NCBI GenBank assembly: GCA_003725745.1
Contig: RHDP01000001.1
Coordinates: 6,179,501-6,243,500, forward strand
DNA: 64,000 nucleotides
From: Streptomyces sp. I6
Lineage (GTDB): Bacteria; Actinomycetota; Actinomycetes; Streptomycetales; Streptomycetaceae
Direction: 5' to 3'
Shown here: piece by piece, positions 1 to 64,000 of the stretch
Layout of the letters: every line of letters begins with the position of its first letter
Position numbering within the stretch: the stretch's first letter is position 1
Program-made: the position numbers and the translations under genes
Notes under the pieces: generated by a model
What the model saw: only the letters and a program-made list of their open reading frames with translations
Told to the model about the DNA's origin: nothing
Database searches by the model: none

Positions 1-1192
1 GCCGGACGCAGGGCGTAGACGTGGTCGGCCAGCTCCTGTGCCGTGCCCTCGCCCTCCTTCTCCGACCAGAGCCACTGGCTGTAGCGGGCGAAGCCCTCGT
101 TGATCCAGATGTCCTTCCAGCCCTTCACCGAGACGCTGTCCCCGTACCACTGGTGGGCCATCTCGTGGACGACCACCGAGACGTTCGCGCCGGCCGCGAA
201 CTGCCGGGGGCTGTAGAAGGGCCGGGTCTGCGTCTCCAGGGCGTACCCGCTGGGTACGTTCGGGACATAGCCGCCGAGCGCGTTGAACGGGTACGGGCCG
301 AAGACGCCCTCCAGCCACTCCACGACCTCGGCGGTCCGCTCGACGCTGGCCCGCGCCGCGCCCGCGTGGTCCCCGAGGTCCTTGCTGTAGGCGTTGAGGA
401 CCGGCAGGCCGTTCGCGGTCGTGTCCGTGGTGATGTCGAACCTCCCGACGGCCAGCGTGGCCAGATACGTGGCCTGCGGTCTGTCGGACCGCCAGTTCCA
501 GCGGGTCCAGCCGAGCCGTGACGACCGTGACCGCAGCACGCCGTTGCTGATGGCCTGGGTTCCGTCCGGGACCGCGACGGAGATGTCGAAGGTGGCCTTG
601 TCGAGCGGGTGGTCGTTGGACGGGAACCACCACACGGCCGAGGCCGGCTCCTGCGCGGCGACACCGCCGTCCGGGGTGCGGTGCCAGGCGGTCCACCCGC
701 CGATCTTCAGCTCGGAGGGCTTTCCCGCGTACCGGACGACCACCGAGACCGTGCGGTTCTTCCGCAGCGGTGTGACGGGCGTGATCTCCAGCTCGTGGTC
801 GCCGCTCCGGGTGAACGCCGCCTCGCGGCCGTTCACCCGCACCTCGCTGACCGTGAGACCGAAGTCCAGGTTGAACCGGGAGAGGTCCTGCAGGGCGGTC
901 GCGATGATCGTCGCCGTCCCCTCCAGCAGATCCGTCGCAGGCCGGTACTTCAGCCGGAGGTCGTAGTGCGAGACGTCGTAGCCGCCGTTTCCGCTGGCCG
1001 GGTAGTAGGGGTCGCCGGCGCCCGGGGCCCGGGCGCGCCGCCGTCACCCGGGGACCCTCCCGGGCCTCCCGCGGCTGCGGACGCCGGGACCAGCAGCAGA
1101 AGCGATGCGGAAAGCACGCCGGCAACGAGGAGTCCGCGGTGCACGGACGCTCCCGGTGCCTGGGGCGGATGTTCTCGCCGGAACCCGTTCAC
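1..1192 (-). CDS. M1 family zinc metallopeptidase, secreted; C-terminus cut by window edge, one frameshift
   Basis: Exported aminopeptidase-N-like metallopeptidase. The N-terminus is a signal peptide: GTG start, basic residues, then a hydrophobic stretch LLVAGVLSASLLLLVPASAAA. After it comes the M1 beta-sheet domain (YYPASGNGGYDVSHYDLRLKY) and the zinc site HEMAHQ near base 150-167, followed 18 residues on by the third ligand in WINEGFA; gluzincin family knowledge assigns these residues. The signal peptide and the catalytic domain are in different frames. Adding one base to the G/C run at about 1021-1033 joins them, and the catalytic frame has a TGA just upstream, so it cannot start alone. 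A 26-codon ORF (ATG at 1269, with an AGGACAGGAG-like RBS) ends in a GTGA overlap with the GTG start and may be a leader or a true N-terminal extension. The gene runs off the left edge before its C-terminal domain. Confidence 0.85.
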
Positions 1193-2281
1193 CCGCCCGA
1201 CACTCCCTCATGCCCACGGCGCCCGCCGTGGTGCGATCGCCGGCCGGCCGGCACGCCGGGTGTCTCCATGTGCGACTCCTGTCCTCGTACGGCTCACTAG
1301 CGCCCCCTTTTGCACGGCAGTTGACGGGAGTACCGTCCGCTCCCATGCCGATACGTGTGCACCGCATGGGACGCGGCGGCGAACCCGCCGCCGCGCCGGC
1401 CGCGGCCTCCCCGGCGTCCGTACCCGCCCCGCGGACACACGCACACGCGGCGGCGTCCCGGGAGAGCGGACCCGGCCACGGGCACCGCGGCGCGACACGG
1501 GGACGAGCACCGGGCGGCACCCGGCCCGAGGACGACTCGGGCGGCCGGAACGGCCGCGTCACCGCCGGCCTCGTCCGGCCGGGGGAAGAACCGGCGCGAC
1601 ATGGCCGGAACGTACCCGCCGTCACGGACACCGCCCCGTATTACTCCTGCTGCGGGCGCGGCACCGCGAGCCGTGAGAGAAACGACCGCCCGGACCGCCC
1701 GGACCGCGCCGACCGCGATCCCGCCACCGTCCCGCTTGACCACGGCGGCCGCCCGGTGCCGCGCAGCCGCCTCGGCTCCGGCTCCAGGGGCCCGAGCCGC
1801 TCCGGCGGCCGCGTTGGCGCCGGGGCTCGCTCCGTCACCCCGTCGGCCGGGGCAGCCGCCGGCGCCCGGCCCGCCCGCGGCACCGAGGCCGGGGACCGGC
1901 ACCCGGATGGCGGGTACGCCGGCCCCCTCGGCCTCCTCGGCCTCCACGGCGCCCGGGAGTTCGCCGGCCCTTCCGCCATCAGCGCGATGGACCACGTCCA
2001 CCGCGCCCCACCCTGATCCACGCTGATCCACCGCGCCCCGTCCCGACCTCGTCCGTCCCGCCCCGTCCGTCCCGACCTCACCCGTCCCGCCCCCGTCCGT
2101 CCTGCCCTTACCCCTCCCCTCCCCGCCCCGGCCCCGCCGCGCCGCGGCTGCCGTCCGCCGGCGGTACGCCTTTGCGCGTACGGGCCACCACCGCCCCGCG
2201 GTTCGGACCGCCCCCGGCCACCCGGCTCGACGGCGTCGCCGCACCCCATCCGATCCGACCAGCCCACGGAGGCAGCAACTG
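1193..2281. other. Intergenic region between divergent M1 and M14 peptidase genes
   Basis: About 1.1 kb with no convincing gene; open frames on both strands are GC-bias shadows without family signatures. The part near 2030-2130 is a pyrimidine-rich low-complexity tract made of CCGTCC/CCCGTCC-like repeats. The last 25 bases hold the GGAGG ribosome binding site of the M14 gene. The left part must carry the promoter of the M1 gene, but I see no clear -10/-35 pair. Confidence 0.5.
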
Positions 2282-3574
2282 ATGCACCGACGTATCCGCA
2301 CCCTCGCCGTGGCCGTCTGCGCACTGGCGGCCACCGGCGCCGCCGTAACCGCGCCCGACCAGGCCGCTGCCGCGCACCCCGGCCTCCCGCACACCGGATT
2401 CGAGTCCTCAGGAGGTGCGCGCTGGACCACGCAGCCGGAGGAGTGGGCGTTCCTGACCGCCGTCGACCGGTCGAGCGACCGGGTGTCGCTGCGCACCATC
2501 GGCACCACCGCACAGGGGCGTCCGCTCCAGCTCGTGCGCATCGGCGGTGACCGGCCCACGGCCAACACCATGCTGCTGATCTGCAGTCAGCACGGTGACG
2601 AGCCCTCCGGACGCGAGGCGTGCCTCACCACGGTCCGCGACTTCGCCCGGGCGAGGGATGCCGCGACCCGCCGCTTCCTGGACCGTACGACCGTCCTCGT
2701 CATCCCGACCGCCAACCCCGACGGGCGCGCGGCCGGCACCCGCGGCAACGCCGACGGCATGGATGTCAACCGCGACCACATCGCGCTGCGGACCGCCGAG
2801 GGCCGTGCCGTGGCCGCCGTCATCCGCGACAGCAGGCCCGACGTGGTCTACGACCTGCACGAGTACAACACCACGCCCCGCTACTACGAGAAGGACCTGC
2901 TCGCGCTCTGGCCGCGCAACCTCAACACGTCGCCGGACGTTCGCCGGGAGGCGCACACCCTCTCCGAGCAGTATGTGCGGCCCGGCGCCGAGGAGGCCGG
3001 GTACAGCAGCGGCGTCTACGGCATCTGGACCGATCCCGTCACCGGTGACCCCGTCCGGCAGGTCGCCGGCGACGGCCAGGAGCGCATCCTGCGCAACACG
3101 GCGGGCGTGAAGCACTCCGTCGGCCTGCTGGTGGAGACCCGGGTCGACGCCCTCACCGACGCCGAGTTGGCGGACCCCGCCGTCAACAACCGGCGCCGGG
3201 TCCACTCCCAGCTCGCGGCGCTGAAGGGCGCCTTCGCATTCGCCGGCGAGCGGCGCGGCCGGATCGAGGCCGCGACGACCTCGGCCCGGCTCGCCGGGTT
3301 CGCCGACCGCGGCCCGGTGTGGACCGGCGGCGCCGACAACGACCCCGCGGCACCCGACGAGACCATCCAGGACCCACCCTGCGGCTACCGGCTCACGGCC
3401 GCCCAGTACACCGAGTTCCAGGACGAACTCGCCCTGCACGGCGTGGTCTCCCGGCCCACGCCGGACGGCGCGTTCGTACCGCTGCGGCAGTCACTGCGGG
3501 CACTCGTGCCCCTGCTACTCGACGAGCGTGCCGCGTACCGCCTCACGACCGGGAGTCCGATCACCCGCTGCTGA
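2282..3574 (+). CDS. M14 family zinc carboxypeptidase, secreted
   Basis: Extracellular metallocarboxypeptidase of the M14 (carboxypeptidase A) fold, 430 aa. Residues 1-31 are a signal peptide ([10 protein letters not shown]... ending AAAA-HP). The zinc site is visible: H104 and E107 in [11 protein letters not shown], and H193 in YDLHEYN. The substrate-binding stretch NPDGR...MDVNRDH lies between them, and E285 in LVETRVDA is the candidate catalytic glutamate. The C-terminal third (ERRGRIEAA... to ITRC) is typical of actinobacterial secreted members. The start is chosen from ATG with GGAGG eight bases upstream. It probably trims peptides or wall stems outside the cell; the substrate cannot be told from sequence. 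Confidence 0.88.
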
Positions 3575-3590
3575 TTCCGTATGATTCTCG

Positions 3591-3607
3591 CCTCCTGTGG
3601 TAGGAGG
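3591..3607 (+). other. Small hairpin between M14 peptidase and BCCT transporter
   Basis: A perfect 6-bp inverted repeat, CCTCCT-gtggt-AGGAGG, lies 17 bases after the M14 stop. It has no U-tract. It could be a weak terminator, or it could hide the AGGAGG that follows; too short to decide. Confidence 0.3.
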
Positions 3608-3657
3608 GCCTCAGGAGAGCGAAACCCCGGCTCCGTTCACCCGCGAAAGGGCCCTCA

Positions 3658-5366
3658 GTGCCGCATGACGACCCATCCGACGCAAGACGGCAGGCGGACC
3701 CGGGTACTTCTCGGGTGACGGACATCCCCGGGCCGCCGGAGCCGACGAGGCGCGGGACCGTCACGGACCGGGTGGTCTTCGGGGTCACCGCCGTCCTCAC
3801 GGTCGCGTTCGTGCTCTGGGGGGCCTTCGCCACGGACACCCTCGCGCGGGTGTCCAGCAGCATGCTCGCGGGACTCATCCGCAACGGCGGCTGGGCGTTC
3901 GTCCTGGCCGCATCCGGTTTCGTGATCTTCGCGCTCTGGCTCGCCATGAGCCGCTACGGGCGGATCCCGCTCGGACGGGAGGACGAGGGGCCCGAGTTCC
4001 GCACCGTCTCCTGGATCGCGATGATGTTCAGCGCGGGTATGGGCATCGGCCTGATGTTCTACGGAGTCAGCGAGCCCCTCGCGCACTTCACCGACCCGCC
4101 GCCGGGTACCGATCCCGCCGACGCGGCGCAGGCCATGGAGACGGCGATGGCCACGACCCTGTTCCACTGGACGCTGCACCCGTGGGCCATCTACGCCGTC
4201 GTCGGGCTCGCCATCGCCTACAGCACCTTCCGGCGCCGCCGCCGCCAGACGGTGAGCGCGGTCTTCGAGCCGCTGATCGGCAGGAAGCACGCCCGAGGCT
4301 GGGGCGGCCGGCTCATCGACATCCTCGCCATCTTCGCCACGCTGTTCGGCTCGGCCGCCTCCCTCGGACTCGGCGCCCTCCAGATCGGCAGCGGAGTCAG
4401 CGAACTGGGCTGGATGACCAGGGTGAGCACGGCGCTGCTCGTCGTCATCATCGCCGTGCTGACGCTCGCCTTCGTCCTCTCCGCCGTGTCCGGCATCGAG
4501 AAGGGCATCCAGTGGCTGTCCAACACCAACATGGTGCTGGCCCTGCTGCTCGCCGTGTTCCTCTTCGTCGCCGGGCCGACCATCATCGTGCTCGACCTGC
4601 TGCCCACCTCGATCGCCACCTACTTCGGCGAACTGCCGCAGCTGATCGGCCGCACCGAGGCGTCCAGCGGCGCCGGGGTCGCCGACTGGCTCGGCAGCTG
4701 GACGGTCTTCTACTGGGCCTGGTGGATCTCGTGGACGCCGTTCGTGGGCATGTTCATCGCCCGCATCAGCCGGGCCGGACCATCCGCCAGTTCGTCGGCG
4801 GCGTGATCCTGGTGCCCAGCACCGTCAGCCTCTGCTGGTTCGCGATCTTCGGCGGTACGGCGATGACGCTCCAGGAGCGCGGCCGCCTCGGCGACGAGAC
4901 CACGCCCGAGGGCCAGTTGTTCGCCGTGCTGCAGCAGTACCCGGCGGCCACGGTGACGAGCCTGCTCGTGATGGTCCTGGTCGCCATCTTCTTCGTCTCC
5001 GGCGCCGATGCGGCGTCCCTGGTGATGGGGACGCTCTCGCAGAAGGGCGCCCTGGAACCGGGCCGCTTCGTCGTGGTGTTCTGGGGCAGTGTCACCGGTG
5101 CCGTGGCGGCCGTGATGCTGCTGATCGGCGGGGGGAAGGGGGACGCCCTCGCGGGACTGCAGAACCTCACCATCCTCGTCGCGGCACCGTTCCTGGTGGT
5201 GATGACCGCGATGTGCTTCGCGCTGATGCGCGATCTGCGCCATGACCCGATCATCCTGCGCGGCCGGCGCGGGGAGGAGGCCGTCGAACTCGCGGTCATC
5301 GCGGGACACGAGAGGTACGACGGCGACTTCGAACTCCGCATCGGGCCCACGCCGCCGGAGAAGTGA
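3658..5366 (+). CDS. BCCT family osmolyte (betaine/choline/carnitine) transporter, one frameshift
   Basis: Twelve-helix inner-membrane sodium- or proton-coupled transporter for betaine-type solutes. It has the glycine-rich segment GMGIGLMFYGVSEP (about residue 127) and the tryptophan-rich core WAWWISWTPFVGMFIARIS that mark the BCCT family. The frame breaks right after that core: 'ISRAGP' replaces the expected 'ISRGRTIRQFVGG', which resumes one frame away. Adding a G to the GGG run at 4772-4774 restores a 569-aa protein of normal BCCT length. The N-terminus (PHDDPSDARRQADPG...) is a hydrophilic tail; the GTG start at 3658 is the first in frame. The gene stands alone, which fits osmotic-stress control. 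Substrate not assignable. Confidence 0.87.
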
Positions 5367-5771
5367 CCCCCGGCCCCGGGTGCGGTCCGGCCGTCGGACG
5401 GCCTGCCCCGGGTCAGCATCGAGTGACCGCCGGCCCCCGGCGGTCCTGTCCGGCCGGAGCACGCTCCGTCCGGACGCCGTCCGGGGCCGTCGTCCCGGTC
5501 CGCCCGCCGCGAACGGCGGCCGCCGGCCCCGGCCGTTCCACCGGTCCGCCGCAGCTCCGCCGGGCCCACGGCGGTCGTGCCGGGCCCACGGCGGTCGTGC
5601 CGGGCCCGCCGCCGGCGCGCCGGACGGGCCGCACCTCCGCGGCCCGTCCGGAAGCCCCGGTCGCTCCGCCGCGAGGAGCTACCGGCCTCCTCGCGCCCGC
5701 ACGGGCCGGAGGCCCCCGCCCCGCGGGCGGGCGACGCGGCCGTCGCAGCGAGCCCTAGACTCGTCCCCCTG
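5367..5771. other. Intergenic region with terminator-like hairpin and tandem repeat
   Basis: About 400 bp, extremely GC-rich, with no credible gene. Just after the BCCT stop, GTCCG-gccgt-CGGAC (5385-5399) can form a hairpin that may end the transcript. The middle holds the 20-bp tandem duplication listed separately. The right end carries the promoter region of the ABC-F gene, with no recognisable motif. Confidence 0.45.
5561..5608. repeat. 20-bp tandem repeat, 2.4 copies
   Basis: The unit CCGGGCCCACGGCGGTCGTG occurs at 5561-5580 and again, identically, at 5581-5600, followed by the first eight bases of a third copy. The identity suggests a recent slippage or duplication event in noncoding DNA. 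Confidence 0.9.
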
Positions 5772-7433
5772 ATGACCGCAACCCTCGTCGCCAAGGACCT
5801 CGCCGCCGGACACGGCGACCGCACGCTCTTCGCCGGGCTCGACCTCGTCGTCGCGCCCGGCGACGTGATCGGCCTCGTCGGCGCCAACGGCGCCGGGAAG
5901 TCCACTCTGCTCCGGCTGCTCGCCGGACTCGACGCCCCGGAACACGGCGAGGTGCGGCTGTCCCCGCCGACCGCCGCGGTGGGCCACCTCCCGCAGGAGC
6001 CGGAGCGGCGCCACGGGGAGACGGTACGGGGGTTCCTCGCCCGCCGTACCGGGGTCGCCGCCGCCCAGAGGGCGATGGATGAGGCCGCCCAGGGCCTCGC
6101 CGACGGCACGCCGGGTGCCGACGACGCCTACGCGGCGAGCCTGGAGCGCTGGCTGGCGCTCGGCGGCGCCGACCTCGACGAGCGCGCCGAGGAGGTCGCC
6201 GGTTCGCTGGGCCTCCACACCGGCCTCGACGCGGGCCTCCACACCGGCCTCGACCGGCCGATGACCGCGCTCTCCGGCGGCCAGGCGGCCCGGGCCCAAC
6301 TCGCCTCCCTGCTGCTGTCCCGCTACGACGTCTTCCTCCTCGACGAGCCGACCAACGACCTCGACCTGGACGGGCTGGAGCGGTTGGAGCGCTTCGCCAC
6401 CGGCCTGCGCGCCGGCACCGTCGTCGTCAGCCACGACCGGGAGTTCCTCTCCCGTACCGTCACCAAGGTCCTCGAACTCGACCTCGCCCAGCAGCAGATC
6501 ACGCTCTACGGCGGCGGCTACGCCGCGTATCTGGAGGAACGCGAGACCGCACGGAGGCACGCCCGCGAGGACTACGAGGAGTACGCCGACAAGAGGGCCG
6601 CCCTCGAAGGCCGGGCCCGGATGCAGCGCTCCTGGATGGACAAGGGCGTCAGGAACGCGCGGCGCAGGGCCGGCGACAACGACAAGATCGGCCGCAAGTT
6701 CCGCAGCGAGGCGAGCGAGAAGCAGGCCGCGAAGGCGCGCCAGACCCAGCGCATGATCGAACGCCTCGAGGTGGTCGAGGAACCCCGCAAGGAGTGGGAG
6801 CTGCGCATGGAGATCGCGGCCGCGCCCCGCTCGGGGTCGGTCGTCGCGACCCTCCGCGACGCGGAGGTGCGGCGGGGCGACTTCCCCTTCGGCCCGGTGT
6901 CCCTGCGGATCGATTTCGGCGACCGGGTCGCCGTCACCGGTGCCAACGGCGCGGGCAAGTCGACCCTGCTCGCCGCACTCCTCGGCAGGCTCACCCTGGA
7001 CGCCGGGCACTCGGTCCTCGGCTCCGGCGTCGTCGTCGGCGAGATCGACCAGGCCCGCCGGCTGTTCCACGGTACGGACGCGCTGCTGGACGCGTTCTGC
7101 GCGGCGGCCCCCGGCACCGAACCCGCCGACGTCCGCACCCTGCTCGCCAAGTTCGGCCTCAAGGCGGACCATGTACTGCGCCCGGCCGTCGGCCTGTCCC
7201 CGGGCGAGCGGACCCGCGCGGCCCTGGCCCTGCTCCAGGGCCGGGGCGTCAATCTGCTCGTGCTCGACGAGCCCACGAACCATCTCGACCTGCCCGCCAT
7301 CGAGCAGCTCGAGTCCGCGCTCGCCTCCTACCCGGGCACGCTGCTGCTGGTCACCCACGACCGCCGGATGCTGGACGCCGTCCGCACGACCCGGCGCCTG
7401 GAGGTGGCGCACGGCAAGGTCACCGAGCGCTGA
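5772..7433 (+). CDS. ABC-F family ATP-binding protein (ribosome-associated)
   Basis: 553-aa soluble protein with two ABC ATPase domains and no membrane segments, the layout of ABC-F translation factors, which act at the ribosomal E-site; some members give antibiotic resistance. Domain 1 has Walker [10 protein letters not shown] (about residue 37), signature LSGGQ (about 167) and Walker [16 protein letters not shown]. Domain 2 has Walker [10 protein letters not shown] (about 391), LSPGERTR and [16 protein letters not shown]. Between them lies the charged linker ([20 protein letters not shown], then [19 protein letters not shown]). An eight-residue in-frame duplication (GLHTGLDA) lies just before the first LSGGQ. 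The start is ATG at 5772; upstream in-frame sequence is low-complexity. Resistance versus housekeeping role cannot be told from sequence. Confidence 0.88.
6209..6254 (+). repeat. 24-bp in-frame direct duplication inside the ABC-F gene
   Basis: Two identical 22-bp blocks, GGGCCTCCACACCGGCCTCGAC with two bases between them, give a duplicated GLHTGLD in the first ATPase domain. The period is 24 bp, so the frame is kept. Confidence 0.85.
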
Positions 7434-7831
7434 CAGGGCGCTTCGTCCCGGCGGGACTGTCTGAGGAGTCCGGGCGGCGAGGCGACGTCAGGCGGTGGGG
7501 TGCGTGACGATCGGGTCCGGCGGACCCGTCGGGTCTGCGGTTGCATGTGAGGCCACCCGTCTCCGGCGTCGAGCTGTCGCCGCCGATGGTGGAGCAACTG
7601 CGAACCAGGGCCGATGAAGCGACGATCCCCGTGATCGTCGGCGACATGGCGACCACCCTCGCCGCGCGCGGCGGACAGAGCCGGTGCTCGGGATGCCGCC
7701 CAGGGCCGCCCCGGGCGGCTCTGGGCGGCTGCGGTGCCGCCGCCGATCCGGCGCGCGGTGCCGAACGGCCCGCGGAGGCGGCACCCGGGGCAACCGGCCG
7801 CGCGAACACCGGCCGCGCGGCCGGGGCGTGG
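7434..7831. other. Intergenic region between convergent ABC-F and tex genes
   Basis: About 400 bp. It holds a short methyltransferase-like remnant (listed separately) and GC-rich sequence with CCGGCCGCGCG-type repeats near 7795-7822 that could form stem-loops. No intact gene is seen. Confidence 0.5.
7559..7664 (+). pseudogene. Remnant of a class I SAM-dependent methyltransferase
   Basis: In one forward frame about 35 residues read like the middle of a Rossmann methyltransferase: V[18 protein letters not shown], then [11 protein letters not shown]. This is strand beta-2 with the acidic SAM-binding residue (GVELS), then the beta-3 / acidic-loop segment (VGDMAT). Neither the upstream glycine-rich loop nor the downstream beta-4 and beta-5 are present; after ATTLAARGG the frame turns into GC-rich noise. 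It is a relic, too short to be a functional gene. The assignment rests on the motif pair only. Confidence 0.55.
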
Positions 7832-10218
7832 TCAGCGCCTGCCGCCTCCCCTGCCGTCCAGCAGACCGGCCCGGCGCAGCGCGTCCGCCATCGCGCTGTT
7901 GGCGGGGGCGCCGCCTGACGGCCCGAGCCCGAGCCCGATGCAGAGCCGACGGCGGGGCGGCGGTCACGGCCGCCCCGGCGCTGCTGCTGCGGCGGCCGGC
8001 CGCCGCCCTGGTCGCGGCGCCGGCCGCCACCGCCGCCCGGTTGCGCCGCTGCCTCGTCGTCCAGCCGCAGCGTCAGCGAGATCCGCTTGCGCGGGATGTC
8101 GATGTCGAGGACCCGCACCTTGACCACGTCGCCCGGCTTCACCACGTCCCGAGGGTCCTTGACGAACGTGCGCGACATCGCCGAGACGTGCACCAGGCCG
8201 TCCTGGTGGACGCCGACGTCCACGAACGCCCCGAACGCCGCCACGTTGGTGACGACACCTTCCAGCACCATCCCGGACGCCAGGTCGGAGATCTTCTCGA
8301 CCCCGTCCTTGAAGGCCGCCGTCCGGAACGCCGGACGAGGGTCGCGCCCCGGCTTCTCCAGCTCCCGCAGGATGTCCGTCACCGTCGGCAGGCCGAAGGT
8401 CTCGTCGACGAAGTCGTCCGGGCGCAGCGACCGCAGCACCCCCGTGTTGCCGATGAGCGACGCGACCTCGCTGCCGGTCGTCTTCACCATGCGCCGCACC
8501 ACCGGGTAGGCCTCGGGGTGCACGCTGGACGCGTCCAGCGGGTCGTCGCCGCCGCGGATCCGCAGGAAGCCCGCGCACTGCTCGTACGCCTTCGGGCCGA
8601 GCCGCGTCACGTTCCTGAGTTCCCTGCGGGAGCGGAACGGGCCGTTCTGGTCGCGGTGGGCCACGATGTTCTCGGCGAGGCCGGCACCGATGCCCGAGAC
8701 CCGGGACAGCAGCGGCGCCGAGGCGGTGTTCACATCGACGCCGACGCCGTTCACACAGTCCTCGACGACCGCGTCCAGTGAGCGCGAGAGCTTCACCTCG
8801 GAGAGGTCGTGCTGGTACTGGCCCACGCCGATCGACTTGGGGTCGATCTTCACCAGCTCGGCGAGGGGGTCCTGCAGCCGGCGGGCGATGGACACCGCGC
8901 CACGCAGCGAGACGTCGAGGCCCGGCAGTTCCTGCGAGGCGAACGCGGACGCCGAGTACACCGACGCGCCCGCCTCCGACACCATCACCTTGGTGAGCTT
9001 CAGCTCGGGGTGCTTCGCGATGAGGTCGGCGGCCAGCCTGTCCGTCTCCCGGGACGCCGTGCCGTTGCCGATGGCGACCAGCTCGACGGCGTGCTCCTTG
9101 GCCAGCCGGGCCAGCTTCGCCAGCGACTCGTCCCACTTGTTCGCGGGCACGTGCGGGTAGACCGTCTCGGTGGCGACGACCTTGCCGGTCGCGTCCACCA
9201 CCGCCACCTTCACTCCCGTGCGGAAGCCGGGGTCGAGGCCCAGCGTCGCCCGGGTCCCGGCGGGGGCGGCGAGCAGCAGGTCCCGCAGGTTGGCGGCGAA
9301 GACCCGTACCGCCTCGTCCTCGGCGGCCGTCCGCAGCCTCAGCCGGAGATCGATGCCGAGGTGTACGAGGATCCGGGTCCGCCAGGCCCAGCGCACCGTG
9401 TCCAGCAGCCACTTGTCCGCCGGCCGGCCCCGGTCGGCCACGTCGAACCGGCGGGCGACCATGCCCTCGTACGTCGAAGGACCCTCCGCGGGCTCCTCCG
9501 GCTCCAGCTCCAGGCTGAGCACGTCCTCCTTCTCGCCGCGGAGCATCGCGAGCACGCGGTGCGAGGGGAGTTCGGTGAACGGCTCGGCGAAGTCGAAGTA
9601 GTCGGCGAACTTCGCGCCGGCCTCCTCCTTGCCGTCGCGGACCTTCGCCGCCAGCCGGCCCCGGGTCCACATCCGCTCCCGCAGCTCGCCGATGAGGTCG
9701 GCGTCCTCGGAGAAGCGCTCGGTGAGGATGGCGCGGGCGCCCTCCAGCGCTGCCGCGGAGTCGGCGACGCCCTTGCCCGCGTCGACGAATGCGGCGGCGG
9801 CCACGAGGGGTTCGACCGTGGGGTCGCCGAGCAGTCCCTCGGCGAGCGGCTCCAGCCCGGCTTCGCGGGCGATCTGCGCCTTGGTCCTCCGCTTGGGCTT
9901 GAAGGGGAGGTAGACGTCCTCCAGACGGGCCTTGGTGTCGGCGGACCGGATCTGCGCCTCGAGCTCGTCGGTCAGCTTGCCCTGCTCGCGTACGGAGTCC
10001 AGGATCGCGGTCCGCCGCTCCTCCAGTTCCCGCAGATAGCGCAACCGCTCCTCGAGCGTGCGCAGCTGCGCGTCGTCGAGCATCTCGGTCGCTTCCTTGC
10101 GGTAGCGCGCGATGAACGGGACGGTGGACCCGCCGTCGAGCAGCTCGACGGCCGCCTTCACCTGCCGCTCCCGTACGCCGAGTTCCTCGGCGATCCTGCC
10201 TTCGATGGACGTCGTCAC
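7832..10218 (-). CDS. tex: Tex-family RNA-binding S1 protein, frameshift near the 3' end
   Basis: Cytoplasmic nucleic-acid-binding protein of the Tex/YhgF family, implicated elsewhere in transcription and stress phenotypes. Order of domains: N-terminal helical Tex_N ([14 protein letters not shown]), YqgF-like fold ([17 protein letters not shown], about 325), helix-hairpin-helix ([16 protein letters not shown], about 500) and C-terminal S1 domain ([20 protein letters not shown], about 640). The S1 domain is followed by a Gly/Arg/Gln-rich tail. As read, the frame runs far past the normal end. Adding one C to the run whose top-strand form is GGGGG at 7904-7908 gives the usual actinobacterial terminus [17 protein letters not shown]...RR and a stop at 7832 (795 aa). 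The start is GTG at 10218. Confidence 0.9.
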
Positions 10219-10434
10219 GGTTCCCGACTCGCCTTCCGATACCGGCTGTGCCTGCGAGGCCGCGCGGATGCGCGCCCGCGCGATCTCCTCGGCTGCATTC
10301 TGCCGGGTGGGCCGGGGCCGTGTCGCGTGTCCCCCGCTCCCGGCGCGTGCGTCGCCCGCGGCCGGCCGCGCCGCCGACGGGCGGGCCGGTGCCGGAACGG
10401 GGCGGCGACCAAGGCGGCGACGATGCGCCGGCGG

Positions 10435-11297
10435 TCAGTCCTTCCCGGTGAGGCCGTCGGGGAAGGCGCCGGCCGAGGCTGCGGCCAGGAGGAATCCGCG
10501 GCCCAGCTCGGTGAGGCGTTCCACGCCGTCCGCGCCCAGGTGCTCGTACGGGGCGAGGTCGAGCCGGTCGGTGTGCTCCTCCAGTTCCGCGCGGAGCGCC
10601 GTGCCCGCCTCGGTCAGCTCGCCGTCGCCGTCGAGCAGTCCCCGCTCGCGCAGCCGCTCGGAGGCCGCCTCCCAGTCGGTGCGCCGCCAGCCCCGGCTGG
10701 CGAGGATCCAGCGGGGTGACATGCCCTTGCCGGTCGCGGTGTGGCTGACCAGTGCCTCCAGCGGGTCGAGCCCGGCGGACAGCAGTGCGGCGAGATGGCC
10801 GTCGCCGCGGTGCTCGCGCAGCAGGGTCGCCGCGTGCCAGAGAACGAGGTGCGGTTCCTCGGGTACCGGCAGGTCGGCGTGTGCGGCGTACAGCGGGCGG
10901 GCGTGCCGGGTGCAGGCCTCGGTGGCCCTCAGCGCCAGGCGGGCGGCCTCCGCCATCTCCGGTGAGGAGACGGTGTCGTCGCCGAGCAGCCGGCGCAGTG
11001 TCGCGTCGACCGCCCGGGTGCGGGCCTCCAGCACCTCGGCGGGGAGGCGGTGTCCCAGACCGCGGGGAGGTGCCGGGCGATCAGCTCGTGGCTGAAGTTG
11101 TAGAACGCGGCCGCGACCGTGCCCGGTCCGACCGCGCCCAAGGCGGCGGCGCGGCCCGCGAAGTAGGCGGCGCTGGTGTCCTCGACGCCGATCAGCGCGA
11201 GTTCCCTCGCGTAGTCGGGCGAGAAGTACAGGGTGGAGTGGAGCGGGTTGACGGCGTTGTGGCAGCGGCGTCCCGCGCGCGGGTGGAGAGAACTCAT
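10435..11297 (-). CDS. SCO6745-family protein (helical, unknown function), one frameshift
   Basis: All-helical protein of a family widespread in actinobacteria and named after S. coelicolor SCO6745; the role is unknown, and a winged-helix-like C-terminus has been noted for relatives. Visible blocks are an N-terminal HNAVNPLHSTLYFSPD, a middle LVLWHAATLLREHRGDGHLAAL and a C-terminal winged-helix-like part (WEAASERLRERGLLDGDGELTEAG). The N-terminal 85 residues and the rest are in different frames. Adding one base to the run seen as GGGG at 11041-11044 joins WDTASP to AEVLEARTRAVD and gives 287 aa. The start is ATG at 11297. It stands alone and points away from the palindrome at 11541. Confidence 0.75.
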
Positions 11298-11306
11298 GCC
11301 CGAACG

Positions 11307-11320
11307 TTACCGACCGGTCG
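11307..11320. promoter_or_regulatory. ACCGACCGGTCGGT palindrome upstream of the SCO6745-family gene
   Basis: A perfect 14-bp palindrome (ACCGACC/GGTCGGT) sits about 10-25 bp upstream of the ATG of the leftward gene. This is where a TetR- or similar dimeric repressor could block transcription. No partner regulator is adjacent. Confidence 0.4.
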
Positions 11321-11540
11321 GTACGGCGTGAAGGGGGGAATGGGACGCCCGCACGCCGGTCGATGGCGGGGAAGGCGGGCCACCCGTCACTGCGGCCATG
11401 GGCCGGCGGCCAAGTACGACCCGCAGCCGCTCTGCGACGCTGGATCGCCGGAGAAGGCTCCGGAGCGGATGGTGGCGCAGTGGCGCACCCGAGACGGGCT
11501 GGCCCTGGGGGCGGACGCCTGAGTGCTTCCGTCCGCCGTG

Positions 11541-11592
11541 CTGTCCGGTCCGGTGCGTCCGGCCACGTGGCCGGACGCACCGGACCGGACAG
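11541..11592. repeat. 52-bp perfect palindrome, 26-bp arms, no loop
   Basis: The left arm CTGTCCGGTCCGGTGCGTCC then GGCCAC is followed at once by its exact reverse complement. The centre is CACGTG at 11564-11569. RNA from either strand would form a very stable GC-rich hairpin. It lies between two leftward genes, about 60 bp past the stop of the crotonase gene as read from that gene's stop side, so it is well placed as a terminator or barrier, though there is no U-tract. A protein-binding or cruciform role is also possible. Confidence 0.9.
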
Positions 11593-11593
11593 T

Positions 11594-11629
11594 ACCCCGA
11601 GCCCCGCGAGCACCCCGAGCCCCGCGAGA
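11594..11629. repeat. Tandem direct repeat, two 17-18-bp copies
   Basis: ACCCCGAGCCCCGCGAG is read twice in a row, separated by one C, between the palindrome and the crotonase stop codon. It is probably slippage-derived. Confidence 0.8.
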
Positions 11630-11652
11630 TCCGGCCGCCCGGCCGCCCGGCC

Positions 11653-12429
11653 TCAGCCGCTCCAGGTGAACCGCGGCGGCCTGCGCTCCAGGAAGGCGGC
11701 GACACCCTCCGCCGTGTCGCCGCTGCCGCGCGCCTGCTCCGCCCAGTGGGTCTCGCGGTCGGCCCGCCCTGCCGCGAACTCCTTCGCGGCGGCCTGTGTC
11801 AGCTGCGAGCGGGCCGCCAGTACGCGGGTGAACTCGGCCACCCGCTTGCCCAGTTCGCCGGCGGGCGGCACCTCGTCGACCAGACCGGTGCGCAGCGCCC
11901 GCTCCGTACCGATCAACTCGCCGGAGAACAGGAGGTACTTCGCGGTGGCCGGACCCACGAGCGAGACCAGGCGCCGGGTGGAGGAGGCGGGGTAGACGAT
12001 GCCGAGCTTCGCCGGCGTGATCCCGAAGGAGGCGCCCTCCTCGGCGAACCGCAGATCGCAGGCGGCCGCGAGCTGGCAGCCGCCGCCCACGCAGTAGCCG
12101 CGGACCGCCGCCAGCGACGGTTTGGGGAACGCCGCGAGTGCCTCCTCGGCCCGTACGGCCAGCTCCTGAGGCGACTCCTCCGGGACCGCCGGGCCCAGCG
12201 AGGTGATGTCGGCGCCCGCGCAGAAGGTGCCGCCGTCGCCGGTCAGCACCAGTACCCGGACGGCGGGGTCGCGGCCGAGTCCGTCCAGCAGTCCGGGCAG
12301 CTCGCGCCACATCGCGGCCGTCATCGCGTTGCGTCTGGCCGGATGGCTGATGACGACGGTCGCCACCCCGTCCGCCACCGAGTGCCGGACCCCCGGCTCC
12401 GCCCCGTACGCCTCGTTCGTCCGGTCCAT
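11653..12429 (-). CDS. Enoyl-CoA hydratase/isomerase family protein (crotonase)
   Basis: 258-aa crotonase-fold enzyme acting on acyl-CoA thioesters. Oxyanion-hole segments are visible: ARRNAMTAAM with FCAGADI (about residues 32-72), and the second strand GYCVGGGCQLAAACDLRFA (about 110-130), where the GGG motif sits. PAKLGIVYPASSTRRL follows as in hydratase/isomerases. The two positions that carry catalytic Glu in enoyl-CoA hydratase are not both obvious, so isomerase or another crotonase activity is as likely as hydration. The C-terminus (FLERRPPRFTWSG) is the usual form. The start is ATG at 12429. It is divergent from the HdeD-like gene and has no fatty-acid operon around it. Confidence 0.83.
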   Translation of the reverse strand: MDRTNEAYGAEPGVRHSVADGVATVVISHPARRNAMTAAMWRELPGLLDGLGRDPAVRVLVLTGDGGTFCAGADITSLGPAVPEESPQELAVRAEEALAAFPKPSLAAVRGYCVGGGCQLAAACDLRFAEEGASFGITPAKLGIVYPASSTRRLVSLVGPATAKYLLFSGELIGTERALRTGLVDEVPPAGELGKRVAEFTRVLAARSQLTQAAAKEFAAGRADRETHWAEQARGSGDTAEGVAAFLERRPPRFTWSG

Positions 12430-12569
12430 GCGCCGGATGCTATCCGCCGGGCCGCTGCCTACGATCGGGGAGGGGGTGCCGGAGCGGGCCGCACCGCTGA
12501 CGAACGCGGCGGCGGCCCTGCGACGGCAGCGACCCCAGCGACCGGGGAGGGCACGAGGAGGAGGCAGCG

Positions 12570-13244
12570 ATGACCGGTCCCGCCCGGGAGGGCAGAAAGC
12601 TCCGCCGAAGCTTCGGCTGGCTGGCGGTCCTCGGCGTGATCCTGGTGATCGCCGGGATCGTCGGCCTCGTCTACGTCGGGCTCGCCACCCTCACCTCGAT
12701 GCTCCTGTTCGGCTGGCTGCTGCTCGTCGGCGGGGTCGTCGGACTGCTCCACGCGATCGAGTCGCGCGGCAGCAGCTTCTTCTGGCTCGCCGTCGTCGTC
12801 GCCGCCCTGAACATCGCGGCCGGTGTGGTGGTCATCCGCCATCCGGAGGGCAGCGCGGAGGCGCTGACGATGTTCGCCGCGCTGCTGTTCCTCACCGGCG
12901 GGCTGTTCCGCCTCGTGGGCAGTCTGGTGGTGCGGGGGCCGCAGTTCGGCTGGACCCTGCTCCAGGGCGCCTTCGGTCTGCTGCTGGGCATCCTGGTGCT
13001 CGTGAACTGGCCGGAGAGCAGCCGCTACGTCCTCGGCGTGTTCTTCTCGCTCGCCCTGCTGTTCGACGGACTGGGACTGATCGCGATCGGCGTGTCCGGC
13101 CGGCAGATCGTCGGGATGGTCGCGGACGGCGGACGGACCGGGGAGGACGGACGGACCGGGGACGCCGGGGGGACACCCGGCCGGGCGGCTGCGGGCGTAT
13201 CCGAGAGGTCGTCGGAGGACGATCCGGACCGGTCGAAGAACTAA
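12570..13244 (+). CDS. HdeD/DUF308 family membrane protein
   Basis: 224-aa polytopic inner-membrane protein with six predicted helices arranged as pairs, such as LAVLGVILVIAGIVGLVYVG and LLFGWLLLVGGVVGLLHAI, the pattern of the HdeD acid-resistance family; the molecular role is unknown. The last 40 residues are hydrophilic and carry a small repeat (GGRTGEDGRTGDAGG). An excellent GAGGAGG ribosome binding site lies just before the ATG. It is monocistronic and divergent from the crotonase gene. Confidence 0.83.
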   Translation: MTGPAREGRKLRRSFGWLAVLGVILVIAGIVGLVYVGLATLTSMLLFGWLLLVGGVVGLLHAIESRGSSFFWLAVVVAALNIAAGVVVIRHPEGSAEALTMFAALLFLTGGLFRLVGSLVVRGPQFGWTLLQGAFGLLLGILVLVNWPESSRYVLGVFFSLALLFDGLGLIAIGVSGRQIVGMVADGGRTGEDGRTGDAGGTPGRAAAGVSERSSEDDPDRSKN

Positions 13245-13282
13245 CAGAACCGCCATGTCCCGCTTGGAAACCATCGATAGGA

Positions 13283-13299
13283 GCTGACTTCTGGTCAGC
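13283..13299 (+). terminator. Hairpin after the HdeD-like gene
   Basis: GCTGAC-ttctg-GTCAGC is a perfect 6-bp stem with a 5-base loop, 40 bp beyond the stop. There is no T-run, as is common for terminators in this genus. It could equally be an operator in front of the anti-sigma gene. Confidence 0.4.
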
Positions 13300-13381
13300 A
13301 GCCCGGTATGGACCAGTGCATTCCCGACACTCGTGAACGCAGCAGTTCCCAGCGACGTTTCACGAGGGTGGGTGCGGTTCT

Positions 13382-13852
13382 ATGGAGAGCCCCGGGAGCG
13401 TCCCGGCCCGGCCACTGCCGTACGAAGGGGTCTGGCGGTTCACCGCACCCGCGCTCGACGTGTCCGTACCGCAGGCCCGGCATGCCGTCCGCGATCTGGT
13501 CCGCCGCCACGGCGTACCGGTCCACGACGAGGTCCTGCAGGGACTGCTGCTGATCGTGTCCGAACTGGTCACCAACGCCGTGCGGCACGCGGCTCTGCTG
13601 TCGCCCGAGGTGGCCGTCGAGGTCGCGGTCGGCCGGGAGTGGATCCGGGTGGCCGTCGAGGACGACCACCCCTACCGGCCCAAGGCCCTGGAGGGCGACT
13701 CCGCCCGGACCGGCGGCCGGGGACTGCTGCTGGTGAAGGAGATCACCCGGGAGGCGGGCGGGGAGTGCGACGTCCAGCACACACCGCGCGGCGGAAAGGT
13801 CGTCTGGGCGGCGCTGCCGCTCGCCCCCGTGAGCGGCGCGGCGCCCCTGTAG
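13382..13852 (+). CDS. ATP-binding protein, RsbW-like anti-sigma factor kinase
   Basis: 156-aa single-domain GHKL ATPase of the kind that binds sigma factors or phosphorylates anti-anti-sigma factors. The N-box is SELVTNAVRHA (about residues 58-68). The D/G1 box is reduced (VAVEDDHPYRP), and the G2 region is GGRGLLLVKEITREAG. The N-terminal PLPYEGVWRFTAPALD and C-terminal GGKVVWAALPL are typical of the many Streptomyces RsbW paralogues. No partner antagonist or sigma gene is adjacent. The ATG at 13382 gives the family's usual length; the RBS is poor (GGTTCT upstream). Confidence 0.82.
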   Translation: MESPGSVPARPLPYEGVWRFTAPALDVSVPQARHAVRDLVRRHGVPVHDEVLQGLLLIVSELVTNAVRHAALLSPEVAVEVAVGREWIRVAVEDDHPYRPKALEGDSARTGGRGLLLVKEITREAGGECDVQHTPRGGKVVWAALPLAPVSGAAPL

Positions 13853-13888
13853 GACGCCGCGCCGCGGAACCTGACAGGGCCCGCCGGT

Positions 13889-14488
13889 TCACCAGCCCCC
13901 GGACGGGCCGGTGAGCTCCCTGATCGCCGGGCGCGCCCCGTCCAGCACCGTCATGAACCAGGCCGAGAACGTGTCCCGCGCGTGCCGCTCCGACAGTTCC
14001 GCGGCCGTGACGAACGCCGTCTCGCCGATCTCCTCCGGGTCCGGCCGCAGCGGTGACTGCACCAGGCCCACGAACAGGTGGTTGAACTCCTGCTCGACCA
14101 GGCCCGAGGCCGGGTCCGGATGGGTGTAGCGGACGGTGCCCGCCTCGGCCAGGAGCGACGGGGAGACGCCCAGCTCCTCGTGCGTACGCCGGGCGGCGGC
14201 CGTGAACGGCGCCTCGCCCGGATAGGGATGCCCGCAGCAGGTGTTCGACCAGACACCGGGGGAGTGGTACTTGCCGGGCGCCCGCCGCTGCAGCAGCAGC
14301 CTCCCCTGCTCGTCGAAGAGGAAGACGGAGAACGCCCGGTGCAGCTGTCCCGGCGCCTGATGGGCGGAGAGCTTCTCCGCGGTGCCGATGGTTCGGCCGC
14401 TCTCGTCGACCAGTTCGAGCAAGATCGGTTGCGCGGTGCCGTTCGACGAGCTGTTCGGCGCGGTGGCGGGTGTGATCGGCATAGCCAT
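13889..14488 (-). CDS. idi: Isopentenyl-diphosphate delta-isomerase, type I
   Basis: 199-aa Nudix-fold enzyme that interconverts IPP and DMAPP, feeding prenyl chains to the hopanoid genes 11 kb away. The active-site cysteine lies in SNTCCGHPYPGE, followed by the Nudix helix AARRTHEELGV; the metal/catalytic glutamate region is VEQEFNHLFVG. SAWF near the C-terminus is also characteristic. The start is ATG at 14488 (MAMPITPATA); upstream in-frame sequence is not conserved-looking. It is convergent with the anti-sigma gene and runs the same way as the methyltransferase-acetyltransferase upstream. Confidence 0.93.
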   Translation of the reverse strand: MAMPITPATAPNSSSNGTAQPILLELVDESGRTIGTAEKLSAHQAPGQLHRAFSVFLFDEQGRLLLQRRAPGKYHSPGVWSNTCCGHPYPGEAPFTAAARRTHEELGVSPSLLAEAGTVRYTHPDPASGLVEQEFNHLFVGLVQSPLRPDPEEIGETAFVTAAELSERHARDTFSAWFMTVLDGARPAIRELTGPSGGW

Positions 14489-14617
14489 CCTTCGCTTCGG
14501 TCCTCGGCCCTGGAGGGCGCACCCAGTCTGCCGTACAAAAGCGGCTTGTCCGCACTTCACCGCCCCTGGGCATGTCCGTGCCCGCCGTGCGGGGAGCGGC
14601 ACGGCACGGGCGGCGGT

Positions 14618-15877
14618 TCACACCCCGAACGCCTCCGGGTAGGTGATCGTGCCCCTCGGCGGGTCCGCGGAACCGTCCAGCACCACGGCCATCATCGCCT
14701 CGTCGGGCACCTCGAAGCCAGGCCGGACGTCCAGCCGTGAAGCGGGCCCGAAGCCGAACCTCCGGTAGTACTCCGGATGGCCCAGCACCACCACCAGCCG
14801 CTCGCCCCGGATCCGTGCGGCGTCCAGCACCGCACGGATCACCGCGGAACCCGCCCCCTGCCGCCGGTGCTGCGGAGCGGTGGCGCAGGGGGCCAGCGCC
14901 AGCGCGGGCTCGCCGCCGACGAGGCAGCGGGTGAGCAGCGCGTACGCGGCGACGGAGCCGTCCGGGGCCTCGGCCACCCGGGAGAGCCCCGGCAGCCACG
15001 CCCGGGGATCCCGGCGCAGCGCGTCCACGAGCTCCGCCTCGTCGCGGGTGGGGAACGCCGCGGCGTTCACCGCGTAGACGGCCGGGACGTCGGCGTCCGT
15101 CTCCGGCCGGACCGGCCAGCGCGGGTCGGCGGGCCTCAGCGCATAGCCGGTGTAGCCGTACTCCCGGCCGTGGTCCCGGCGCATGGCGATCTCCGCCCGG
15201 GTGGCCTCCAGCACGGCTGCCGCCGCCTCGGACGCCGTCCGCGGATCGACGGCGGCGGCCCTGTCGCCGAGCGGGCCGTAGTACTCCTGCCAGTCGCTCT
15301 CGGGCTGGCGGAGCACTCCGGCGACGTGATATCCGGCGCCGACCGCCGCGGCGGTGTTGGCCGCCGTCGTGCGCAGCGGGTAGTGCCCGTCCCAGAACGC
15401 GCGGGCGGACGTGCTCGGTTCGGCGCAGGTCCACTCGCACTCGGTGAGTACCAGGGCACCGCCCGGCGCCAGCAGCCGCCGCCAGCGGCGCAGCGCGGTG
15501 TCGAAGCCGATCGCGTACGCCGAGCCCTCGGCCCAGACCAGATCGAACGACCCGTCCGGGAAGGGCGGGTCGCCCATGTCGGCGTGCACGGTGCGGACGC
15601 GCCCCGCGAGTCCGCGCGCATCGCCCGCCCGCCTCAGCTCGTCCAGGAACGGCCGGTGCAGATCCACCGCCGTGACCTCGGCCCCGGCCTCGGCCGCCAG
15701 CAGCAGTGCGGCACGGCCGGGACCGCACCCGAGGTCGAGGACCCGCGGCCGCTGCCCGAGGGGGCCCGCGAGGCCCAGCAGCCTGCGGGTGGTGGCGTCG
15801 GAGCCGGGCCCCTGCCGGGGCAGCCCGTGGTGCAGGGCGAAGAAGGCGTCACGGAAAGCGTCGTCGGACTCTGGCAC
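14618..15877 (-). CDS. Fusion of SAM-dependent methyltransferase and GNAT acetyltransferase
   Basis: 419-aa two-domain protein. Residues about 1-230 are a class I methyltransferase: motif I VLDLGCGPGRAALLLA, acidic residue in TAVDLH, motif II VRTVHADMGDPPFPDG, then FDLVWAEGSAY. Residues about 255-405 are a GNAT domain: the acetyl-CoA-binding loop is APQHRRQGAGSAVIRAVLD, followed by VLGHPEYYRRFGFGPAS as in YhbS-like N-acetyltransferases. I chose GTG at 15877 (VPESDDAFRDAFF) because the homologous block begins there; an upstream in-frame start at 15919 adds only MRRPGPVSPRESPT. The shared substrate of the two domains is not evident. Confidence 0.82.
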   Translation of the reverse strand: MPESDDAFRDAFFALHHGLPRQGPGSDATTRRLLGLAGPLGQRPRVLDLGCGPGRAALLLAAEAGAEVTAVDLHRPFLDELRRAGDARGLAGRVRTVHADMGDPPFPDGSFDLVWAEGSAYAIGFDTALRRWRRLLAPGGALVLTECEWTCAEPSTSARAFWDGHYPLRTTAANTAAAVGAGYHVAGVLRQPESDWQEYYGPLGDRAAAVDPRTASEAAAAVLEATRAEIAMRRDHGREYGYTGYALRPADPRWPVRPETDADVPAVYAVNAAAFPTRDEAELVDALRRDPRAWLPGLSRVAEAPDGSVAAYALLTRCLVGGEPALALAPCATAPQHRRQGAGSAVIRAVLDAARIRGERLVVVLGHPEYYRRFGFGPASRLDVRPGFEVPDEAMMAVVLDGSADPPRGTITYPEAFGV

Positions 15878-16092
15878 GGTGGGTGACTCCCGGGGAGAGA
15901 CGGGTCCCGGCCGCCGCACCCATCAGGCCGGGGTCCGGGTCGGGGCACCGGCCGGGGTGCGGAAGGCGACCGGCCGACAACCCGGGGGCCGACGGGGGAC
16001 GGGTGCCGCGCGGGGCAGCGACGACTGCGACCGCCATCGGCGTCGGCTCCTCTCACTCCCGCACGGGCAAGGCCGGGCCGGCCGGGCAGCCC

Positions 16093-17028
16093 TCAGTGAC
16101 AGTAGCCCGCCTCGTGCTCCGCGTGACCGCCCGGTTCCAGCTGGAACGTGCAGTGCTCCACGGCGAAGTGCGAGCCCAGGCAGCTCTGCAGGTCGTGCAG
16201 CATCCTCTCGTGGCCCACCTCGTCCAGGACGTCCGGAGCCACCACCACGTGCGCGGAGAGCACCGGCATCCCGGAAGTGATCGTCCAGGCGTGCAGATCG
16301 TGGACGTCCAGTACGCCGGGGAGGGCCTCGATGTGCGCGCGCACCTCGGCCGTGTCGACGCCCTTCGGCGCCGCCTCCAGCAGCACGTCCAGCGTCTCCC
16401 GCAGCAGCTTCACCGTGCGCGGCACGATCATCAGGCCGATCGCCAGCGAGGCGATCGGGTCGGCCGCCTGCCAGCCCGTCGCCAGGATGACGGCCGAGGA
16501 GATCAGCACCGCCACGGAGCCGAGCGCGTCCGCGAGGACCTCCAGATACGCGCCGCGCACATTGAGGCTCTCCCTCTGCCCCCGCATCAGCAGGAACAGC
16601 GATACCCCGTTGGCCGCCAGACCGACGAGGGCGAAGACGATGGCGACGCCGCCCTTGGTCTCGGCGGGTGTGATGAACCGCTGGATCGCCTCGTAGAGCA
16701 GGAAGCCGCCGACGCCGAGCAGGAGCAGGCAGTTCGCCAGCGCGGCGAGGATCTCGGCCCTGGCGAGGCCGAAGGTGAGCTTCGCGTCTACCGGCCGGCC
16801 CGCGAAGTGGATCGCGAGCAGCGCCATGCCGAGGCCCAGGGCGTCGGTGGCCATATGGGCGGCGTCGGCGATCAGGGCGAGCGAGTTCGCGAGCACCCCG
16901 CCGGCGACCTCCAGGGCCATCACGCCCAGCGTGATCGCCAGGGCGATCCGCAGCCGGCCCCGGTAGGCGGCGGCCGCGGTCCCCGCCCGCCGGCGGCCGC
17001 CGTGTCCGTGGTCGTGCCCTGCCCCCAT
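16093..17028 (-). CDS. Cation diffusion facilitator, zinc/cadmium/cobalt exporter
   Basis: 311-aa six-helix inner-membrane metal/proton antiporter. After a His-rich N-terminus (GAGHDHGHGG) come helices with the metal-site aspartates in LIADAAHMATDALGL (helix 2, HxxxD arrangement) and LEVLADALGSVAVL (helix 5, DxxxD-like). The cytoplasmic C-terminal domain has HDLHAWTITSGMPVLSAHVV and ends in the His-rich tail GGHAEHEAGYCH. This is the CzcD/ZitB type. The ATG at 17028 is preceded by GGGAGGCG at good spacing and is preferred over the ATG 21 bases upstream. Confidence 0.9.
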   Translation of the reverse strand: MGAGHDHGHGGRRRAGTAAAAYRGRLRIALAITLGVMALEVAGGVLANSLALIADAAHMATDALGLGMALLAIHFAGRPVDAKLTFGLARAEILAALANCLLLLGVGGFLLYEAIQRFITPAETKGGVAIVFALVGLAANGVSLFLLMRGQRESLNVRGAYLEVLADALGSVAVLISSAVILATGWQAADPIASLAIGLMIVPRTVKLLRETLDVLLEAAPKGVDTAEVRAHIEALPGVLDVHDLHAWTITSGMPVLSAHVVVAPDVLDEVGHERMLHDLQSCLGSHFAVEHCTFQLEPGGHAEHEAGYCH

Positions 17029-17709
17029 GCCAGACGCCTCCCGGATCACCGTGCACGTTCCGTACGAGTGGCCAGTGAACTACGCGCGCAGACGCCGGGC
17101 AACACGGCACTGAACACCGTTGTCATATGCTTGACCTGCGGTGATGTCCGCAGATCGGACCGTCGGCCACTCACCGGGAAGGGTCAGTCATGCCGGACAC
17201 CCCGGTGCCGCGTCAGGCGGCGTTCGCCCCGTCGCGACGCCCGGCACGGCAGGCTCGCGGCGTTGCGGAATCAGGCGAATCGCTGCGTTGCCGAACCAAC
17301 CGGGCAGGCCCGCGACGAGGCTGGTCCGGCGCCTTGCGCTGCCTCCCCCCGGCCCGGAGGGCCGGGGGAATCCCCATGCACCGGACGCCGCTCCCTGACG
17401 GGCGAACCCTGCCTGACGCGGCACCGGCCACGCGGCGTCCGGGCCGCGGGTGCCGCCGGGGCGGTTTGTGGCGGCGGCCGCCGATCGACGATGATGATCT
17501 CGGTCGCGGTGCCGGCGGCCGCTACCCGTCCGGGCCGGGACGCCCGGCCCGGGACGAGCCCGGCGGGACGAGCGCGGGTGTCCTCATCGGGAAACCTCAG
17601 TGAACTCGTGCTTCCGTTCATCCGATAGCCTCAGCCGACATGCCGCCGCCCGGTCCCGGGCCGAGCCGCCGTGCCCACCCGTCTGATCAGCGCCAAGGAG
17701 TGAGTCCGT
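17029..17709. other. Intergenic region upstream of the envelope-polymer operon
   Basis: About 680 bp between divergent genes. Open frames on either strand have no family signature. Its right end carries the operon's ribosome binding site AAGGAG (about 17696-17701). The segment 17110-17150 (TTGTCATATGCTTGACC) is relatively A+T-rich and is the likeliest place for the CDF gene's promoter; TTGACC at 17129-17134 is a possible -35 element. Confidence 0.4.
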
Positions 17710-19587
17710 CTGCCGACCGCCATCCTCACCGGTCCGCCGGTACCCGGATCGCCGCTCGAGGGCGATCTGCGGTCGCTGGGCTTCGACGTACGCATCGCCA
17801 CCGGGGCCGGCGAGGCGGCCGACGTGCTGGCCGCGCTCCCGGCCGCAGAGCGGGCCGCCCTCGTGGACCCGCGCTTCGTCGGCCATGTCCACGCGCTCCG
17901 TCTCGGACTGACGGACCCCCGTTTCCCGGCGGCCGCGATCCCCGGCGCCGCCACCGCCCTGCCGGAGGCGCGCCCCGCGCTGCTGGCGGCCCTGCGGCAG
18001 GCGGCCGCCGGCCCGCGACCCGCGGACGAGCAGCCCCTGGCGCGGTCGTCCCAGGGCAGCGCGTCCTCCGGCGGCCCGGCCATGGACACCCGCCCCGCCC
18101 GGGCCGACGTGCTCCCTGACCTCGTCGCCGCCGCCCTCGCCGACGGCGGCGCCGATCCGCACCGCCCCGAACTCGGGCCCCTGGTGGCGACCGTTCCGGG
18201 CGACCCCCAGGCCCGCAACGAGGCCCGCCAGGCCCTGGCGGCCGTCGACGACGAGGACGTCCGGCTGAGGTCCGCCGTCAAGGCGCGCGACGGGTTCTTC
18301 ACCACCTTCTGCATCAGCCCCTACTCGCGCTACCTCGCCCGCTGGTGCGCCCGGCGCGGGCTGACCCCCAACCAGGTCACCACCGCCTCGCTGGTCACCG
18401 CCCTCATAGCGGCCGCCGCCGCGGCCACCGGCACCCGGGGCGGCTTCGTCGCCGCGGGCGTGCTGCTGATCCTCTCCTTCGTCCTGGACTGCACCGACGG
18501 GCAGCTCGCCCGCTACTCCCTCCGGTACTCCACGCTCGGCGCCTGGCTCGACGCCACCTTCGACCGCGCCAAGGAGTACGCGTACTACGCGGGCCTCGCG
18601 CTCGGCGCCGCGCGCGGCGGGGACGACGTATGGGCCCTGGCGCTCGGCGCGATGGTGCTGCAGACCTGCCGGCACGTGGTCGACTTCTCCTTCAACGAGG
18701 CCAACCACGACGCCACCGGCAACACCAGCCCCACCGCCGCCCTCTCCGACCGGCTCGACAGCGTCGGCTGGACGGTCTGGGTCCGGCGCATGATCGTGCT
18801 GCCGATCGGTGAGCGCTGGGCGATGATCGCCGTGCTGACCGCCGTCACCACCCCGCGGATCGTCTTCGTGGCCCTGCTGATCGGCTGCGCCTTCGCCGCC
18901 GCGTACACCACCGCCGGCCGGGTGCTGCGCTCGCTCACCCGCACGGCGCTCAGGACCGGCCGGGCCGCGCGGGCGCTCGGCGACCTCGCCGACTCCGGAC
19001 CGCTCGCGGAGGGCTTCGCCGCCGGTCTCCGGGGCGTGGCCCGCCGGCTGCCGGCGCTCGCGCCCTTGGCGATCGCCCTGGCCGGCGCCGCGGCGCTCGC
19101 CCTCACCGCGGCGCTCACCCCCTACGGCAGCCCCTGGACGGCCGTTGCCGCCCTCGGGTACGCGCTCACCTCGGGCCTCGCCGTCGCCCGCCCGCTCAAG
19201 GGCGCCCTCGACTGGCTGGTGCCCCCGGTCTTCCGCGCCGCCGAGTACGGCACGATCCTGATCCTCGCCGCCCGTGCGGACGTGAACGGGGCCCTTCCCG
19301 CGGCTTTCGGCCTGGTGGCCGCGGTCGCCTACCATCACTACGACACGGTCTACCGCATCCGCGGAGGCACCGGCGCGCCCCCGCCGTGGCTGGTCCGGGC
19401 GGTCGGCGGGCACGAGGGGCGGACCCTCGCGGTCGCGCTGGCGGCCGCCCTGCTCGGCGCCCCGCAGTTCACGATCGCGCTCACGGTCCTCGCGGTCGCC
19501 GTGGCACTGGTGGTGGTCGCGGAGTCCGTCCGCTTCTGGGTCTCCTCCGGAGCACCCGCCGTACACGACGAAGGAGAACCCGCATGA
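17710..19587 (+). CDS. DUF5941-type membrane protein with CDP-alcohol phosphotransferase domain
   Basis: 625-aa first gene of a seven-gene operon. Residues 1-170 are a soluble domain of unknown role (LPTAILTGPPVPGSPLEGD...). Then comes a CDP-alcohol phosphotransferase core with the complete signature DCTDGQLARYSLRYS, then LGAWLDATFD: all Asp ligands, Gly and the last Asp are present. It joins a CDP-activated alcohol to a second alcohol in the membrane. Several more membrane helices follow. Upstream the frame meets a TGA at 17701. No ATG, GTG or TTG lies between that stop and the first homologous residue, while CTG at 17710 sits nine bases after AAGGAG; I take CTG as the start, the alternative being a lost base near a GTG at 17702. 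The stop overlaps the next ATG (ATGA). Confidence 0.75.
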   Translation: MPTAILTGPPVPGSPLEGDLRSLGFDVRIATGAGEAADVLAALPAAERAALVDPRFVGHVHALRLGLTDPRFPAAAIPGAATALPEARPALLAALRQAAAGPRPADEQPLARSSQGSASSGGPAMDTRPARADVLPDLVAAALADGGADPHRPELGPLVATVPGDPQARNEARQALAAVDDEDVRLRSAVKARDGFFTTFCISPYSRYLARWCARRGLTPNQVTTASLVTALIAAAAAATGTRGGFVAAGVLLILSFVLDCTDGQLARYSLRYSTLGAWLDATFDRAKEYAYYAGLALGAARGGDDVWALALGAMVLQTCRHVVDFSFNEANHDATGNTSPTAALSDRLDSVGWTVWVRRMIVLPIGERWAMIAVLTAVTTPRIVFVALLIGCAFAAAYTTAGRVLRSLTRTALRTGRAARALGDLADSGPLAEGFAAGLRGVARRLPALAPLAIALAGAAALALTAALTPYGSPWTAVAALGYALTSGLAVARPLKGALDWLVPPVFRAAEYGTILILAARADVNGALPAAFGLVAAVAYHHYDTVYRIRGGTGAPPPWLVRAVGGHEGRTLAVALAAALLGAPQFTIALTVLAVAVALVVVAESVRFWVSSGAPAVHDEGEPA

Positions 19588-20321
19588 TCGGCCTTGTTCT
19601 GGCTGCCGGTGCCGGACGGCGTCTGCGCCCCTACACCGACACGCTTCCGAAGGCCCTCGTGCCCGTGAACGGGGACCTCTCGGTCCTCGACCTGACGCTG
19701 GGGAACTTCAGCGAGATCGGCCTCACCGAGGTCGCCGTCGTCGTCGGCTACCGCAAGGAGGCCGTGTACGCGCGCAAGGACGAGCTGGAGGCCACCTACG
19801 GCCTGAAGCTCACCCTGATCGACAACGACAGGGCGGAGGAGTGGAACAACGCCTACTCCCTGTGGTGCGCCCGCGACGTGCTGGAGCAGGGCGTGATCCT
19901 CGCCAACGGCGACACCGTGCACCCGGTCTCCGTCGAGCGGACCCTGCTCGACGCCCGCGGCGACGGCCGGAGCATCATCCTGGCCCTCGACACGGTCAAG
20001 CGGCTCGCCGACGAGGAGATGAAGGTCGTCACCGCGGACGGCCGGGGCGTCCGGCAGATCACCAAGCTGATGGACCCGGCCGGCGCCACCGGCGAGTACA
20101 TCGGCGTCACCCTCATCGAGCCCGGGGCCGCCGGGGAACTCGCCGACGCGCTGAAGGCCACCTTCGAGCGCGACCCCGACCTCTACTACGAGGACGGCTA
20201 CCAGGAGCTGGTGGACCGCGGCTTCCAGATCGACGTGGCGCCGATCGGCGACGTCCCCTGGGTCGAGATCGACAACCACGACGACCTCGCGCGGGGCCGG
20301 GAGATCGCGTGCCTGTACTGA
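19584..20321 (+). CDS. Nucleotidyltransferase (phosphocholine/inositol-phosphate cytidylyltransferase-like)
   Basis: 245-aa NTP-transferase-fold enzyme that activates a phosphorylated alcohol or sugar with a nucleotide. The signature is LVLAAGAGRRLRPYTDTLPK (residues 4-23), followed by a metal Asp in ILANGDTVHP. The NNAYSLWCAR and DYYED/EIDNHDDL features recall the LicC-type CTP:phosphocholine cytidylyltransferases and inositol-1-phosphate cytidylyltransferases. With two CDP-alcohol phosphotransferases in the same operon, production of a CDP-alcohol is the simplest reading (inference). The ATG overlaps the preceding stop by four bases; its own stop lies 13 bases inside the next gene. Confidence 0.85.
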   Translation: MIGLVLAAGAGRRLRPYTDTLPKALVPVNGDLSVLDLTLGNFSEIGLTEVAVVVGYRKEAVYARKDELEATYGLKLTLIDNDRAEEWNNAYSLWCARDVLEQGVILANGDTVHPVSVERTLLDARGDGRSIILALDTVKRLADEEMKVVTADGRGVRQITKLMDPAGATGEYIGVTLIEPGAAGELADALKATFERDPDLYYEDGYQELVDRGFQIDVAPIGDVPWVEIDNHDDLARGREIACLY

Positions 20322-21370
20322 CCCGGCTCATCCCGTCGCCGGTCGTCGTCGACATCCGCCCGGGCGCCCTGGAGGACCTGCCGGGCCTGCTCGCCGACCA
20401 GCGCATCTCGTCCGGAGGCCGGCTCGCGGTCGCGACGAGCAACGGCTCCGGGCAGGTGCTGCGCGAGCGGCTCGCCCCGCTGCTGCCCGACGCCGACTGG
20501 TACGAGGTGGCGGGCGGCACGATCGACGCGGCGGTCGGGCTCGCCGACGACATCAAGGGCAAGAGGTACGACGCGGTCGTCGGCCTCGGCGGCGGCAAGA
20601 TCATCGACGTGGCCAAGTACGCCTCGGCCCGGGTCGGGCTGCCCCTGGTGGCCGTGGCGACCAACCTCGCGCACGACGGCCTCTGCTCCCCGGTCGCGAC
20701 GCTCGACAACGACAACGGGCGCGGCTCCTACGGCGTCCCGACGCCGATCGCCGTGGTGATCGACCTGGAGGTCATCCGCGAGGCCCCGGTGCGCTTCGTC
20801 CGGGCCGGCATCGGCGACACCGTCTCCAACATCTCCGCCATCGCCGACTGGGAGCTGTCCCACCGGGTCACCGGCGAGAAGGTCGACGGCCTGGCCGCGG
20901 CCATGGCCCGTACCGCGGGAGAGTCGGTGCTGCGCCACCCCGGGGGCGCCGGTGACGACGGCTTCCTCACCGTGCTGGCCGAGGGCCTGGTCCTGACCGG
21001 CATCGCCATGTCGATCAGCGGCGACACCCGCCCCTCCTCCGGTGCCTGCCACGAGATCAGCCACGCCTTCGACCTGCTGTACCCCAAGCGCTGCGCGCTG
21101 CACGGCGAGCAGGTCGGGCTGGGTGCCGCGTTCGCCATGCACCTGCGCGGTGCCCACGAGGAGTCCGCGCTGTTCGCCGAGGTGCTCGGCAGGCACGGGC
21201 TTCCGGTGCTGCCCGGCGAGATCGGCTTCTCCGTCGAGGAGTTCGTCAGGGCCGTGGAGTACGCACCGCAGACGCGGCCCGGCCGCTTCACCATCCTCGA
21301 GCACCTCGACCTGTCCACCGACCAGATCAGGGACGCGTACGCCGACTATGCCAAGACCATCCGTAGCTGA
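20309..21370 (+). CDS. Iron-containing alcohol dehydrogenase family, glycerol-1-phosphate dehydrogenase-like
   Basis: 353-aa NAD(P)-dependent, metal-binding enzyme of the group that includes archaeal G1P dehydrogenase and Bacillus AraM. The nucleotide-binding segment is VVGLGGGKIIDVAKYA, with the cofactor/substrate loop AVATNLAHDGLCSPVA. Metal ligands are expected at the Asp of GIGDTVSN and the His residues of GACHEISHAFD and RCALHGEQVGLG. A G1P-type product would supply a polyol phosphate to the adjacent cytidylyltransferase (inference). The start is GTG at 20309, giving a 13-bp overlap that implies coupled translation. Confidence 0.82.
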   Translation: MPVLTRLIPSPVVVDIRPGALEDLPGLLADQRISSGGRLAVATSNGSGQVLRERLAPLLPDADWYEVAGGTIDAAVGLADDIKGKRYDAVVGLGGGKIIDVAKYASARVGLPLVAVATNLAHDGLCSPVATLDNDNGRGSYGVPTPIAVVIDLEVIREAPVRFVRAGIGDTVSNISAIADWELSHRVTGEKVDGLAAAMARTAGESVLRHPGGAGDDGFLTVLAEGLVLTGIAMSISGDTRPSSGACHEISHAFDLLYPKRCALHGEQVGLGAAFAMHLRGAHEESALFAEVLGRHGLPVLPGEIGFSVEEFVRAVEYAPQTRPGRFTILEHLDLSTDQIRDAYADYAKTIRS

Positions 21371-22127
21371 GCTCCGCCCGGTCGTCCACCCGGCCGGGGT
21401 GAAGGACCGGCGCAGCGGCGAGCACTGGGGCGGCCGCCTCTACATGCGCGAGATCTCGCTGCGCGTCACCCGCGTCCTGGTCGGCACCAAGGTCACGCCG
21501 AACCAGCTGACGTACCTGATGACGCTGGCGGGGGTGCTGGCCCTGCCGGCCCTGCTGGTGCCGGGTGTCTGGGGCGCCGTCCTCGCCGTGCTCATGGTCC
21601 AGCTCTACCTGCTGCTGGACTGCGTGGACGGCGAGGTCGCCCGCTGGAAGAAGCAGTACTCCCTGTCCGGTGTGTACCTGGACCGGGTCGGCGCCTACCT
21701 CTGCGACGCGGCGGTCCTCACCGGCTTCGGCCTGCGCGCCGCGGACCTGTGGGGAGGCGGGCGGATCGACTGGCTGTGGGCCTTCCTCGGCACCCTCGCC
21801 GCGCTCGGCGCGATCCTGATCAAGGCCGAGACCGACCTGGTCGGCGTCGCCCGGCACCAGGCCGGGATGGAGCCGGTCAGGGACGCGGCCGCCGAGCCGC
21901 GCTCGTCCGGCATGGCCCTCGCCCGCCGGGCCGCCGCCGCGCTGAGGTTCCACCGGCTCGTCCTCGGCATCGAGGCGTCGCTGCTCATCCTGGTGCTGGC
22001 GGTCGCCGACCAGATGCGGGGCGACCTGTTCTTCACCCGCCTCGGCGTGGCGGTGCTGGCCGCCATCGCCCTGCTGCAGACGGTGCTGCACCTGGTCTCC
22101 ATCCTCGTCTCCAGCAGGCTGAGGTGA
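21348..22127 (+). CDS. CDP-alcohol phosphotransferase, second copy, altered signature
   Basis: 259-aa polytopic membrane enzyme. The family signature D-x2-DG-x2-AR-x8-G-x3-D-x3-D is present as DCVDGEVARWKKQYSLSG, then VYLDRVGA: every position fits except the last, where the usual catalytic-base Asp is Ala. The DUF5941 protein in the same operon has the full motif. So this copy may be inactive, use the nearby Asp in YLCDAA, or act as a partner subunit. The ATG at 21348 overlaps the upstream gene by 23 bases. The RSSGMALARRAAAALRFHR stretch is an amphipathic loop between helices. Confidence 0.82.
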   Translation: MPRPSVAELRPVVHPAGVKDRRSGEHWGGRLYMREISLRVTRVLVGTKVTPNQLTYLMTLAGVLALPALLVPGVWGAVLAVLMVQLYLLLDCVDGEVARWKKQYSLSGVYLDRVGAYLCDAAVLTGFGLRAADLWGGGRIDWLWAFLGTLAALGAILIKAETDLVGVARHQAGMEPVRDAAAEPRSSGMALARRAAAALRFHRLVLGIEASLLILVLAVADQMRGDLFFTRLGVAVLAAIALLQTVLHLVSILVSSRLR

Positions 22128-22132
22128 GCCGG

Positions 22133-23005
22133 ATGAAGCTCGGCGCCGTCATCATCACCATGGGCGACCGGCCCGACGACCTGCGCGCCCTGATCGACTC
22201 GGTCGCCAAGCAGGACGGCGACCCGGTCGAGGTGGTCGTCGTGGGCAACGGCGCCCCGGTCGCGGGGGTGCCCGACGGTGTACGCACGGTCGACCTGCCC
22301 GAGAACCTGGGCATCCCCGGCGGCCGGAACGTCGGCATCCGGGCGTTCGGCCCGGCCGGCGGCGACGTCGACGCGCTGCTCTTCCTCGACGACGACGGCC
22401 TGCTGCCGAACAGCGACACCGCCGAGCTGGTGCGCCGGGCCTTCGAGGAGGACCCGGCCCTCGGGATCATCAGCTTCCGGATCGCCGACCCGGACACCGG
22501 GCTTACCCAGCGCCGGCACGTCCCCCGGCTGCGGGCGTCGGACCCGATGCGCTCCTCGCGCGTCACGACGTTCCTCGGGGGAGCCAACGCCGTCCGCACG
22601 AAGGTCCTGGAACAGGTCGGCGGGCTGCCGGACGAGTTCTTCTACGCGCACGAGGAGACCGACCTCGCCTGGCGGGCCCTCGACGCCGGGTGGATGATCG
22701 ACTACCGCTCCGACATGGTGCTGCACCACCCCACGACGCCGCCCTCCCGGCACGCGGTCTACCACCGCATGGTGGCCCGCAACCGGGTGTGGCTGGCCCG
22801 TCGCAATCTGCCCGCGCCCCTGGTGCCCGTCTACCTCGGGGTGTGGATGCTGCTCACGCTCCTCAGGCGGCCCTCGGCCGCGGCGCTCCGGGCCTGGTTC
22901 GCCGGCTTCCGGGAGGGCTGGGCCACTCCCTGCGGACCCCGCCGTCCCATGAAGTGGCGTACCGTCTGGCGACTGACGCGACTGGGCCGACCGCCTGTCG
23001 TCTGA
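22133..23005 (+). CDS. Family 2 glycosyltransferase
   Basis: 290-aa GT-A-fold enzyme. The start block is KLGAVIITMGDRPDDLRALI. The sugar-nucleotide/metal site is LLFLDDDGLLPN (a DxD-type triplet) and the acceptor/catalytic base region is FFYAHEETDLAWRALDAGW (ED/ETDL motif). The C-terminus is basic and hydrophobic, probably peripheral to the membrane. ATG at 22133 follows GAGGTGA at five bases; a GTG at 22124 overlapping the previous stop is an alternative. It presumably adds a sugar to the polymer made by the operon (inference). Confidence 0.87.
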   Translation: MKLGAVIITMGDRPDDLRALIDSVAKQDGDPVEVVVVGNGAPVAGVPDGVRTVDLPENLGIPGGRNVGIRAFGPAGGDVDALLFLDDDGLLPNSDTAELVRRAFEEDPALGIISFRIADPDTGLTQRRHVPRLRASDPMRSSRVTTFLGGANAVRTKVLEQVGGLPDEFFYAHEETDLAWRALDAGWMIDYRSDMVLHHPTTPPSRHAVYHRMVARNRVWLARRNLPAPLVPVYLGVWMLLTLLRRPSAAALRAWFAGFREGWATPCGPRRPMKWRTVWRLTRLGRPPVV

Positions 23006-23098
23006 CGGTCCGGGATCTGAGAGCATCGGGCGTACTCCGGGACCTGGCCGCCACCTGAGGCCCACCGCCGCGCATCCTGAACACGAAAGTCTCGACTT

Positions 23099-24028
23099 GT
23101 GAGTGACACAACCCATGACGGCGCGATCGCCACGAGCGCCCGGCCGTCTCCCGACGACGGTCTGACACCGGCGGAGCTGGCCGCCAAGTACGGCCTGTCG
23201 GTGAGCGGTGCCCGCCCCGGGCTGGTCGAATACGTCAGGCAGCTCTGGGGCCGCCGGCACTTCATCCTCGCGTTCTCCCAGGCGAAGCTGACCGCCCAGT
23301 ACAGCCAGGCGAAGCTCGGCCAGCTGTGGCAGGTCGCGACGCCGCTGCTGAACGCTCTCGTGTACTACCTCATCTTCGGCCTCATCCTCGGCGCGGGCCG
23401 CGGGATGCCGAAGGAGGTCTACATCCCGTTCCTGGTGACGGGCGTGTTCGTGTTCACGTTCACGCAGACGTCGGTCATGGCCGGTGTCCGGGCCATCTCC
23501 GGGAACCTGGGACTGGTGCGCGCCCTGCACTTCCCGCGCGCCTCGCTGCCGATCTCGTTCGCGCTGCAGCAGCTCCAGCAGCTGCTGTTCTCGATGGCCG
23601 TCCTGCTGCTCATCGTGGTCGGCTTCGGCAGCTACCCGTCGCTGAGCTGGCTGCTGGTGCTGCCCGCCCTGGGACTGCAGTTCGTCTTCAACATCGGTCT
23701 GGCGATGATCATGGCGCGGCTGGGCAGCAAGACCCCCGACCTGGCCCAGCTGATGCCGTTCATCATGCGGACCTGGATGTACGGCTCGGGCGTCATGTTC
23801 TCGATCAAGGTGATGCTGGCGGACAAGCCCGCGTGGATCGCCGAGGTCCTGATGTACAACCCCGCGGCCGTCTACATGGACCTGGTCCGCTTCGCCCTGA
23901 TCGACGGGTACGACTCGTCGAACCTGGCCTCGCACGTGTGGCTCGTCGGCGGGCTGTGGGCGCTGCTGGTGGGTGCCGCCGGGTTCGTGTACTTCTGGAA
24001 GGCGGAGGAGCGCTATGGCCGTGGCTGA
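23099..24028 (+). CDS. ABC transporter permease, Wzm/TagG-type polysaccharide exporter
   Basis: 309-aa ABC-2 family membrane subunit with six helices, preceded by an amphipathic N-terminal segment (LVEYVRQLWGRRHFILAFSQ) and a conserved YSQAKLGQLWQVATPLLNAL. Members export O-antigen or teichoic-acid-like chains already built on the inner face. GTG at 23099, 93 bases after the glycosyltransferase; the gap may hold a secondary promoter (GAACACGAAAGTCTCGACTT). The stop overlaps the ATPase start by 14 bases. Confidence 0.87.
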   Translation: MSDTTHDGAIATSARPSPDDGLTPAELAAKYGLSVSGARPGLVEYVRQLWGRRHFILAFSQAKLTAQYSQAKLGQLWQVATPLLNALVYYLIFGLILGAGRGMPKEVYIPFLVTGVFVFTFTQTSVMAGVRAISGNLGLVRALHFPRASLPISFALQQLQQLLFSMAVLLLIVVGFGSYPSLSWLLVLPALGLQFVFNIGLAMIMARLGSKTPDLAQLMPFIMRTWMYGSGVMFSIKVMLADKPAWIAEVLMYNPAAVYMDLVRFALIDGYDSSNLASHVWLVGGLWALLVGAAGFVYFWKAEERYGRG

Positions 24029-24815
24029 CCACCTCGACGCCCCGCTCGGCGCCCGGGTGCCCACCGTCATCGCCGACGACGTGCACATCGTGTACCGCGT
24101 CAACGGCGGCAGCGGAGGCAAGGGCAGCGCGACGGCCGCGCTGAGCCGGATCCTGCGCCGCGACCGCGGGGAGTCCCGCGGCGTCCGCAAGGTCCATGCC
24201 GTCCGCGGGGTCTCCTTCACCGCCTACCGCGGTGAGGCCATCGGCCTGATCGGCACCAACGGCTCCGGGAAGTCGACGCTGCTGCGCGCGATCGCAGGGC
24301 TGCTGCCCACCGAGAGCGGCAGGGTCTACACCGACGGCCAGCCGTCGCTGCTGGGTGTGAACGCGGCCCTGATGGGTGATCTGACCGGTGAGCGGAACGT
24401 CATCCTCGGCGGTCTCGCCATGGGCATGTCGCGCGAGGAGATCCGCGGCCGCTACCAGGCCATCGTCGACTTCTCCGGTATCAACGAGAAGGGCGACTTC
24501 ATCACCCTGCCGATGCGCACCTACTCCTCCGGTATGGGCGCCCGGCTCCGGTTCGCGATCGCGGCGGCGAAGAACCACGACGTGCTGATGATCGACGAGG
24601 CGCTGGCCACGGGTGACCGCAAGTTCCAGATCCGCTCCGAGGAGCGCATCCGGGAGCTGCGGAAGGAGGCGGGGACGGTCTTCCTGGTCAGCCACAGCAA
24701 CAAGTCGATCCGGGACACCTGCGACCGGGTGCTGTGGCTGGAGAAGGGCGAACTGCTGATGGACGGCCCCACCGACGAGGTCATCAGGGCGTACGAGAAG
24801 GAGACCGGGAAGTAG
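24015..24815 (+). CDS. ABC transporter ATP-binding protein, Wzt/TagH-type
   Basis: 266-aa ATPase partner of the preceding permease. It has Walker A GTNGSGKST (about residue 86), Q-loop region SLLGVNAALMGDLTGERN (the exporter-specific block), signature YSSGMGARLRFAIA, and Walker B DVLMIDEALATGDRKF with the H-loop VSHSNKS. The variant DEAL Walker B and YSSGM are typical of polysaccharide/teichoic acid exporters. It lacks the extended C-terminal glycan-binding domain of some Wzt proteins. The RBS is GGCGGAGGAG. Last gene of the operon; a hairpin follows. Confidence 0.88.
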   Translation: MAVADHLDAPLGARVPTVIADDVHIVYRVNGGSGGKGSATAALSRILRRDRGESRGVRKVHAVRGVSFTAYRGEAIGLIGTNGSGKSTLLRAIAGLLPTESGRVYTDGQPSLLGVNAALMGDLTGERNVILGGLAMGMSREEIRGRYQAIVDFSGINEKGDFITLPMRTYSSGMGARLRFAIAAAKNHDVLMIDEALATGDRKFQIRSEERIRELRKEAGTVFLVSHSNKSIRDTCDRVLWLEKGELLMDGPTDEVIRAYEKETGK

Positions 24816-24840
24816 CCGAGTCTTCCGCGGTGGACGGCAG

Positions 24841-24868
24841 GCCCCCGCCGGCCGCTCCGGCGGGGGGC
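24841..24868 (+). terminator. Terminator-like hairpin after the envelope-polymer operon
   Basis: GCCCCCGCCGG, a short CCGCT loop, and CCGGCGGGGGGC form a GC stem of about 11 bp, 26 bases after the operon's stop codon. It separates this operon from the hopanoid operon. Confidence 0.65.
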
Positions 24869-25234
24869 TGCCGCACGGCCGGCCCGCCCCGCCGGGGCCT
24901 GGGCCGGGCCGGGCCCCCTGCCGACCCGCCGTCAAGTCCGGTTTCCGACTGGTGAGTTCAGGTCGCACCGGATCCCCTCGCGGCGCGGAGGGAGCCCGGT
25001 CGAGGGCGGGAACGGGGCGGAACGTAAGCTGTACCGGTGCCGATTCACGGCAAGTGGGGCGATAAGCCCTGCGGGGATTCCGCCGGCCGGACCTCGAACC
25101 CCCTCGTGGGGACCGGCGGCGTGTCCGAAATAGGATGTATTGGGTCGGCAGTGTAGAACGGGAGACGTGACGGCCATGACGGAAGATCTCCAGCTCCGCG
25201 TGGGCAGTGCCGTCCCCGGACCTGGCAGCCCGCA
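24869..25234 (+). promoter_or_regulatory. Promoter and leader region of the hopanoid operon
   Basis: About 370 bp without a full-size gene. The segment 25115-25145 (GTGTCCGAAATAGGATGTAT) is A+T-richer; TAGGAT at 25131-25136 is a good Streptomyces -10 hexamer, though a matching -35 is not clear. Earlier, GGGAACGGGGCGGAAC with CGTAAG may be an ECF-sigma type element (25010-25027). The region ends with a 20-codon ORF listed separately. Confidence 0.45.
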
Positions 25235-25238
25235 GTGA
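25176..25238 (+). CDS. Possible 20-aa leader peptide coupled to hpnC
   Basis: ATG-initiated ORF encoding MTEDLQLRVGSAVPGPGSPQ, preceded by GGGAGA at suitable spacing. Its TGA overlaps the GTG start of hpnC (GTGA), so ribosomes finishing it could reinitiate on hpnC. The hpnC frame has no ATG, GTG or TTG for more than 60 bases upstream, and no strong RBS of its own, which supports coupling. It is short, so chance cannot be excluded; conservation of the ORF in relatives would settle it. Confidence 0.35.
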   Translation: MTEDLQLRVGSAVPGPGSPQ

Positions 25239-26161
25239 CAGGTACCCGGCAGGTGCGCCCCGACGCCACCACGCGCACCACGCTCGCCAAGGCCGCGGAC
25301 GAGAACTTCCCCGTGGCCCCGTTCTTCCTGCCCCGCGGCTGGCGCGACGACCTCATGGCCGTATACGGCTACGCCCGCCTCGTCGACGACATCGGCGACG
25401 GCGACCTCGCCCCGGGCGGAGCGGACGCCCGCCACCTGGGGCTCGACCCCGCGCGGGCCGGTGACCGGCTCGCGATGCTCGACGCCTTCGAGGCCGATCT
25501 GCTGCGGATCTTCCCCGGCGACGGCGACGGCGAAGGTCCCCGCCATCCCCTGCTGCGGGCGCTGGTGCCGACCGTGCGCCGCCGCACCCTCGCCCCGGCA
25601 CCGTTCCTCGGCCTGATCGAGGCCAACCGCCAGGACCAGCTCGTCCGCCGCTACCGGACCTGGGACGACCTCACCCGGTACTGCGAGCTGTCCGCCAACC
25701 CCGTGGGCCGGCTCGTCCTGGCGATCACCGGTACGGCCAGTCCCGAGCGGATCCGCCGGTCCGACGCCGTGTGCACCGCACTCCAGATCGTCGAGCACCT
25801 CCAGGACGTCGCCGAGGACCTGGCCGCGGACCGCGTCTACCTCCCGGCCGACGACATGAAGGACTTCCGGGTCACCGAGGGCGACCTGGCCGCGCCGACC
25901 GCGGGCGAGCCGGTGCGCGCCCTGATCGCCCACGAGGCCGCGCGCGCCGGGCGGCTGCTGGAGGAGGGCATCCCGCTCGTGGGCAGCGTCCACGGCAGGC
26001 TCCGGCTGCTGCTCGCCGGCTTCGTCGCCGGGGGGCGCGCCGCCCTCGCCGCCATCGCGGACGCCGGCCACGACGTCCTCCCCGGGCCGCCCAGGCCCAC
26101 CAGGACCCGGCTGATGCGCGAAGTGGGAGCCGTCCTGCACAGAGCGCGTAGAGAGGGTTGA
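25235..26161 (+). CDS. hpnC: Squalene-synthesis protein HpnC (hydroxysqualene synthase-type)
   Basis: 308-aa trans-isoprenyl synthase. In the three-step bacterial route HpnD makes presqualene diphosphate, HpnC turns it into hydroxysqualene and HpnE reduces that to squalene. The first Asp-rich site is YARLVDDIGD (about residue 46), the second LQIVEHLQDVAEDLAADRVYLP (about 180-200), where HpnC has a diverged form of DxxxD. The N-terminal block DENFPVAPFFLPRGWRDDL is typical of HpnC. Start is GTG at 25235, overlapping a leader ORF; the stop overlaps the following leader of hpnD. Confidence 0.92.
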   Translation: MTGTRQVRPDATTRTTLAKAADENFPVAPFFLPRGWRDDLMAVYGYARLVDDIGDGDLAPGGADARHLGLDPARAGDRLAMLDAFEADLLRIFPGDGDGEGPRHPLLRALVPTVRRRTLAPAPFLGLIEANRQDQLVRRYRTWDDLTRYCELSANPVGRLVLAITGTASPERIRRSDAVCTALQIVEHLQDVAEDLAADRVYLPADDMKDFRVTEGDLAAPTAGEPVRALIAHEAARAGRLLEEGIPLVGSVHGRLRLLLAGFVAGGRAALAAIADAGHDVLPGPPRPTRTRLMREVGAVLHRARREG

Positions 26162-26169
26162 GCCGGGCC

Positions 26170-27107
26170 ATGGAGGAATTCACACACAGGTCCGCGCCGG
26201 TCCGGGCCGCGTACCGCTACTGCGAGGCCGTCACCGGGACGCAGGCGCGCAACTTCGCCTACGGCATCAGGCTCCTGCCCCCCGACAAGCGCCAGGCCAT
26301 GTCCGCGCTCTACGCCTTCTCCCGGCGTGTCGACGACATCGGCGACGGCCTCCTCGGCGAGACCGCCAAGCGGGAACGGCTCGAAGCGACCCGGGAACTG
26401 CTCGGCAGGGTCCGCGACGGGGCGGTGGACGAGGACGACACGGACCCGGTCGCCGTCGCCCTCGCGGACGCGGCGCACCGCTTCCCCATCCCGCTCGACG
26501 CCCTCGACGAACTCATCGACGGCGTCCTCATGGACGTCCGCGGCGAGACGTACGAGACCTGGGACGACCTCAAGGCCTACTGCCGTTGTGTCGCGGGCGC
26601 CGTCGGGCGGCTCTCCCTCGGCGTGTTCGGCACCCTGCCCGGCGCGGTCGGCGGCGAGCGCGCCCCGAGTACGCCGACACACTCGGACTCGCCCTCCAGC
26701 TCACCAACATCCTGCGCGACGTCCGCGAGGACGCGGGCAACGGCCGCACGTACCTGCCCACCGACGACCTCGCCAAGTTCGGCTGCACCGGCGGCTTCCA
26801 CCGCGCGATCCCGCCGTCCGGCGCGGACTTCACCGGACTCGTCCACTTCGAGGTGCGGCGCGCCCGCGGGCTGTTCGCCGAGGGCTACCGGCTGCTGCCC
26901 ATGCTGGACCGGCGCAGCGGCGCCTGCGTCGCGGCCATGGCCGGGATCTACCGCAGGCTGCTCGACCGCATCGAACGCGACCCCATGGCCGTCCTGCGCG
27001 GCCGGGTCTCGCTGCCCGGCCGGGAGAAGGCGTACGTCGCGGTGCGCGGCCTCTCCGGGCTCGACGCGCGGCACATCTCCCGCAAGGCCGTCAGGAGGCG
27101 CGTCTGA
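26170..27107 (+). CDS. hpnD: Presqualene diphosphate synthase HpnD, one frameshift
   Basis: Condenses two farnesyl diphosphates to presqualene diphosphate. N-terminal half: YCEAVTGTQARNFAYGIRLL, then YAFSRRVDDIGDG (first Asp-rich motif). C-terminal half: ALQLTNILRDVREDAGNGR with the second Asp-rich motif, then TYLPTDDLAKFG. The two halves are in adjacent frames. Adding one C to CCCC at 26663-26666 turns GERAPSTPT into GERAPEYADTLGLALQ and gives 312 aa. I use ATG at 26170 (MEEFTHRSAPV); an upstream TTG overlapping the hpnC stop is possible but lacks the family's start. The Asp-rich motifs are intact on both sides of the break, so the enzyme is probably functional in the organism. Confidence 0.9.
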
Positions 27108-27213
27108 TGCCGCTGCCGGCACCCCCACGGCGCCCCCGCCCGGCCATCGGGCCGCGCACGGCCGTCCGGTGCGCCACGCACCCCGGCACCCTCCGAGCAG
27201 CCGGGGAGGGCGC

Positions 27214-28647
27214 ATGACCTCCCAGGACCGCACCCCCGAGCGGGGCGCGGTCGTCGTCGGCGGCGGGCTCGCCGGTGTGACGGCCGCGCTCCGCCTGGCG
27301 GACGCGGGGCTGCGGGTCACGCTGCTGGAGAACCGGCCCCGGCTCGGCGGGCTGGCCTTCTCGTTCCGGCGCGGCGAGCTGACCGTCGACAACGGCCAGC
27401 ACGTCTATCTGCGCTGCTGCACCGCCTACCGCTGGTTCCTCGACCGCGTCGGCGGCGCCCGCCTCGCTCCGCTCCAGCCGCGCCTGGACGTCCCCGTCCT
27501 CGACGCGGCCCACCCCGGGGGCCCCGCCTGGGACGGCTGCGCCGCACCGCCCTGCCCGTGCCCCTCCACCTGGCCGCGAGCCTCGCCGGCTACCCCCACC
27601 TCTCCCTCGCCGAGCGGGCCGCGGTCGGACGCGCGGCGTTCGCGCTGAAGAACCTCGACCCCGCCGATCCGGCCCTGGACGGTGTCGACTTCGCCACCTG
27701 GCTCCACCGGCACGGCCAGTCCCCGCGCGCCATGGAGGCCCTCTGGGACCTGGTCGGTGTCGCCACGCTCAACGCGACGGCGCCGAACGCCTCCATGGCC
27801 CTGGCCGCTATGGTCTTCAAGACCGGCCTGCTCTCCGCCCCGGTGCCGCCGACATCGGCTGGGCCCGGGTCCCCTCGGGGAGCTGCACGACACGCTGGCC
27901 CGCAAGGCCCTCGACACCGCCGGCGTCCGCACCGAACTGCGCACCCGCGCGACGGGGATCACCCGTACGGACGACGGGCGCTGGAACGTCACCGCGGGCT
28001 GCGGCCGGCTGGCCGCGGACACCGTCGTCCTCGCCGTACCGCAGCGGGAGGCGCACGCCCTGCTCCCCGAGGGCGCCCTGGACGACCCGGACCGGCTGCT
28101 CGGCATCGGGACCGCGCCGATCCTCAACGTGCACGTGGTGTACGACCGCCCGGTGTTGCGCCGCCCCTTCTTCGCCGCGCTCGGCAGCCCCGTCCAGTGG
28201 GTCTTCGACCGCACCGCCGCCTCCGGCCTCGCCGCCGGCGGTCCCGACGGGCGCCTCGTCGACGGGGGCGGAGGGCGAGGGGCCGCGCAGTACCTGGCCC
28301 TGTCGCAGTCCGCAGCCGAGGACGAGATCGACACCCCGGTCTCCGTGCTGCGCGAGCGCTACCTCCCCGAGCTCGGACGGCTGCTGCCCGCCGCCCGCGC
28401 CGCGAAGGTGCGGGACTTCTTCGTCACCAGGGAGCGCACGGCGACGTTCGCCCCCGCCCCCGGAGTCGGCAGGCTCCGGCCCGCGGCCCGTACCAACGCC
28501 CCCGGCCTGCTGCTGGCCGGGTCGTGGACCGCCACCGGCTGGCCCGCGACCATGGAGGGCGCCGTGCGCAGCGGGCTGAACGCCGCCGGTGCCGCCCTCG
28601 CAGCCCTCGGCCGCCGCCATGAGCATCCGCTCCAGGAGGCGGCATGA
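27214..28647 (+). CDS. hpnE: Hydroxysqualene dehydroxylase HpnE, three frame breaks
   Basis: FAD-dependent amine-oxidase-fold protein that reduces hydroxysqualene to squalene. The dinucleotide site is AVVVGGGLAGVTAALRLADAG with the acidic end LLENRPRLGG; the C-terminal FAD block is LLLAGSWTATGWPATMEGAV. Reading needs three frame changes, each solved by adding one base to a G/C run: near 27513-27525 (joins HPGG to PRLGRLRRTALPVPLH), at 27838-27841 (joins LLSAP to GAADIGWARV) and at 27871-27874 (joins ARVP to LGELHDTLARK). The result is 478 aa, normal for HpnE. About 100 bp separate it from hpnD. Three breaks in one gene are the densest in the window. Confidence 0.87.
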
Positions 28648-28676
28648 GACCCCCGTCCGGAACCAGAGGAGAGAAA

Positions 28677-29771
28677 GTGCCGACTGCGCCTTCGGCGATC
28701 CCGGCTGTCGACACCGCGGCCGTCGCCGCGCTGCTGGAGCGTGGGCGGACGATGTCCACCCCGGTGCTGCGCGCTGCCGTGGACAGGCTCGCGCCCCCCA
28801 TGGACACCGTCGCCGCCTACCACTTCGGCTGGATCGACGTCCACGGCCGTCCCGCGGACGGCGACGGCGGCAAGGCCGTACGCCCCGCGCTGGCGCTGCT
28901 GTCCGCCGAGGCGGCGGGGGCGGCGCCCGAGGTGGGCGTGCCCGGTGCCGTCGCCGTCGAGCTGGTGCACAACTTCTCGCTGCTCCACGACGACCTGATG
29001 GACGGTGACGAGCAGCGCCGCCACCGCGACACGGTGTGGAAGGTGCACGGGCCGGCGCAGGCCATCCTCGTCGGCGACGCGCTCTTCGCGCTCGCCAACG
29101 AGATCCTGCTGGAACTCGGCACCGTGGAGGCCGGCCGCGCCACCCGCCGGCTCACCACGGCCACCCGCAAGCTCATCGACGGCCAGGCCCAGGACATCTC
29201 CTACGAGCACCGGGAGCGGGTCACCGTCGAGGAGTGCCTGGAGATGGAGGGCAACAAGACGGGCGCCCTGCTCGCCTGCGCCGTCTCCATCGGCGCGGTG
29301 CTCGGCGGCGCCGACGACCGCACCGCCGACGCCCTGGACGCGTACGGCTACCACCTGGGGCTCGCCTTCCAGGCCGTGGACGACCTGCTCGGTATCTGGG
29401 GGGACCCGGAGGCCACCGGCAAGCAGACCTGGAGCGATCTGCGTCAGCGCAAGAAGTCCCTGCCCGTCGTCGCCGCGCTCGCCGCGGGCGGACCGGCGTC
29501 GCGGCGGCTCGGTGAGCTGCTCGCCGCCGACGCCAAGGCGGATCCCGACGAGCGGCCCGGGGCCGCGGGCGGCTTCGACGCCTTCTCCGAGGAGGAGTTC
29601 GCCACCCGGGCGGCCCTCATCGAGGAGGCGGGCGGCCGCGACTGGACGTCGCAGGAGGCCCGCAGGCAGCACGCCGTCGCCGTGGCGGCGCTGGACCGGG
29701 TGGACATGCCCGAGCACGTCAGGGCCCAGCTCGTCGCGCTCGCCGACTTCGTCGTCGTACGCAAGAGATGA
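28677..29771 (+). CDS. Polyprenyl (farnesyl-type) diphosphate synthase
   Basis: 364-aa trans-polyprenyl synthase supplying farnesyl diphosphate to the squalene steps. It has FARM LLHDDLMDGDEQRR (DDxxD, about residue 105), the lysine block GNKTGALLACAVSIG and SARM FQAVDDLLGIWGD (DDxxG form). GTG at 28677 is preceded by GAGGAGAGAAA at ideal spacing, and I prefer it. An in-frame ATG at 28644 overlapping the hpnE stop (ATGA) would add 11 residues. The variant second motif (DDLLG) occurs in the hopanoid-cluster paralogues of this genus as I recall them. Confidence 0.88.
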   Translation: MPTAPSAIPAVDTAAVAALLERGRTMSTPVLRAAVDRLAPPMDTVAAYHFGWIDVHGRPADGDGGKAVRPALALLSAEAAGAAPEVGVPGAVAVELVHNFSLLHDDLMDGDEQRRHRDTVWKVHGPAQAILVGDALFALANEILLELGTVEAGRATRRLTTATRKLIDGQAQDISYEHRERVTVEECLEMEGNKTGALLACAVSIGAVLGGADDRTADALDAYGYHLGLAFQAVDDLLGIWGDPEATGKQTWSDLRQRKKSLPVVAALAAGGPASRRLGELLAADAKADPDERPGAAGGFDAFSEEEFATRAALIEEAGGRDWTSQEARRQHAVAVAALDRVDMPEHVRAQLVALADFVVVRKR

Positions 29772-29908
29772 CCACCTTCCCCGGGGCGGCACCGGCCGAG
29801 ACGACCGCGATCAATCGCATATGAGTTCGCAGTCGCCGGCCGGTGCCCTCTCGGTACCGGCCGACGGCAGACCCGAAGCAGCATGTCCGACTGCACGAAG
29901 GGGAAGCC
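29772..29908 (+). other. Gap between polyprenyl synthase and shc
   Basis: 137 bp. It is A+T-richer than its surroundings around 29811-29830 (CGATCAATCGCATATGAG), so an internal promoter for shc is possible. AAGGGGAAG just before the shc ATG is the ribosome binding site. No ORF of note. Confidence 0.4.
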
Positions 29909-31937
29909 ATGACAGCGACGACCGACGGAAGCGGCGGGCCCCCCGTGCCCCACCCGCCCTCGGCCAGCGACCGCACCACCGATCACCGTCCGGCTCCGGG
30001 GGACTCCGCGGGCCTGTGCACCACCGCCCTGCTGACGGCGCAGCGCTCCGTCGAGCACCTGCTCGGCAGGCAGGACCCGCAGGGCTGGTGGAAGGCCGAC
30101 CTCGAGACCAACGTCACCATGGACGCCGAGGACCTGCTGCTCCGTCAGTTCCTCGGCATCCAGGACGAGAAGACCACCGCGGCCGCCGCCGTCTTCATCC
30201 GCGGCGAGCAGCGCGCGGACGGCACCTGGGCCACCTTCTACGGCGGACCAGGCGAACTCTCCACCACCATCGAGGCGTACGTCGCCCTGCGCCTCGCCGG
30301 CGACCGGCCGGACGACCCCCACATGGAACGGGCCGCCGGGTGGATCCGGGCACAGGGCGGTATCGCCTCGAGCCGCGTCTTCACCCGCATCTGGCTGGCG
30401 CTCTTCGGCTGGTGGAGATGGGAGGACCTGCCCGAGCTGCCGCCCGAGCTGATCTATCTCCCCTCCTGGTTCCCGCTCAGCATCTACGACTTCGGCTGCT
30501 GGGCACGCCAGACCATCGTGCCGCTCACCGTCGTCTCGGCCAAGCGGCCCGTACGCCCCGCGCCGTTCGCCCTGGACGAGCTGCACACGGACCGCCGCCA
30601 CCCCAACCCGCCCCGGCCCCTCGCTCCCGCGGCCAGCTGGGACGGGGTCTTCCAGCGCCTCGACCGGCTGCTGCACGGCTACCGCAGGGTGGCCCCGCGG
30701 CCGCTGCGCCGCGCGGCGATGAACAGAGCCGCCCGCTGGATCATCGAACGGCAGGAGAACGACGGCTGCTGGGGCGGTATCCAGCCGCCCGCCGTCTACT
30801 CGCTGATCGCCCTCCGTCTGCTCGGCTACGACCTCGACCACCCGGTGATGCGCGCCGGACTGGAGTCGCTGGACCGCTTCGCCGTCTGGCGCGAGGGGAC
30901 CGCCGGGCCGGGGGACCGCCGGGAGGGCCCGGCCAGGATGGTCGAGGCCTGCCAGTCGCCCGTGTGGGACACCTGCCTCACCGTCGTCGCCCTCTCCGAC
31001 GCCGGAGTGCCCGGCGACCATCCGGCGCTGGTCAGGGCCGCCGACTGGATGCTCGGCGAGCAGATCACCCGGCCCGGTGACTGGGCCGTGCGCAGGCCGC
31101 GTCTCGCCCCGGCGGCTGGGCGTTCGAGTTCCACAACGACAACTACCCCGACATCGACGACACGGCCGAGGTCGTCCTGGCCCTGCGCCGGGTGAGGCAC
31201 CCGGACCCGTCCCGCGTCGAGGAGGCCGTCGCCCGGGCAGGCAACTGGACGCTGGGGATGCAGTCGAAGTGCGGCGCCTGGGGGGCCTTCGACGCCGACA
31301 ACACCGGCACCTTCCCGAACCGGCTGCCGTTCTGCGACTTCGGCGAGGTCGTCGACCCCCGTCCGCCGACGTCACCGCGCATGTCGTGGAGATGCTGGCC
31401 CAGGAGGGCCGGGCCCACCACCCGCGGACGCGAAGGGCGGTCGAGTGGCTGCTGCGCGAACAGGAGCCGAACGGCGCCTGGTTCGGCCGGTGGGGAGTCA
31501 ACCACCTCTACGGCACGGGCGCGGTCGTCCCCGCGCTGACCGCGGCCGGGGTGCCCGTGTCGCACCCCGCGATCCGGCGGGCCGTCGGCTGGCTGGAGTC
31601 CGTCCAGAACGACGACGGCGGCTGGGGCGAGGACCTGCGCTCGTACCGCGAGGAGTCATGGGTCGGCCGCGGTGTCTCCACCCCCTCGCAGACCGGCTGG
31701 GCGCTGCTGGCGCTGCTGGCCGCGGGGGAGCGGGGCGGCAGCGCGGTCGAGCGGGGCATCGCCTTCCTGACCGCCGCGCAGCGCGAGGACGGCTCCTGGG
31801 ACGAGCGGCACTTCACCGGCACCGGCTTCCCCTGGGACTTCTCCATCAACTACCACATCTACCGGCAGGTGTTCCCGCTGATGGCCCTCGGCCGGTACGT
31901 GCACGGACAGCCGCCCGCCGGCCGGAACGGTGACTGA
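29909..31937 (+). CDS. shc: Squalene-hopene cyclase, two frame breaks
   Basis: Cyclises squalene to hopene/diplopterol at the membrane face. QW repeats are visible (RQDPQGWWKAD near the N-terminus; EQEPNGAWFGRWG, QNDDGGWGED and QREDGSWDE towards the C-terminus). The acid-catalysis motif is YPDIDDTAEV (DxDDTA), and the C-terminal block GTGFPWDFSINYHIYRQVFP is also typical. Two breaks are repaired by single bases: one C in CCCC at 31107-31110 (RLAPGGWAFEFHNDNYP) and one C in CCCCC at 31356-31360 (EVVDPPSADVTAHVVEML). The repaired protein is 676 aa, within the family range. ATG at 29909 with RBS AAGGGGAAG. Confidence 0.93.
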
Positions 31938-32623
31938 ATGGCCGCCCCCGGTACGCCGCCCGCCGGTGACCCCCTCCCGCCGCTGCTGATCGCCTGCGCG
32001 CTGGGCATCGAACGGCTCGCCCTGCGCGCGGGGACCCGCGGCGGTGCGCCGGGCCCGGTCACCGTACTGCGCACCGGCATGGGGCCGAGGAACGCGGAGC
32101 GTGCACTCGCCAGGGCGCTGGGTGATGCCGCGGAGGGCTCCGGCCGCCGAGCCGGGGAGCCCCGGCGGCCGGGGTCATCGCCGCCGGTTTCTGCGCGGGG
32201 CTCGCCCCCGGGATGCACCCCGGGGACGTGGTGGTGGCCGACGAGACCCGAGGGCCCGGTGGCATCACGCCCTGCACCGCCCCGGAGGTGCTGGCGGAGG
32301 CCCTGGCGGAGGCGGTGCCGGGGCGGACCGTGCACACCGGCCCGCTCACCGCCTCAGACCACGTGGTGCGCGGACAGGAACGGGCGGAGCTGGCGGTGAC
32401 CGGCGCGATCGCGGTGGACATGGAGTCCGCCGCGACGCTCCACGGCGCCCTGAGGGCCGGGGTGCGCCCGGTTGCGGCCGTCCGGGTGGTCGTGGACGCT
32501 CCAGAGCATGAGCTGGTCCGTATCGGCACGGTACGCGGTGGAATATCAGCTTTCCGTGTCCTGCGTGCAGTGATGCCAGCTTTCTACGAATGGCACCGTT
32601 CTTTGCCGCTCCCCAGGAGGTGA
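31938..32623 (+). CDS. hpnG: Adenosylhopane nucleosidase-type phosphorylase HpnG, one frameshift
   Basis: Nucleoside-phosphorylase fold. In the pathway HpnH attaches adenosyl to diploptene and HpnG removes adenine to leave the ribosyl-hopane. Visible: N-terminal LLIACALGIERLALRAG with TVLRTGMGPRNAERAL, middle VIAAGFCAGLAPGMHPGDVVVADET, and the active-site block GAIAVDMESAATLHGALRAG. A break just before VIAAGF is repaired by adding a G to GGGG at 32154-32157 (RAGGAPAAGVIAAGF), giving 228 aa. The ATG follows the shc stop directly. Confidence 0.85.
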
Positions 32624-32628
32624 GCCAG

Positions 32629-33651
32629 ATGGCCATGCCGCTCCGCCAGACCATCAGGGTCGGAACCTATCTCTTCGAACAGAAGCTCCGCAGGCGTGAG
32701 AAGTTCCCGCTGATCGTGGAGCTGGAGCCGTTGTTCGCCTGCAATCTGAAGTGCGAGGGCTGCGGCAAGATCCAGCACCCGGCCGGGGTCCTCAAGCAGC
32801 GCATGCCGGTCGCCCAGGCCGTCGGCGCGGTCCTGGAGTCCGGTGCCCCGATGGTGTCGATCGCGGGCGGCGAACCCCTGATGCACCCCCAGATCGAGGA
32901 GATCGTCACACAGCTGGTGGCACGGAAGAAGTACGTCTTCCTCTGCACCAACGCCCTGCTGCTGCGGAAGAAGATGGACCGCTTCACCCCCTCGCGCTAC
33001 TTCGCCTTCGCCGTCCACATCGACGGACTGCGCGAGCGGCACGACGAGTCGGTCGCCCAGGAGGGCGTCTTCGACGAGGCGGTGGCAGCGATCAGGGAGG
33101 CCAAGGAGCGCGGCTTCCGGGTGACCACCAACTCCACCTTCTTCAACACCGACACCCCGCAGACGGTCATCGAGGTGCTGAACTACCTCAACGACGACCT
33201 CAGGGTCGACGAGATGATGATCTCCCCGGCGTACGCCTACGAGAAGGCGCCCGACCAGGAGCACTTCCTCGGCGTCGAGCAGACCCGCGAACTGTTCCGG
33301 AAGGCGTTCGCCGGCGGCAACCGGCGGCGCTGGCGGCTGAACCACTCCCCGCTCTTCCTGGACTTCCTCGAGGGCAAGGTCGACTTCCCCTGCACGGCCT
33401 GGGCGATTCCGAACTACTCGCTGTTCGGCTGGCAGCGCCCCTGCTATCTGATGAGCGACGGATACGTCCCCACCTACCGGGAACTCGTCGAGGAGACCGA
33501 CTGGAGCAAGTACGGCCGCGGCAGGGACCCGCGCTGCGCGAACTGCATGGCGCACTGCGGGTACGAACCGACCGCCGTCCTGGCCACCATGGGCTCCCTG
33601 AAGGAGTCGCTGCGCGCCGCGCGGGAGACCGTGTCGGGGAGCGGGAGTTGA
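32629..33651 (+). CDS. hpnH: Adenosyl-hopene transferase HpnH, radical SAM
   Basis: 340-aa radical-SAM enzyme that adds the 5'-deoxyadenosyl radical to diploptene, starting the C35 side chain. The cluster-binding motif is FACNLKCEGCGK (Cx3Cx2C), SAM-binding IAGGEPLMHPQI, and a second cysteine group near the C-terminus, DPRCANCMAHCGYEP. The start is ATG at 32629 (MAMPLRQTIRVGTYLFEQ), which sits right after AGGAGGTGAGCC; the in-frame ATG 39 bases upstream is inside hpnG and unnecessary. No sign of damage. Confidence 0.93.
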   Translation: MAMPLRQTIRVGTYLFEQKLRRREKFPLIVELEPLFACNLKCEGCGKIQHPAGVLKQRMPVAQAVGAVLESGAPMVSIAGGEPLMHPQIEEIVTQLVARKKYVFLCTNALLLRKKMDRFTPSRYFAFAVHIDGLRERHDESVAQEGVFDEAVAAIREAKERGFRVTTNSTFFNTDTPQTVIEVLNYLNDDLRVDEMMISPAYAYEKAPDQEHFLGVEQTRELFRKAFAGGNRRRWRLNHSPLFLDFLEGKVDFPCTAWAIPNYSLFGWQRPCYLMSDGYVPTYRELVEETDWSKYGRGRDPRCANCMAHCGYEPTAVLATMGSLKESLRAARETVSGSGS

Positions 33652-33790
33652 GACCCGCCCCCGGACGGCGGACGCCGGCCGCTCCGGCCGGAGCCCGGCG
33701 GACCGGTCGTGGCCCGGAGCGCGGCGGTTCCGGGGCGCCTCCCCGGGCCGCGCGGCCGGGGCGCCTCCCGGCATTCGAGGAGAGCAGCGG
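33652..33790 (+). other. Gap where ispG and dxs would be expected
   Basis: 139 bp of GC-rich sequence with no gene, between hpnH and the aminotransferase. In S. coelicolor, as I recall it, ispG- and dxs-type genes lie here. Nothing resembling either is left, so a clean deletion or a lineage that never had them is implied. A GAGGAGAGCAGCGG sequence before the next ATG is its RBS. Confidence 0.5.
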
Positions 33791-35176
33791 ATGAGCAGCG
33801 GATTCGACCTCGCGAAACTGCTCGAGGAGCGCGGTGGCGAGCGGTACGAGCTGCACGCCCGGCACCTCAACCACCAACTGCCGCGCATGCTGCGGACGAT
33901 CGGCTTCGACAGGGTGTACGAGCGCGGCGAGGGCGCCTACTTCTGGGATGACGAGGGCGAGGACTACCTCGACATGCTCTCGGGGTTCGGCGTCATGGGG
34001 CTCGGCCGGCACCACCCGGTCGTCTGCAAGGCGCTCCACGACGTCCTCGACGCCTCCCTCGCCGATCTGACCCGCTTCGACTGCCCGCCCCTGCCCGGGC
34101 TGCTCGCCGAGAAGCTGCTGGCCCACAGTCCCCACCTGGAGCGCGTGTTCTTCTCCAACAGCGGCACGGAGGCGGTCGAGACGGCCCTGAAGTTCGCCCG
34201 CTGCGCGACCGGCCGGCCCAGGATCCTCCACTGCGACCACGCCTTCCACGGGCTGACGGCCGGGTCGCTGTCGGTCAACGGCGAGGCGGGGTTCCGGGAC
34301 GGCTTCGCCCCGCTGCTCCCCGACACCGCGGTGGGGCTGGGCGATCTGGCGGCGCTGGAACGGGAGCTGGCGCGCGGCGACGTGGCCGGCTTCGTCGTGG
34401 AGCCGATCCAGGGAAAGGGCGTGCACGAGGCCCCGCCCGGATTCCTTTCCGCTGCACAGGAACTGCTGCGCCGGCACGGGGCACTGCTGATCGCCGACGA
34501 GGTGCAGACCGGCCTCGGCAGAACCGGGGACTTCTACGCCTACCAGCACGAGGACGGTGTCGAGCCCGACCTCGTCTGCGTCGCCAAGGCCCTGTCCGGC
34601 GGCTATGTGCCGGTGGGCGCGACCCTGGGAAAGGAGTGGATCTTCAGGAAGGTCTACTCCTCGATGGACCGGGTGCTGGTGCACTCCGCGAGTTTCGGCT
34701 CCAACGCCCAGGCCATGGCGGCGGGCCTCGCCGTGCTCTCGGTGATCGAGGACGAGCAGGTCGTCGCGAACGCCAGGGCCACCGGGGATGTCCTGCGGGC
34801 CCGGCTCGCCGCGCTCGTGGACCGCTACGAGCTGCTCCACGAGGTCCGCGGGCGCGGGCTGATGATCGGGATCGAGTTCGGCAGACCGACCTCGCTGAAG
34901 CTGCGCGGCCGCTGGTCGATGCTGCAGGCGGCGCGCAAGGGACTGTTCGCCCAGATGGTGGTGGTGCCCCTGCTGCAACGCCACCGCATCCTCACACAGG
35001 TCTCGGGCGACCGGCTGGAAGTGATCAAGCTGATCCCGCCGCTGATCATCGGGGAGCGGGAGGTCGACCGGTTCGTCGGGGCATTCACCGCCGTCATGGA
35101 CGACGCGCACGGCGGCAGCGGGCTGATGTGGGACTTCGGGAAGACCCTCGTGAAGCAGGCGATCGCCGGTCACTGA
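33791..35176 (+). CDS. Class III aminotransferase of the hopanoid cluster
   Basis: 461-aa PLP-dependent enzyme of the ornithine/acetylornithine aminotransferase class. It has FFSNSGTEAVETALKFAR (PLP-phosphate binding, about 122), AFHGLTAGSLSVNG, the Asp that contacts the pyridine ring in LLIADEVQTGLGRTG, and the Schiff-base lysine in VCVAKALSGGYVPVG. In this setting it is the likely enzyme that converts ribosylhopane to aminobacteriohopanetriol (the HpnO role); that is inference from position. The usual N-terminal block (FDLAKLLEERGGERYELHAR) is intact. Last gene of the operon. Confidence 0.87.
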   Translation: MSSGFDLAKLLEERGGERYELHARHLNHQLPRMLRTIGFDRVYERGEGAYFWDDEGEDYLDMLSGFGVMGLGRHHPVVCKALHDVLDASLADLTRFDCPPLPGLLAEKLLAHSPHLERVFFSNSGTEAVETALKFARCATGRPRILHCDHAFHGLTAGSLSVNGEAGFRDGFAPLLPDTAVGLGDLAALERELARGDVAGFVVEPIQGKGVHEAPPGFLSAAQELLRRHGALLIADEVQTGLGRTGDFYAYQHEDGVEPDLVCVAKALSGGYVPVGATLGKEWIFRKVYSSMDRVLVHSASFGSNAQAMAAGLAVLSVIEDEQVVANARATGDVLRARLAALVDRYELLHEVRGRGLMIGIEFGRPTSLKLRGRWSMLQAARKGLFAQMVVVPLLQRHRILTQVSGDRLEVIKLIPPLIIGEREVDRFVGAFTAVMDDAHGGSGLMWDFGKTLVKQAIAGH

Positions 35177-35478
35177 GCGGGGCGCGGCGCGGACGCCACC
35201 GGCCCGGTCGCCGCGGTCCTTGTCACCAGGGGCCCGGTCGTCGCGGGCCCTGTCACCAGGGGCCGGTGCGGCGCAGGACCGCGGAGTGATCCCCCGCCGC
35301 GCCGGGACCCGGCGCGTCCAGTCCGGGGCACCGGGTCCGGCGCGGTGTCTCCGGCGCGCTGAGTCCGGCGCGGATGTCCATTCCGGGCCCGTCAGCGGCT
35401 CCGGTCTGCGGCTGCGGCTGCGGGTTGGGCTGCGGCTCCGGGGCGGGCCGCCCGTCCGGGACGAGCAGCCGGCCGCGG
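35177..35478. other. Intergenic region between convergent aminotransferase and phosphatase genes
   Basis: About 300 bp, no gene. It contains a tandem 30-bp repeat (listed separately), then several CCGGCGCGG blocks and a GCGGCTGCGG run at 35410-35445. Secondary structure from these could end both transcripts. Confidence 0.45.
35201..35260. repeat. 30-bp tandem repeat, two copies, after the hopanoid operon
   Basis: The copies start GGCCCGGTCGCCGCGG and GGCCCGGTCGTCGCGG and both end TGTCACCAGG. They differ at a few positions and are followed by a partial third start (GGCCGGTGCG). This is a degenerate noncoding tandem repeat. Confidence 0.8.
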
Positions 35479-36293
35479 TCAGACCGTGCCGTCCACCAGT
35501 CGCTCACGCAGCCGCTCCCGCGTCGCGGGGTCAGGCCGAGGCCTTCCTCCAGGTAGCGCTCGGTGCCGCCCCAGACCTCCTCCATGGTCTCGAACGCCGC
35601 GGCCAGGTACTCGGCCCGGGCGTCGAACAGCGGGTTCAGCAGCTCCATCACCTCGGGCGCCATCCCGGCCGGTGAGCTGTCGCTGCGGCGCACCCGGTAG
35701 CGCCGGTGGGGGTCGTTCGACTTGAGGTAGTCCGCCTCGATGGCGTCCCGCTCGACGCCCACGGCCAGCAGCGAGACGGCGATGGACAGGCCCGCCCGGT
35801 CCTTGCCGGCCGCACAGTGCATCAGGGCCGGCGTGCTGTCGTCGGCCAGCGCGTGCAGGACGCGGCTGTGCTCGGCGGTGCGCTCCTTGACGATCGTCCG
35901 GTAGGAGGCGATCATGCGCCCGGCCGCCTGGCCGTCGGCCAGGATCGACTTCAGCTGGTCGAGGTTCCCGTCGCGCACCATGCGCCAGAACTCCGCCCCG
36001 TCGGCCGGGTCCGACAGCGGGATGTTGACGTTGCGTACTCCCGAGAGTTCGACATCCGGTCCCTCCAGCCTCTGGTCGGCGGCATTGCGGAAGTCGAAGA
36101 TCGTGTGGAGCCCGAGCGAGGCGAGGAAGGCCGCGTCGGTGTCCGTCGCGTGGGCGAGATGGCCGCTGCGGAACAGCCGTCCGTACCGAACGCGCCGTCC
36201 GTCCACGGTCGGCAGCCCGCCCACGTCCCGGAAGTTGCGCACGCCGGACAACTCGGGTTCGGCCGACGGGGTCTGGGGCAGCTGCTGCGTCAC
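35479..36293 (-). CDS. Tyrosine-protein phosphatase (DSP/PtpB-like), frameshift near the 3' end
   Basis: Cytoplasmic protein tyrosine/lipid phosphatase. The catalytic P-loop is LMHCAAGKDRAGLSIAV (Cx5R). Before it are GVRNFRDVGGLPTVDGRRV and LFRSGHLAHAT, and the general-acid region DFRNAADQ. The frame runs on past the expected end as read; adding one base to the run seen as GGGG at 35527-35530 restores GLTPATRERLRERLVDGTV and a stop at 35479 (271 aa). The start is GTG at 36293 with GGAGGAGCC upstream. An open frame extends about 100 codons further upstream but has no conservation-like content. Confidence 0.85.
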
Positions 36294-36884
36294 GGGGGCT
36301 CCTCCGTGTCTGCGGTCGGCGCTGCTCGCCGACGATGGCGCGGTGCTGACATTACGACATCGGTTACTCAGGCAATTATTTCGCGTTACGCGGGGGACCT
36401 CGGCGAGTGGTGCCCCGATCCCGGTGGGCCGTGGTGCGCAGTGCCGTGACCGGTGAGGCGCCGGTGCGGCCGTGCCGGCTGCGGGGTCCGGGTGGGCTGG
36501 ATCACGGCAGGGTGTCCGCTGCGGGAACAGGGATCCCGGCCGGGCGGGATTAAAGGGCTTTCGTGTTGCTCGAGGCATTAAATGCCGAGAGTGAGCAATA
36601 TGCAAAGTGTCCGAGTTGGCATCTTTTGGGTAATCCGCGCCGATAGGAATCGTTATGGCCGTTCACTCGTGAGGTGAATCATATCCGTGACGTTCCGTGG
36701 AGAGTCCGATGGCTCAACTCCCTTGCCCGCGTGGAAGTCGCTGATCCGGAATCCACGCAGCGTGACCAGGAAATGTGTGCTGATATCCGGCAGATCGATT
36801 CAGTGGGGAAATGACGGCTTGTTCCCGTCGGCCCGGCTCCCATACGGTCACCGCAATCCGGTCGGAACGCCTCATCCTGCCGCC
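36294..36884 (+). promoter_or_regulatory. A+T-rich promoter region upstream of the c-di-AMP riboswitch
   Basis: Long untranslated region before the M23 peptidase. 36550-36680 is clearly A+T-rich for this genome (GGATTAAAGGGCTTTCGTGT and following), the best stretch in the window for promoters. Several hexamers such as TTGGCA (36614-36619) and TAGGAA (36644-36649) are possible -35 and -10 elements 24 bp apart; the spacing is too wide to insist. The leftward phosphatase promoter must lie at 36300-36400. Confidence 0.45.
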
Positions 36885-37045
36885 GTCCGGAATATCGCAC
36901 CCACCCACACATGTGGCAGGAGCGGGGGACCCAGGTACCGCGCCGTTCCGTGACCCCGGACGGCTTGGGGTGAAGCCGTGCCCACGAGCGGCCGGGCGGC
37001 TCCAGCCCGAACCCGACAGCTCACCTCGCAGGCGGCGGAGAGGAA
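36885..37045 (+). ncRNA. c-di-AMP (ydaO/yuaA) riboswitch
   Basis: The leader RNA carries the conserved blocks of the ydaO class in order: CGGGGGACCCAGG (36922-36934), then TTGGGGTGAAGCCG (36965-36978), a variable GGCCGGGCGGC stem, AGCCCGAACCCGACAGCTCA with CCTCGCAGGCG (37003-37033), and GGAGAGGA just before the ATG. This class binds c-di-AMP and in actinobacteria controls wall-lytic genes such as rpfA and NlpC/P60 or M23 peptidases. The last block lies close to the RBS, so either transcription attenuation or translation could be the output. Limits are approximate. Confidence 0.85.
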
Positions 37046-37051
37046 AGCGCC

Positions 37052-38028
37052 ATGCCCGGTAAGGGGAAGCACCGCCGTCCGAGAACCAGCCCGTTCAGGC
37101 GCGGACTCGTCGCCGCCGGTACGGGCGGAGCCGTCATCGCGATCCCGTTCGCGGGTGCCGCGGGCGCGAGCACCGCCGGTCAGTCCGCGCCCGCCGGGCA
37201 CGTCGCCCCGACCGTCCAGAAGGCCGTCGCCCCCAGGCACCGCAGACCGGCAAGGCGGAAGGGCTCTACACCGTAGTGCCGGGCGACCACCTCTCGAAGA
37301 TCGCCGCCGAGCAGCGTGTCGCGGGCGGCTGGCAGCAGCTCTACGCCGACAACCGCGCCGCCGTCGGCGAGAACCCCTCGCTGATCCACCCGGGCCTTGA
37401 ACTCAGCCTGCACGGCACGCCGAAGGTCCAGGCTGCCCCGACGCCGCAGGCGAAGAGCGAGCCCAAGGGCGGCACCCCGGCGAAGGCCGGGAACCGGCCC
37501 GCGGCGCAGAAGCCGGCCGCCCCCGCCGACCGCGCCTCCCGCACCGCCGTCCGCGCCGTCGCGGCGCCGTCAGCGGCCCCCGCCCGGGTCCCGGCGGCGG
37601 GAGCCGCCGCCGAGAACGCCCCGTCGGGCTACTTCGCCCCGGTGACCGGCGGCGTCAGCACCGCGTACAGGGCCGCCGGAGCCATGTGGTCCAGCGGCTA
37701 CCACACCGGTGTGGACTTCATCGCCCCGACCGGCACGTCCGTGAAGGCCGTCGGACCCGGCACGGTGGTCTCGGCCGGGTGGAGCGGTGCGTACGGCAAC
37801 GAAGTCGTCATCAAGCACGACGACGGCACCTACTCGCAGTACGCCCACCTCTCCCAGCTGTCCGTCTCCTCCGGAGAGGGCGTCACGGGCGGCCGGCAGA
37901 TCGGCCTGTCCGGCTCGACCGGCAACTCCACCGGCCCGCACCTGCACTTCGAGATCCGTACCGGCCCCGGCTACGGATCGGACATCGACCCGCTGGCCTA
38001 TCTGCGCGGGCACGGGGTCGCGATCTGA
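37052..38028 (+). CDS. LysM and M23 peptidase, secreted peptidoglycan hydrolase, one frameshift
   Basis: Exported wall endopeptidase. The N-terminal signal is GLVAAGTGGAVIAIPFAGAAG (about residues 16-36). Then a LysM peptidoglycan-binding domain, YTVVPGDHLSKIAAEQRVAG and the LYADNRAAVGENPSLIHPG part. An Ala/Pro-rich linker follows, then the M23 domain with zinc ligands in YHTGVDFIAP and GPHLHFEIR. The signal and LysM parts are in different frames; adding one C to CCCCC at 37230-37234 (VAPQAPQTGKAEGLYTVV) gives 325 aa. Its messenger starts with a c-di-AMP riboswitch, linking wall remodelling to the c-di-AMP signal. A strong terminator follows. Confidence 0.9.
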
Positions 38029-38059
38029 CGCTGCGCCGGTACCTCGCGCGGCGTCATCC

Positions 38060-38090
38060 GTCCGCCGGCCCCGCGCAGGGGCCGGCGGAC
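38060..38090 (+). terminator. Strong hairpin terminator after the M23 peptidase gene
   Basis: A perfect 13-bp stem, GTCCGCCGGCCCC then its exact complement GGGGCCGGCGGAC, with the 5-base loop GCGCA, 32 bases past the stop codon. Confidence 0.8.
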
Positions 38091-38292
38091 GCCTTCGTAC
38101 CGCCCCCGCGCGGGAGCGGGGCAGCCGGAGGAGCGAAGAGCGGCGAACGAGCAGGGAGCGGACACGCGGGCAAGGCCTGCTGTGCCCGCTGTGCCTGTTT
38201 GGCCGAGAAACGACTTGGTGGTCCATGTCACGTACCGTCAACTCCTCCCTACGGTGGCGTAGGTCACTTCACGCGGTGAATGATGGCTCGAC

Positions 38293-39083
38293 GTGGCAGA
38301 CGATTCGCGATCAAGAACAACGGAACCCTTCGGGTCGTACGCGGCGATCGGTGACAGCTTCACCGAGGGCGTCGGGGACCCCGCACCCGACGGACGGTTC
38401 GTCGGGTGGGCGGACCGTCTCGCGGTCCTGCTGGACGACCGTCTACCGGAACACACCTTCCGCTACGCCAATCTCGCCGTACGCGGCAGACTCCTCGACC
38501 AGATCGTGGAGGAGCAGGTGCCCCGCGCCAGGGAACTCGCCCCGGACCTGGTGACGTTCTGCGCCGGCGGCAACGACATCATCCGGCCCGGCAGTGACCC
38601 CGACGCCGTCGCGGAACGCTTCGAACGGGCGGTCGCCGACCTCACCGCCTCCGTGGGTACGGTGATGGTGACGACGGGGTTCGACACCCGCGGCGTGCCC
38701 GTGCTCCGCCACCTCCGGGGCAGGATCGCCACGTACACCGCGCACGTCCGCGCCATCGCCGACCGCTACCACTGCCCCGTCCTCGACCTCTGGTCCCTCA
38801 GGTCGGTGCAGGACAGGCGGGCCTGGGACGCCGACCGGCTGCACCTCTCGCCCGAGGGGCACACGCGGGTGGCGCTGCGAGCCGCCCAGGTGCTCGGTCT
38901 GGACGTGCCCGCGGACCCCGACCAGCCGTGGCCCCCGCTGCCCCGCGCGGCAGCCTCGAAGTCCGCCGGGACGACATCCAGTGGGCCCGCGAGCACCTCG
39001 CGCCGTGGATCGGGCGGCGGCTCAGGGGTGAGTCGTCCGGCGATCACGTGGCGCCGAAACGCCCTGACCTGCTGCCGCTCTGA
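38293..39083 (+). CDS. SGNH/GDSL-family hydrolase, frameshift near the 3' end
   Basis: Small esterase/lipase-like hydrolase. Block I YAAIGDSFTEGVGD carries the Ser nucleophile, block II NLAVRGR the Gly, block III FCAGGNDIIRPG the Asn, and block V DADRLHLSPEGHTRVA the Asp and His. No signal peptide is seen, so it is probably cytoplasmic. As read, the frame leaves the expected tail near LPRAAASK; adding one C to CCCC at 38941-38944 gives LPPRGSLEVRRDDIQWAREH and ends at KRPDLLPL (263 aa). The repaired end overlaps the 3' end of the leftward radical-SAM gene by 40 bases. The GTG start is preceded by CCTAC-ggtggc-GTAGG (38249-38264), a possible operator. Confidence 0.83.
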
Positions 39084-40051
39084 CCGCCGCGCCCCGCCCC
39101 CGGGCGGCCGCCCGCGCGCGGGAGAGAGGCCGTGGGCGGCTTCGGGACCGCGTCCCCGCCGCCGGTCCCACCCGGGGCGCTCCCGCCGCCGGGCACCGAG
39201 TCCGGGTACCCGGCGGGTATCCGCTCCAGGACCCCGCCGGCGAAGACGTCGTACAGCGGCAGCGACTCCAGATGGACGTAGCCGATGTGGCAGTCGCACA
39301 CCGCGAGCGGGCAGGCCCGCGGCCGCAGCGCCGCGCGGTAGGAGCCGTCGTAGAGATTGCCCAGTGCGGACCGCACGAAGTGGCAGCGCCGAACCGTGCC
39401 GTCGCCGTCCACCGAGACGACCGACTCGCCCGTGCGGCACGGCAGCCCGGCCGAGCGATGAGGCTGCCGGCTGTACGGGAAGAGGGGGTCCAGCGCCGTC
39501 CAGCGGGCGGCCTCCTCGTCCGTGTACGACTGCCCCTCTGCCGCGTTGACCCACAGATAGACCTGGTCCGGGAGGTCCGCCCGGAGCCGTCGGGCGGACT
39601 CCAGGTGCCCCTCGAGGCCGACGATCCCGACGCTGAACCTGATGCCGCGCGCGGTCAGGTCCCGGCATGTGCCGAGGAAGCGGTCGTACGGTGTCTGCCC
39701 GGGGTGGTACGTGCACCACAGCGCCAGCTTCCGCGGGTCCGCGGCGTCCAGCCAGTCCGTACGGCAGCTCAGATTGGTCTGGACGGCGACCCTGCGGATG
39801 TGCGGCAGCCGGGACAGCTCGGCCAGCGCACGCCGGTACCAGGAGCGCACCAGCCCCTCGCCCCAGGGAGTGAACAGCACCGAAAGCCGGTCCTCGCCCT
39901 GCCGCTCCGCCGCCCAGCCCGTGAACCGCTCCAGTGCCGCCCGGTCGGCCCGCAGCTGGTCTCGGCTGTCCCGCCGCTTGGCGAACGGGCAGTAGGGGCA
40001 GTCGTAGTCGCATGACGCCAGCGGCCCGCGGTACAGCACGGTCAGATCCAT
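39044..40051 (-). CDS. STM4011-family radical SAM protein
   Basis: 335-aa radical-SAM enzyme of unknown reaction, last gene of a five-gene cluster named after Salmonella STM4011-4015. The cluster motif is ASCDYDCPYCPFAK (Cx3Cx2C), followed by the strand LSVLFTPWGEG and TNLSCRTDWLD. C-terminal cysteines (RRCHFVRSALGN; RACPLAVCDCHIGY) may hold an auxiliary iron-sulfur cluster. The last 50 residues are Gly/Pro-rich and probably disordered. It begins seven bases after the STM4012 stop. Confidence 0.82.
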   Translation of the reverse strand: MDLTVLYRGPLASCDYDCPYCPFAKRRDSRDQLRADRAALERFTGWAAERQGEDRLSVLFTPWGEGLVRSWYRRALAELSRLPHIRRVAVQTNLSCRTDWLDAADPRKLALWCTYHPGQTPYDRFLGTCRDLTARGIRFSVGIVGLEGHLESARRLRADLPDQVYLWVNAAEGQSYTDEEAARWTALDPLFPYSRQPHRSAGLPCRTGESVVSVDGDGTVRRCHFVRSALGNLYDGSYRAALRPRACPLAVCDCHIGYVHLESLPLYDVFAGGVLERIPAGYPDSVPGGGSAPGGTGGGDAVPKPPTASLPRAGGRPGAGRGGQSGSRSGRFGAT

Positions 40052-40058
40052 CGGCGCC

Positions 40059-41402
40059 TCACTTCGGCTCGTAGGCGGCCATCGCGTGCCGCACGGCGGG
40101 CGAGAACAGCTCGGGGCCCAGCGCGTCCGAGTGCGCCAGCCCCTCCGCGGTGAGCCGCAGCAGCCCCCCGCTCTCCTCCAGCCAGCCCCGCCCGGCGAAC
40201 GCGGCCAGCTCGGCGGCGAAGTCCTCGGCGGGCGCGCTGCCGAAACGCTCCCGGTAGCCGGCCACCTCCATGCCCTCCGCCTGCAGCAGCGACTGCAGCA
40301 GATGCCGGCGGCGCGCCTCCCCGCCGTCGATCCGCCGTCCGACCTCGGCGCGGGTGAAGTCCGCCGTCTCCGTGTAGTCGTCGATGATCGCGCGTATCCG
40401 GCGCATGTCGACGGCGTAGTCGAAGGAGTAGTGCAGCCCCGAGGTGTACGAGCGTGCCCCGCAGCCGAGGCCGATCATGCCGTCGGTCTGGCAGGCGTGG
40501 TCGTCCGGGCCGCGCGGCGCCGTGCCCCGTGCGCCGCAGCGCCGGAACATCCGCATCGAGACCTGCTGGTATCCGTGCGCCAGGAGATGGTCGCGGCCCT
40601 GACGGTAGAGCCGCAGCCGCTGCTCGTCCCAGGCGGCGTCCGCGTCCGCGCCCGGCTGCCGGCCGAGACCGGTCAGCGGCCGTACGTAGAGGGGATACAG
40701 ATACAGCTCTTCGGGACGCCAGGCGAGAGCCGCGTCGAGGGAACGCCGCCAGGTCGTCTCCGTCTGCCCGTCGATGCCGTAGATCAGATCGATGTTGAGG
40801 ACGGGGACGCCGGTGTCCCGGATGCGGCCGAGCGCGGCCTCGACGTCGGCGCGCCGCTGCGGACGGACGGCGGCCCTCGCCTCCTCGTCCACGAAGCTCT
40901 GGACGCCGATGCTCAACCGGGTCGTGCCGCGCCCGGCGAGCACGGCCAGGCGGTCGGCGGTCGCGGTGGCCGGGGACGTCTCCACCGACAGCGGCACCTC
41001 GCACAGATCGGCGCCCATCCGCCGCTCGGCGATGTCGCAGAGCCGCTCCAGCTCCCCGGCGGTGAGGAAGGTCGGCGTGCCACCGCCGAACGCGGCGGCC
41101 GCGAACCGGACCGGTTCCGTGTCGCCCAGCGCCTCCCGCACGGCCGCGGCCTGCCGCTCCAGCGCGTCGAGATACCGCGCCGTCAGCTCGCCAGGGGCGC
41201 CGATCCGGGTGAAGAGGTTGCAGAAGCCGCAGCGGACCTCGCAGAACGGGACGTGGAGGTAGAGGGAGAGCGCGTCCTTGCGCTCCCCGGCCCACAGTTC
41301 GCCCAGCGCGGGCCGCTCCGGCAGCGGACGGTAGGACGTCTTGTGCGGGTACGCGTACACATAGCTCCGGTACGGGCGGATCCCCGGCACCGCGCCGCTC
41401 AC
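40059..41402 (-). CDS. STM4012-family radical SAM protein (HemW-like)
   Basis: 447-aa radical-SAM protein resembling coproporphyrinogen III oxidase/HemW. The motif is LHVPFCEVRCGFCNLFTRIG (Cx3Cx2C with the HemW-like CNLF), AAAFGGGTPTFLTAGELERL (GGE-like SAM site), RLSIGVQSFVDEEARAA, and the NIDLIYGIDGQTE block. The C-terminal HemN-like domain (LGLGCGARSYTSGLHYSFD; then GWLEESGGLLRLTAEG) is present. The GTG start overlaps the STM4013 stop (GTGA). The substrate is unknown; heme- or peptide-related chemistry cannot be told apart here. Confidence 0.85.
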   Translation of the reverse strand: MSGAVPGIRPYRSYVYAYPHKTSYRPLPERPALGELWAGERKDALSLYLHVPFCEVRCGFCNLFTRIGAPGELTARYLDALERQAAAVREALGDTEPVRFAAAAFGGGTPTFLTAGELERLCDIAERRMGADLCEVPLSVETSPATATADRLAVLAGRGTTRLSIGVQSFVDEEARAAVRPQRRADVEAALGRIRDTGVPVLNIDLIYGIDGQTETTWRRSLDAALAWRPEELYLYPLYVRPLTGLGRQPGADADAAWDEQRLRLYRQGRDHLLAHGYQQVSMRMFRRCGARGTAPRGPDDHACQTDGMIGLGCGARSYTSGLHYSFDYAVDMRRIRAIIDDYTETADFTRAEVGRRIDGGEARRRHLLQSLLQAEGMEVAGYRERFGSAPAEDFAAELAAFAGRGWLEESGGLLRLTAEGLAHSDALGPELFSPAVRHAMAAYEPK

Positions 41403-42330
41403 CGGGCACCGTCCGCGTCATCCGGCCCCGGCAGGAGGAACTGCGCGTACGGCACGGTCCACACGACCTCGTGTCCCAGGCGATGGCCGGTGTGACCGTC
41501 CTCGCCGTACGCCGTGCCGTGGTCGGAGCAGACGATCGCGAAGCAGCGCCGGCGGCTGCCCGCCGCGGCGAAGAGCCGGCCCATGTGCCGGTCGACGTAC
41601 TCCAGCGCCGCGGCGTGGGTCTCGCGCGAGTCACCCGCCTCCCGCGTCGCCCCGGGCAGGTGGAACCAGTTGGGCTGGTGCAGGGCCGAGACGTTGACGA
41701 AGAGGAACAGGCGCTGATCCGCGGGGAGCCCGGCGACGACCTCCTCCGCTCTGGCGACCTGCGACTCGAAGGAGGTCGGGGAGGCCACCCCGAACTCCGG
41801 CTCCCAGTGGCTCTCCTGGAACAGTCCCGGCAGCACCGCACCGAGCGGCCCCGCCGGTTGAAGAATCCGACGCCGCCGATGCACACCGTCCGGTACCCGG
41901 CTTCGGCGAGCCCGGACACCAGGTCCGGCGTGTCGTACACGAACGTGCCGTCGGCGGTCGTCTCACTGCCCGCGAACCGCGCGGCGAAGAGCCTCGGGTG
42001 AGGACCGGGCTCGGCGGGCGTCGGCAGGAAGCCGGCGAAGATCGCCTGATGCGCGGCCCAGGTGAAACTGCCCGGGGAGTGCCGCCGCTCCCAGCGGCCG
42101 CCAGGGAGACGACCTGCCAGATGCGGGATGCGGCCGGCGGCCGCCAGCTCCTCCGCGACGTCGAAGCGCAGCGTGTCGAGGGTGACGAGCAGCAGGTCGT
42201 CCGTGCCGACGACCTCCCGCATGTCCGTCGGGGGCGATCCGGCGGTGCGGTGCGGTGACCCTGCCGGGTCCGTCGTGGGGGACTGCGTCATGCCGGCCGG
42301 ACCGGTCCGGCGGGGAGGGGCTGGGTGCAT
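41399..42330 (-). CDS. STM4013-family hydrolase (alkaline phosphatase/sulfatase fold), one frameshift
   Basis: Metal-dependent hydrolase-like protein of about 310 aa. The N-terminal metal/nucleophile strand is LLLVTLDTLRFDVAEELAA (DTLRFD), the middle GSFTWAAHQAIFAGFLPTP, and the C-terminal metal site FAIVCSDHGTAYGEDGHTG (DHG). The break is at GGVGFFNRRG; adding one base to the run seen as CCCC at 41849-41852 restores PLGAVLPGLFQESHWEPEFG. ATG at 42330 has GAGGAA six bases upstream. It overlaps the end of STM4014 by 43 bases. The DxDG-type sites suggest a phospho- or sulfo-ester substrate, otherwise unknown. Confidence 0.8.
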
Positions 42331-43454
42331 GCTGGTTCCTCATCGTGCGGTCGTACGGCGGCGGCGACCTGCGCCGCATAGGTGTCGAGTCCCTCGCTGC
42401 CGCTGCCCGGCAGTCCCGTGAGCCCCGGCAGGAGGTCGCCGAAGGCGTTGACCTCGCCGACGGCGAACCGGCGCCAGCCCGTGGCCGGCAGCAGGTCGAC
42501 GCCGACGCACAGGGTTCCGGGGAAGCGGCGGGCTGCCCGCTTGCACGGGCCGAGCACATCGTCGCGCCAACTGCGGCCGGCGGCCCGCACCGCGGCCCTC
42601 GCCTCTGCCAGGTCCCCCCGGACACCGCCCAGATGGAGATTGGTCAGCGGGGACCGGCTCGTCCGTACCACGGCGTGTGTGGCCCGGCCGGCGACGACCA
42701 CGACCCGCAGGTCGGCGGCCCGCCCGTGCTGGTCGGCCTTCGGCAGCCAGCGCTCGATGTGCAGACCGTCGGGCGCGAGGGTGTCCACGATGGCGGCGAT
42801 CTCCGGCTCGGCGGTGTAGCGGCGCAGCCTGAGCGAGTTGAACAGCCTTCCGTCCGCTGTCCGTTCCACCGATGTCACCGCCCGGACGCGGCCGCCGCCG
42901 GCGAACTCCACGGCCAGGACACCGGACGCCGAGGAACCGTGCGCGAGCTTCACGAACGCACGGCGGTAGCCCGGTTCCGCGAGTACGGCCCGCACCTCGT
43001 CCCAGCCGCGAACGGCGGGCGCCTCCGCGCCCGAGGTGGGCGACGGCGGCACCGCCACACCGGCCGTCGCGAGCCGCTCGTGGCACAGCCGCTTGTCGAA
43101 CAGCACGGCGATCTCCTCCGGGTCGTCCAGCAGGGCGCCGCCCGCCGCCCGCACGGATTCCGCCACCTCCCGCACGGCGTCCGTGAAGCGTGCGTACCAG
43201 AGGCCGGTGCCTTCGACCCTGGCCGGGTCCTCGACCCCGCGCAGCAGCCGGTCCACCTCCGGGTCCTCACCGGGCGAGTCGATCCGCACGGTCTCCCCGG
43301 CCGTGAAACCGGCCCGGCCGCGCAGGACGTCCAGCCACGGCACCACACGCGCCTCGGGCAGCCCCGCCGCGCGCAGGGCACGCTGGAAGAAGGCGACCCG
43401 GCGGTTCCCCGGGACGCCGACGACGGCGAAGCGCCGGGGCGCGGCCGGTCTCAC
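42288..43454 (-). CDS. STM4014-family protein (ATP-grasp-like)
   Basis: 388-aa protein with features of ATP-grasp ligases: RRFAVVGVPGNRRVAFFQRA at the start, LLDDPEEIAVLFDKRLCHERL (substrate clamp), AFVKLAHGSSASGVLAVEF (KxxxGSS, ATP-binding loop) and FPGTLCVGVDLLPATG with VGEVNAFGD (metal-binding E/N). So the cluster probably makes or breaks an amide/ester-type bond along with its two radical reactions (inference). GTG at 43454 overlaps the STM4015 stop (GTGA). Confidence 0.78.
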   Translation of the reverse strand: MRPAAPRRFAVVGVPGNRRVAFFQRALRAAGLPEARVVPWLDVLRGRAGFTAGETVRIDSPGEDPEVDRLLRGVEDPARVEGTGLWYARFTDAVREVAESVRAAGGALLDDPEEIAVLFDKRLCHERLATAGVAVPPSPTSGAEAPAVRGWDEVRAVLAEPGYRRAFVKLAHGSSASGVLAVEFAGGGRVRAVTSVERTADGRLFNSLRLRRYTAEPEIAAIVDTLAPDGLHIERWLPKADQHGRAADLRVVVVAGRATHAVVRTSRSPLTNLHLGGVRGDLAEARAAVRAAGRSWRDDVLGPCKRAARRFPGTLCVGVDLLPATGWRRFAVGEVNAFGDLLPGLTGLPGSGSEGLDTYAAQVAAAVRPHDEEPACTQPLPAGPVRPA

Positions 43455-44404
43455 TCGGCCACCGCGGTGAACCGGCCGCCGTCCCCGTCGTCGTCCCACG
43501 GCTCCTGCACATCGTCCAGATCGACGGTGACTCCGGAGGGCTCCAGAGCGCGCCGTATGCGCTCGGCCATCGGCGCGTCGATGAAGTGGTGGTGCAGATC
43601 GAGCCTTTTGAGGTGGGTGAGCGGCTGCCCCTCGAGCAGCGCCGCCGCGCCCTGGTCGCCCAGGGTGCCCATCGACAGGTCCAGTACCTCCAGCCGGGCC
43701 ACGACGGGCGCCGCCGCCAGGGCCGCGGCGATCTCGTCCTGGATCTCGCTGTTGCGCAGGGCCAGCCGGCGGAGCCCGGGAAGCCGGGTGCCGGCGAGGA
43801 ACGGCTCCAGATCGGCGAGTTCGGCGTCACCGCCGTAGCCGGAGGTGCCGAGCCAGAGGTCGAGGCGCTCCAGCGACGGCAGCTCGCAGGCGGCGACGCC
43901 GCGCACCACCTCGGCCGGCAGGCCACCGCTCTCGATGACCAGGCTCCGCAGCCGGTCGTGCCGGGCCGCTCCGAACGCCAGGCCCATACCGCCCCGCACC
44001 CCGAACTCCTCGAGTTGCGGGAAGCCGTCGAGCAGCGGCGTGACATCGCCCTGGTTGATCCAGGAGATCTCGCACTCCTCGAAGGTGATGTCGCCGACGA
44101 ACAGCGCCCGCAGCCCCGGCAGCCGGTCGCGCGCGGCGAGCAGCGTGGAGAACACCTCGTCGGGACCTCTCTCGTAGACATCGCTCCAGGCGCCCACGAT
44201 CAGCGCCCGGACCTCCGCGGTGTCCACGGCGGCGGCGAAGCGCGAAAAGGCGTCCTGCCACGCTTCGTCGCTCTCGTACGCCTCGACGGCGATACGCCAG
44301 GCGACGGCCGCCGGGTCCGGCAGCTCGCCGGCCTTCGCGCCGGCCCCGGGGAAGTCGAACGCGGGCAGGCCGTGCAGCGCCTGCAGATGGCTCCCGATGG
44401 TCAT
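43451..44404 (-). CDS. STM4015-family leucine-rich-repeat protein
   Basis: 317-aa cytoplasmic protein. The N-terminal 90 residues are helical (HLQALHGLPAFDF...). The rest is built of about eight LRR units such as LPSLERLDLWLGTSGYGG, LPGLRRLALRNSEIQDE and LTHLKRLDLHHHFI. It is probably a binding or scaffold partner for the enzymes downstream, as it is the first gene of the cluster. ATG at 44404; no enzyme motif. Confidence 0.82.
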   Translation of the reverse strand: MTIGSHLQALHGLPAFDFPGAGAKAGELPDPAAVAWRIAVEAYESDEAWQDAFSRFAAAVDTAEVRALIVGAWSDVYERGPDEVFSTLLAARDRLPGLRALFVGDITFEECEISWINQGDVTPLLDGFPQLEEFGVRGGMGLAFGAARHDRLRSLVIESGGLPAEVVRGVAACELPSLERLDLWLGTSGYGGDAELADLEPFLAGTRLPGLRRLALRNSEIQDEIAAALAAAPVVARLEVLDLSMGTLGDQGAAALLEGQPLTHLKRLDLHHHFIDAPMAERIRRALEPSGVTVDLDDVQEPWDDDGDGGRFTAVAE

Positions 44405-44805
44405 GACGATGCTCCAGACGGCGGACGGCGATGATCGGCTGATGTGCGAGCAGTTCTACCAAGCGCCACTGACACGGCCCGCCGCGGGGCGGCCACCGCG
44501 TCCACCGGCCCTCGCGCCGGCGGGCAGGGGCGGCGACCTCCCGCTCCGATCCGCCGGTGGCCCGGCGGCGCCGCTCCGCCGCCCCAGCTGCGCTCCGCCG
44601 CACGGCCGGTCGCGCTCCCGCCCCGCCGGGGCCGGTCGTCCCGGCCCGCCTCCTCCCGGCCGGAACGGTCGCCGGTCGGACGGGGCTCCAGCGGACGACC
44701 CGGGGAGCCTCCGCCTCCGAGCCGGTGCCGCGGCCGATGTCAGACCCTGCCCCTAACGTCCATCACAGCCCGGCGCACCAGGTGCCGGCGGCCGAGGGGA
44801 GAGCC
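44405..44805. other. Divergent promoter region between STM4015 and the DUF6745 pair
   Basis: About 400 bp. GC-rich and repetitive at 44500-44660 (CGCTCCGCC/CGCTCCGCCG blocks that form imperfect inverted repeats). No gene is seen. GAGGGGAGAGCC at 44793-44804 is the RBS of the rightward gene. Confidence 0.45.
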
Positions 44806-45132
44806 ATGTACCGGCAGGGAGACGTGCTGATCGTGCCCGTGGCGGAGGACGCCGTCCCCGCCCGCGCCGAGGACGCGCCGGGGGAGCCGAGGGACGGCCG
44901 CGGGCGGCTGGTGCTGGCCCTCGGCGAGGCCACGGGTCACGCCCACGCGGTGACGGGCCCGGGGCGGCTCTTCCGCGACGCGGGCCCGTCCGGGCCGATG
45001 CTTCTGCACCTTCCCGAGGGCGGCCGGGTGGTGCACGAGGAGCACGCGCCGATACCGCTGCCGAAGGGGTGGTACCGGGCGGTTCGCCAGCGGGAGTACC
45101 TCCCGGGCGCGGTGCGGATCGTCGCGGACTGA
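44806..45132 (+). CDS. Small uncharacterised protein, partner of DUF6745 gene
   Basis: 108 aa, no signal or membrane helix. MYRQGDVLIVPVAED at the start, GEATGHAHAVTGPGRL in the middle and APIPLPKGWYRAVRQREYLP at the end give an all-beta, barrel-like impression. I do not know its function. GAGGGGAGAGCC precedes the ATG. It is usually found beside a DUF6745 gene in streptomycetes, as here, which suggests a paired role. Confidence 0.72.
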   Translation: MYRQGDVLIVPVAEDAVPARAEDAPGEPRDGRGRLVLALGEATGHAHAVTGPGRLFRDAGPSGPMLLHLPEGGRVVHEEHAPIPLPKGWYRAVRQREYLPGAVRIVAD

Positions 45133-45201
45133 GCGCCGGCAACGCCCTCCCCCGCGGGGAGGCCGGCGGGGCGCACGACGCGCCAGGACGGGAACAGGGC
45201 C

Positions 45202-46293
45202 GTGACAGGGCAGGAACAGCCGTACACCGGAACAGCCATACAGGGGACGGGGCTTCGGATGCAGTACATGGACAAGTGGCGGGCCGTGGCCGCGGCGACG
45301 GGCCCGGCCGACCGGGCGGCCGCTGAGGACGCGGTCGGACTCGCCTATCGCACGGCAGGGCTCGCGGAGCCCGGGCGCTTCGTGTGGGTGGGGTCGCCCA
45401 GGGCCGCCGTGACGGCGGTGCGGTTGCTCCGGGACGCGGGCCGCTCGGTGCGGGACGAGGTGAGGACCGTGCCCTGGGCCGAGGAGCGCCGCCGTGTGCA
45501 CGACGCCCTCGGGCCGGCGGGCTGGACGGAGCTGTGGGGGAGGAGCGGCGCGTTGCTGTGGGACACCACGCGCGCACTCGCGGAGCGGATACGGGCGGGC
45601 GTGGCCGACGCCCTCGCTGCGGACGCCGCCCGCACCGGGGACGACTCCGACGCCGCGGACGCCGAGCGGAAGGCGGCGCGGATGGTCCTGCTGGACGCGG
45701 TGCTGGGTCAGCACGACGCCGCCTGGCTCGCCGCCTTCGACGGCCGCAGCGACCGGCTCGCCGGCCTGGCCCGGGTGGCCCGGCACGCCGGCTGGTGGTG
45801 GCCCTTCGAGAAGGCCGTGGTGATCTGCGAGCGGCCCGTGGAACTGCACCGCGACGAGGCGGGCCGGCTCGATCGCGGTGACGGTCCGGCGCTCGCGTTC
45901 CCGGACGGCTTCGCGCTCCACGCCTGGCGTGGAATGCCCGTGACGGCCGGGTTCCTGTCCGGTCTGGCCTCCCTCACCCCGGAGCGCATACGCACCGAGG
46001 AGAACGCCGAACTGCGCCGGGTCATGCTGGAGTTCTACGGCTACGACCGCTATCTGGCCGAGTCGGGAGCCCGGCCCGTGCACCGGGACGAGACCGGCGT
46101 CCTGTGGCGCATCGCGCTGGCCGACGACGAGGACGTGGCGATGGTGGAAGTGGTCAACTCCACGCCCGAGCCCGACGGTACGCACAAGACCTACTGGCTC
46201 CGGGTGCCGCCCGCGACCCGGACCGCGAAGGAGGGCGTCGCATGGACCTTCGGACTGGACGCCGGGGCGTACGCCCCGCTGCGTCAGACCTGA
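45202..46293 (+). CDS. DUF6745 domain-containing protein
   Basis: 363-aa cytoplasmic protein of unknown function. The N-terminal KWRAVAAATGPADRAAAEDA and the middle LARVARHAGWWWPFEKAVV are recognisable, followed by a repeat-like region (ERPVELHRDEAGRLDRGDGP, then FALHAWRGMPV), where short LHRDE/DGPALAFPDG units resemble those of other DUF6745 proteins. GTG at 45202 is the first start. An ATG at 45259 (MQYMDKWRAVAA) would remove a tail that shows no conservation-like pattern and may be the true start. The stop overlaps the convergent PfkB gene by ten bases. Confidence 0.72.
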   Translation: MTGQEQPYTGTAIQGTGLRMQYMDKWRAVAAATGPADRAAAEDAVGLAYRTAGLAEPGRFVWVGSPRAAVTAVRLLRDAGRSVRDEVRTVPWAEERRRVHDALGPAGWTELWGRSGALLWDTTRALAERIRAGVADALAADAARTGDDSDAADAERKAARMVLLDAVLGQHDAAWLAAFDGRSDRLAGLARVARHAGWWWPFEKAVVICERPVELHRDEAGRLDRGDGPALAFPDGFALHAWRGMPVTAGFLSGLASLTPERIRTEENAELRRVMLEFYGYDRYLAESGARPVHRDETGVLWRIALADDEDVAMVEVVNSTPEPDGTHKTYWLRVPPATRTAKEGVAWTFGLDAGAYAPLRQT

Positions 46294-47201
46294 GCGGCAG
46301 CCAGCGCCTCCCGGCCGATCAGCGCCGAACCGCCCTGCCCCGTGCAGGCGTAGGCCCCGGCCACCGCACCGAGCCGTGCGCAGTCCTCCACACGGCGGCC
46401 CGCCAGCCGGCCGTAGAGGAAGCCGGAGACGTACGCGTCGCCCGCGCCGTTGGAGTCCACCACCGGTGCGGGCGGCACCGTCGCCGGTATCGGTCGGGGT
46501 GTGCGGCCGCCGTCGCGGGTCATCAGATACGAGCCGCCGGCTCCGGCCGTGGCGACCACCACCTCGGCGCGGCCCTCGCGCAGGATCTCCCGCATCACCG
46601 AGGCGATCCGCTCGCCGGCCCCGGCCGCGCTCAGGAACACCACGTCGGAGCGGAGTGCGAAGTCCCGGTGGTAGTCCTCCACTCCGTCCCAGTCGTGGAG
46701 ATCGGTGGACACGGGCACACCGAGTGCCGCCACGTCGTCGTAGAGGAAGCGGGCGAAGTCCACGATCGACAGGTGGACGTGGCGGGCCCGCCGCAGATGG
46801 TGGAGGTAGAAGTCGCGCGGCATCCGCAGATCGCCCGGGTCGCGGGCGTCGTAGAACGACATCCTGCGGCCCGTGCCGTCGACCAGGTTCACCGCACGCC
46901 GGGTTCCGGCGGGGGAGACCAGATGCTCGAAGTCCACCCCGCCGCCCACCAGCCGCTCCCGCACCCGGTGGCCCGGCAGGTCGTCGCCGATGAAGTCCAG
47001 GAAGGTCACACCCAGCCCGAGTGCCCGGCACCCCAGCGCCACATTGCCGCCGGTGTGCCCCACCCACTCACGGATCGGAGGCACCCCGACCGAGTCCGCC
47101 TGCGGCACCGGCAGCGAGCCGACCCGCACGACCGTGTCGACCCCGCTTCCGCCGACCACGAGTACGTCGAGGGCGGACTGGTCCGTGCTCTGTGCCGACA
47201 A
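46284..47201 (-). CDS. PfkB-family carbohydrate/nucleoside kinase
   Basis: 305-aa ribokinase-fold sugar kinase. The N-terminal substrate block is VGHTGGNVALGCRALGLGV, and the C-terminal ATP/anion-hole motif is VVDSNGAGDAYVSGFLYG with catalytic Asp (GAGD). Middle RARHVHLSIVDFARFLYDD. I place the start at TTG 47201 (MSAQSTDQSALDVLVVGG), five bases after GGAGAGGAAG; the open frame extends upstream but without any good RBS. The substrate is unknown. Confidence 0.82.
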   Translation of the reverse strand: MSAQSTDQSALDVLVVGGSGVDTVVRVGSLPVPQADSVGVPPIREWVGHTGGNVALGCRALGLGVTFLDFIGDDLPGHRVRERLVGGGVDFEHLVSPAGTRRAVNLVDGTGRRMSFYDARDPGDLRMPRDFYLHHLRRARHVHLSIVDFARFLYDDVAALGVPVSTDLHDWDGVEDYHRDFALRSDVVFLSAAGAGERIASVMREILREGRAEVVVATAGAGGSYLMTRDGGRTPRPIPATVPPAPVVDSNGAGDAYVSGFLYGRLAGRRVEDCARLGAVAGAYACTGQGGSALIGREALAAAQV

Positions 47202-47423
47202 TGTCTTCCTCTCCGCGCGCCTGCCCGTGCGCTGAGCACTCTGCCGTGTCAACGCCGCGCGGTCGAGTCCCGGTTCGCGGGCGAGCGCCTCTTCCGCCCA
47301 CTCCGGCACGACGCACGCGCGCGGCTCGGCGGACCGCACGCGGCGGGGTCGGGACGGGGCCGGCCGTCGACGTGGATGCCGTATTCGCCGGCGACCGGGG
47401 TCACCACGCGGCATGATGCGATC
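47202..47423. promoter_or_regulatory. Divergent promoter region, PfkB kinase and DinB-like gene
   Basis: 222 bp between divergent starts. The GGAGAGGAAG RBS (on the left-going strand) sits at the left end. No obvious repeats or hexamers. Confidence 0.35.
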
Positions 47424-47999
47424 ATGGATTCAGGCGAGCGCGGCAACGAGGCGCCGGCAACCCGGTGGACCCCCTCCACGATCTACCCCGACATGTGGGT
47501 CGACCCGGACGACGACCCGCGCGAGACGTCGGTCGGGACGGCCGACGAACGCGGCGCGCTACTGGAGAGTCTGCGCCGCTTCCGACTCACCGTCGAGATG
47601 AAGTGCGCGGGCCTGGACGCCGGGCAGATGGCCCGGCGCTCCGTGCCTCCGTCCACGATGTCCCTGCTCGGGCTGGTGCGGCACATGGCCGAGGACGAAC
47701 GGCACTTCCGCCGGATGGCCGGCGAGGACTCGCCGAGGATCTATCGCACCGCCGAGGACCGCGACGGCGACTGGAACGGTGCGATCGCCGACCCCTCCGT
47801 CGTGGCGGAGGCGTGGGACCGATGGCGGGCCGAGAAGGAACTGACCGACCGGTTCATCGCCGGCTTCGCCGACCTCGGCACCCGGACCGGGGAGGCACCC
47901 CTCCGGGAGATACTGGTGGCGCAGATCGGCGAGTACGCGCGGCACTGCGGCCATGCCGACCTCCTGCGCGAGCGGATCGACGGCCGAGTGGGCCAATGA
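47424..47999 (+). CDS. DinB-like (DUF664) metal-binding four-helix protein
   Basis: 191-aa cytoplasmic protein of the DinB/YfiT-like superfamily, often thiol- or metal-dependent transferases in actinobacteria. Helical blocks: RGALLESLRRFRLTVEMKCA, LLGLVRHMAEDERHFRRMAG (first His) and EILVAQIGEYARHCGHADLL (HCGHxD with further His ligands). This is the three-histidine layout of the family. ATG at 47424. The enzyme's substrate is unknown; mycothiol-dependent activity is a possibility from relatives only. Confidence 0.8.
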   Translation: MDSGERGNEAPATRWTPSTIYPDMWVDPDDDPRETSVGTADERGALLESLRRFRLTVEMKCAGLDAGQMARRSVPPSTMSLLGLVRHMAEDERHFRRMAGEDSPRIYRTAEDRDGDWNGAIADPSVVAEAWDRWRAEKELTDRFIAGFADLGTRTGEAPLREILVAQIGEYARHCGHADLLRERIDGRVGQ

Positions 48000-48069
48000 C
48001 CACACGCTGACGAGGGGATCCGGGCAGGGCGAGAAGCCGGCCGGCCGCCCGCCACCCGGCGGGCAACCT

Positions 48070-49271
48070 TCAGAACTCCCGCCGGGGAGCCTGCACGCGC
48101 GTGGCGAATTCCAGCAGGCGCCGGTCGGTTGCGTGCCCGGCGACGACGGCCAGTCCGACGGGCAGTCCGCCCACCGCCATCCCGGGCAGCACGAGACAGG
48201 GAAGGCCGGCGCTGCTCGCCAGGCAGGTGAGGCGGAACGCGGCGTCGCGGAGCGCTGCCTTCCGCTCGGGGCCTCGTCTGTCGGCGGCGCCGGGCCGCCC
48301 GCAGCGGGGAGCAGGAGCACGGTGTCGTCACGCAGAGCCGAACGCACGGCCCGGCCCGCGCGGTGCACCACATCCTCCGCGGCCGCCCGGCGCTGCGCGG
48401 TGACCTCCGAGGCGCGGGCGAAGCGGGCCGCGATACCGGGGCCGAGCGCACCGGGATGGGCCCGCACCCAGGCGCCGTCGCTCTCCCAGACCTCGGCTCC
48501 CTGGGCGGTCGCGAACGCCGCCCCGAGGACCCCGGGGTCGGTTCCCAGGGAGGGCACCCGCGCGAGGCGAAGCCCGGCCCGCGCCGCCAGGTCCGCGGCC
48601 GCCCCGGCGAACGCGTCAGCCACCCCCGGCTCGGCGAGGGCGACGAGATCGCCCGCCACCAGGGCCGTGCGGAACGGTAGCGCGGCTTCGGCCGCCCCGA
48701 CCTTCGGCAGCAGGACGTCGCCGACGCGTGCCAGCGGCCCGGGGTCCCGCGCCAGCCAGGCGACGGTGTCGAACGACGGTGCCAGCGGCAGCATTCCGGT
48801 GACGGGGACGAGGCCGTGCGTGGGCCGCAGACCGTACAGGCCGCAGTAGGAGGCGGGCACCCTGATCGAGCCGGCCGTGTCGCTCCCGAGGCCCGCGTCG
48901 GCCTCGCCGAGCGCGACGGCCGAGGCCGGCCCACTCGACGAGCCGCCGGGCACCCGGCCTGGCGCGGCCGGATTGGGCGGGGTGCCGTAGTGGGCGTTCG
49001 TCCCGTTGAGGCTGTAGGCGAACTCGTCCGTCTGGGCGATGCCGGCCACATCGGCCCCGGCGTCCAGTAGGGCGGCCACCGCCCAGGAGTGCGACGGCTG
49101 CGGTTCGGCCTCCGCCAGCCGGGCCGGATTGCCGGCGCCGATCCGGTGCCCCGCGACGGCGTGGATGTCCTTCACCGCCAGGCGCACCCCCCGCAACCTC
49201 CCGGCAGCGGCCCCCGCCACCAGGGGGTCGCCGCGCTCACGCCACACCGCCGTGCCGTCAGCCGACCGCAT
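48070..49271 (-). CDS. Amidase-signature family hydrolase, one frameshift
   Basis: Amidase with the Ser-cisSer-Lys triad: Lys in VRLAVKDIHAVAG, the two serines in PGGSSSGPASAVA and DTAGSIRVPASYCGLYGLRP. The C-terminal part is out of frame: adding one base to the run seen as GGGG at 48268-48271 turns DEAPSGRQR into DEAPERKAALRDAAFR and restores LVLPGMAVGGLPVGLAVVAG to a stop at 48070 (400 aa, a short member of the family). ATG at 49271 has AGGAGG upstream. The C-terminal half of the triad loop is intact, so activity is likely. Substrate not assignable. Confidence 0.85.
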
Positions 49272-49934
49272 CGGGAACCTCCTGACGTCCGATCGAGCCG
49301 CTCGCGAACCGCGCCTGCGGCCCCCGTGCGGGCTGGCCACCGGGACGGCCGCCGAGCCGTGCCCGGCCCGCGGCCGAACGGGCCCCTGCGGCGCGGCGAC
49401 CGCCAGGACACCGACAAGGATCCCGCAGTATCCCGTATCGCGCCCGCGGCACGACGCGCCGGACGCGCGCGCCGCCGGGTCCGGGAGATGCCCCGCACGG
49501 GCGCGGGGCGGGTGGCCGGTCAGTCGTCAGACTCCGAAGGACGCCGCCGGTGGCCTTCACAGCTCCTCGCCCCGCCGGTGCCGTCCCTCCCTGCCCCGGC
49601 GTCTCGCGGGCCCGGGTCCCGCCGTCCCGGTTCCCGCCGTCCCGGCGAAGCCGTCCCCGCCCCGCCGGTGCCGTCGCCGCGCCCCGGCGTCTCGCCGTCC
49701 CGGGCACTCGTCGACGCGGCCCGCGGGACGGCACCTCGCCACCGCTCCGTGCCCCCGTCGTCCGACGCACGGGGCGGCGCCCGACGCGACCCGCCCCGGT
49801 CGCGGCATCCGGCATTTTTCCCCGGTCCCGATCGTTGCGGTTGCCGTGGGACGCGCGTGAGCCCGGTTCACGCCCCCGGCGCCCCGTGAGCATCCACCGA
49901 TAATGGAATGAACCGAAGACCCCAGGAGGTCCCC
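49272..49934. other. Intergenic region upstream of the MBL-fold hydrolase
   Basis: About 660 bp. 49565-49710 is filled with imperfect direct repeats (CCCCGCCGGTGCCGTC and CCCCGGCGTCTCGC, each at least twice, and CCGTCCCGG(T/C) in series). A+T-richer 49811-49835 (GGCATTTTTCCCCGGTCCCG) and the AATGGAATGAA at 49902-49911 may hold the promoter. No gene. Confidence 0.45.
49565..49715. repeat. Imperfect GC-rich repeats
   Basis: CCCCGCCGGTGCCGTC occurs at about 49570 and 49660, CCCCGGCGTCTCGC at about 49593 and 49683, and CCGTCCCGG(T/C/A) repeats in between. The two outer pairs are spaced by about 90 bp, which suggests an old 90-bp duplication. Confidence 0.6.
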
Positions 49935-51173
49935 GTGATCGGCGCAGGTTCCCCGCACCCGCTGCGCTCCCGGCTGCGATCGTTGCGGCCCGTTGCCTTC
50001 GGGGCCGACCCCGCCGGAGCGCGGATGGAGCGGATACGCCGCTCGCCCCATTTCGCCGACGGAGTGTTCCAGAACCCCGTGGGTGCCCGGACCAGACCGG
50101 CCGGATCCATGCTCGAGTTCGCGAAGGTCTACTTCCGGAAGGAGTCCCGCAGGCGCCGTGCCCCCGCAGCGCCGATACCCCTGCACGCCACCACCTCCGC
50201 GGACCTCGCCAGGCTCCCCGCCTCGGGGCTGCGGCTCACCTGGATGGGCCATTCCAGCGTGCTCGCCGAGATCGACGGCAAGCGGGTGCTCTTCGACCCG
50301 GTCTGGGGCCGGCGCTGCTCACCGTTCGCGTTCGCCGGGCCGAAGCGCCTCCACCCCGCGCCGCTGCCCCTCGCCACGCTCGGCCCGGTCGACGTGGTCG
50401 TCATCTCCCACGACCACTACGACCACCTCGATCTGCCCACGATCCGCGCCCTGGTCTCGACGGACACGCTCTTCGCGGTACCACTGGGCGTGGGGGCGCA
50501 CCTGGAGCGCTGGGGCGTCGCGGAGAGTCGCCTTCGGGAACTGGACTGGCAGGAGTCGGCGCAGGTGGACGGCCTGCGGCTGACCGCCACCCCGGCCCGG
50601 CACTTCTGCGGCCGCGGCCTGCGCAACCAGCAGCACACGCTCTGGGCCTCGTGGGTCGTCGAGGGGCCGTCCGGTCGCCGCGTCTACCACAGTGGCGACA
50701 CGGGGTACTTCCCCGGCTTCCGGGACATCGGAGCCGAGTACGGCCCGTTCGACGCGACCATGATCCAGATCGGTGCGTACAGCGAGTACTGGCCCGAGGG
50801 CCGCACGGACCATACGCCGCTGCCCGGTGGGTGGCCCGACATTCACATGACGCCTGCCCAGGGCGTGCAGGCCCACCTCGACCTGCAAGGAGGCACCCCG
50901 TCCGGCGTGCTGCTGCCGATCCACTGGGGCACCTTCAACCTGGCTCTGCACGCGTGGGCGGAGCCGGGCGAGTGGACGAGGGACGCGGCCGCGGAGGCCG
51001 GCCAGGCCGCGGCGTTCCCCCGGCCCGGCGAGCCTTTCGAGCCTGCGCGGAAGCTCCCCGAGGAGCCGTGGTGGCGGACCGTGTCCCATCCGATCGCCCG
51101 CCCGTGGCGGCGCCCCGGGCGGGTCGGGGCCGAGACGCCGAGCGGCGACCTCGACCTCGCGGGCGAGCGGTGA
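49935..51173 (+). CDS. Metallo-beta-lactamase-fold hydrolase (NAPE-PLD/UlaG-like)
   Basis: 412-aa zinc hydrolase of the MBL superfamily. The metal motif is VVVISHDHYDHLDLPTIRAL (HxHxDH), then TPARHFCGRGLRN (third His), VYHSGDTGYFPGF (bridging Asp) and LLPIHWGTFNLALH (last His). N-terminal TWMGHSSVLAEIDGKRVLFD resembles NAPE-phospholipase-D-type bacterial relatives. GTG at 49935 is preceded by AGGAGG at five bases, so I prefer it to an upstream ATG at 49908. Substrate unknown, plausibly a phosphodiester lipid. Confidence 0.85.
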   Translation: MIGAGSPHPLRSRLRSLRPVAFGADPAGARMERIRRSPHFADGVFQNPVGARTRPAGSMLEFAKVYFRKESRRRRAPAAPIPLHATTSADLARLPASGLRLTWMGHSSVLAEIDGKRVLFDPVWGRRCSPFAFAGPKRLHPAPLPLATLGPVDVVVISHDHYDHLDLPTIRALVSTDTLFAVPLGVGAHLERWGVAESRLRELDWQESAQVDGLRLTATPARHFCGRGLRNQQHTLWASWVVEGPSGRRVYHSGDTGYFPGFRDIGAEYGPFDATMIQIGAYSEYWPEGRTDHTPLPGGWPDIHMTPAQGVQAHLDLQGGTPSGVLLPIHWGTFNLALHAWAEPGEWTRDAAAEAGQAAAFPRPGEPFEPARKLPEEPWWRTVSHPIARPWRRPGRVGAETPSGDLDLAGER

Positions 51174-51570
51174 CACCGGCCTGGGACGACCGTGCCGCGG
51201 TCGTGCCGATGCTCGAGAGTCCCCACCCGATGGGGTGCCGCCCGAGCGCCTGACCGTCGGCGACCACGGCGTGGCCGCTGAGCGGGTCCCGGACGGCGAT
51301 GGTGTCTCGTCGCCGGTGCTGACGCGGCGAGTACCGGCACCCGGTGCCGTGGGCGCACGGCGGCCCGCGGTGTCCGACCCGGTCGTTTCGGACTCCCACC
51401 CGGTCGTTACGGACTCCCACCCGGTCGTTTCGGACTCCCGCCCGGTCGTCTCCGGATCGGCGCCTGGTCGTCTCCCTGCTCCCGTCACGACCGGCATCGT
51501 CGGGGCCGCTGATCCGGATGCGCCCCTACACGGTCAGCCGGCATCCTCCCGGTGCGCGTCGGGCGTGGAA
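51174..51570. other. Intergenic region with 21-bp repeats
   Basis: About 400 bp between convergent genes. It contains the tandem 21-bp array listed separately. No gene; the fragment GTGCCGCGGTCGTGCCGATG is not part of any recognisable frame. Confidence 0.45.
51374..51456. repeat. 21-bp tandem repeat, about four copies
   Basis: The unit CCCGGTCGTTTCGGACTCCCA is read at 51378, 51399 and 51420 with a one-base change in the second copy, and a diverged fourth at 51441 (CCCGGTCGTCTCCGG). As 21 is a multiple of three, it would encode a 7-aa repeat, but no frame here belongs to a gene. Confidence 0.85.
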
Positions 51571-52572
51571 TCAGCGGGTCGCCGTGATGCCGTGCGGGCC
51601 CAGTCGCTCCGGCAGGTCGGCCAGGGCCGTCAGCTGTTCCAGGTGGTGGACGCCGCTCGGAACGCTCTGTGTGATGAGGGCGCGCACCACGTGTGCGGCC
51701 ACCAGGCCGGTCGCGCGGCTCTGCCCGTTGCCCGTGAGGGCCAGGGTCGCGTGCCGGTCGCCGCGCCGGGCGTCGGCGCGTATCGCAAAGCTGTCGCCGC
51801 CGAGGTGGATGCGGCCGAAGGCGCCGGTCAGGAACCGCTGCCGGCGTGCCCCGCGCAGCAGCCCCGTGCGGCGCAGTGCGAACAGGGCGGCGGTCATCAC
51901 CTGGGAGTCCAGGCACAGCCGCGTGGTCACTTCCGGGACGCCGAGGGTGCGGCGCAATGTGTGCTGGTCGGAGAACGGGAAGGGATGGGCGGTCCGTTCG
52001 CCGAACCCGGGTAGTGCCACCCGCTGGGTGCGGCCCGCGACGGGTTCGCCGAGGCCTGCGACGGTCCAGCGCACCGCGTCGGTGCCGTGCCGCTCTCCGG
52101 CGCCGAGTAGCACGGTCAGATCGATCCGCTCGGCACCGCCCACGGCGTCGTGGACGCGCCGCGCGAGGAGGTTGGTCAGTCCGGGAGCGAGGCCGACGCT
52201 GAGGACGGCCGCAGCCCCGGCCGCGGTCGCCGGCCCGTGCAGCTCCGTCACGTCCTCGAGCAGCCGGTGGGTGGCGTTCACATCCACGAGGTGGATGCCT
52301 CGCTCAAGGCAGATGCGGGCGATTCCCGCATCCTCGGGCTCGACGCACATCACGACGACGCCCACGTCGCGCAACTCGTCCAGCACCTCCGCGAAGCCGG
52401 CCAGGTCGCCCACGTCCATGCGCACCCCGCCGAGTCGCCGCGCCCTCTCCCCGTCGCGACCGGCGGGCATCACCTGGCCGGGAAACCACTCCGCGAGTGT
52501 GCGGGTCACCGTCGAGCCCACGGCTCCGTAACCGCCGACGACCAGGACGCGACCCGATTCGACTGTAGTCAT
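51571..52572 (-). CDS. Saccharopine dehydrogenase-like NAD(P)-binding protein
   Basis: 333-aa oxidoreductase. The Rossmann site is VLVVGGYGAVGSTVTRTLAEW (GxGxxG form GGYGAVG), followed by PAGRDGERARRLGGV. In the middle, HLVDVNATHRLLEDV and VLSVGLAPGLTNLLARRV fit the saccharopine dehydrogenase-like group acting on carbonyl or amino-acid derivatives. The ATG at 52572 is divergent from the TetR regulator across a 54-bp region with a perfect operator, so it is almost certainly that regulator's target. The exact substrate is unknown. Confidence 0.82.
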   Translation of the reverse strand: MTTVESGRVLVVGGYGAVGSTVTRTLAEWFPGQVMPAGRDGERARRLGGVRMDVGDLAGFAEVLDELRDVGVVVMCVEPEDAGIARICLERGIHLVDVNATHRLLEDVTELHGPATAAGAAAVLSVGLAPGLTNLLARRVHDAVGGAERIDLTVLLGAGERHGTDAVRWTVAGLGEPVAGRTQRVALPGFGERTAHPFPFSDQHTLRRTLGVPEVTTRLCLDSQVMTAALFALRRTGLLRGARRQRFLTGAFGRIHLGGDSFAIRADARRGDRHATLALTGNGQSRATGLVAAHVVRALITQSVPSGVHHLEQLTALADLPERLGPHGITATR

Positions 52573-52586
52573 ACTCCAGTGAATAC

Positions 52587-52605
52587 ACTGTAGTGTCACT
52601 ACAGT
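52587..52605. promoter_or_regulatory. TetR operator, 9-bp inverted repeat
   Basis: ACTGTAGTG-T-CACTACAGT, a perfect palindrome with 9-bp arms and one central base, sits in the middle of the divergent promoter between the saccharopine-dehydrogenase-like gene and tetR. A related half-site, GACTGTAGTC, lies at 52561-52570 across the start of the leftward gene. The regulator probably represses both genes here. Confidence 0.8.
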
Positions 52606-52626
52606 CAAAGGAAGGGAGGCAACCGG

Positions 52627-53253
52627 ATGGCTGAGCGGCTGACTCGCGCGGACAAGGCCCGGCACACGCGACTGAGGATGATCCGCGCCGCGGAGCGGCT
52701 GTTCACCGAACGGGGCTGGGCGGCGACGACGGTCGACGAGATCGCCCGGAGCGCCCACGTCGGTGTGCAGACCGTGTACTTCACCTTCGGCAACAAGCGA
52801 GCCCTGCTCAAGGAGGTGCTGGACACCGCCGTCGCCGGTGACGCCGATCCGGTGGCCACGCTGGAACGCTCCTGGGCTCGTGAACTCCTCGCCGAACCCG
52901 ACCCGGCGACGCAACTGCGCCTCCAGGCGGCAGGCGCCCGGCGCATTCTGCAACGGGCCGCACCGGTCCTGGAGGTCGTACGCGGCGCCGCAGCCGCGGA
53001 ACCCGAACTCGCCGAGTTGTGGCAGGCCAGCCTCCGCCAGCGGCACACCGTCCAACTGCGCTTCGCCCGGGCCCTGGAAGCCAAGACCTCCGCCGGCCTG
53101 CGCGACGGCCACGATGCCGCGTCGGCCGCCGACATCGCGATGGCGCTGCTCGGTCCCGAGACGTACGGCCTGCTCGTGAACGGCCGCGGCTGGACGCCCG
53201 GACGATGGCAGCAATGGGCGGCGGACTGCCTCGTGCGCCAGCTCCTGCCCTGA
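52627..53253 (+). CDS. TetR-family transcriptional regulator
   Basis: 208 aa. The N-terminal helix-turn-helix lies in RLRMIRAAERLFTERGWAAT, then TVDEIARSAHVGVQTVYFTF (recognition helix VGVQTVYFTFGNK). The C-terminal ligand domain is all-helical with no clue to its effector. GAAGGGAGG precedes the ATG. The divergent neighbour and the operator between them point to local autoregulation. Confidence 0.9.
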   Translation: MAERLTRADKARHTRLRMIRAAERLFTERGWAATTVDEIARSAHVGVQTVYFTFGNKRALLKEVLDTAVAGDADPVATLERSWARELLAEPDPATQLRLQAAGARRILQRAAPVLEVVRGAAAAEPELAELWQASLRQRHTVQLRFARALEAKTSAGLRDGHDAASAADIAMALLGPETYGLLVNGRGWTPGRWQQWAADCLVRQLLP

Positions 53254-54061
53254 GGGGGATCTCCTGCCGCGCCCGGTCTGAGGACGGTGCTCCCCGGTCT
53301 CTCCGTGCCCGGCGTCGCAAGGGGGAGCTCCGATGGGGCAGGCGCGGGGAGGCGCGGGGAGGCCGGGGAGGCCGTGGAGGCGGAGGCGCCGGGGGTGGCT
53401 TCCGCCGGGGCGGCGGCAGAGGCGGGAGAGGGCGGGCGCAGGCAAGGGTGCCGTCGCTCAAGGGTGGGAGGGCCCACCGGGAGACCGCTCTGGTTGCCCG
53501 CCCGGAGAGCGCCGGGCGGCCGGGGCGCCCCGGCCCGGGCAAGCCGCCGGAGCCGTCCGCCGGCGGGAATGACGCCGAGTTCCTCCGGCGGCCGGGCTCG
53601 CGGTGCAGGAGCGTGCCGGCGGCCGGGCCTCCGCCGTCGGCGCCGGGCCGGACCCGGCGGCACCCGGCCCGACCCCTCGGGGGCCGCCGAACGGGGCGCC
53701 CGCGGCCCGACCCCTCGGGCCCGCCCCGCGCCCGAGACCCGCCTTCCGCTTCCGCGGCGCGGGGGATATCCCCCGGAGCCGGCCCTCTCCCCAGTTGTCA
53801 GGACACTCCGCCGCATCGGCCTGAGACACGGGCGTACCCGGGCACAGTACCCCGCCGTCGGATCCGGGATATCGGCTGCGCGTGCGAGCGCTCCTACCAG
53901 AGCCGGATGCTCTTCGGGCAAGTTTGTCAACTGCCCACCACACATGAACGGTTCACGACTACCCTGTGTGCCCGGTGATCAACGATGGGCGCTAGCACCC
54001 ACCTTTGACGCCATGCACACCGATCGGTACACGATTCCCGGGCCCCGTACCAAGGACGCTG
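53254..54061. other. Long intergenic region before the conservon
   Basis: About 800 bp with no convincing gene. 53335-53410 is a purine-rich tract of GCGGGGAGGC-type repeats that could form G-quadruplexes on the top strand. The 17-bp block CGGCCCGACCCCTCGGG occurs twice, near 53667 and 53715. The right end is an A+T-richer promoter region, listed separately. Confidence 0.5.
54005..54033 (+). promoter_or_regulatory. Candidate sigma-70-type promoter of the conservon
   Basis: TTGACG at 54005-54010 and TACACG at 54028-54033 are separated by exactly 17 bp, a good match to the HrdB-type consensus, 28 bp before the ATG of the first conservon gene. A start at about 54040 would leave a leader of roughly 20 nt. 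Confidence 0.6.
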
Positions 54062-55942
54062 ATGTCTCAACTACGCGCACCCGCCGCGCGGTCGGACCGC
54101 CGCGAGGGCGGGCGGCACGGCCGGTCAGGCGCCCGCGCACTCTCCTCCGCGGGCAGGCCGCAGTCCACGCCGCCGAACTCCGAAGCCCGTATACGCCCCC
54201 AACTGATGCGCACCGCCGTTCTGCCCGCCGTGGTCGTGTCGCTCAGCGGCGCGGCTGCGGTGCTGTTCACGATCCGCTCCACCGGCGTGCGGCCCTCCGC
54301 GGCGCTGTGGGCCGCCCTCGCGGGCTCGGCGGTCCTCGCCGTCGTCGCCGTGGCGGCCGCGGCGCTGAGCGCGGAGCGCACCGCCAGATCCGTACTCGAC
54401 CGCGCGCAGGCCCTGCGCCGGTCCAGCGCCCGCCGGCAGGCCGAACTCACCGCCGTCGTCGACGGGCTCCGCCGGGGGGAGCGCCCTCCGGCCCGTGAGA
54501 ACCTCCCGGTCCCGCCCGCCGGCGGGGACGAACTCGACCTCCTCGCCCAGGAGCTGACGCGCTCCCACGACACGGCCGTGGCGGCCGTGGTGCAGGCGTC
54601 CCGGCTCTCCAGCAGCGTCGGCAACGAGCAGAAGGTCGAGGTCTTCGTCAATCTGGCCCGCAGGCTCCAGTCGCTGGTCCACCGGGAGATCCAGCTGCTC
54701 GACGAGCTGGAGAACGAGGTCGAGGACCCGGAACTGCTCAAGGGCCTCTTCCACGTCGACCATCTGGCCACCCGGATCCGCAGGCACGCGGAGAACCTCG
54801 CCGTCCTCGGCGGCGCCATCTCCCGGCGCCAGTGGTCGAACCCGGTGACCATGACCGAGGTCCTCCGCTCCGCCATCGCCGAGGTCGAGCAGTACCCCCG
54901 GGTCAAGCTGGTGCCGCCGATCGACGGCACCCTGCGCGGACACGCGGTCGCCGACGTCATCCACCTCCTCGCCGAACTGGTCGAGAACGCCACCCTGTTC
55001 TCCGCCCCGCACACCCAGGTGCTGCTGCGCGCCTCGCGCGTCACGGCGGGCCTGGCCGTGGAGGTCGAGGACCGGGGCCTCGGCATGCCGCTCTCCGAGC
55101 AGAACAAGATGAACGCCCTGCTCGCGGACCCCGACCAGGTCAATGTGGCGCACCTCCTGCAGGACGGCCGCATCGGCCTCTTCGTGGTCTCCGCGCTCGC
55201 ACGCCGGCACGGCATCGCGGTCCGCCTCCAGTCCAACATCTACGGGGGAATCCAGGCCGTCCTGGTGCTGCCGCAGGGGCTGCTCGGTGCCGAGCCGGGC
55301 GCCCAGGGCGGCGCGGCTCAGCCCGGTGCCCACCGTCACGCCGACCATCCACCGGCCGCGACGGCCGCGGTGGCGGGCGGAGTCGCCGGCCGGGAGCGGG
55401 CCGCCGCACCCGCGGGTGCCGCTCCCCACCCCGCCGTCGAACCGCGGCAGGCCGCCGAACCGCACCACACCGGCGGCCAGCGAAGCCTCGGCTACACGAC
55501 GAGCATGCCGGGTATGCCGCACCATCAGCCCCCGGCGGATTCCGCCGGGCCCGCTCCCCTCCCGGTGCGGGGCGAGCACCCGGACCGTCCCGACCCGGCC
55601 GCCCCGCGGACCGCTGCGGGCCGTGCGGCCGCACCGCGGGCCCCCGTCCCACCGCCCCCGCAGGCTCCCGCACCCCGCCACGCGCCTCCTCCGTACGGCT
55701 CCCCGGCCGTACGCGGCACCACGGGCCGCCCGCAACTGCCCAAGCGGCGCGCACAGGAGCATCTGGCGCCCCAGCTACGGGACGAACCGGCCCAGCGCAG
55801 GCCCGAGGAACCGGCCCTCCACGACCCCGGCCTGATGGCGGCCTTCCAGCGGGGCATCGGCCTCGCGGAGTCCGGGACGCCCCGAGCCGCGGACACGGCC
55901 CCACACGATCCGCAGCAACGTGACGACACCCACAAGGAGTAG
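54062..55942 (+). CDS. Conservon histidine-kinase-like ATP-binding protein (CvnA-type)
   Basis: 626-aa membrane-bound sensor-like ATPase, first gene of a conservon, the four-gene signalling unit duplicated many times in streptomycetes. Two N-terminal helices (MRTAVLPAVVVSLSGAAAVL and AALWAALAGSAVLAVVAVAA) frame a short external loop. Then a dimerisation-like segment (QSLVHREIQLLDELENEVED; LFHVDHLATRIRRHAENLAV) and a GHKL ATPase domain (LLAELVENATLFSAPHT, VEVEDRGLGMPLSE, GRIGLFVVSALARRHGI). A long Pro/Ala-rich disordered tail of about 200 residues follows. No phosphorylatable His in a canonical H-box is obvious. ATG at 54062 preceded by CCAAGGACGCT. Confidence 0.88.
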   Translation: MSQLRAPAARSDRREGGRHGRSGARALSSAGRPQSTPPNSEARIRPQLMRTAVLPAVVVSLSGAAAVLFTIRSTGVRPSAALWAALAGSAVLAVVAVAAAALSAERTARSVLDRAQALRRSSARRQAELTAVVDGLRRGERPPARENLPVPPAGGDELDLLAQELTRSHDTAVAAVVQASRLSSSVGNEQKVEVFVNLARRLQSLVHREIQLLDELENEVEDPELLKGLFHVDHLATRIRRHAENLAVLGGAISRRQWSNPVTMTEVLRSAIAEVEQYPRVKLVPPIDGTLRGHAVADVIHLLAELVENATLFSAPHTQVLLRASRVTAGLAVEVEDRGLGMPLSEQNKMNALLADPDQVNVAHLLQDGRIGLFVVSALARRHGIAVRLQSNIYGGIQAVLVLPQGLLGAEPGAQGGAAQPGAHRHADHPPAATAAVAGGVAGRERAAAPAGAAPHPAVEPRQAAEPHHTGGQRSLGYTTSMPGMPHHQPPADSAGPAPLPVRGEHPDRPDPAAPRTAAGRAAAPRAPVPPPPQAPAPRHAPPPYGSPAVRGTTGRPQLPKRRAQEHLAPQLRDEPAQRRPEEPALHDPGLMAAFQRGIGLAESGTPRAADTAPHDPQQRDDTHKE

Positions 55943-55949
55943 ATGCACC

Positions 55950-56384
55950 ATGGCGAGCGATGTGCCCACGGGCCATTCCTCGGATCTCGACTGGCTGCTC
56001 AGCGGCCTGGTCCAGAGAGTGCCGTACACCCGCAACGCAGTCCTGCTCTCCTCCGACGGCCTGGTGAAGTCCGTGCACGGCCTCGACGCCGACAGCGCCG
56101 ACCACATGGCGGCGCTGGCCTCCGGGCTGTACTCGCTCGGACGCAGCGCCGGCGCCCGGTTCGGCGACGGCGGAGAGGTCCGCCAGGTGGTGGTGGAGCT
56201 CGACTCCACCCTGCTCTTCGTGTCCACGGCCGGCTCGGGTACCTGTCTCGCGGTGCTGGCCGGGCGGGAGGCGGACGCCGCGGTTCTCGGGTACGAGATG
56301 GCGATGCTGGTGAAGAGCGTGCGGCCGTATCTGGTCACGCCGGCCAGACAGGCCACCGCGGCGCCGAGCGCCACGGGGCGCTGA
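55950..56384 (+). CDS. Conservon roadblock/LC7 domain protein (CvnB-type)
   Basis: 144 aa, a single roadblock/LC7 fold that acts with the GTPase of the same unit. DLDWLLSGLVQRVPYTRNAV at the start, LLSSDGLVKSVHGLDADSAD, and STLLFVSTAGSGTCLAVLAG are characteristic. ATG at 55950 eight bases after the preceding stop, with AAGGAGTAG just upstream as RBS. Confidence 0.9.
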   Translation: MASDVPTGHSSDLDWLLSGLVQRVPYTRNAVLLSSDGLVKSVHGLDADSADHMAALASGLYSLGRSAGARFGDGGEVRQVVVELDSTLLFVSTAGSGTCLAVLAGREADAAVLGYEMAMLVKSVRPYLVTPARQATAAPSATGR

Positions 56385-56386
56385 CC

Positions 56387-56758
56387 GTGCCGGCCCCCAT
56401 GGACGGGCCGTGGCTCGACGACGCGGCAGGCAGACTGATCCGCCCGTACTCGGTGATCGGGGGCCGCACACGTCCGACGGCCGCGCTCGACCTGCTGTCC
56501 CTGGTGATGGCCACCGGCACGGCCCCCCAGGGGTCGCTCGGGCCGGAGCACGCGCTGGCCCTGGGCCTGTGCGACGGCCCCACGTCGGTGGCGGAGATCG
56601 CGGCGCACTTACGGCTCCCGGCGGTCGTCACCAAGGTGCTCCTCTCCGATCTCGTCGACTGCGGGGCGGTCACCGCCAGGGCCCCCCGCTTCCAGGAATC
56701 CCCCACCGACCGTTCCCTGCTGGAGGCAGTGCTCGATGGCCTACGACGCCGGCTCTGA
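56387..56758 (+). CDS. Conservon DUF742 protein (CvnC-type), contains a TTA codon
   Basis: 123-aa winged-helix-like DUF742 protein, third member of the conservon. LIRPYSVIGGRTRPTAALDL at the start, LCDGPTSVAEIAAHLRLPAV, then VVTKVLLSDLVDCGAVTARA fit the family. The Leu in AAHLRL is encoded by TTA (56609-56611), the rare codon read by the bldA tRNA, so translation should depend on bldA. GTG at 56387; it ends 23 bases inside the next gene. Confidence 0.88.
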   Translation: MPAPMDGPWLDDAAGRLIRPYSVIGGRTRPTAALDLLSLVMATGTAPQGSLGPEHALALGLCDGPTSVAEIAAHLRLPAVVTKVLLSDLVDCGAVTARAPRFQESPTDRSLLEAVLDGLRRRL

Positions 56759-57395
56759 CCACCGCCCCGACCGCACCCCAGAGCGCGGCCGGGGCCCGCG
56801 CGACCGCGGCGACCCCTTTCCCAGCGCTCTGAAGATCCTCGTGGCGGGGGGCTTCGGGGTGGGCAAGACGACCTTCGTCGGAGCGGTGAGCGAGATCGAG
56901 CCGCTGTGCACCGAGGAACTGCTGACCGCCGTCAGTGTCGGTACCGACAGCCTGGCGGGTGTGGAGGCCAAGACGACCACCACGGTGGCCATGGACTTCG
57001 GGCGGATCACCCTCGACGACGAGAACGTGCTGTACCTGTTCGGCACACCGGGCCAGGAGCGCTTCTGGTTCATGTGGGACGAACTCTCCGAGGGGGCGCT
57101 CGGCGCGGTCGTCCTCGCCGACACGCGCCGGCTGGAGGACTGCTTCTCCGCCGTGGACTTCTTCGAACGGCGCGGCATCGGTTTCGTCGTCGCCGTCAAC
57201 GAGTTCGACGGGTCCTACCGCTACGAACCGGACGAGGTGAGGGCCGCGATCGACCTGAGGCAGGACATACCGGTCGTGCTGTGCGACGCGCGTATCGCCA
57301 GCTCCGGGATCGGCGCCCTGGTCACCCTCGTCCAGCACCTGCTCACCACGACCCCGGCACCGGCAGCGGCGCCGAGCTACGGAGTTCAGTCATGA
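56736..57395 (+). CDS. Conservon small GTPase (CvnD-type)
   Basis: 219-aa Ras-like GTPase. The P-loop is KILVAGGFGVGKTTFVGAVS (residues 33-52), with the switch II-like FGTPGQERFWFMWDELSEG, and the base-recognition motif is replaced by VVAVNEFDGS, as in other conservon members (NxFD instead of NKxD). The ATG overlaps cvnC by 23 bases; its stop overlaps the GAF gene (ATGA). It is probably the output switch of the unit. Confidence 0.9.
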   Translation: MAYDAGSDHRPDRTPERGRGPRDRGDPFPSALKILVAGGFGVGKTTFVGAVSEIEPLCTEELLTAVSVGTDSLAGVEAKTTTTVAMDFGRITLDDENVLYLFGTPGQERFWFMWDELSEGALGAVVLADTRRLEDCFSAVDFFERRGIGFVVAVNEFDGSYRYEPDEVRAAIDLRQDIPVVLCDARIASSGIGALVTLVQHLLTTTPAPAAAPSYGVQS

Positions 57396-57961
57396 CGTAC
57401 GACCCGACCGGCCATCTCCTGCTGACACCCGTCGACCAGGAGGCTCCCGCCCGGGTGCGGCGGCTGCGCCAACTCGGCCTGGGGGAGCGGCCCGAGCCGG
57501 CGTTCGACGAGTTCGCGCACCGGCTCGCGGAGGTGACCGGAGCGCCCTACTCGATGGTCAACTTCATCGACGAGCACCGCCAGTTCTTCGCGGGGCTGCA
57601 CACTCCCGCCGGCACCCACGCGGGCGGTGGCGACCTCGGCACGGCGGGAGGAGGGGACGTGGGCCGCTTCATGGCGCGCGACCACGGCTACTGCCCGCAC
57701 GTGGTCGTGCGGCGCAAGGCGCTCGTGCTGGAGGACGTCTGCGACTACCCCCGGTTCGCCGGCAATCCGGTCGTCGACGAGATCGGCATCCGCTCCTACC
57801 TCGGTGCACCGCTGATCGACCGTACGGGTACCGCCCTGGGCACGATCTGCGTGGTCGACACCGAGCCGCGCCCGTGGGGCCGGGCGGGCCTGGAGACCAT
57901 CAAGTCGCTCGCGGCGGAACTGGTCGAGCAGATCCACCGCCGCGAGGACGGGTTGCTGTGA
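57392..57961 (+). CDS. GAF-domain protein at the end of the conservon
   Basis: 189-aa single GAF domain: FDEFAHRLAEVTGAPYSMVN, FIDEHRQFFAGLHTP, DHGYCPHVVVRRKALVLEDV and YLGAPLIDRTGTALGTICVV. The Cys/His pair in GYCPHVV might bind a ligand or metal. The ATG overlaps the GTPase stop, so it is co-translated and should be a fifth component, perhaps the sensor. Not every conservon has it. Confidence 0.86.
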   Translation: MTYDPTGHLLLTPVDQEAPARVRRLRQLGLGERPEPAFDEFAHRLAEVTGAPYSMVNFIDEHRQFFAGLHTPAGTHAGGGDLGTAGGGDVGRFMARDHGYCPHVVVRRKALVLEDVCDYPRFAGNPVVDEIGIRSYLGAPLIDRTGTALGTICVVDTEPRPWGRAGLETIKSLAAELVEQIHRREDGLL

Positions 57962-58051
57962 CGAGCGGGACGGCGTCCCCGGGAGTCCCGCGAGGCTCCC
58001 GGGGGCGCCGGGTGGCGCCAGCCGCGTGTGCGCTCCCGCCCGTCGCGCGTC

Positions 58052-59248
58052 CTAGACCAGGGCCTCGCCGCGGGTCAGTTCGGCCAGCCGCTGCGACCAC
58101 TGGCCCTTCGACTGGCCCAGGGCCACTTCAGCCAGCCTGAGCAGCTGGACGTCGGAGGTACCCGCGGGCGCGAAGATGTGGTGCGCGTCGCGGAGATAGC
58201 GCTCGATGGGCCGTTCGGTGAACAGTCCGGCCGCCGCGTGGATCTCCATCGCGTTGCGTGCCGAGTCGAGCGCTGACTCGACGTTGACGAGCTTGGCGTT
58301 CATCAGCTCCGGGTCGCAGGGCAGCCCCCGGTCCAGCAGGTGCACCGCGTGGTACGCGACCAGCCGTGCCGTCATCAGCCGTGACTGGAGCTGCCCCAGC
58401 TTGAGTTTGATGGACGGCAGTTCGTGCAGCGGCTTGCCGTAGCGGTGGCGTTCGGCGCAGAACCGTGTGGTCTCCTCCAGGATGGCCTGGTGTATGCCGA
58501 GCGCCACGGCGGTCAGATTGGCGCGGCCGTAGAGCACGCTGGAGGAGTAGGCGACGGCCAGGCCGTCGCCCTCCTCGCCCAGCCGGTTGGCCGCCGGTAC
58601 CCGGCAGTCCTCGAAGTGGAGCTCGCCGAAACTGAAGCCGTGCAGTCCCATGGTCGGCTTCTGCTCCCCCGTGCGGCATCCGGGGCGGCCGGACTCCACC
58701 AGGAAGGCCGTGAGGCCCTTGGACCCCGGCCCGGTGCGGACGACGACCCCGTGCAGATCACCGACGTGGCTGTTGCCGACGTACACCTTCCGGCCGTTGA
58801 GGACGTAGTCGTCGCCGTCCCGTACTGCGGTGGCGCTCATGCCCAGTACATGACCGCCCGACTCGGGTTCGGTGACCGCGATCGTGGGCAGGCACTCGCC
58901 CGCGGCGATCAGGGGGAGCCAGGTCTTCTTCTGCTCCTCGCTCCCGAAGTGGACGATCTTGGCGACGCCCAGCTGCGAGGCCTGGACCATGGCCCCCATC
59001 GACCCGCTCACCCGGGACAGTTCCTCGATGATGATCGTCTTGGCCAGATGGCCGACGCCCATGCCGCCGTGTCCCTTGGGGATCGTCGCTCCGAGCCAGC
59101 CCTGCCGTGCGATCAGCCGCGAGAGCTCGCGGTGCGCCGTGCGGGCGGTCTCCATGGCGGGAATGCGCGGGCGGACCTCGCACTCGGCGAAGTGCCTGAC
59201 CCGTTCCCTGAGTTGCTGATGAAGTCGACTGGCGAAGTACCCGTCCAT
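58052..59248 (-). CDS. Acyl-CoA-dehydrogenase-fold protein, catalytic base positions replaced
   Basis: 398-aa flavoprotein-fold protein. The N-terminal helices (RVRHFAECEVRPRIPAME), IAVTEPESGGHVLGMSATAV (flavin strand) and RHRYGKPLHELPSIKLKLGQ (C-terminal helix) fit ACADs. But the residue in the C-terminal APAGTSDVQLL is Ala where medium-chain ACADs have Glu (YEGT). The helix-G position used by isovaleryl-type enzymes reads YGRANLTAVALG, with Gly where Glu would be. So a standard alpha,beta-dehydrogenation is doubtful. ATG at 59248 is chosen for its strong GAGGAGG RBS; the frame is open to 59311. Confidence 0.82.
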   Translation of the reverse strand: MDGYFASRLHQQLRERVRHFAECEVRPRIPAMETARTAHRELSRLIARQGWLGATIPKGHGGMGVGHLAKTIIIEELSRVSGSMGAMVQASQLGVAKIVHFGSEEQKKTWLPLIAAGECLPTIAVTEPESGGHVLGMSATAVRDGDDYVLNGRKVYVGNSHVGDLHGVVVRTGPGSKGLTAFLVESGRPGCRTGEQKPTMGLHGFSFGELHFEDCRVPAANRLGEEGDGLAVAYSSSVLYGRANLTAVALGIHQAILEETTRFCAERHRYGKPLHELPSIKLKLGQLQSRLMTARLVAYHAVHLLDRGLPCDPELMNAKLVNVESALDSARNAMEIHAAAGLFTERPIERYLRDAHHIFAPAGTSDVQLLRLAEVALGQSKGQWSQRLAELTRGEALV

Positions 59249-59375
59249 CGCGAGGCCTCCTCTGCGAAACGCCTGCTCGTGCGAGTGTTCGAGCAGGTGG
59301 TGCATCGGCATGGTCCCGTCCCGTACAGGCCGACTACCTCATGGTGTTGATCGCTTACGGGTGGTACAACTCGGT

Positions 59376-59389
59376 GGCCAACTTTGGCC
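59376..59389. promoter_or_regulatory. GGCCAA-ct-TTGGCC inverted repeat
   Basis: A perfect 6-bp inverted repeat lies 130 bp upstream of the ACAD-like gene, near TACAACTCGGTGG. It may be an operator or activator site for that gene. Confidence 0.45.
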
Positions 59390-59464
59390 GAAATGCAGTC
59401 TGCTGACGTGTGAGGGGGAGGGAGTCCCCGGTGGTGGCCGCCCGCCCGGTCCGGCGCAGGGCAT

Positions 59465-59516
59465 GCCCATGGAGCATCTTTCTGCCACGTGCCCATGGCA
59501 AGCGGTTCATGGGCAT
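59465..59516. repeat. TGCCCATG repeats, one inverted pair
   Basis: TGCCCATG at 59465-59472 and 59491-59498, and its complement CATGGGCA at 59509-59516. The last two form a hairpin-type inverted repeat around GCAAGCGGTT. Three copies in 52 bp are unlikely by chance. Confidence 0.6.
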
Positions 59517-59950
59517 ATGGCAATGAAGGGCGGCATTCCGCTTCCGCCGACCGTCGGTCAGTCCGCACAGGTATGGAAACGTCCGCAACTCGGCCGGATT
59601 TGAGCGCTCTTGATCGGTAGCCGGTACCGGCGGACCGGAGTGCCGGCCGGGCGCTCTCCTGCGGTGCACGCCCCCGGCGGGGCCCCGCGGCGCCGGAAGG
59701 CGCCGGACGCGCACCCGTTCCCGCGCCCCTGCCACTCCGGTGCGTCGGCGGCCCGGGGCGCCGTGCGGGCCTCCCGTCCGCCTCCATGCCGAGGTCCGGC
59801 GCGTCCGGTGTACGCCGCGGCGCCTCCTCCCGGGCCGCGCCCCTCCCCGGCCGCGCCGCCGCCCGGCCGTGCGCGCGGTGGCGCGGCACCGCGCCTCGAC
59901 CGTGCCGACCGGCCGGCAGGGGCGCGAGTTCGGGGTCGGGCCTGTCGGGC

Positions 59951-59966
59951 ATCCCGCATCTGGGAT
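59951..59966. promoter_or_regulatory. ATCCC-N6-GGGAT operator of the XRE-cupin gene
   Basis: ATCCCGCATCTGGGAT sits 13 bp before the ATG of the XRE-cupin gene, overlapping the likely -10 region (GGGATACC). Short interrupted inverted repeats close to the start are usual for autoregulating XRE proteins. Confidence 0.5.
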
Positions 59967-59978
59967 ACCGTGCCGAAT

Positions 59979-60560
59979 ATGAGAGAAGATCCCGAGGGCG
60001 GGCAGCGCGACCCCGTCGATGTACGGCTGGCGATACGGCTCGCCGGACTGCGGGCCGAGCGCGGCTGGTCGCTGGACGAGCTGGCGCGGCGCAGCGGAGT
60101 GAGCCGGTCGACCCTGTCACGTGCGGAGCGGGGCGAGATCAGCCCCACCACCTCGCTGCTGGGCAAGCTGTGCGCGGTGCACGGCAGGACGATGTCCCAG
60201 TTGCTGGGCGAGGTGGAGGCGGAGCCGGCCGAGTTCGTTCGCGCCGCCGACCAGACGGTCTGGACGGACGAGTCGGCGGGCTTCGTCCGGCGCTCCGTCT
60301 CGCCGCCGCACACCGGTCTGCGCGCGGAGATCGTCGAGTCCCGGCTCGCCCCGGGAGCCGACCTCGCGTACGAAGCGCCCCCGGTTCCCGGCATGGAGCA
60401 GCACATCTGGATGCTCGACGGCACGGTCGAGATCACCGTCGGCGACTCCACGCACGAGCTGCGCGCGGGTGACTGCCTGCGGTTCCGTCTCCGGGGCCCG
60501 ACGCGGTTCCGCTGCGCCGGGCCGGAGGAGGCCCGCTACGCCGTGGTGGTGCTGCCGTGA
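59979..60560 (+). CDS. XRE-family regulator with cupin ligand domain
   Basis: 193 aa. The N-terminal helix-turn-helix is VRLAIRLAGLRAERGWSLDE with LARRSGVSRSTLSRAERGEI (residues 14-56). The C-terminal cupin (MEQHIWMLDGTVEITVGDST; HELRAGDCLRFRLRGPTRFR) carries a His/Glu set that could bind a metal. The type often regulates a neighbouring metabolic or resistance gene; the coupled GNAT gene is the first candidate. ATG at 59979. The stop overlaps the GNAT start (GTGA). Confidence 0.88.
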   Translation: MREDPEGGQRDPVDVRLAIRLAGLRAERGWSLDELARRSGVSRSTLSRAERGEISPTTSLLGKLCAVHGRTMSQLLGEVEAEPAEFVRAADQTVWTDESAGFVRRSVSPPHTGLRAEIVESRLAPGADLAYEAPPVPGMEQHIWMLDGTVEITVGDSTHELRAGDCLRFRLRGPTRFRCAGPEEARYAVVVLP

Positions 60561-61096
60561 CGGGCTTCACCGTCTCCCGGCTGGGCGCCGGGGAACTCGG
60601 GCGTACGGCACCCCGGTTGGCGGAGCTGCTGGTCGACGCGGTCGAGGGCGGTGCCTCCGTGGGCTTCCTCGCGCCCCTCGACCGCACCGCCGCCGAGGAG
60701 TGGTGGAACTCGCACGGCCCCGCGCTCGCCGAGGGCGGTCGCGCCGTGTGGGTGGCGCGTGACGGCGAGCACGTCGTCGGCACCGTCAGCGCGGGCTTCA
60801 CCGGAAACCCCAACGGCCGCCACCGGGCCGAGATCGCCAAGCTGCTGGTCCACCGAGAGGTCAGGGGGCGGGGGCTCGGACGGGCCCTGCTCGGCGCGGC
60901 CGAACGCGGTGCGGCCGGCCGTGGTGCCACCCTCCTCGTCCTGGACACCGAGACGGGCAGCCCCGCCGAGAGGCTCTACCGCTCGGCCGGATGGACGGCG
61001 GCCGGTGTGATTCCCGGCTTCGCGGCGGACCCCGGCGGCACCCTGCGGCCCACCACGCTCTACTACAAGCAGCTCTTCCGGGACCGGCGGGGATGA
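60557..61096 (+). CDS. GNAT-family N-acetyltransferase
   Basis: 179 aa. The acetyl-CoA pyrophosphate loop is LLVHREVRGRGLGRALLGAA (RGRGLG), followed by TLLVLDTETGSPAERLYRSA as in GNATs. The N-terminal SVGFLAPLDRTAAEEWWNSH is typical of small-molecule acetyltransferases. The GTG overlaps the stop of the XRE-cupin gene, so the two are co-expressed. The substrate is unknown; antibiotic or amine acetylation is possible. Confidence 0.87.
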   Translation: MTGFTVSRLGAGELGRTAPRLAELLVDAVEGGASVGFLAPLDRTAAEEWWNSHGPALAEGGRAVWVARDGEHVVGTVSAGFTGNPNGRHRAEIAKLLVHREVRGRGLGRALLGAAERGAAGRGATLLVLDTETGSPAERLYRSAGWTAAGVIPGFAADPGGTLRPTTLYYKQLFRDRRG

Positions 61097-61241
61097 GCCG
61101 GCGCACCGACCACGGGCGGAATCCGGGGGCGGGGGGGTGTCCGCGTGCCCCACCGGGGCGCCACGCGGACCGGCGGTCGTGCTCGCGCGGCCCGGTGTGC
61201 GTGGGTCACGTACGGTGATGGTCCATGCGCGGTGGTCCGCC

Positions 61242-61342
61242 GTGTGTGACGCACGGTCACGCCGCCTGTGGGGTGACGGAAGTGTGTGACGCATGGTCAT
61301 GATGTGTGCGCGGAGGACGCACGCGTGTGACGGACGGTCATG
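61242..61342 (+). repeat. Three direct repeats GTGTGACGSAYGGTCAYG
   Basis: GTGTGACGCACGGTCACG (61244), GTGTGACGCATGGTCATG (61284) and GTGTGACGGACGGTCATG (61325) are spaced 40 and 41 bp apart, i.e. on the same face of the helix (four turns). Variation is at two or three positions. A fourth, weaker block, GGTCACGTACGGTGATGG, lies at 61204. This is an iteron-like array about 260-360 bp upstream of tgmA. Confidence 0.85.
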
Positions 61343-61560
61343 GGGTATGTGCGCGCGATCACAGGTGACGCTTCAACTAGCCCGTCTTCACGGGATGTTC
61401 ACATCGGTCTACACCATTCAGTGCTCTCATGGGGGGAACCCCGCGCATTCCCCCATCCGTCTACCGATGGGGCGATCCCGTGGGGTCCGTCCAGTGTGAT
61501 GACATTCACTGCCACCATGGCCGGAAGTGACGGATAGTAATGAGTGCCCTACATCACCGG

Positions 61561-61576
61561 CACGTACTGTTACGTG
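61561..61576. promoter_or_regulatory. CACGTA-ctgt-TACGTG operator before tgmA
   Basis: A perfect inverted repeat with 6-bp arms and a 4-base centre lies about 30 bp before the tgmA ATG and just upstream of its RBS. Flanking GG and GCC extend the symmetry partly. Position fits repressor binding between promoter and start. Confidence 0.6.
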
Positions 61577-61603
61577 TGCCCAGACAGTCGACGAAGGAGA
61601 CTC

Positions 61604-61795
61604 ATGCGACCGTTCGTACTGAAGTACGTACTTCCGGCCGAGAGTCCTGCGGTCACGCTGCCGTACACCTACGACTCCGCCCTGCAGCTGAACGTGCTGC
61701 CGGACGGGCGGCCGGCCATCGTCGACCGCGATCTGATCCTGGTCACCGGCACGACGACGTCCACCGCCGGGTCCAAGACGCACTTCGACGACTGA
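61604..61795 (+). CDS. tgmA: Graspetide precursor peptide (SAV_5884-type TgmA)
   Basis: 63-aa ribosomal precursor of the ATP-grasp-modified RiPP family. The leader is recognisable: MRPFVLKYVLPAESPAV, then TLPYTYDSALQLNVLPDGRP and AIVDRDLILV. The core is TGTTTSTAGSKTHFDD, which has Thr/Ser donors and a C-terminal pair of Asp acceptors, the layout expected for omega-ester cross-links. The C-terminal GSKTHFDD is a hallmark of this subfamily as I recall it. RBS GAAGGAGA at 8 bases. The maturase starts 15 bases downstream. Confidence 0.9.
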   Translation: MRPFVLKYVLPAESPAVTLPYTYDSALQLNVLPDGRPAIVDRDLILVTGTTTSTAGSKTHFDD

Positions 61796-61810
61796 CGGAC
61801 CGGCGCAGCA

Positions 61811-62748
61811 ATGACCGTACTGATATTGACGTGCCGTCAAGACGTCACCGCAGACATGGTGATCGCCAAGCTGCACGACCGGGGAGTACCCCTCGTGCGG
61901 CTCGACCCCGCCGACCTCCCCGGTGAGGCCGCGCTGTCCGCCGAGTATGTGCGCGGTGACTTCTACGGCCATCTGTCGACCGACGGGCGGCTGCTCAGCA
62001 TGGGAGCGCTGCGGTCGGTCTGGGTGCGAAGACCGGGCGATCCCGCCGCCCACGCCGAGGAGCCTTCGGAGTGGCTGACCGCGGAGACCGAGCAGGCCCT
62101 GTACGGGATGCTCTACTCGGCCACCGCGCGCTGGATGAACCACCCCTGCGTCTCGGCGCAGGCCCGCTGCAAGCCCTGGCAGCTCAGCCTGGCGCACCGC
62201 AGCGGCTTCGCCGTACCCCCCACCGTCATCACCACCTTCCCCCGCGTGGCGCGGCAGTTCGCCGCCCAGTACCAGGACATCGTGGTGAAGTCCGCCTCAG
62301 GGCCGCCGCCCGGCGATCCGCCGGTGTCCCTGCCCACCACCCGAATCCCCCCGACACCGACTTCTCCAGCGTGACCGCCGGGCCCACGATGCTCCAGCAG
62401 TACGTTCCCAAACGCGCCGACATCCGCCTGACCGCCGTGGGCACCAGCCTGTTCGCCGCCCGGAAGCGCTCCGTGGACGGGCAGGTGGACGGACGGTACG
62501 GCGACACCGGCCAGCCCTGGAGGGCCGCCGACGTGCCCGAGCGCATCGCCCGGTCCGTGCGGGACTACATGAGCCTCGCCGGACTCGCCTATGCCGCCTT
62601 CGACTTCGCCGAGGACGCGGAGGGGCTGTGGTGGTTCCTGGAGGGGAACCAGGGCGGCCAGTTCGGCTTCATCGAACTGGAGACCGGTCTGCCCATCGCG
62701 GAGGCCGTCGCGACGTGGCTCGCCCCACCGGCCAGGGAGCAGGGGTGA
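61811..62748 (+). CDS. tgmB: ATP-grasp ribosomal peptide maturase (TgmB-type), one frameshift
   Basis: Ligase that activates Asp/Glu side chains of the precursor and joins them to Thr/Ser hydroxyls. N-terminal TVLILTCRQDVTADMVIAKL and SVWVRRPGDPAAH, central KPWQLSLAHRSGFAVPPTVI and IVVKSASGP (ATP-grasp lysines), C-terminal LLQQYVPKRADIRLTAVG-like block (LQQYVPKRADIRLT) and metal-binding FLEGNQGGQFGFIE. The frame breaks in the C-run 62347-62352: adding one C turns RIPPTPTSPA into RIPPDTDFSSVTAGPT and gives 312 aa, normal for the family. A methyltransferase gene that often follows is absent here. Confidence 0.88.
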
Positions 62749-62796
62749 CGGCCGAGGGCGCCGAGGGGAGGGGGTGCCCGGCGGCACGGGCGCCGC

Positions 62797-63705
62797 TCAG
62801 CGGGACGCCCCGGCGCCCAGGAACCGGCCGATCCGCCCGCGGAGCCCCGCCGGGTCCAGTCCGTGTGCGGCAAGGTGCTCCTCCATCCGCCCGTACCGCC
62901 GGAGCTCCCGCCGGGCGACGCCCAGCCCCAGCACCCGGTGCGGCACGTCAGCCAGTGCGTCGTTGACGGCGGTGGTCGACGTGCCCGCGAGATACGGCTC
63001 GACGACCACCACGTCGGCCGGGCCGTGCCCGGCCGCCCGCCGGACCGCGGCGGCGTCGAAGGGCCGGACGGTCGTCGCGTACAGCACCGTGACGTCTATG
63101 CCCTCGGTCGCCGCCATGACGTGGTCCAACATCGGTCCGACCGCGACCACCACGCCGCCGCGCCCCTCCCTGGCGGTCAGGAACCGGGTGCCGTCGACCG
63201 GCAGCCCGGACCCGTTCGACTGGAGCGACAGCCGCACATAGACCCGGTCGTCCCCCGAGGCCGCCGCCCGCAGCAGTGCCTCTGCCTCGTCCGGGTGCCC
63301 GGGCACATGGACGGTCCAGCCGTCGAGGGTGTCGAGCAGGGCCACATCGCCGGGTGCCATATGGGTGAAGCCGCCCGCGGGCCAGTCGTACGAGGCGCCC
63401 GCGCTCACCAGTACCCCGCCGACGCCCTGGTGCCCGAAGTCGAGCTTGACCTGCTCGAACGGCCGCTCGACCAGGAAGCTGGCGAAGGTGTGCACGACCG
63501 GCCGCAGCCCCGTCAGGGCCAGTCCACCGCCCACGCCGATCATCAGCTGCTCGCGGATGCCTACGTTGATCACCCGGTCGGGGTGTGCCCGCGCGGCGGG
63601 CCGGAAGCCCTCCGCGCTGATGTCCGCCAGGACGAGGGCGAGCCGGGGGTCCTCGTCCAGCAGCCGGGTCGTGCTCGATATGAAGCGTTCACGCATGGTG
63701 TCCAT
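62797..63705 (-). CDS. Transketolase, C-terminal subunit (split type)
   Basis: 302-aa protein with the pyrimidine-binding and C-terminal transketolase domains. Visible: ADISAEGFRPAARAHPDRVI, NVGIREQLMIGVGGGLALTG (cofactor-activating Glu in REQ), VHTFASFLVERPFEQVKLDF, and VLYATTVRPFDAAAVRR in the C-terminal domain. With the upstream subunit it would form a TPP enzyme. ATG at 63705. A split transketolase is often found in secondary-metabolite loci; a link with the graspetide is unproven. Confidence 0.88.
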   Translation of the reverse strand: MDTMRERFISSTTRLLDEDPRLALVLADISAEGFRPAARAHPDRVINVGIREQLMIGVGGGLALTGLRPVVHTFASFLVERPFEQVKLDFGHQGVGGVLVSAGASYDWPAGGFTHMAPGDVALLDTLDGWTVHVPGHPDEAEALLRAAASGDDRVYVRLSLQSNGSGLPVDGTRFLTAREGRGGVVVAVGPMLDHVMAATEGIDVTVLYATTVRPFDAAAVRRAAGHGPADVVVVEPYLAGTSTTAVNDALADVPHRVLGLGVARRELRRYGRMEEHLAAHGLDPAGLRGRIGRFLGAGASR

Positions 63706-63793
63706 GATGGGTTTCCTCGGTGTGGTGTCCTGTTTCCCGTCGGGTGCCGACGGGGCGGCGGTGCGGGTCCGGGCCCGCCGCCGGGCGTGCCCG

Positions 63794-64000
63794 TCAGGCG
63801 GTCTCCGGCTCGACGCGGGCCACCACGGCGTGCGGGCGGCCGGGATGCGGGGCGGTGAACGCCGAGTGCAGGGCCTGCCGGTCGCGCCCGTCCACGGTCG
63901 CGGTGGACCAGCCGGCCGCCGCGAAGCGCGAGGCGATGCCTCCGGGCCAGCCGTGGGTCGCGGAACCGTTGTCGATCACCACCGTGTGGAGCCGGTCGAG
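63794..64000 (-). CDS. Transketolase, N-terminal (TPP-binding) subunit, cut by window edge
   Basis: The last 68 residues of the TPP-binding subunit lie here: VVIDNGSATHGWPGGIASRF, ATVDGRDRQALHSAFTA, then RPHAVVARVEPETA and a stop at 63794. The 88-bp gap to the C-terminal subunit and the common strand make them one operon. The start and the TPP-binding GDG motif are beyond the right edge. Confidence 0.82.
   Translation of the reverse strand, partial: LDRLHTVVIDNGSATHGWPGGIASRFAAAGWSTATVDGRDRQALHSAFTAPHPGRPHAVVARVEPETA

Follow-up and report, generated by a model that had tools for sequence, protein, structure and literature searches.

The window, a 64,000-nt stretch of the genome of Streptomyces sp. 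I6 (GCA_003725745.1, contig RHDP01000001.1, positions 6,179,501 to 6,243,500), carries near its right-hand end a graspetide precursor gene, tgmA, followed by the gene of an ATP-grasp ligase, tgmB, which as assembled is split between two frames. The features of the locus are these:

61201..61340, no strand assigned: four 18-nt imperfect palindromic repeats at spacings of 41, 40 and 41 bp, a putative operator array recognised by sequence pattern
61593..61599, plus strand: Shine-Dalgarno-like GAAGGAG 5' of tgmA, inferred from sequence
61604..61795, plus strand: tgmA, graspetide precursor (Strep_pep; PF14404 114 bits, TIGR04186 51 bits)
61748..61792, plus strand: predicted core region, the final 15 residues GTTTSTAGSKTHFDD, near-invariant in 93 distinct peptides, in other genera and in phages
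61811..62374, plus strand: tgmB, ATP-grasp ligase, 5' piece in the first frame (TIGR04187 positions 1-187, 215 bits)
62347..62748, plus strand: tgmB, 3' piece in the second frame (TIGR04187 positions 189-311, 138 bits)

In the window sequence tgmA runs from an ATG at 61604 to a stop at 61793-61795 and encodes a 63-aa precursor with the C-terminal end TGTTTSTAGSKTHFDD. tgmB begins 15 bases further on (ATG at 61811), and its stop at 62748 lies 48 bases from a transketolase-like ORF on the opposite strand (62797-63705). This minus-strand ORF has pyrimidine-binding and C-terminal domains, and a second ORF at the window end (within 62797-64000) may be the other half of the transketolase-like gene. 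Upstream of tgmA, profile matches identify a GNAT acetyltransferase gene (60557-61096) and an XRE-cupin regulator gene; 61097-61603 is intergenic, and the range covered by an earlier note on this DNA starts where the GNAT gene ends. No methyltransferase, exporter or protease was found adjoining the pair, and the genome's own PIMT-type enzyme, used as a tblastn query, gave no match across the 19.9 kb around the locus (L007). The earlier note had described the same layout (precursor length, spacing to the ATP-grasp gene, distance and strand of the transketolase, no methyltransferase, exporter or protease alongside), and it is borne out by the coordinates, the profile matches, the empty tblastn search and the nature of the neighbours, which are GNAT, XRE-cupin and transketolase-like.

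The precursor passes the cut-off of 25 bits for each of its two profiles (PF14404, 114 bits; TIGR04186, 51.3 bits). TIGR04187 alignments cover 61811-62371 (215 bits) and 62347-62745 (138 bits), consecutive stretches of the profile; the two pieces were searched separately and neither alone reaches the cut-off of 350 bits. With these matches the initial reading as a graspetide precursor with its ATP-grasp ligase holds, and tgmA-tgmB is a member of the known Strep_pep / GRASP_SAV_5884 graspetide family (PF14404, TIGR04186, TIGR04187). The reading favoured here, at a probability of about 0.8, is that of a two-gene Streptomyces graspetide system, its product probably with two omega-ester rings, with no dedicated methyltransferase, exporter or protease and with a frame break that is an assembly error.

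Taken as given, the window sequence shows tgmB in two frames, as would be expected had it become a genuine pseudogene in the strain, with the precursor left over as a remnant. Several observations make this improbable. The tgmA-tgmB span is 1145 bases in the window versus 1146 in each of its five nearest relatives among the 392 genomes searched, and the one-base deficit falls within a C-rich stretch near 62347, the C-run that had already come under suspicion in the earlier note. Among the testable genes of a near relative, G379, 8 of 36 are frame-split in the window, versus 1 of 34 window genes in G379. Smaller counts show frame splits in 1 of 9 G359 genes when traced in the window and in 0 of 8 when traced in G379; for the genes of L048 and L049 the figures are 3 of 8 (tgmB entering two times) for the window and 1 of 12 for G379. 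One-base differences in runs of at least 3 leave the window shorter in 25 cases and longer in 9; compared with G359 the window is shorter in 5 and longer in 2, and the control comparison of G379 with G359 likewise gives 5 and 2, so that indel direction is weak evidence by itself and more weight falls on the gene count. Frame breaks lie at, for example, about 4773, 26660, 31110, 31357, 38940, 41850, 48270 and 62347, and assembly indel errors look widespread across the window. The source genome (7.05 Mb) has a completeness score of 87%, and the precursor is intact, identical to those of L049, L116 and L117 and 97% identical to that of L048. In 66 of 67 named relatives the ATP-grasp frame is intact at 306-346 aa (160 aa in L087); S. 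wuyuanensis is one example of a species with an intact orthologue. The tgmB break is most probably due to the assembly and not the mark of a dead gene; a truly inactive tgmB, which the earlier note had named as grounds for giving up its reading, is unlikely.

The palindromic array between the GNAT gene and tgmA has the core GTGAC-N5-GTCAY in three of its four copies, and the strict pattern GTGACGNAYGGTCAY occurs three times genome-wide, always at 61201-61340. A phased array whose strict pattern is unique to this place in the genome would fit an exported antibiotic-like or signalling peptide under a dedicated regulator binding the repeats. The array, however, is present in just 7 of 24 loci examined, the window and its closest relatives only, and the repeats were rejected as a family-wide operator for this reason. 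Nor is an exporter or protease family common to most loci. Clustering of 675 neighbouring genes of at least 80 aa, from rough script gene calls at the 67 named loci, turned up no family, apart from the pair itself, shared by more than 12 of them. The pair therefore mostly travels alone, and a conserved neighbour as hidden partner was rejected. The largest neighbour family (12/67) is represented by a single searched member, a glycosyl hydrolase; a family 1.2-1.9 kb upstream at 10 of the 67 loci matches Methyltransf_12 and another, at 7 of 67, matches MFS transporters, again by one searched member each. Counterparts of the window's own neighbours were matched in 69 loci as follows: GNAT in 2, XRE-cupin in 2, transketolase in 4 and acyl-CoA dehydrogenase in 4. 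Since the core is in addition frozen, unlike that of diversifying antibiotics, export under a dedicated regulator is rather unlikely, and the plain two-gene system remains the preferred reading.

The precursor lies directly 5' of the ATP-grasp gene in all 67 named loci. Using the enzyme of the genome's other graspetide locus as a tblastn query, a PIMT-type methyltransferase was found at none of these 67, which cover at least 6 kb upstream in 59 cases and at least 5 kb downstream in 63 (less in the rest) and among which close relatives are over-represented, the named relatives having been gathered by similarity to the window protein. The tblastn search was also empty at 59 further loci, with flanks of mostly 1.5 kb and with 30 loci extending only about 0.5 kb beyond the ATP-grasp gene; the positive control, L005, was detected. 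At 33 more divergent loci, mostly with 4-6 kb flanks and including 13 from five further genera of Streptomycetaceae, no such enzyme was found either. The three sets overlap in genomes. Absence of a methyltransferase neighbour is normal for Strep_pep/SAV_5884 pairs, and the earlier note's frame of a fuscimiditide-type locus minus its methyltransferase is not supported, none of the relatives examined having the enzyme next to the pair.

TIGR04188 matches above the cut-off occur in 107 of 295 Streptomyces genomes, 61 of the 161 with the precursor versus 46 of the 134 without (odds ratio 1.17, p 0.55). Matches at 1e-50 occur in 274 of the 295, 156 of 161 with the precursor versus 118 of 134 without, an association (odds ratio 4.2, p 0.005) that is uncorrected for kinship; five of the 161 precursor-bearing genomes are without any match at 1e-50 (the fifth, G293, by deduction). 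The weaker matches being nearly universal, and commoner with the precursor, their presence alone leaves some room for a methyltransferase acting in trans. Because no PIMT-type neighbour is found at the 67 loci and the above-cut-off matches are distributed independently of the precursor, the window locus is not fuscimiditide-type (group 13).

The earlier note had proposed a genome search for a second locus with the methyltransferase, and one was found at C1:3.516-3.519 Mb (L005:9437-11773). It has its own precursor (TIGR04186, 25.4 bits versus a cut-off of 25), an open ATP-grasp gene (394 bits; 35% identical to the L048 orthologue of TgmB) and a PIMT-type methyltransferase (TIGR04188, 299 bits, below the cut-off of 380; PCMT in Pfam), and looks graspimiditide-type. 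A third, distant TIGR04187-like ATP-grasp gene (102 bits) lies at L006:9399-10250 (G000:C1:6768898-6769749), near a gene that we take to resemble a radical SAM gene.

That the window locus is a decayed graspimiditide cluster, or depends on a distant methyltransferase in trans, is very improbable. PIMT-type methyltransferases do exist elsewhere in the genome, one of them at this second graspetide locus, and the 1e-50 association points the same way; but the enzyme is near none of the relatives' loci in the three sets, its above-cut-off matches are independent of the precursor, five precursor-bearing genomes lack even the weaker match, and the orthologue of TgmB is just 35% identical to the synthetase of the group-13-like locus. 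The predicted core, moreover, has no Asp to spare. In each of the 93 distinct peptides the terminal DD supplies the only Asp of its 15 residues, and if two esters form both are required, so that no loop Asp is left for an aspartimide. A distant methyltransferase as partner was sought in the strain's own genome and in 295 congeners and set aside; above-cut-off matches are unassociated with the precursor, weaker ones associated. Of the alternatives that the earlier note had offered for the product, a plain omega-ester peptide is probably right, and reliance on a distant methyltransferase is unsupported at the cut-off, though not contradicted by the weaker matches.

A PF14404 precursor is present in 161 of the 295 sampled Streptomyces genomes. 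A family sample has it in 32 of 121 genomes and 6 of 17 genera (own genus included), and a phylum sample of 296 genomes in seven, every one a Streptomyces; in the samples examined Strep_pep/SAV_5884 occurs in Streptomycetaceae only. Precursor and ATP-grasp gene also occur together on one plasmid, recorded from S. chartreusis. The last 15 residues take ten forms among 126 precursors (127 loci, 93 distinct peptides), as counted with a text filter (Q[LM]N motif, AG, Asp near the end) that dropped one of the 127 loci, L131, with its frame-broken precursor. This relative (L131 / L157, genome G085) also has a shortened ATP-grasp frame. Residues G49, T51, S53, A55, G56, S57, T59, H60, F61, D62 and D63 are invariant in the 93 distinct peptides. 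Position 58 varies (K, Q or A), which makes it unlikely that Lys58 takes part in a ring. Within the leader P3 is found in 84 and F4 in all of 88 distinct 63-mers. The core has a pN/pS of 0.089, against 0.506 for the leader (110 distinct 63-codon genes, 600 random pairs), and the C-terminal end STAGSKTHFDD is present in 13 of 13 loci of five other genera. The final 15 residues are thus nearly frozen over six genera, own and five others, which argues for a single fixed target. So constant a core speaks for a single conserved target or signal in the cell and not for an antibiotic arms race.

In the proposed mechanism TgmA would be synthesised as a 63-aa precursor whose N-terminal leader, with its PF and QLNV-x-DG-x-x-A motifs, would dock on the ligase TgmB. 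TgmB would spend ATP to turn the side chains of the two C-terminal Asp into acyl phosphates, open to attack by conserved Thr/Ser hydroxyls; the outcome would probably be two omega-ester rings, each formed with a loss of 18 Da. Any cleavage or export would fall to general enzymes. For fuscimiditide, the accessible portions of two papers (PMC12291112, PMC13003496) describe how the ATP-grasp enzyme forms acyl phosphates on Asp for Thr or Ser to attack, and give a short RPFG motif of the leader as the recognition sequence. Two invariant Asp suggest two rings, and since the invariant Thr/Ser exceed these in number, several ring connectivities would be possible. The C-terminal carboxylate might react as well, with a precedent in SsfA (PMC10787088, section 2.1 of the available text). 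Ring number, ester connectivity, activity and target are all predictions here.

Precursors of this family are also found as orphans in phages. In a tblastn search of 50,697 phage records the window precursor gave one match at 1e-3, Streptomyces phage Scarif, whose gp47 scores 73.9 bits with PF14404 and 35.8 bits with TIGR04186. Using the phage peptide as query with a limit of 10, ten records were returned, and ClubPenguin (2e-15) was clear. A weak match in Pseudomonas phage QdP_Psa3 (E 8e-4) lies inside a larger annotated CDS and was rejected as probable chance. Five IMG/VR contigs with a precursor were found by core-end DNA pattern, and the same five by an alignment-based scan; all five precursors are above the PF14404 cut-off. 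The orphan Strep_pep precursors are located as follows:

L193:5995-6186, phage Scarif (PP750868.1)
L200:5001-5195, phage ClubPenguin (MT310852.1)
L202:7935-8123, L203:6283-6474 and L204:7989-8180, three related viral contigs

GenBank annotates the Scarif and ClubPenguin genes (gp47 and gp43) as hypothetical proteins; the hosts of these phages are S. albidoflavus and S. mirabilis. Three of the five IMG/VR contigs have the gene order of Scarif and ClubPenguin around the precursor, with a TerD-domain gene before it, a DUF6353-like gene after it and up to three genes intervening. DNA of the ClubPenguin region is shared by 65 phage records, and the precursor is in only two of them, Scarif and ClubPenguin, so it is an optional gene. 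TIGR04187 has no match in the whole genomes of Scarif and ClubPenguin or in these three contigs, which at 15, 10 and 58 kb are possible fragments; among the phage records the ATP-grasp protein matches two, neither a Streptomyces phage. The other two of the five IMG/VR contigs, L205 (77 kb) and L206 (199 kb), are classed as viral and share an identical 16-kb stretch; they carry a precursor and an ATP-grasp gene together; the ligase scores 319 bits, below the TIGR04187 cut-off, and is 48% identical, and the precursor has diverged.

All five orphans match the window over the last 13 residues (13/13), and four of the five over the last 15. Third positions of the core codons differ at 6-10 of 15 between any two orphans, and pN/pS falls from 0.59 in the leader to 0.02 over the last 15 codons. 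Given this synonymous divergence with the same core, selection on the peptide explains the pattern well and recent copying out of a single host explains it poorly. Orphan precursors with an unchanged core suggest that the target is single and conserved and that the phages make use of the host's enzyme. Tentatively, and at somewhat less than even odds, the Strep_pep graspetide may act on one conserved Streptomyces target that is exploited in infection by phages related to Scarif and ClubPenguin: the orphan precursor would be cross-linked in trans by host TgmB and the product used, e.g. to inhibit a host protease or to act as a regulator, or the precursor would flood the host enzyme as a decoy. 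Scarif is a virulent phage according to the available text of its paper (PMC11536984). Microviridins and plesiocin are serine protease inhibitors, as stated in the accessible part of PMC13097080, and an intracellular protease inhibitor serving host and phage alike is the function guessed at here, with low confidence.

In itself the window locus is an ordinary, common member of a widespread known family. What is new is the near-frozen core over six genera and the phage and viral orphan precursors with the same core. In the literature searched no stated biological role of the Strep_pep family was found, and the core strings are absent from its papers. The term 'RiPP' is absent from the main text of the Scarif paper (PMC11536984) and from the ClubPenguin announcement (PMC9671017), as far as their accessible text extends. 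Among the literature matches listed, from a coverage that leaves out most subscription journals, there is no report of a phage-encoded graspetide precursor. A family with a nearly constant core and no accompanying export or cleavage genes, whose phage carriers would depend on the host for maturation, becomes testable as to its role through that frozen core and through synthetase-less phage records that keep it under strong purifying selection.

Compared with known systems, the locus is most like the Strep_pep/SAV_5884 family itself: both genes match, the two-gene layout is the same and the precursor is well above cut-off, the sole difference being the break of tgmB in this assembly. The solved close homologue of TgmB is 9bou_A, which the L048 orthologue matches along its residues 1-308 with 410 bits, and no paper bearing the code 9bou was found in the literature searched; the precursor gave a single match to solved structures, at chance level. 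The microviridin ligases MvdC/MvdD and PsnB, the latter presumably structure 7drm, belong to the same ligase family as TgmB. Core motifs and partners of the MvdC/MvdD and PsnB systems differ from those of the Strep_pep pair.

Prunipeptin of Streptomyces prunicolor (MIBiG BGC0002725) is likely the best-known relative, although we infer the shared family. It is a bicyclic graspetide by the title of its paper as cited in the references of PMC13097080, which matches the two Asp acceptors of the window core, and the prunipeptin BGC family, with 3,589 members of which 99.53% are Streptomyces in the available text of PMC11888242, has a Streptomyces-centred spread resembling the Strep_pep distribution. 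The graspimiditides (group 13: fuscimiditide, amycolimiditide, albusimiditide, SsfA) share a related ATP-grasp enzyme, Thr-Asp esters in the known ones and a PF-type leader motif. They differ in having a PIMT-type methyltransferase and a loop Asp; the window locus has neither a TIGR04188 enzyme in its cluster nor an extra loop Asp, and ends in DD instead. Fuscimiditide has spaced Asp acceptors (Thr3-Asp22 and Thr7-Asp18, in the accessible portions of PMC12291112 and PMC13003496), whereas those of the window core are adjacent and terminal.
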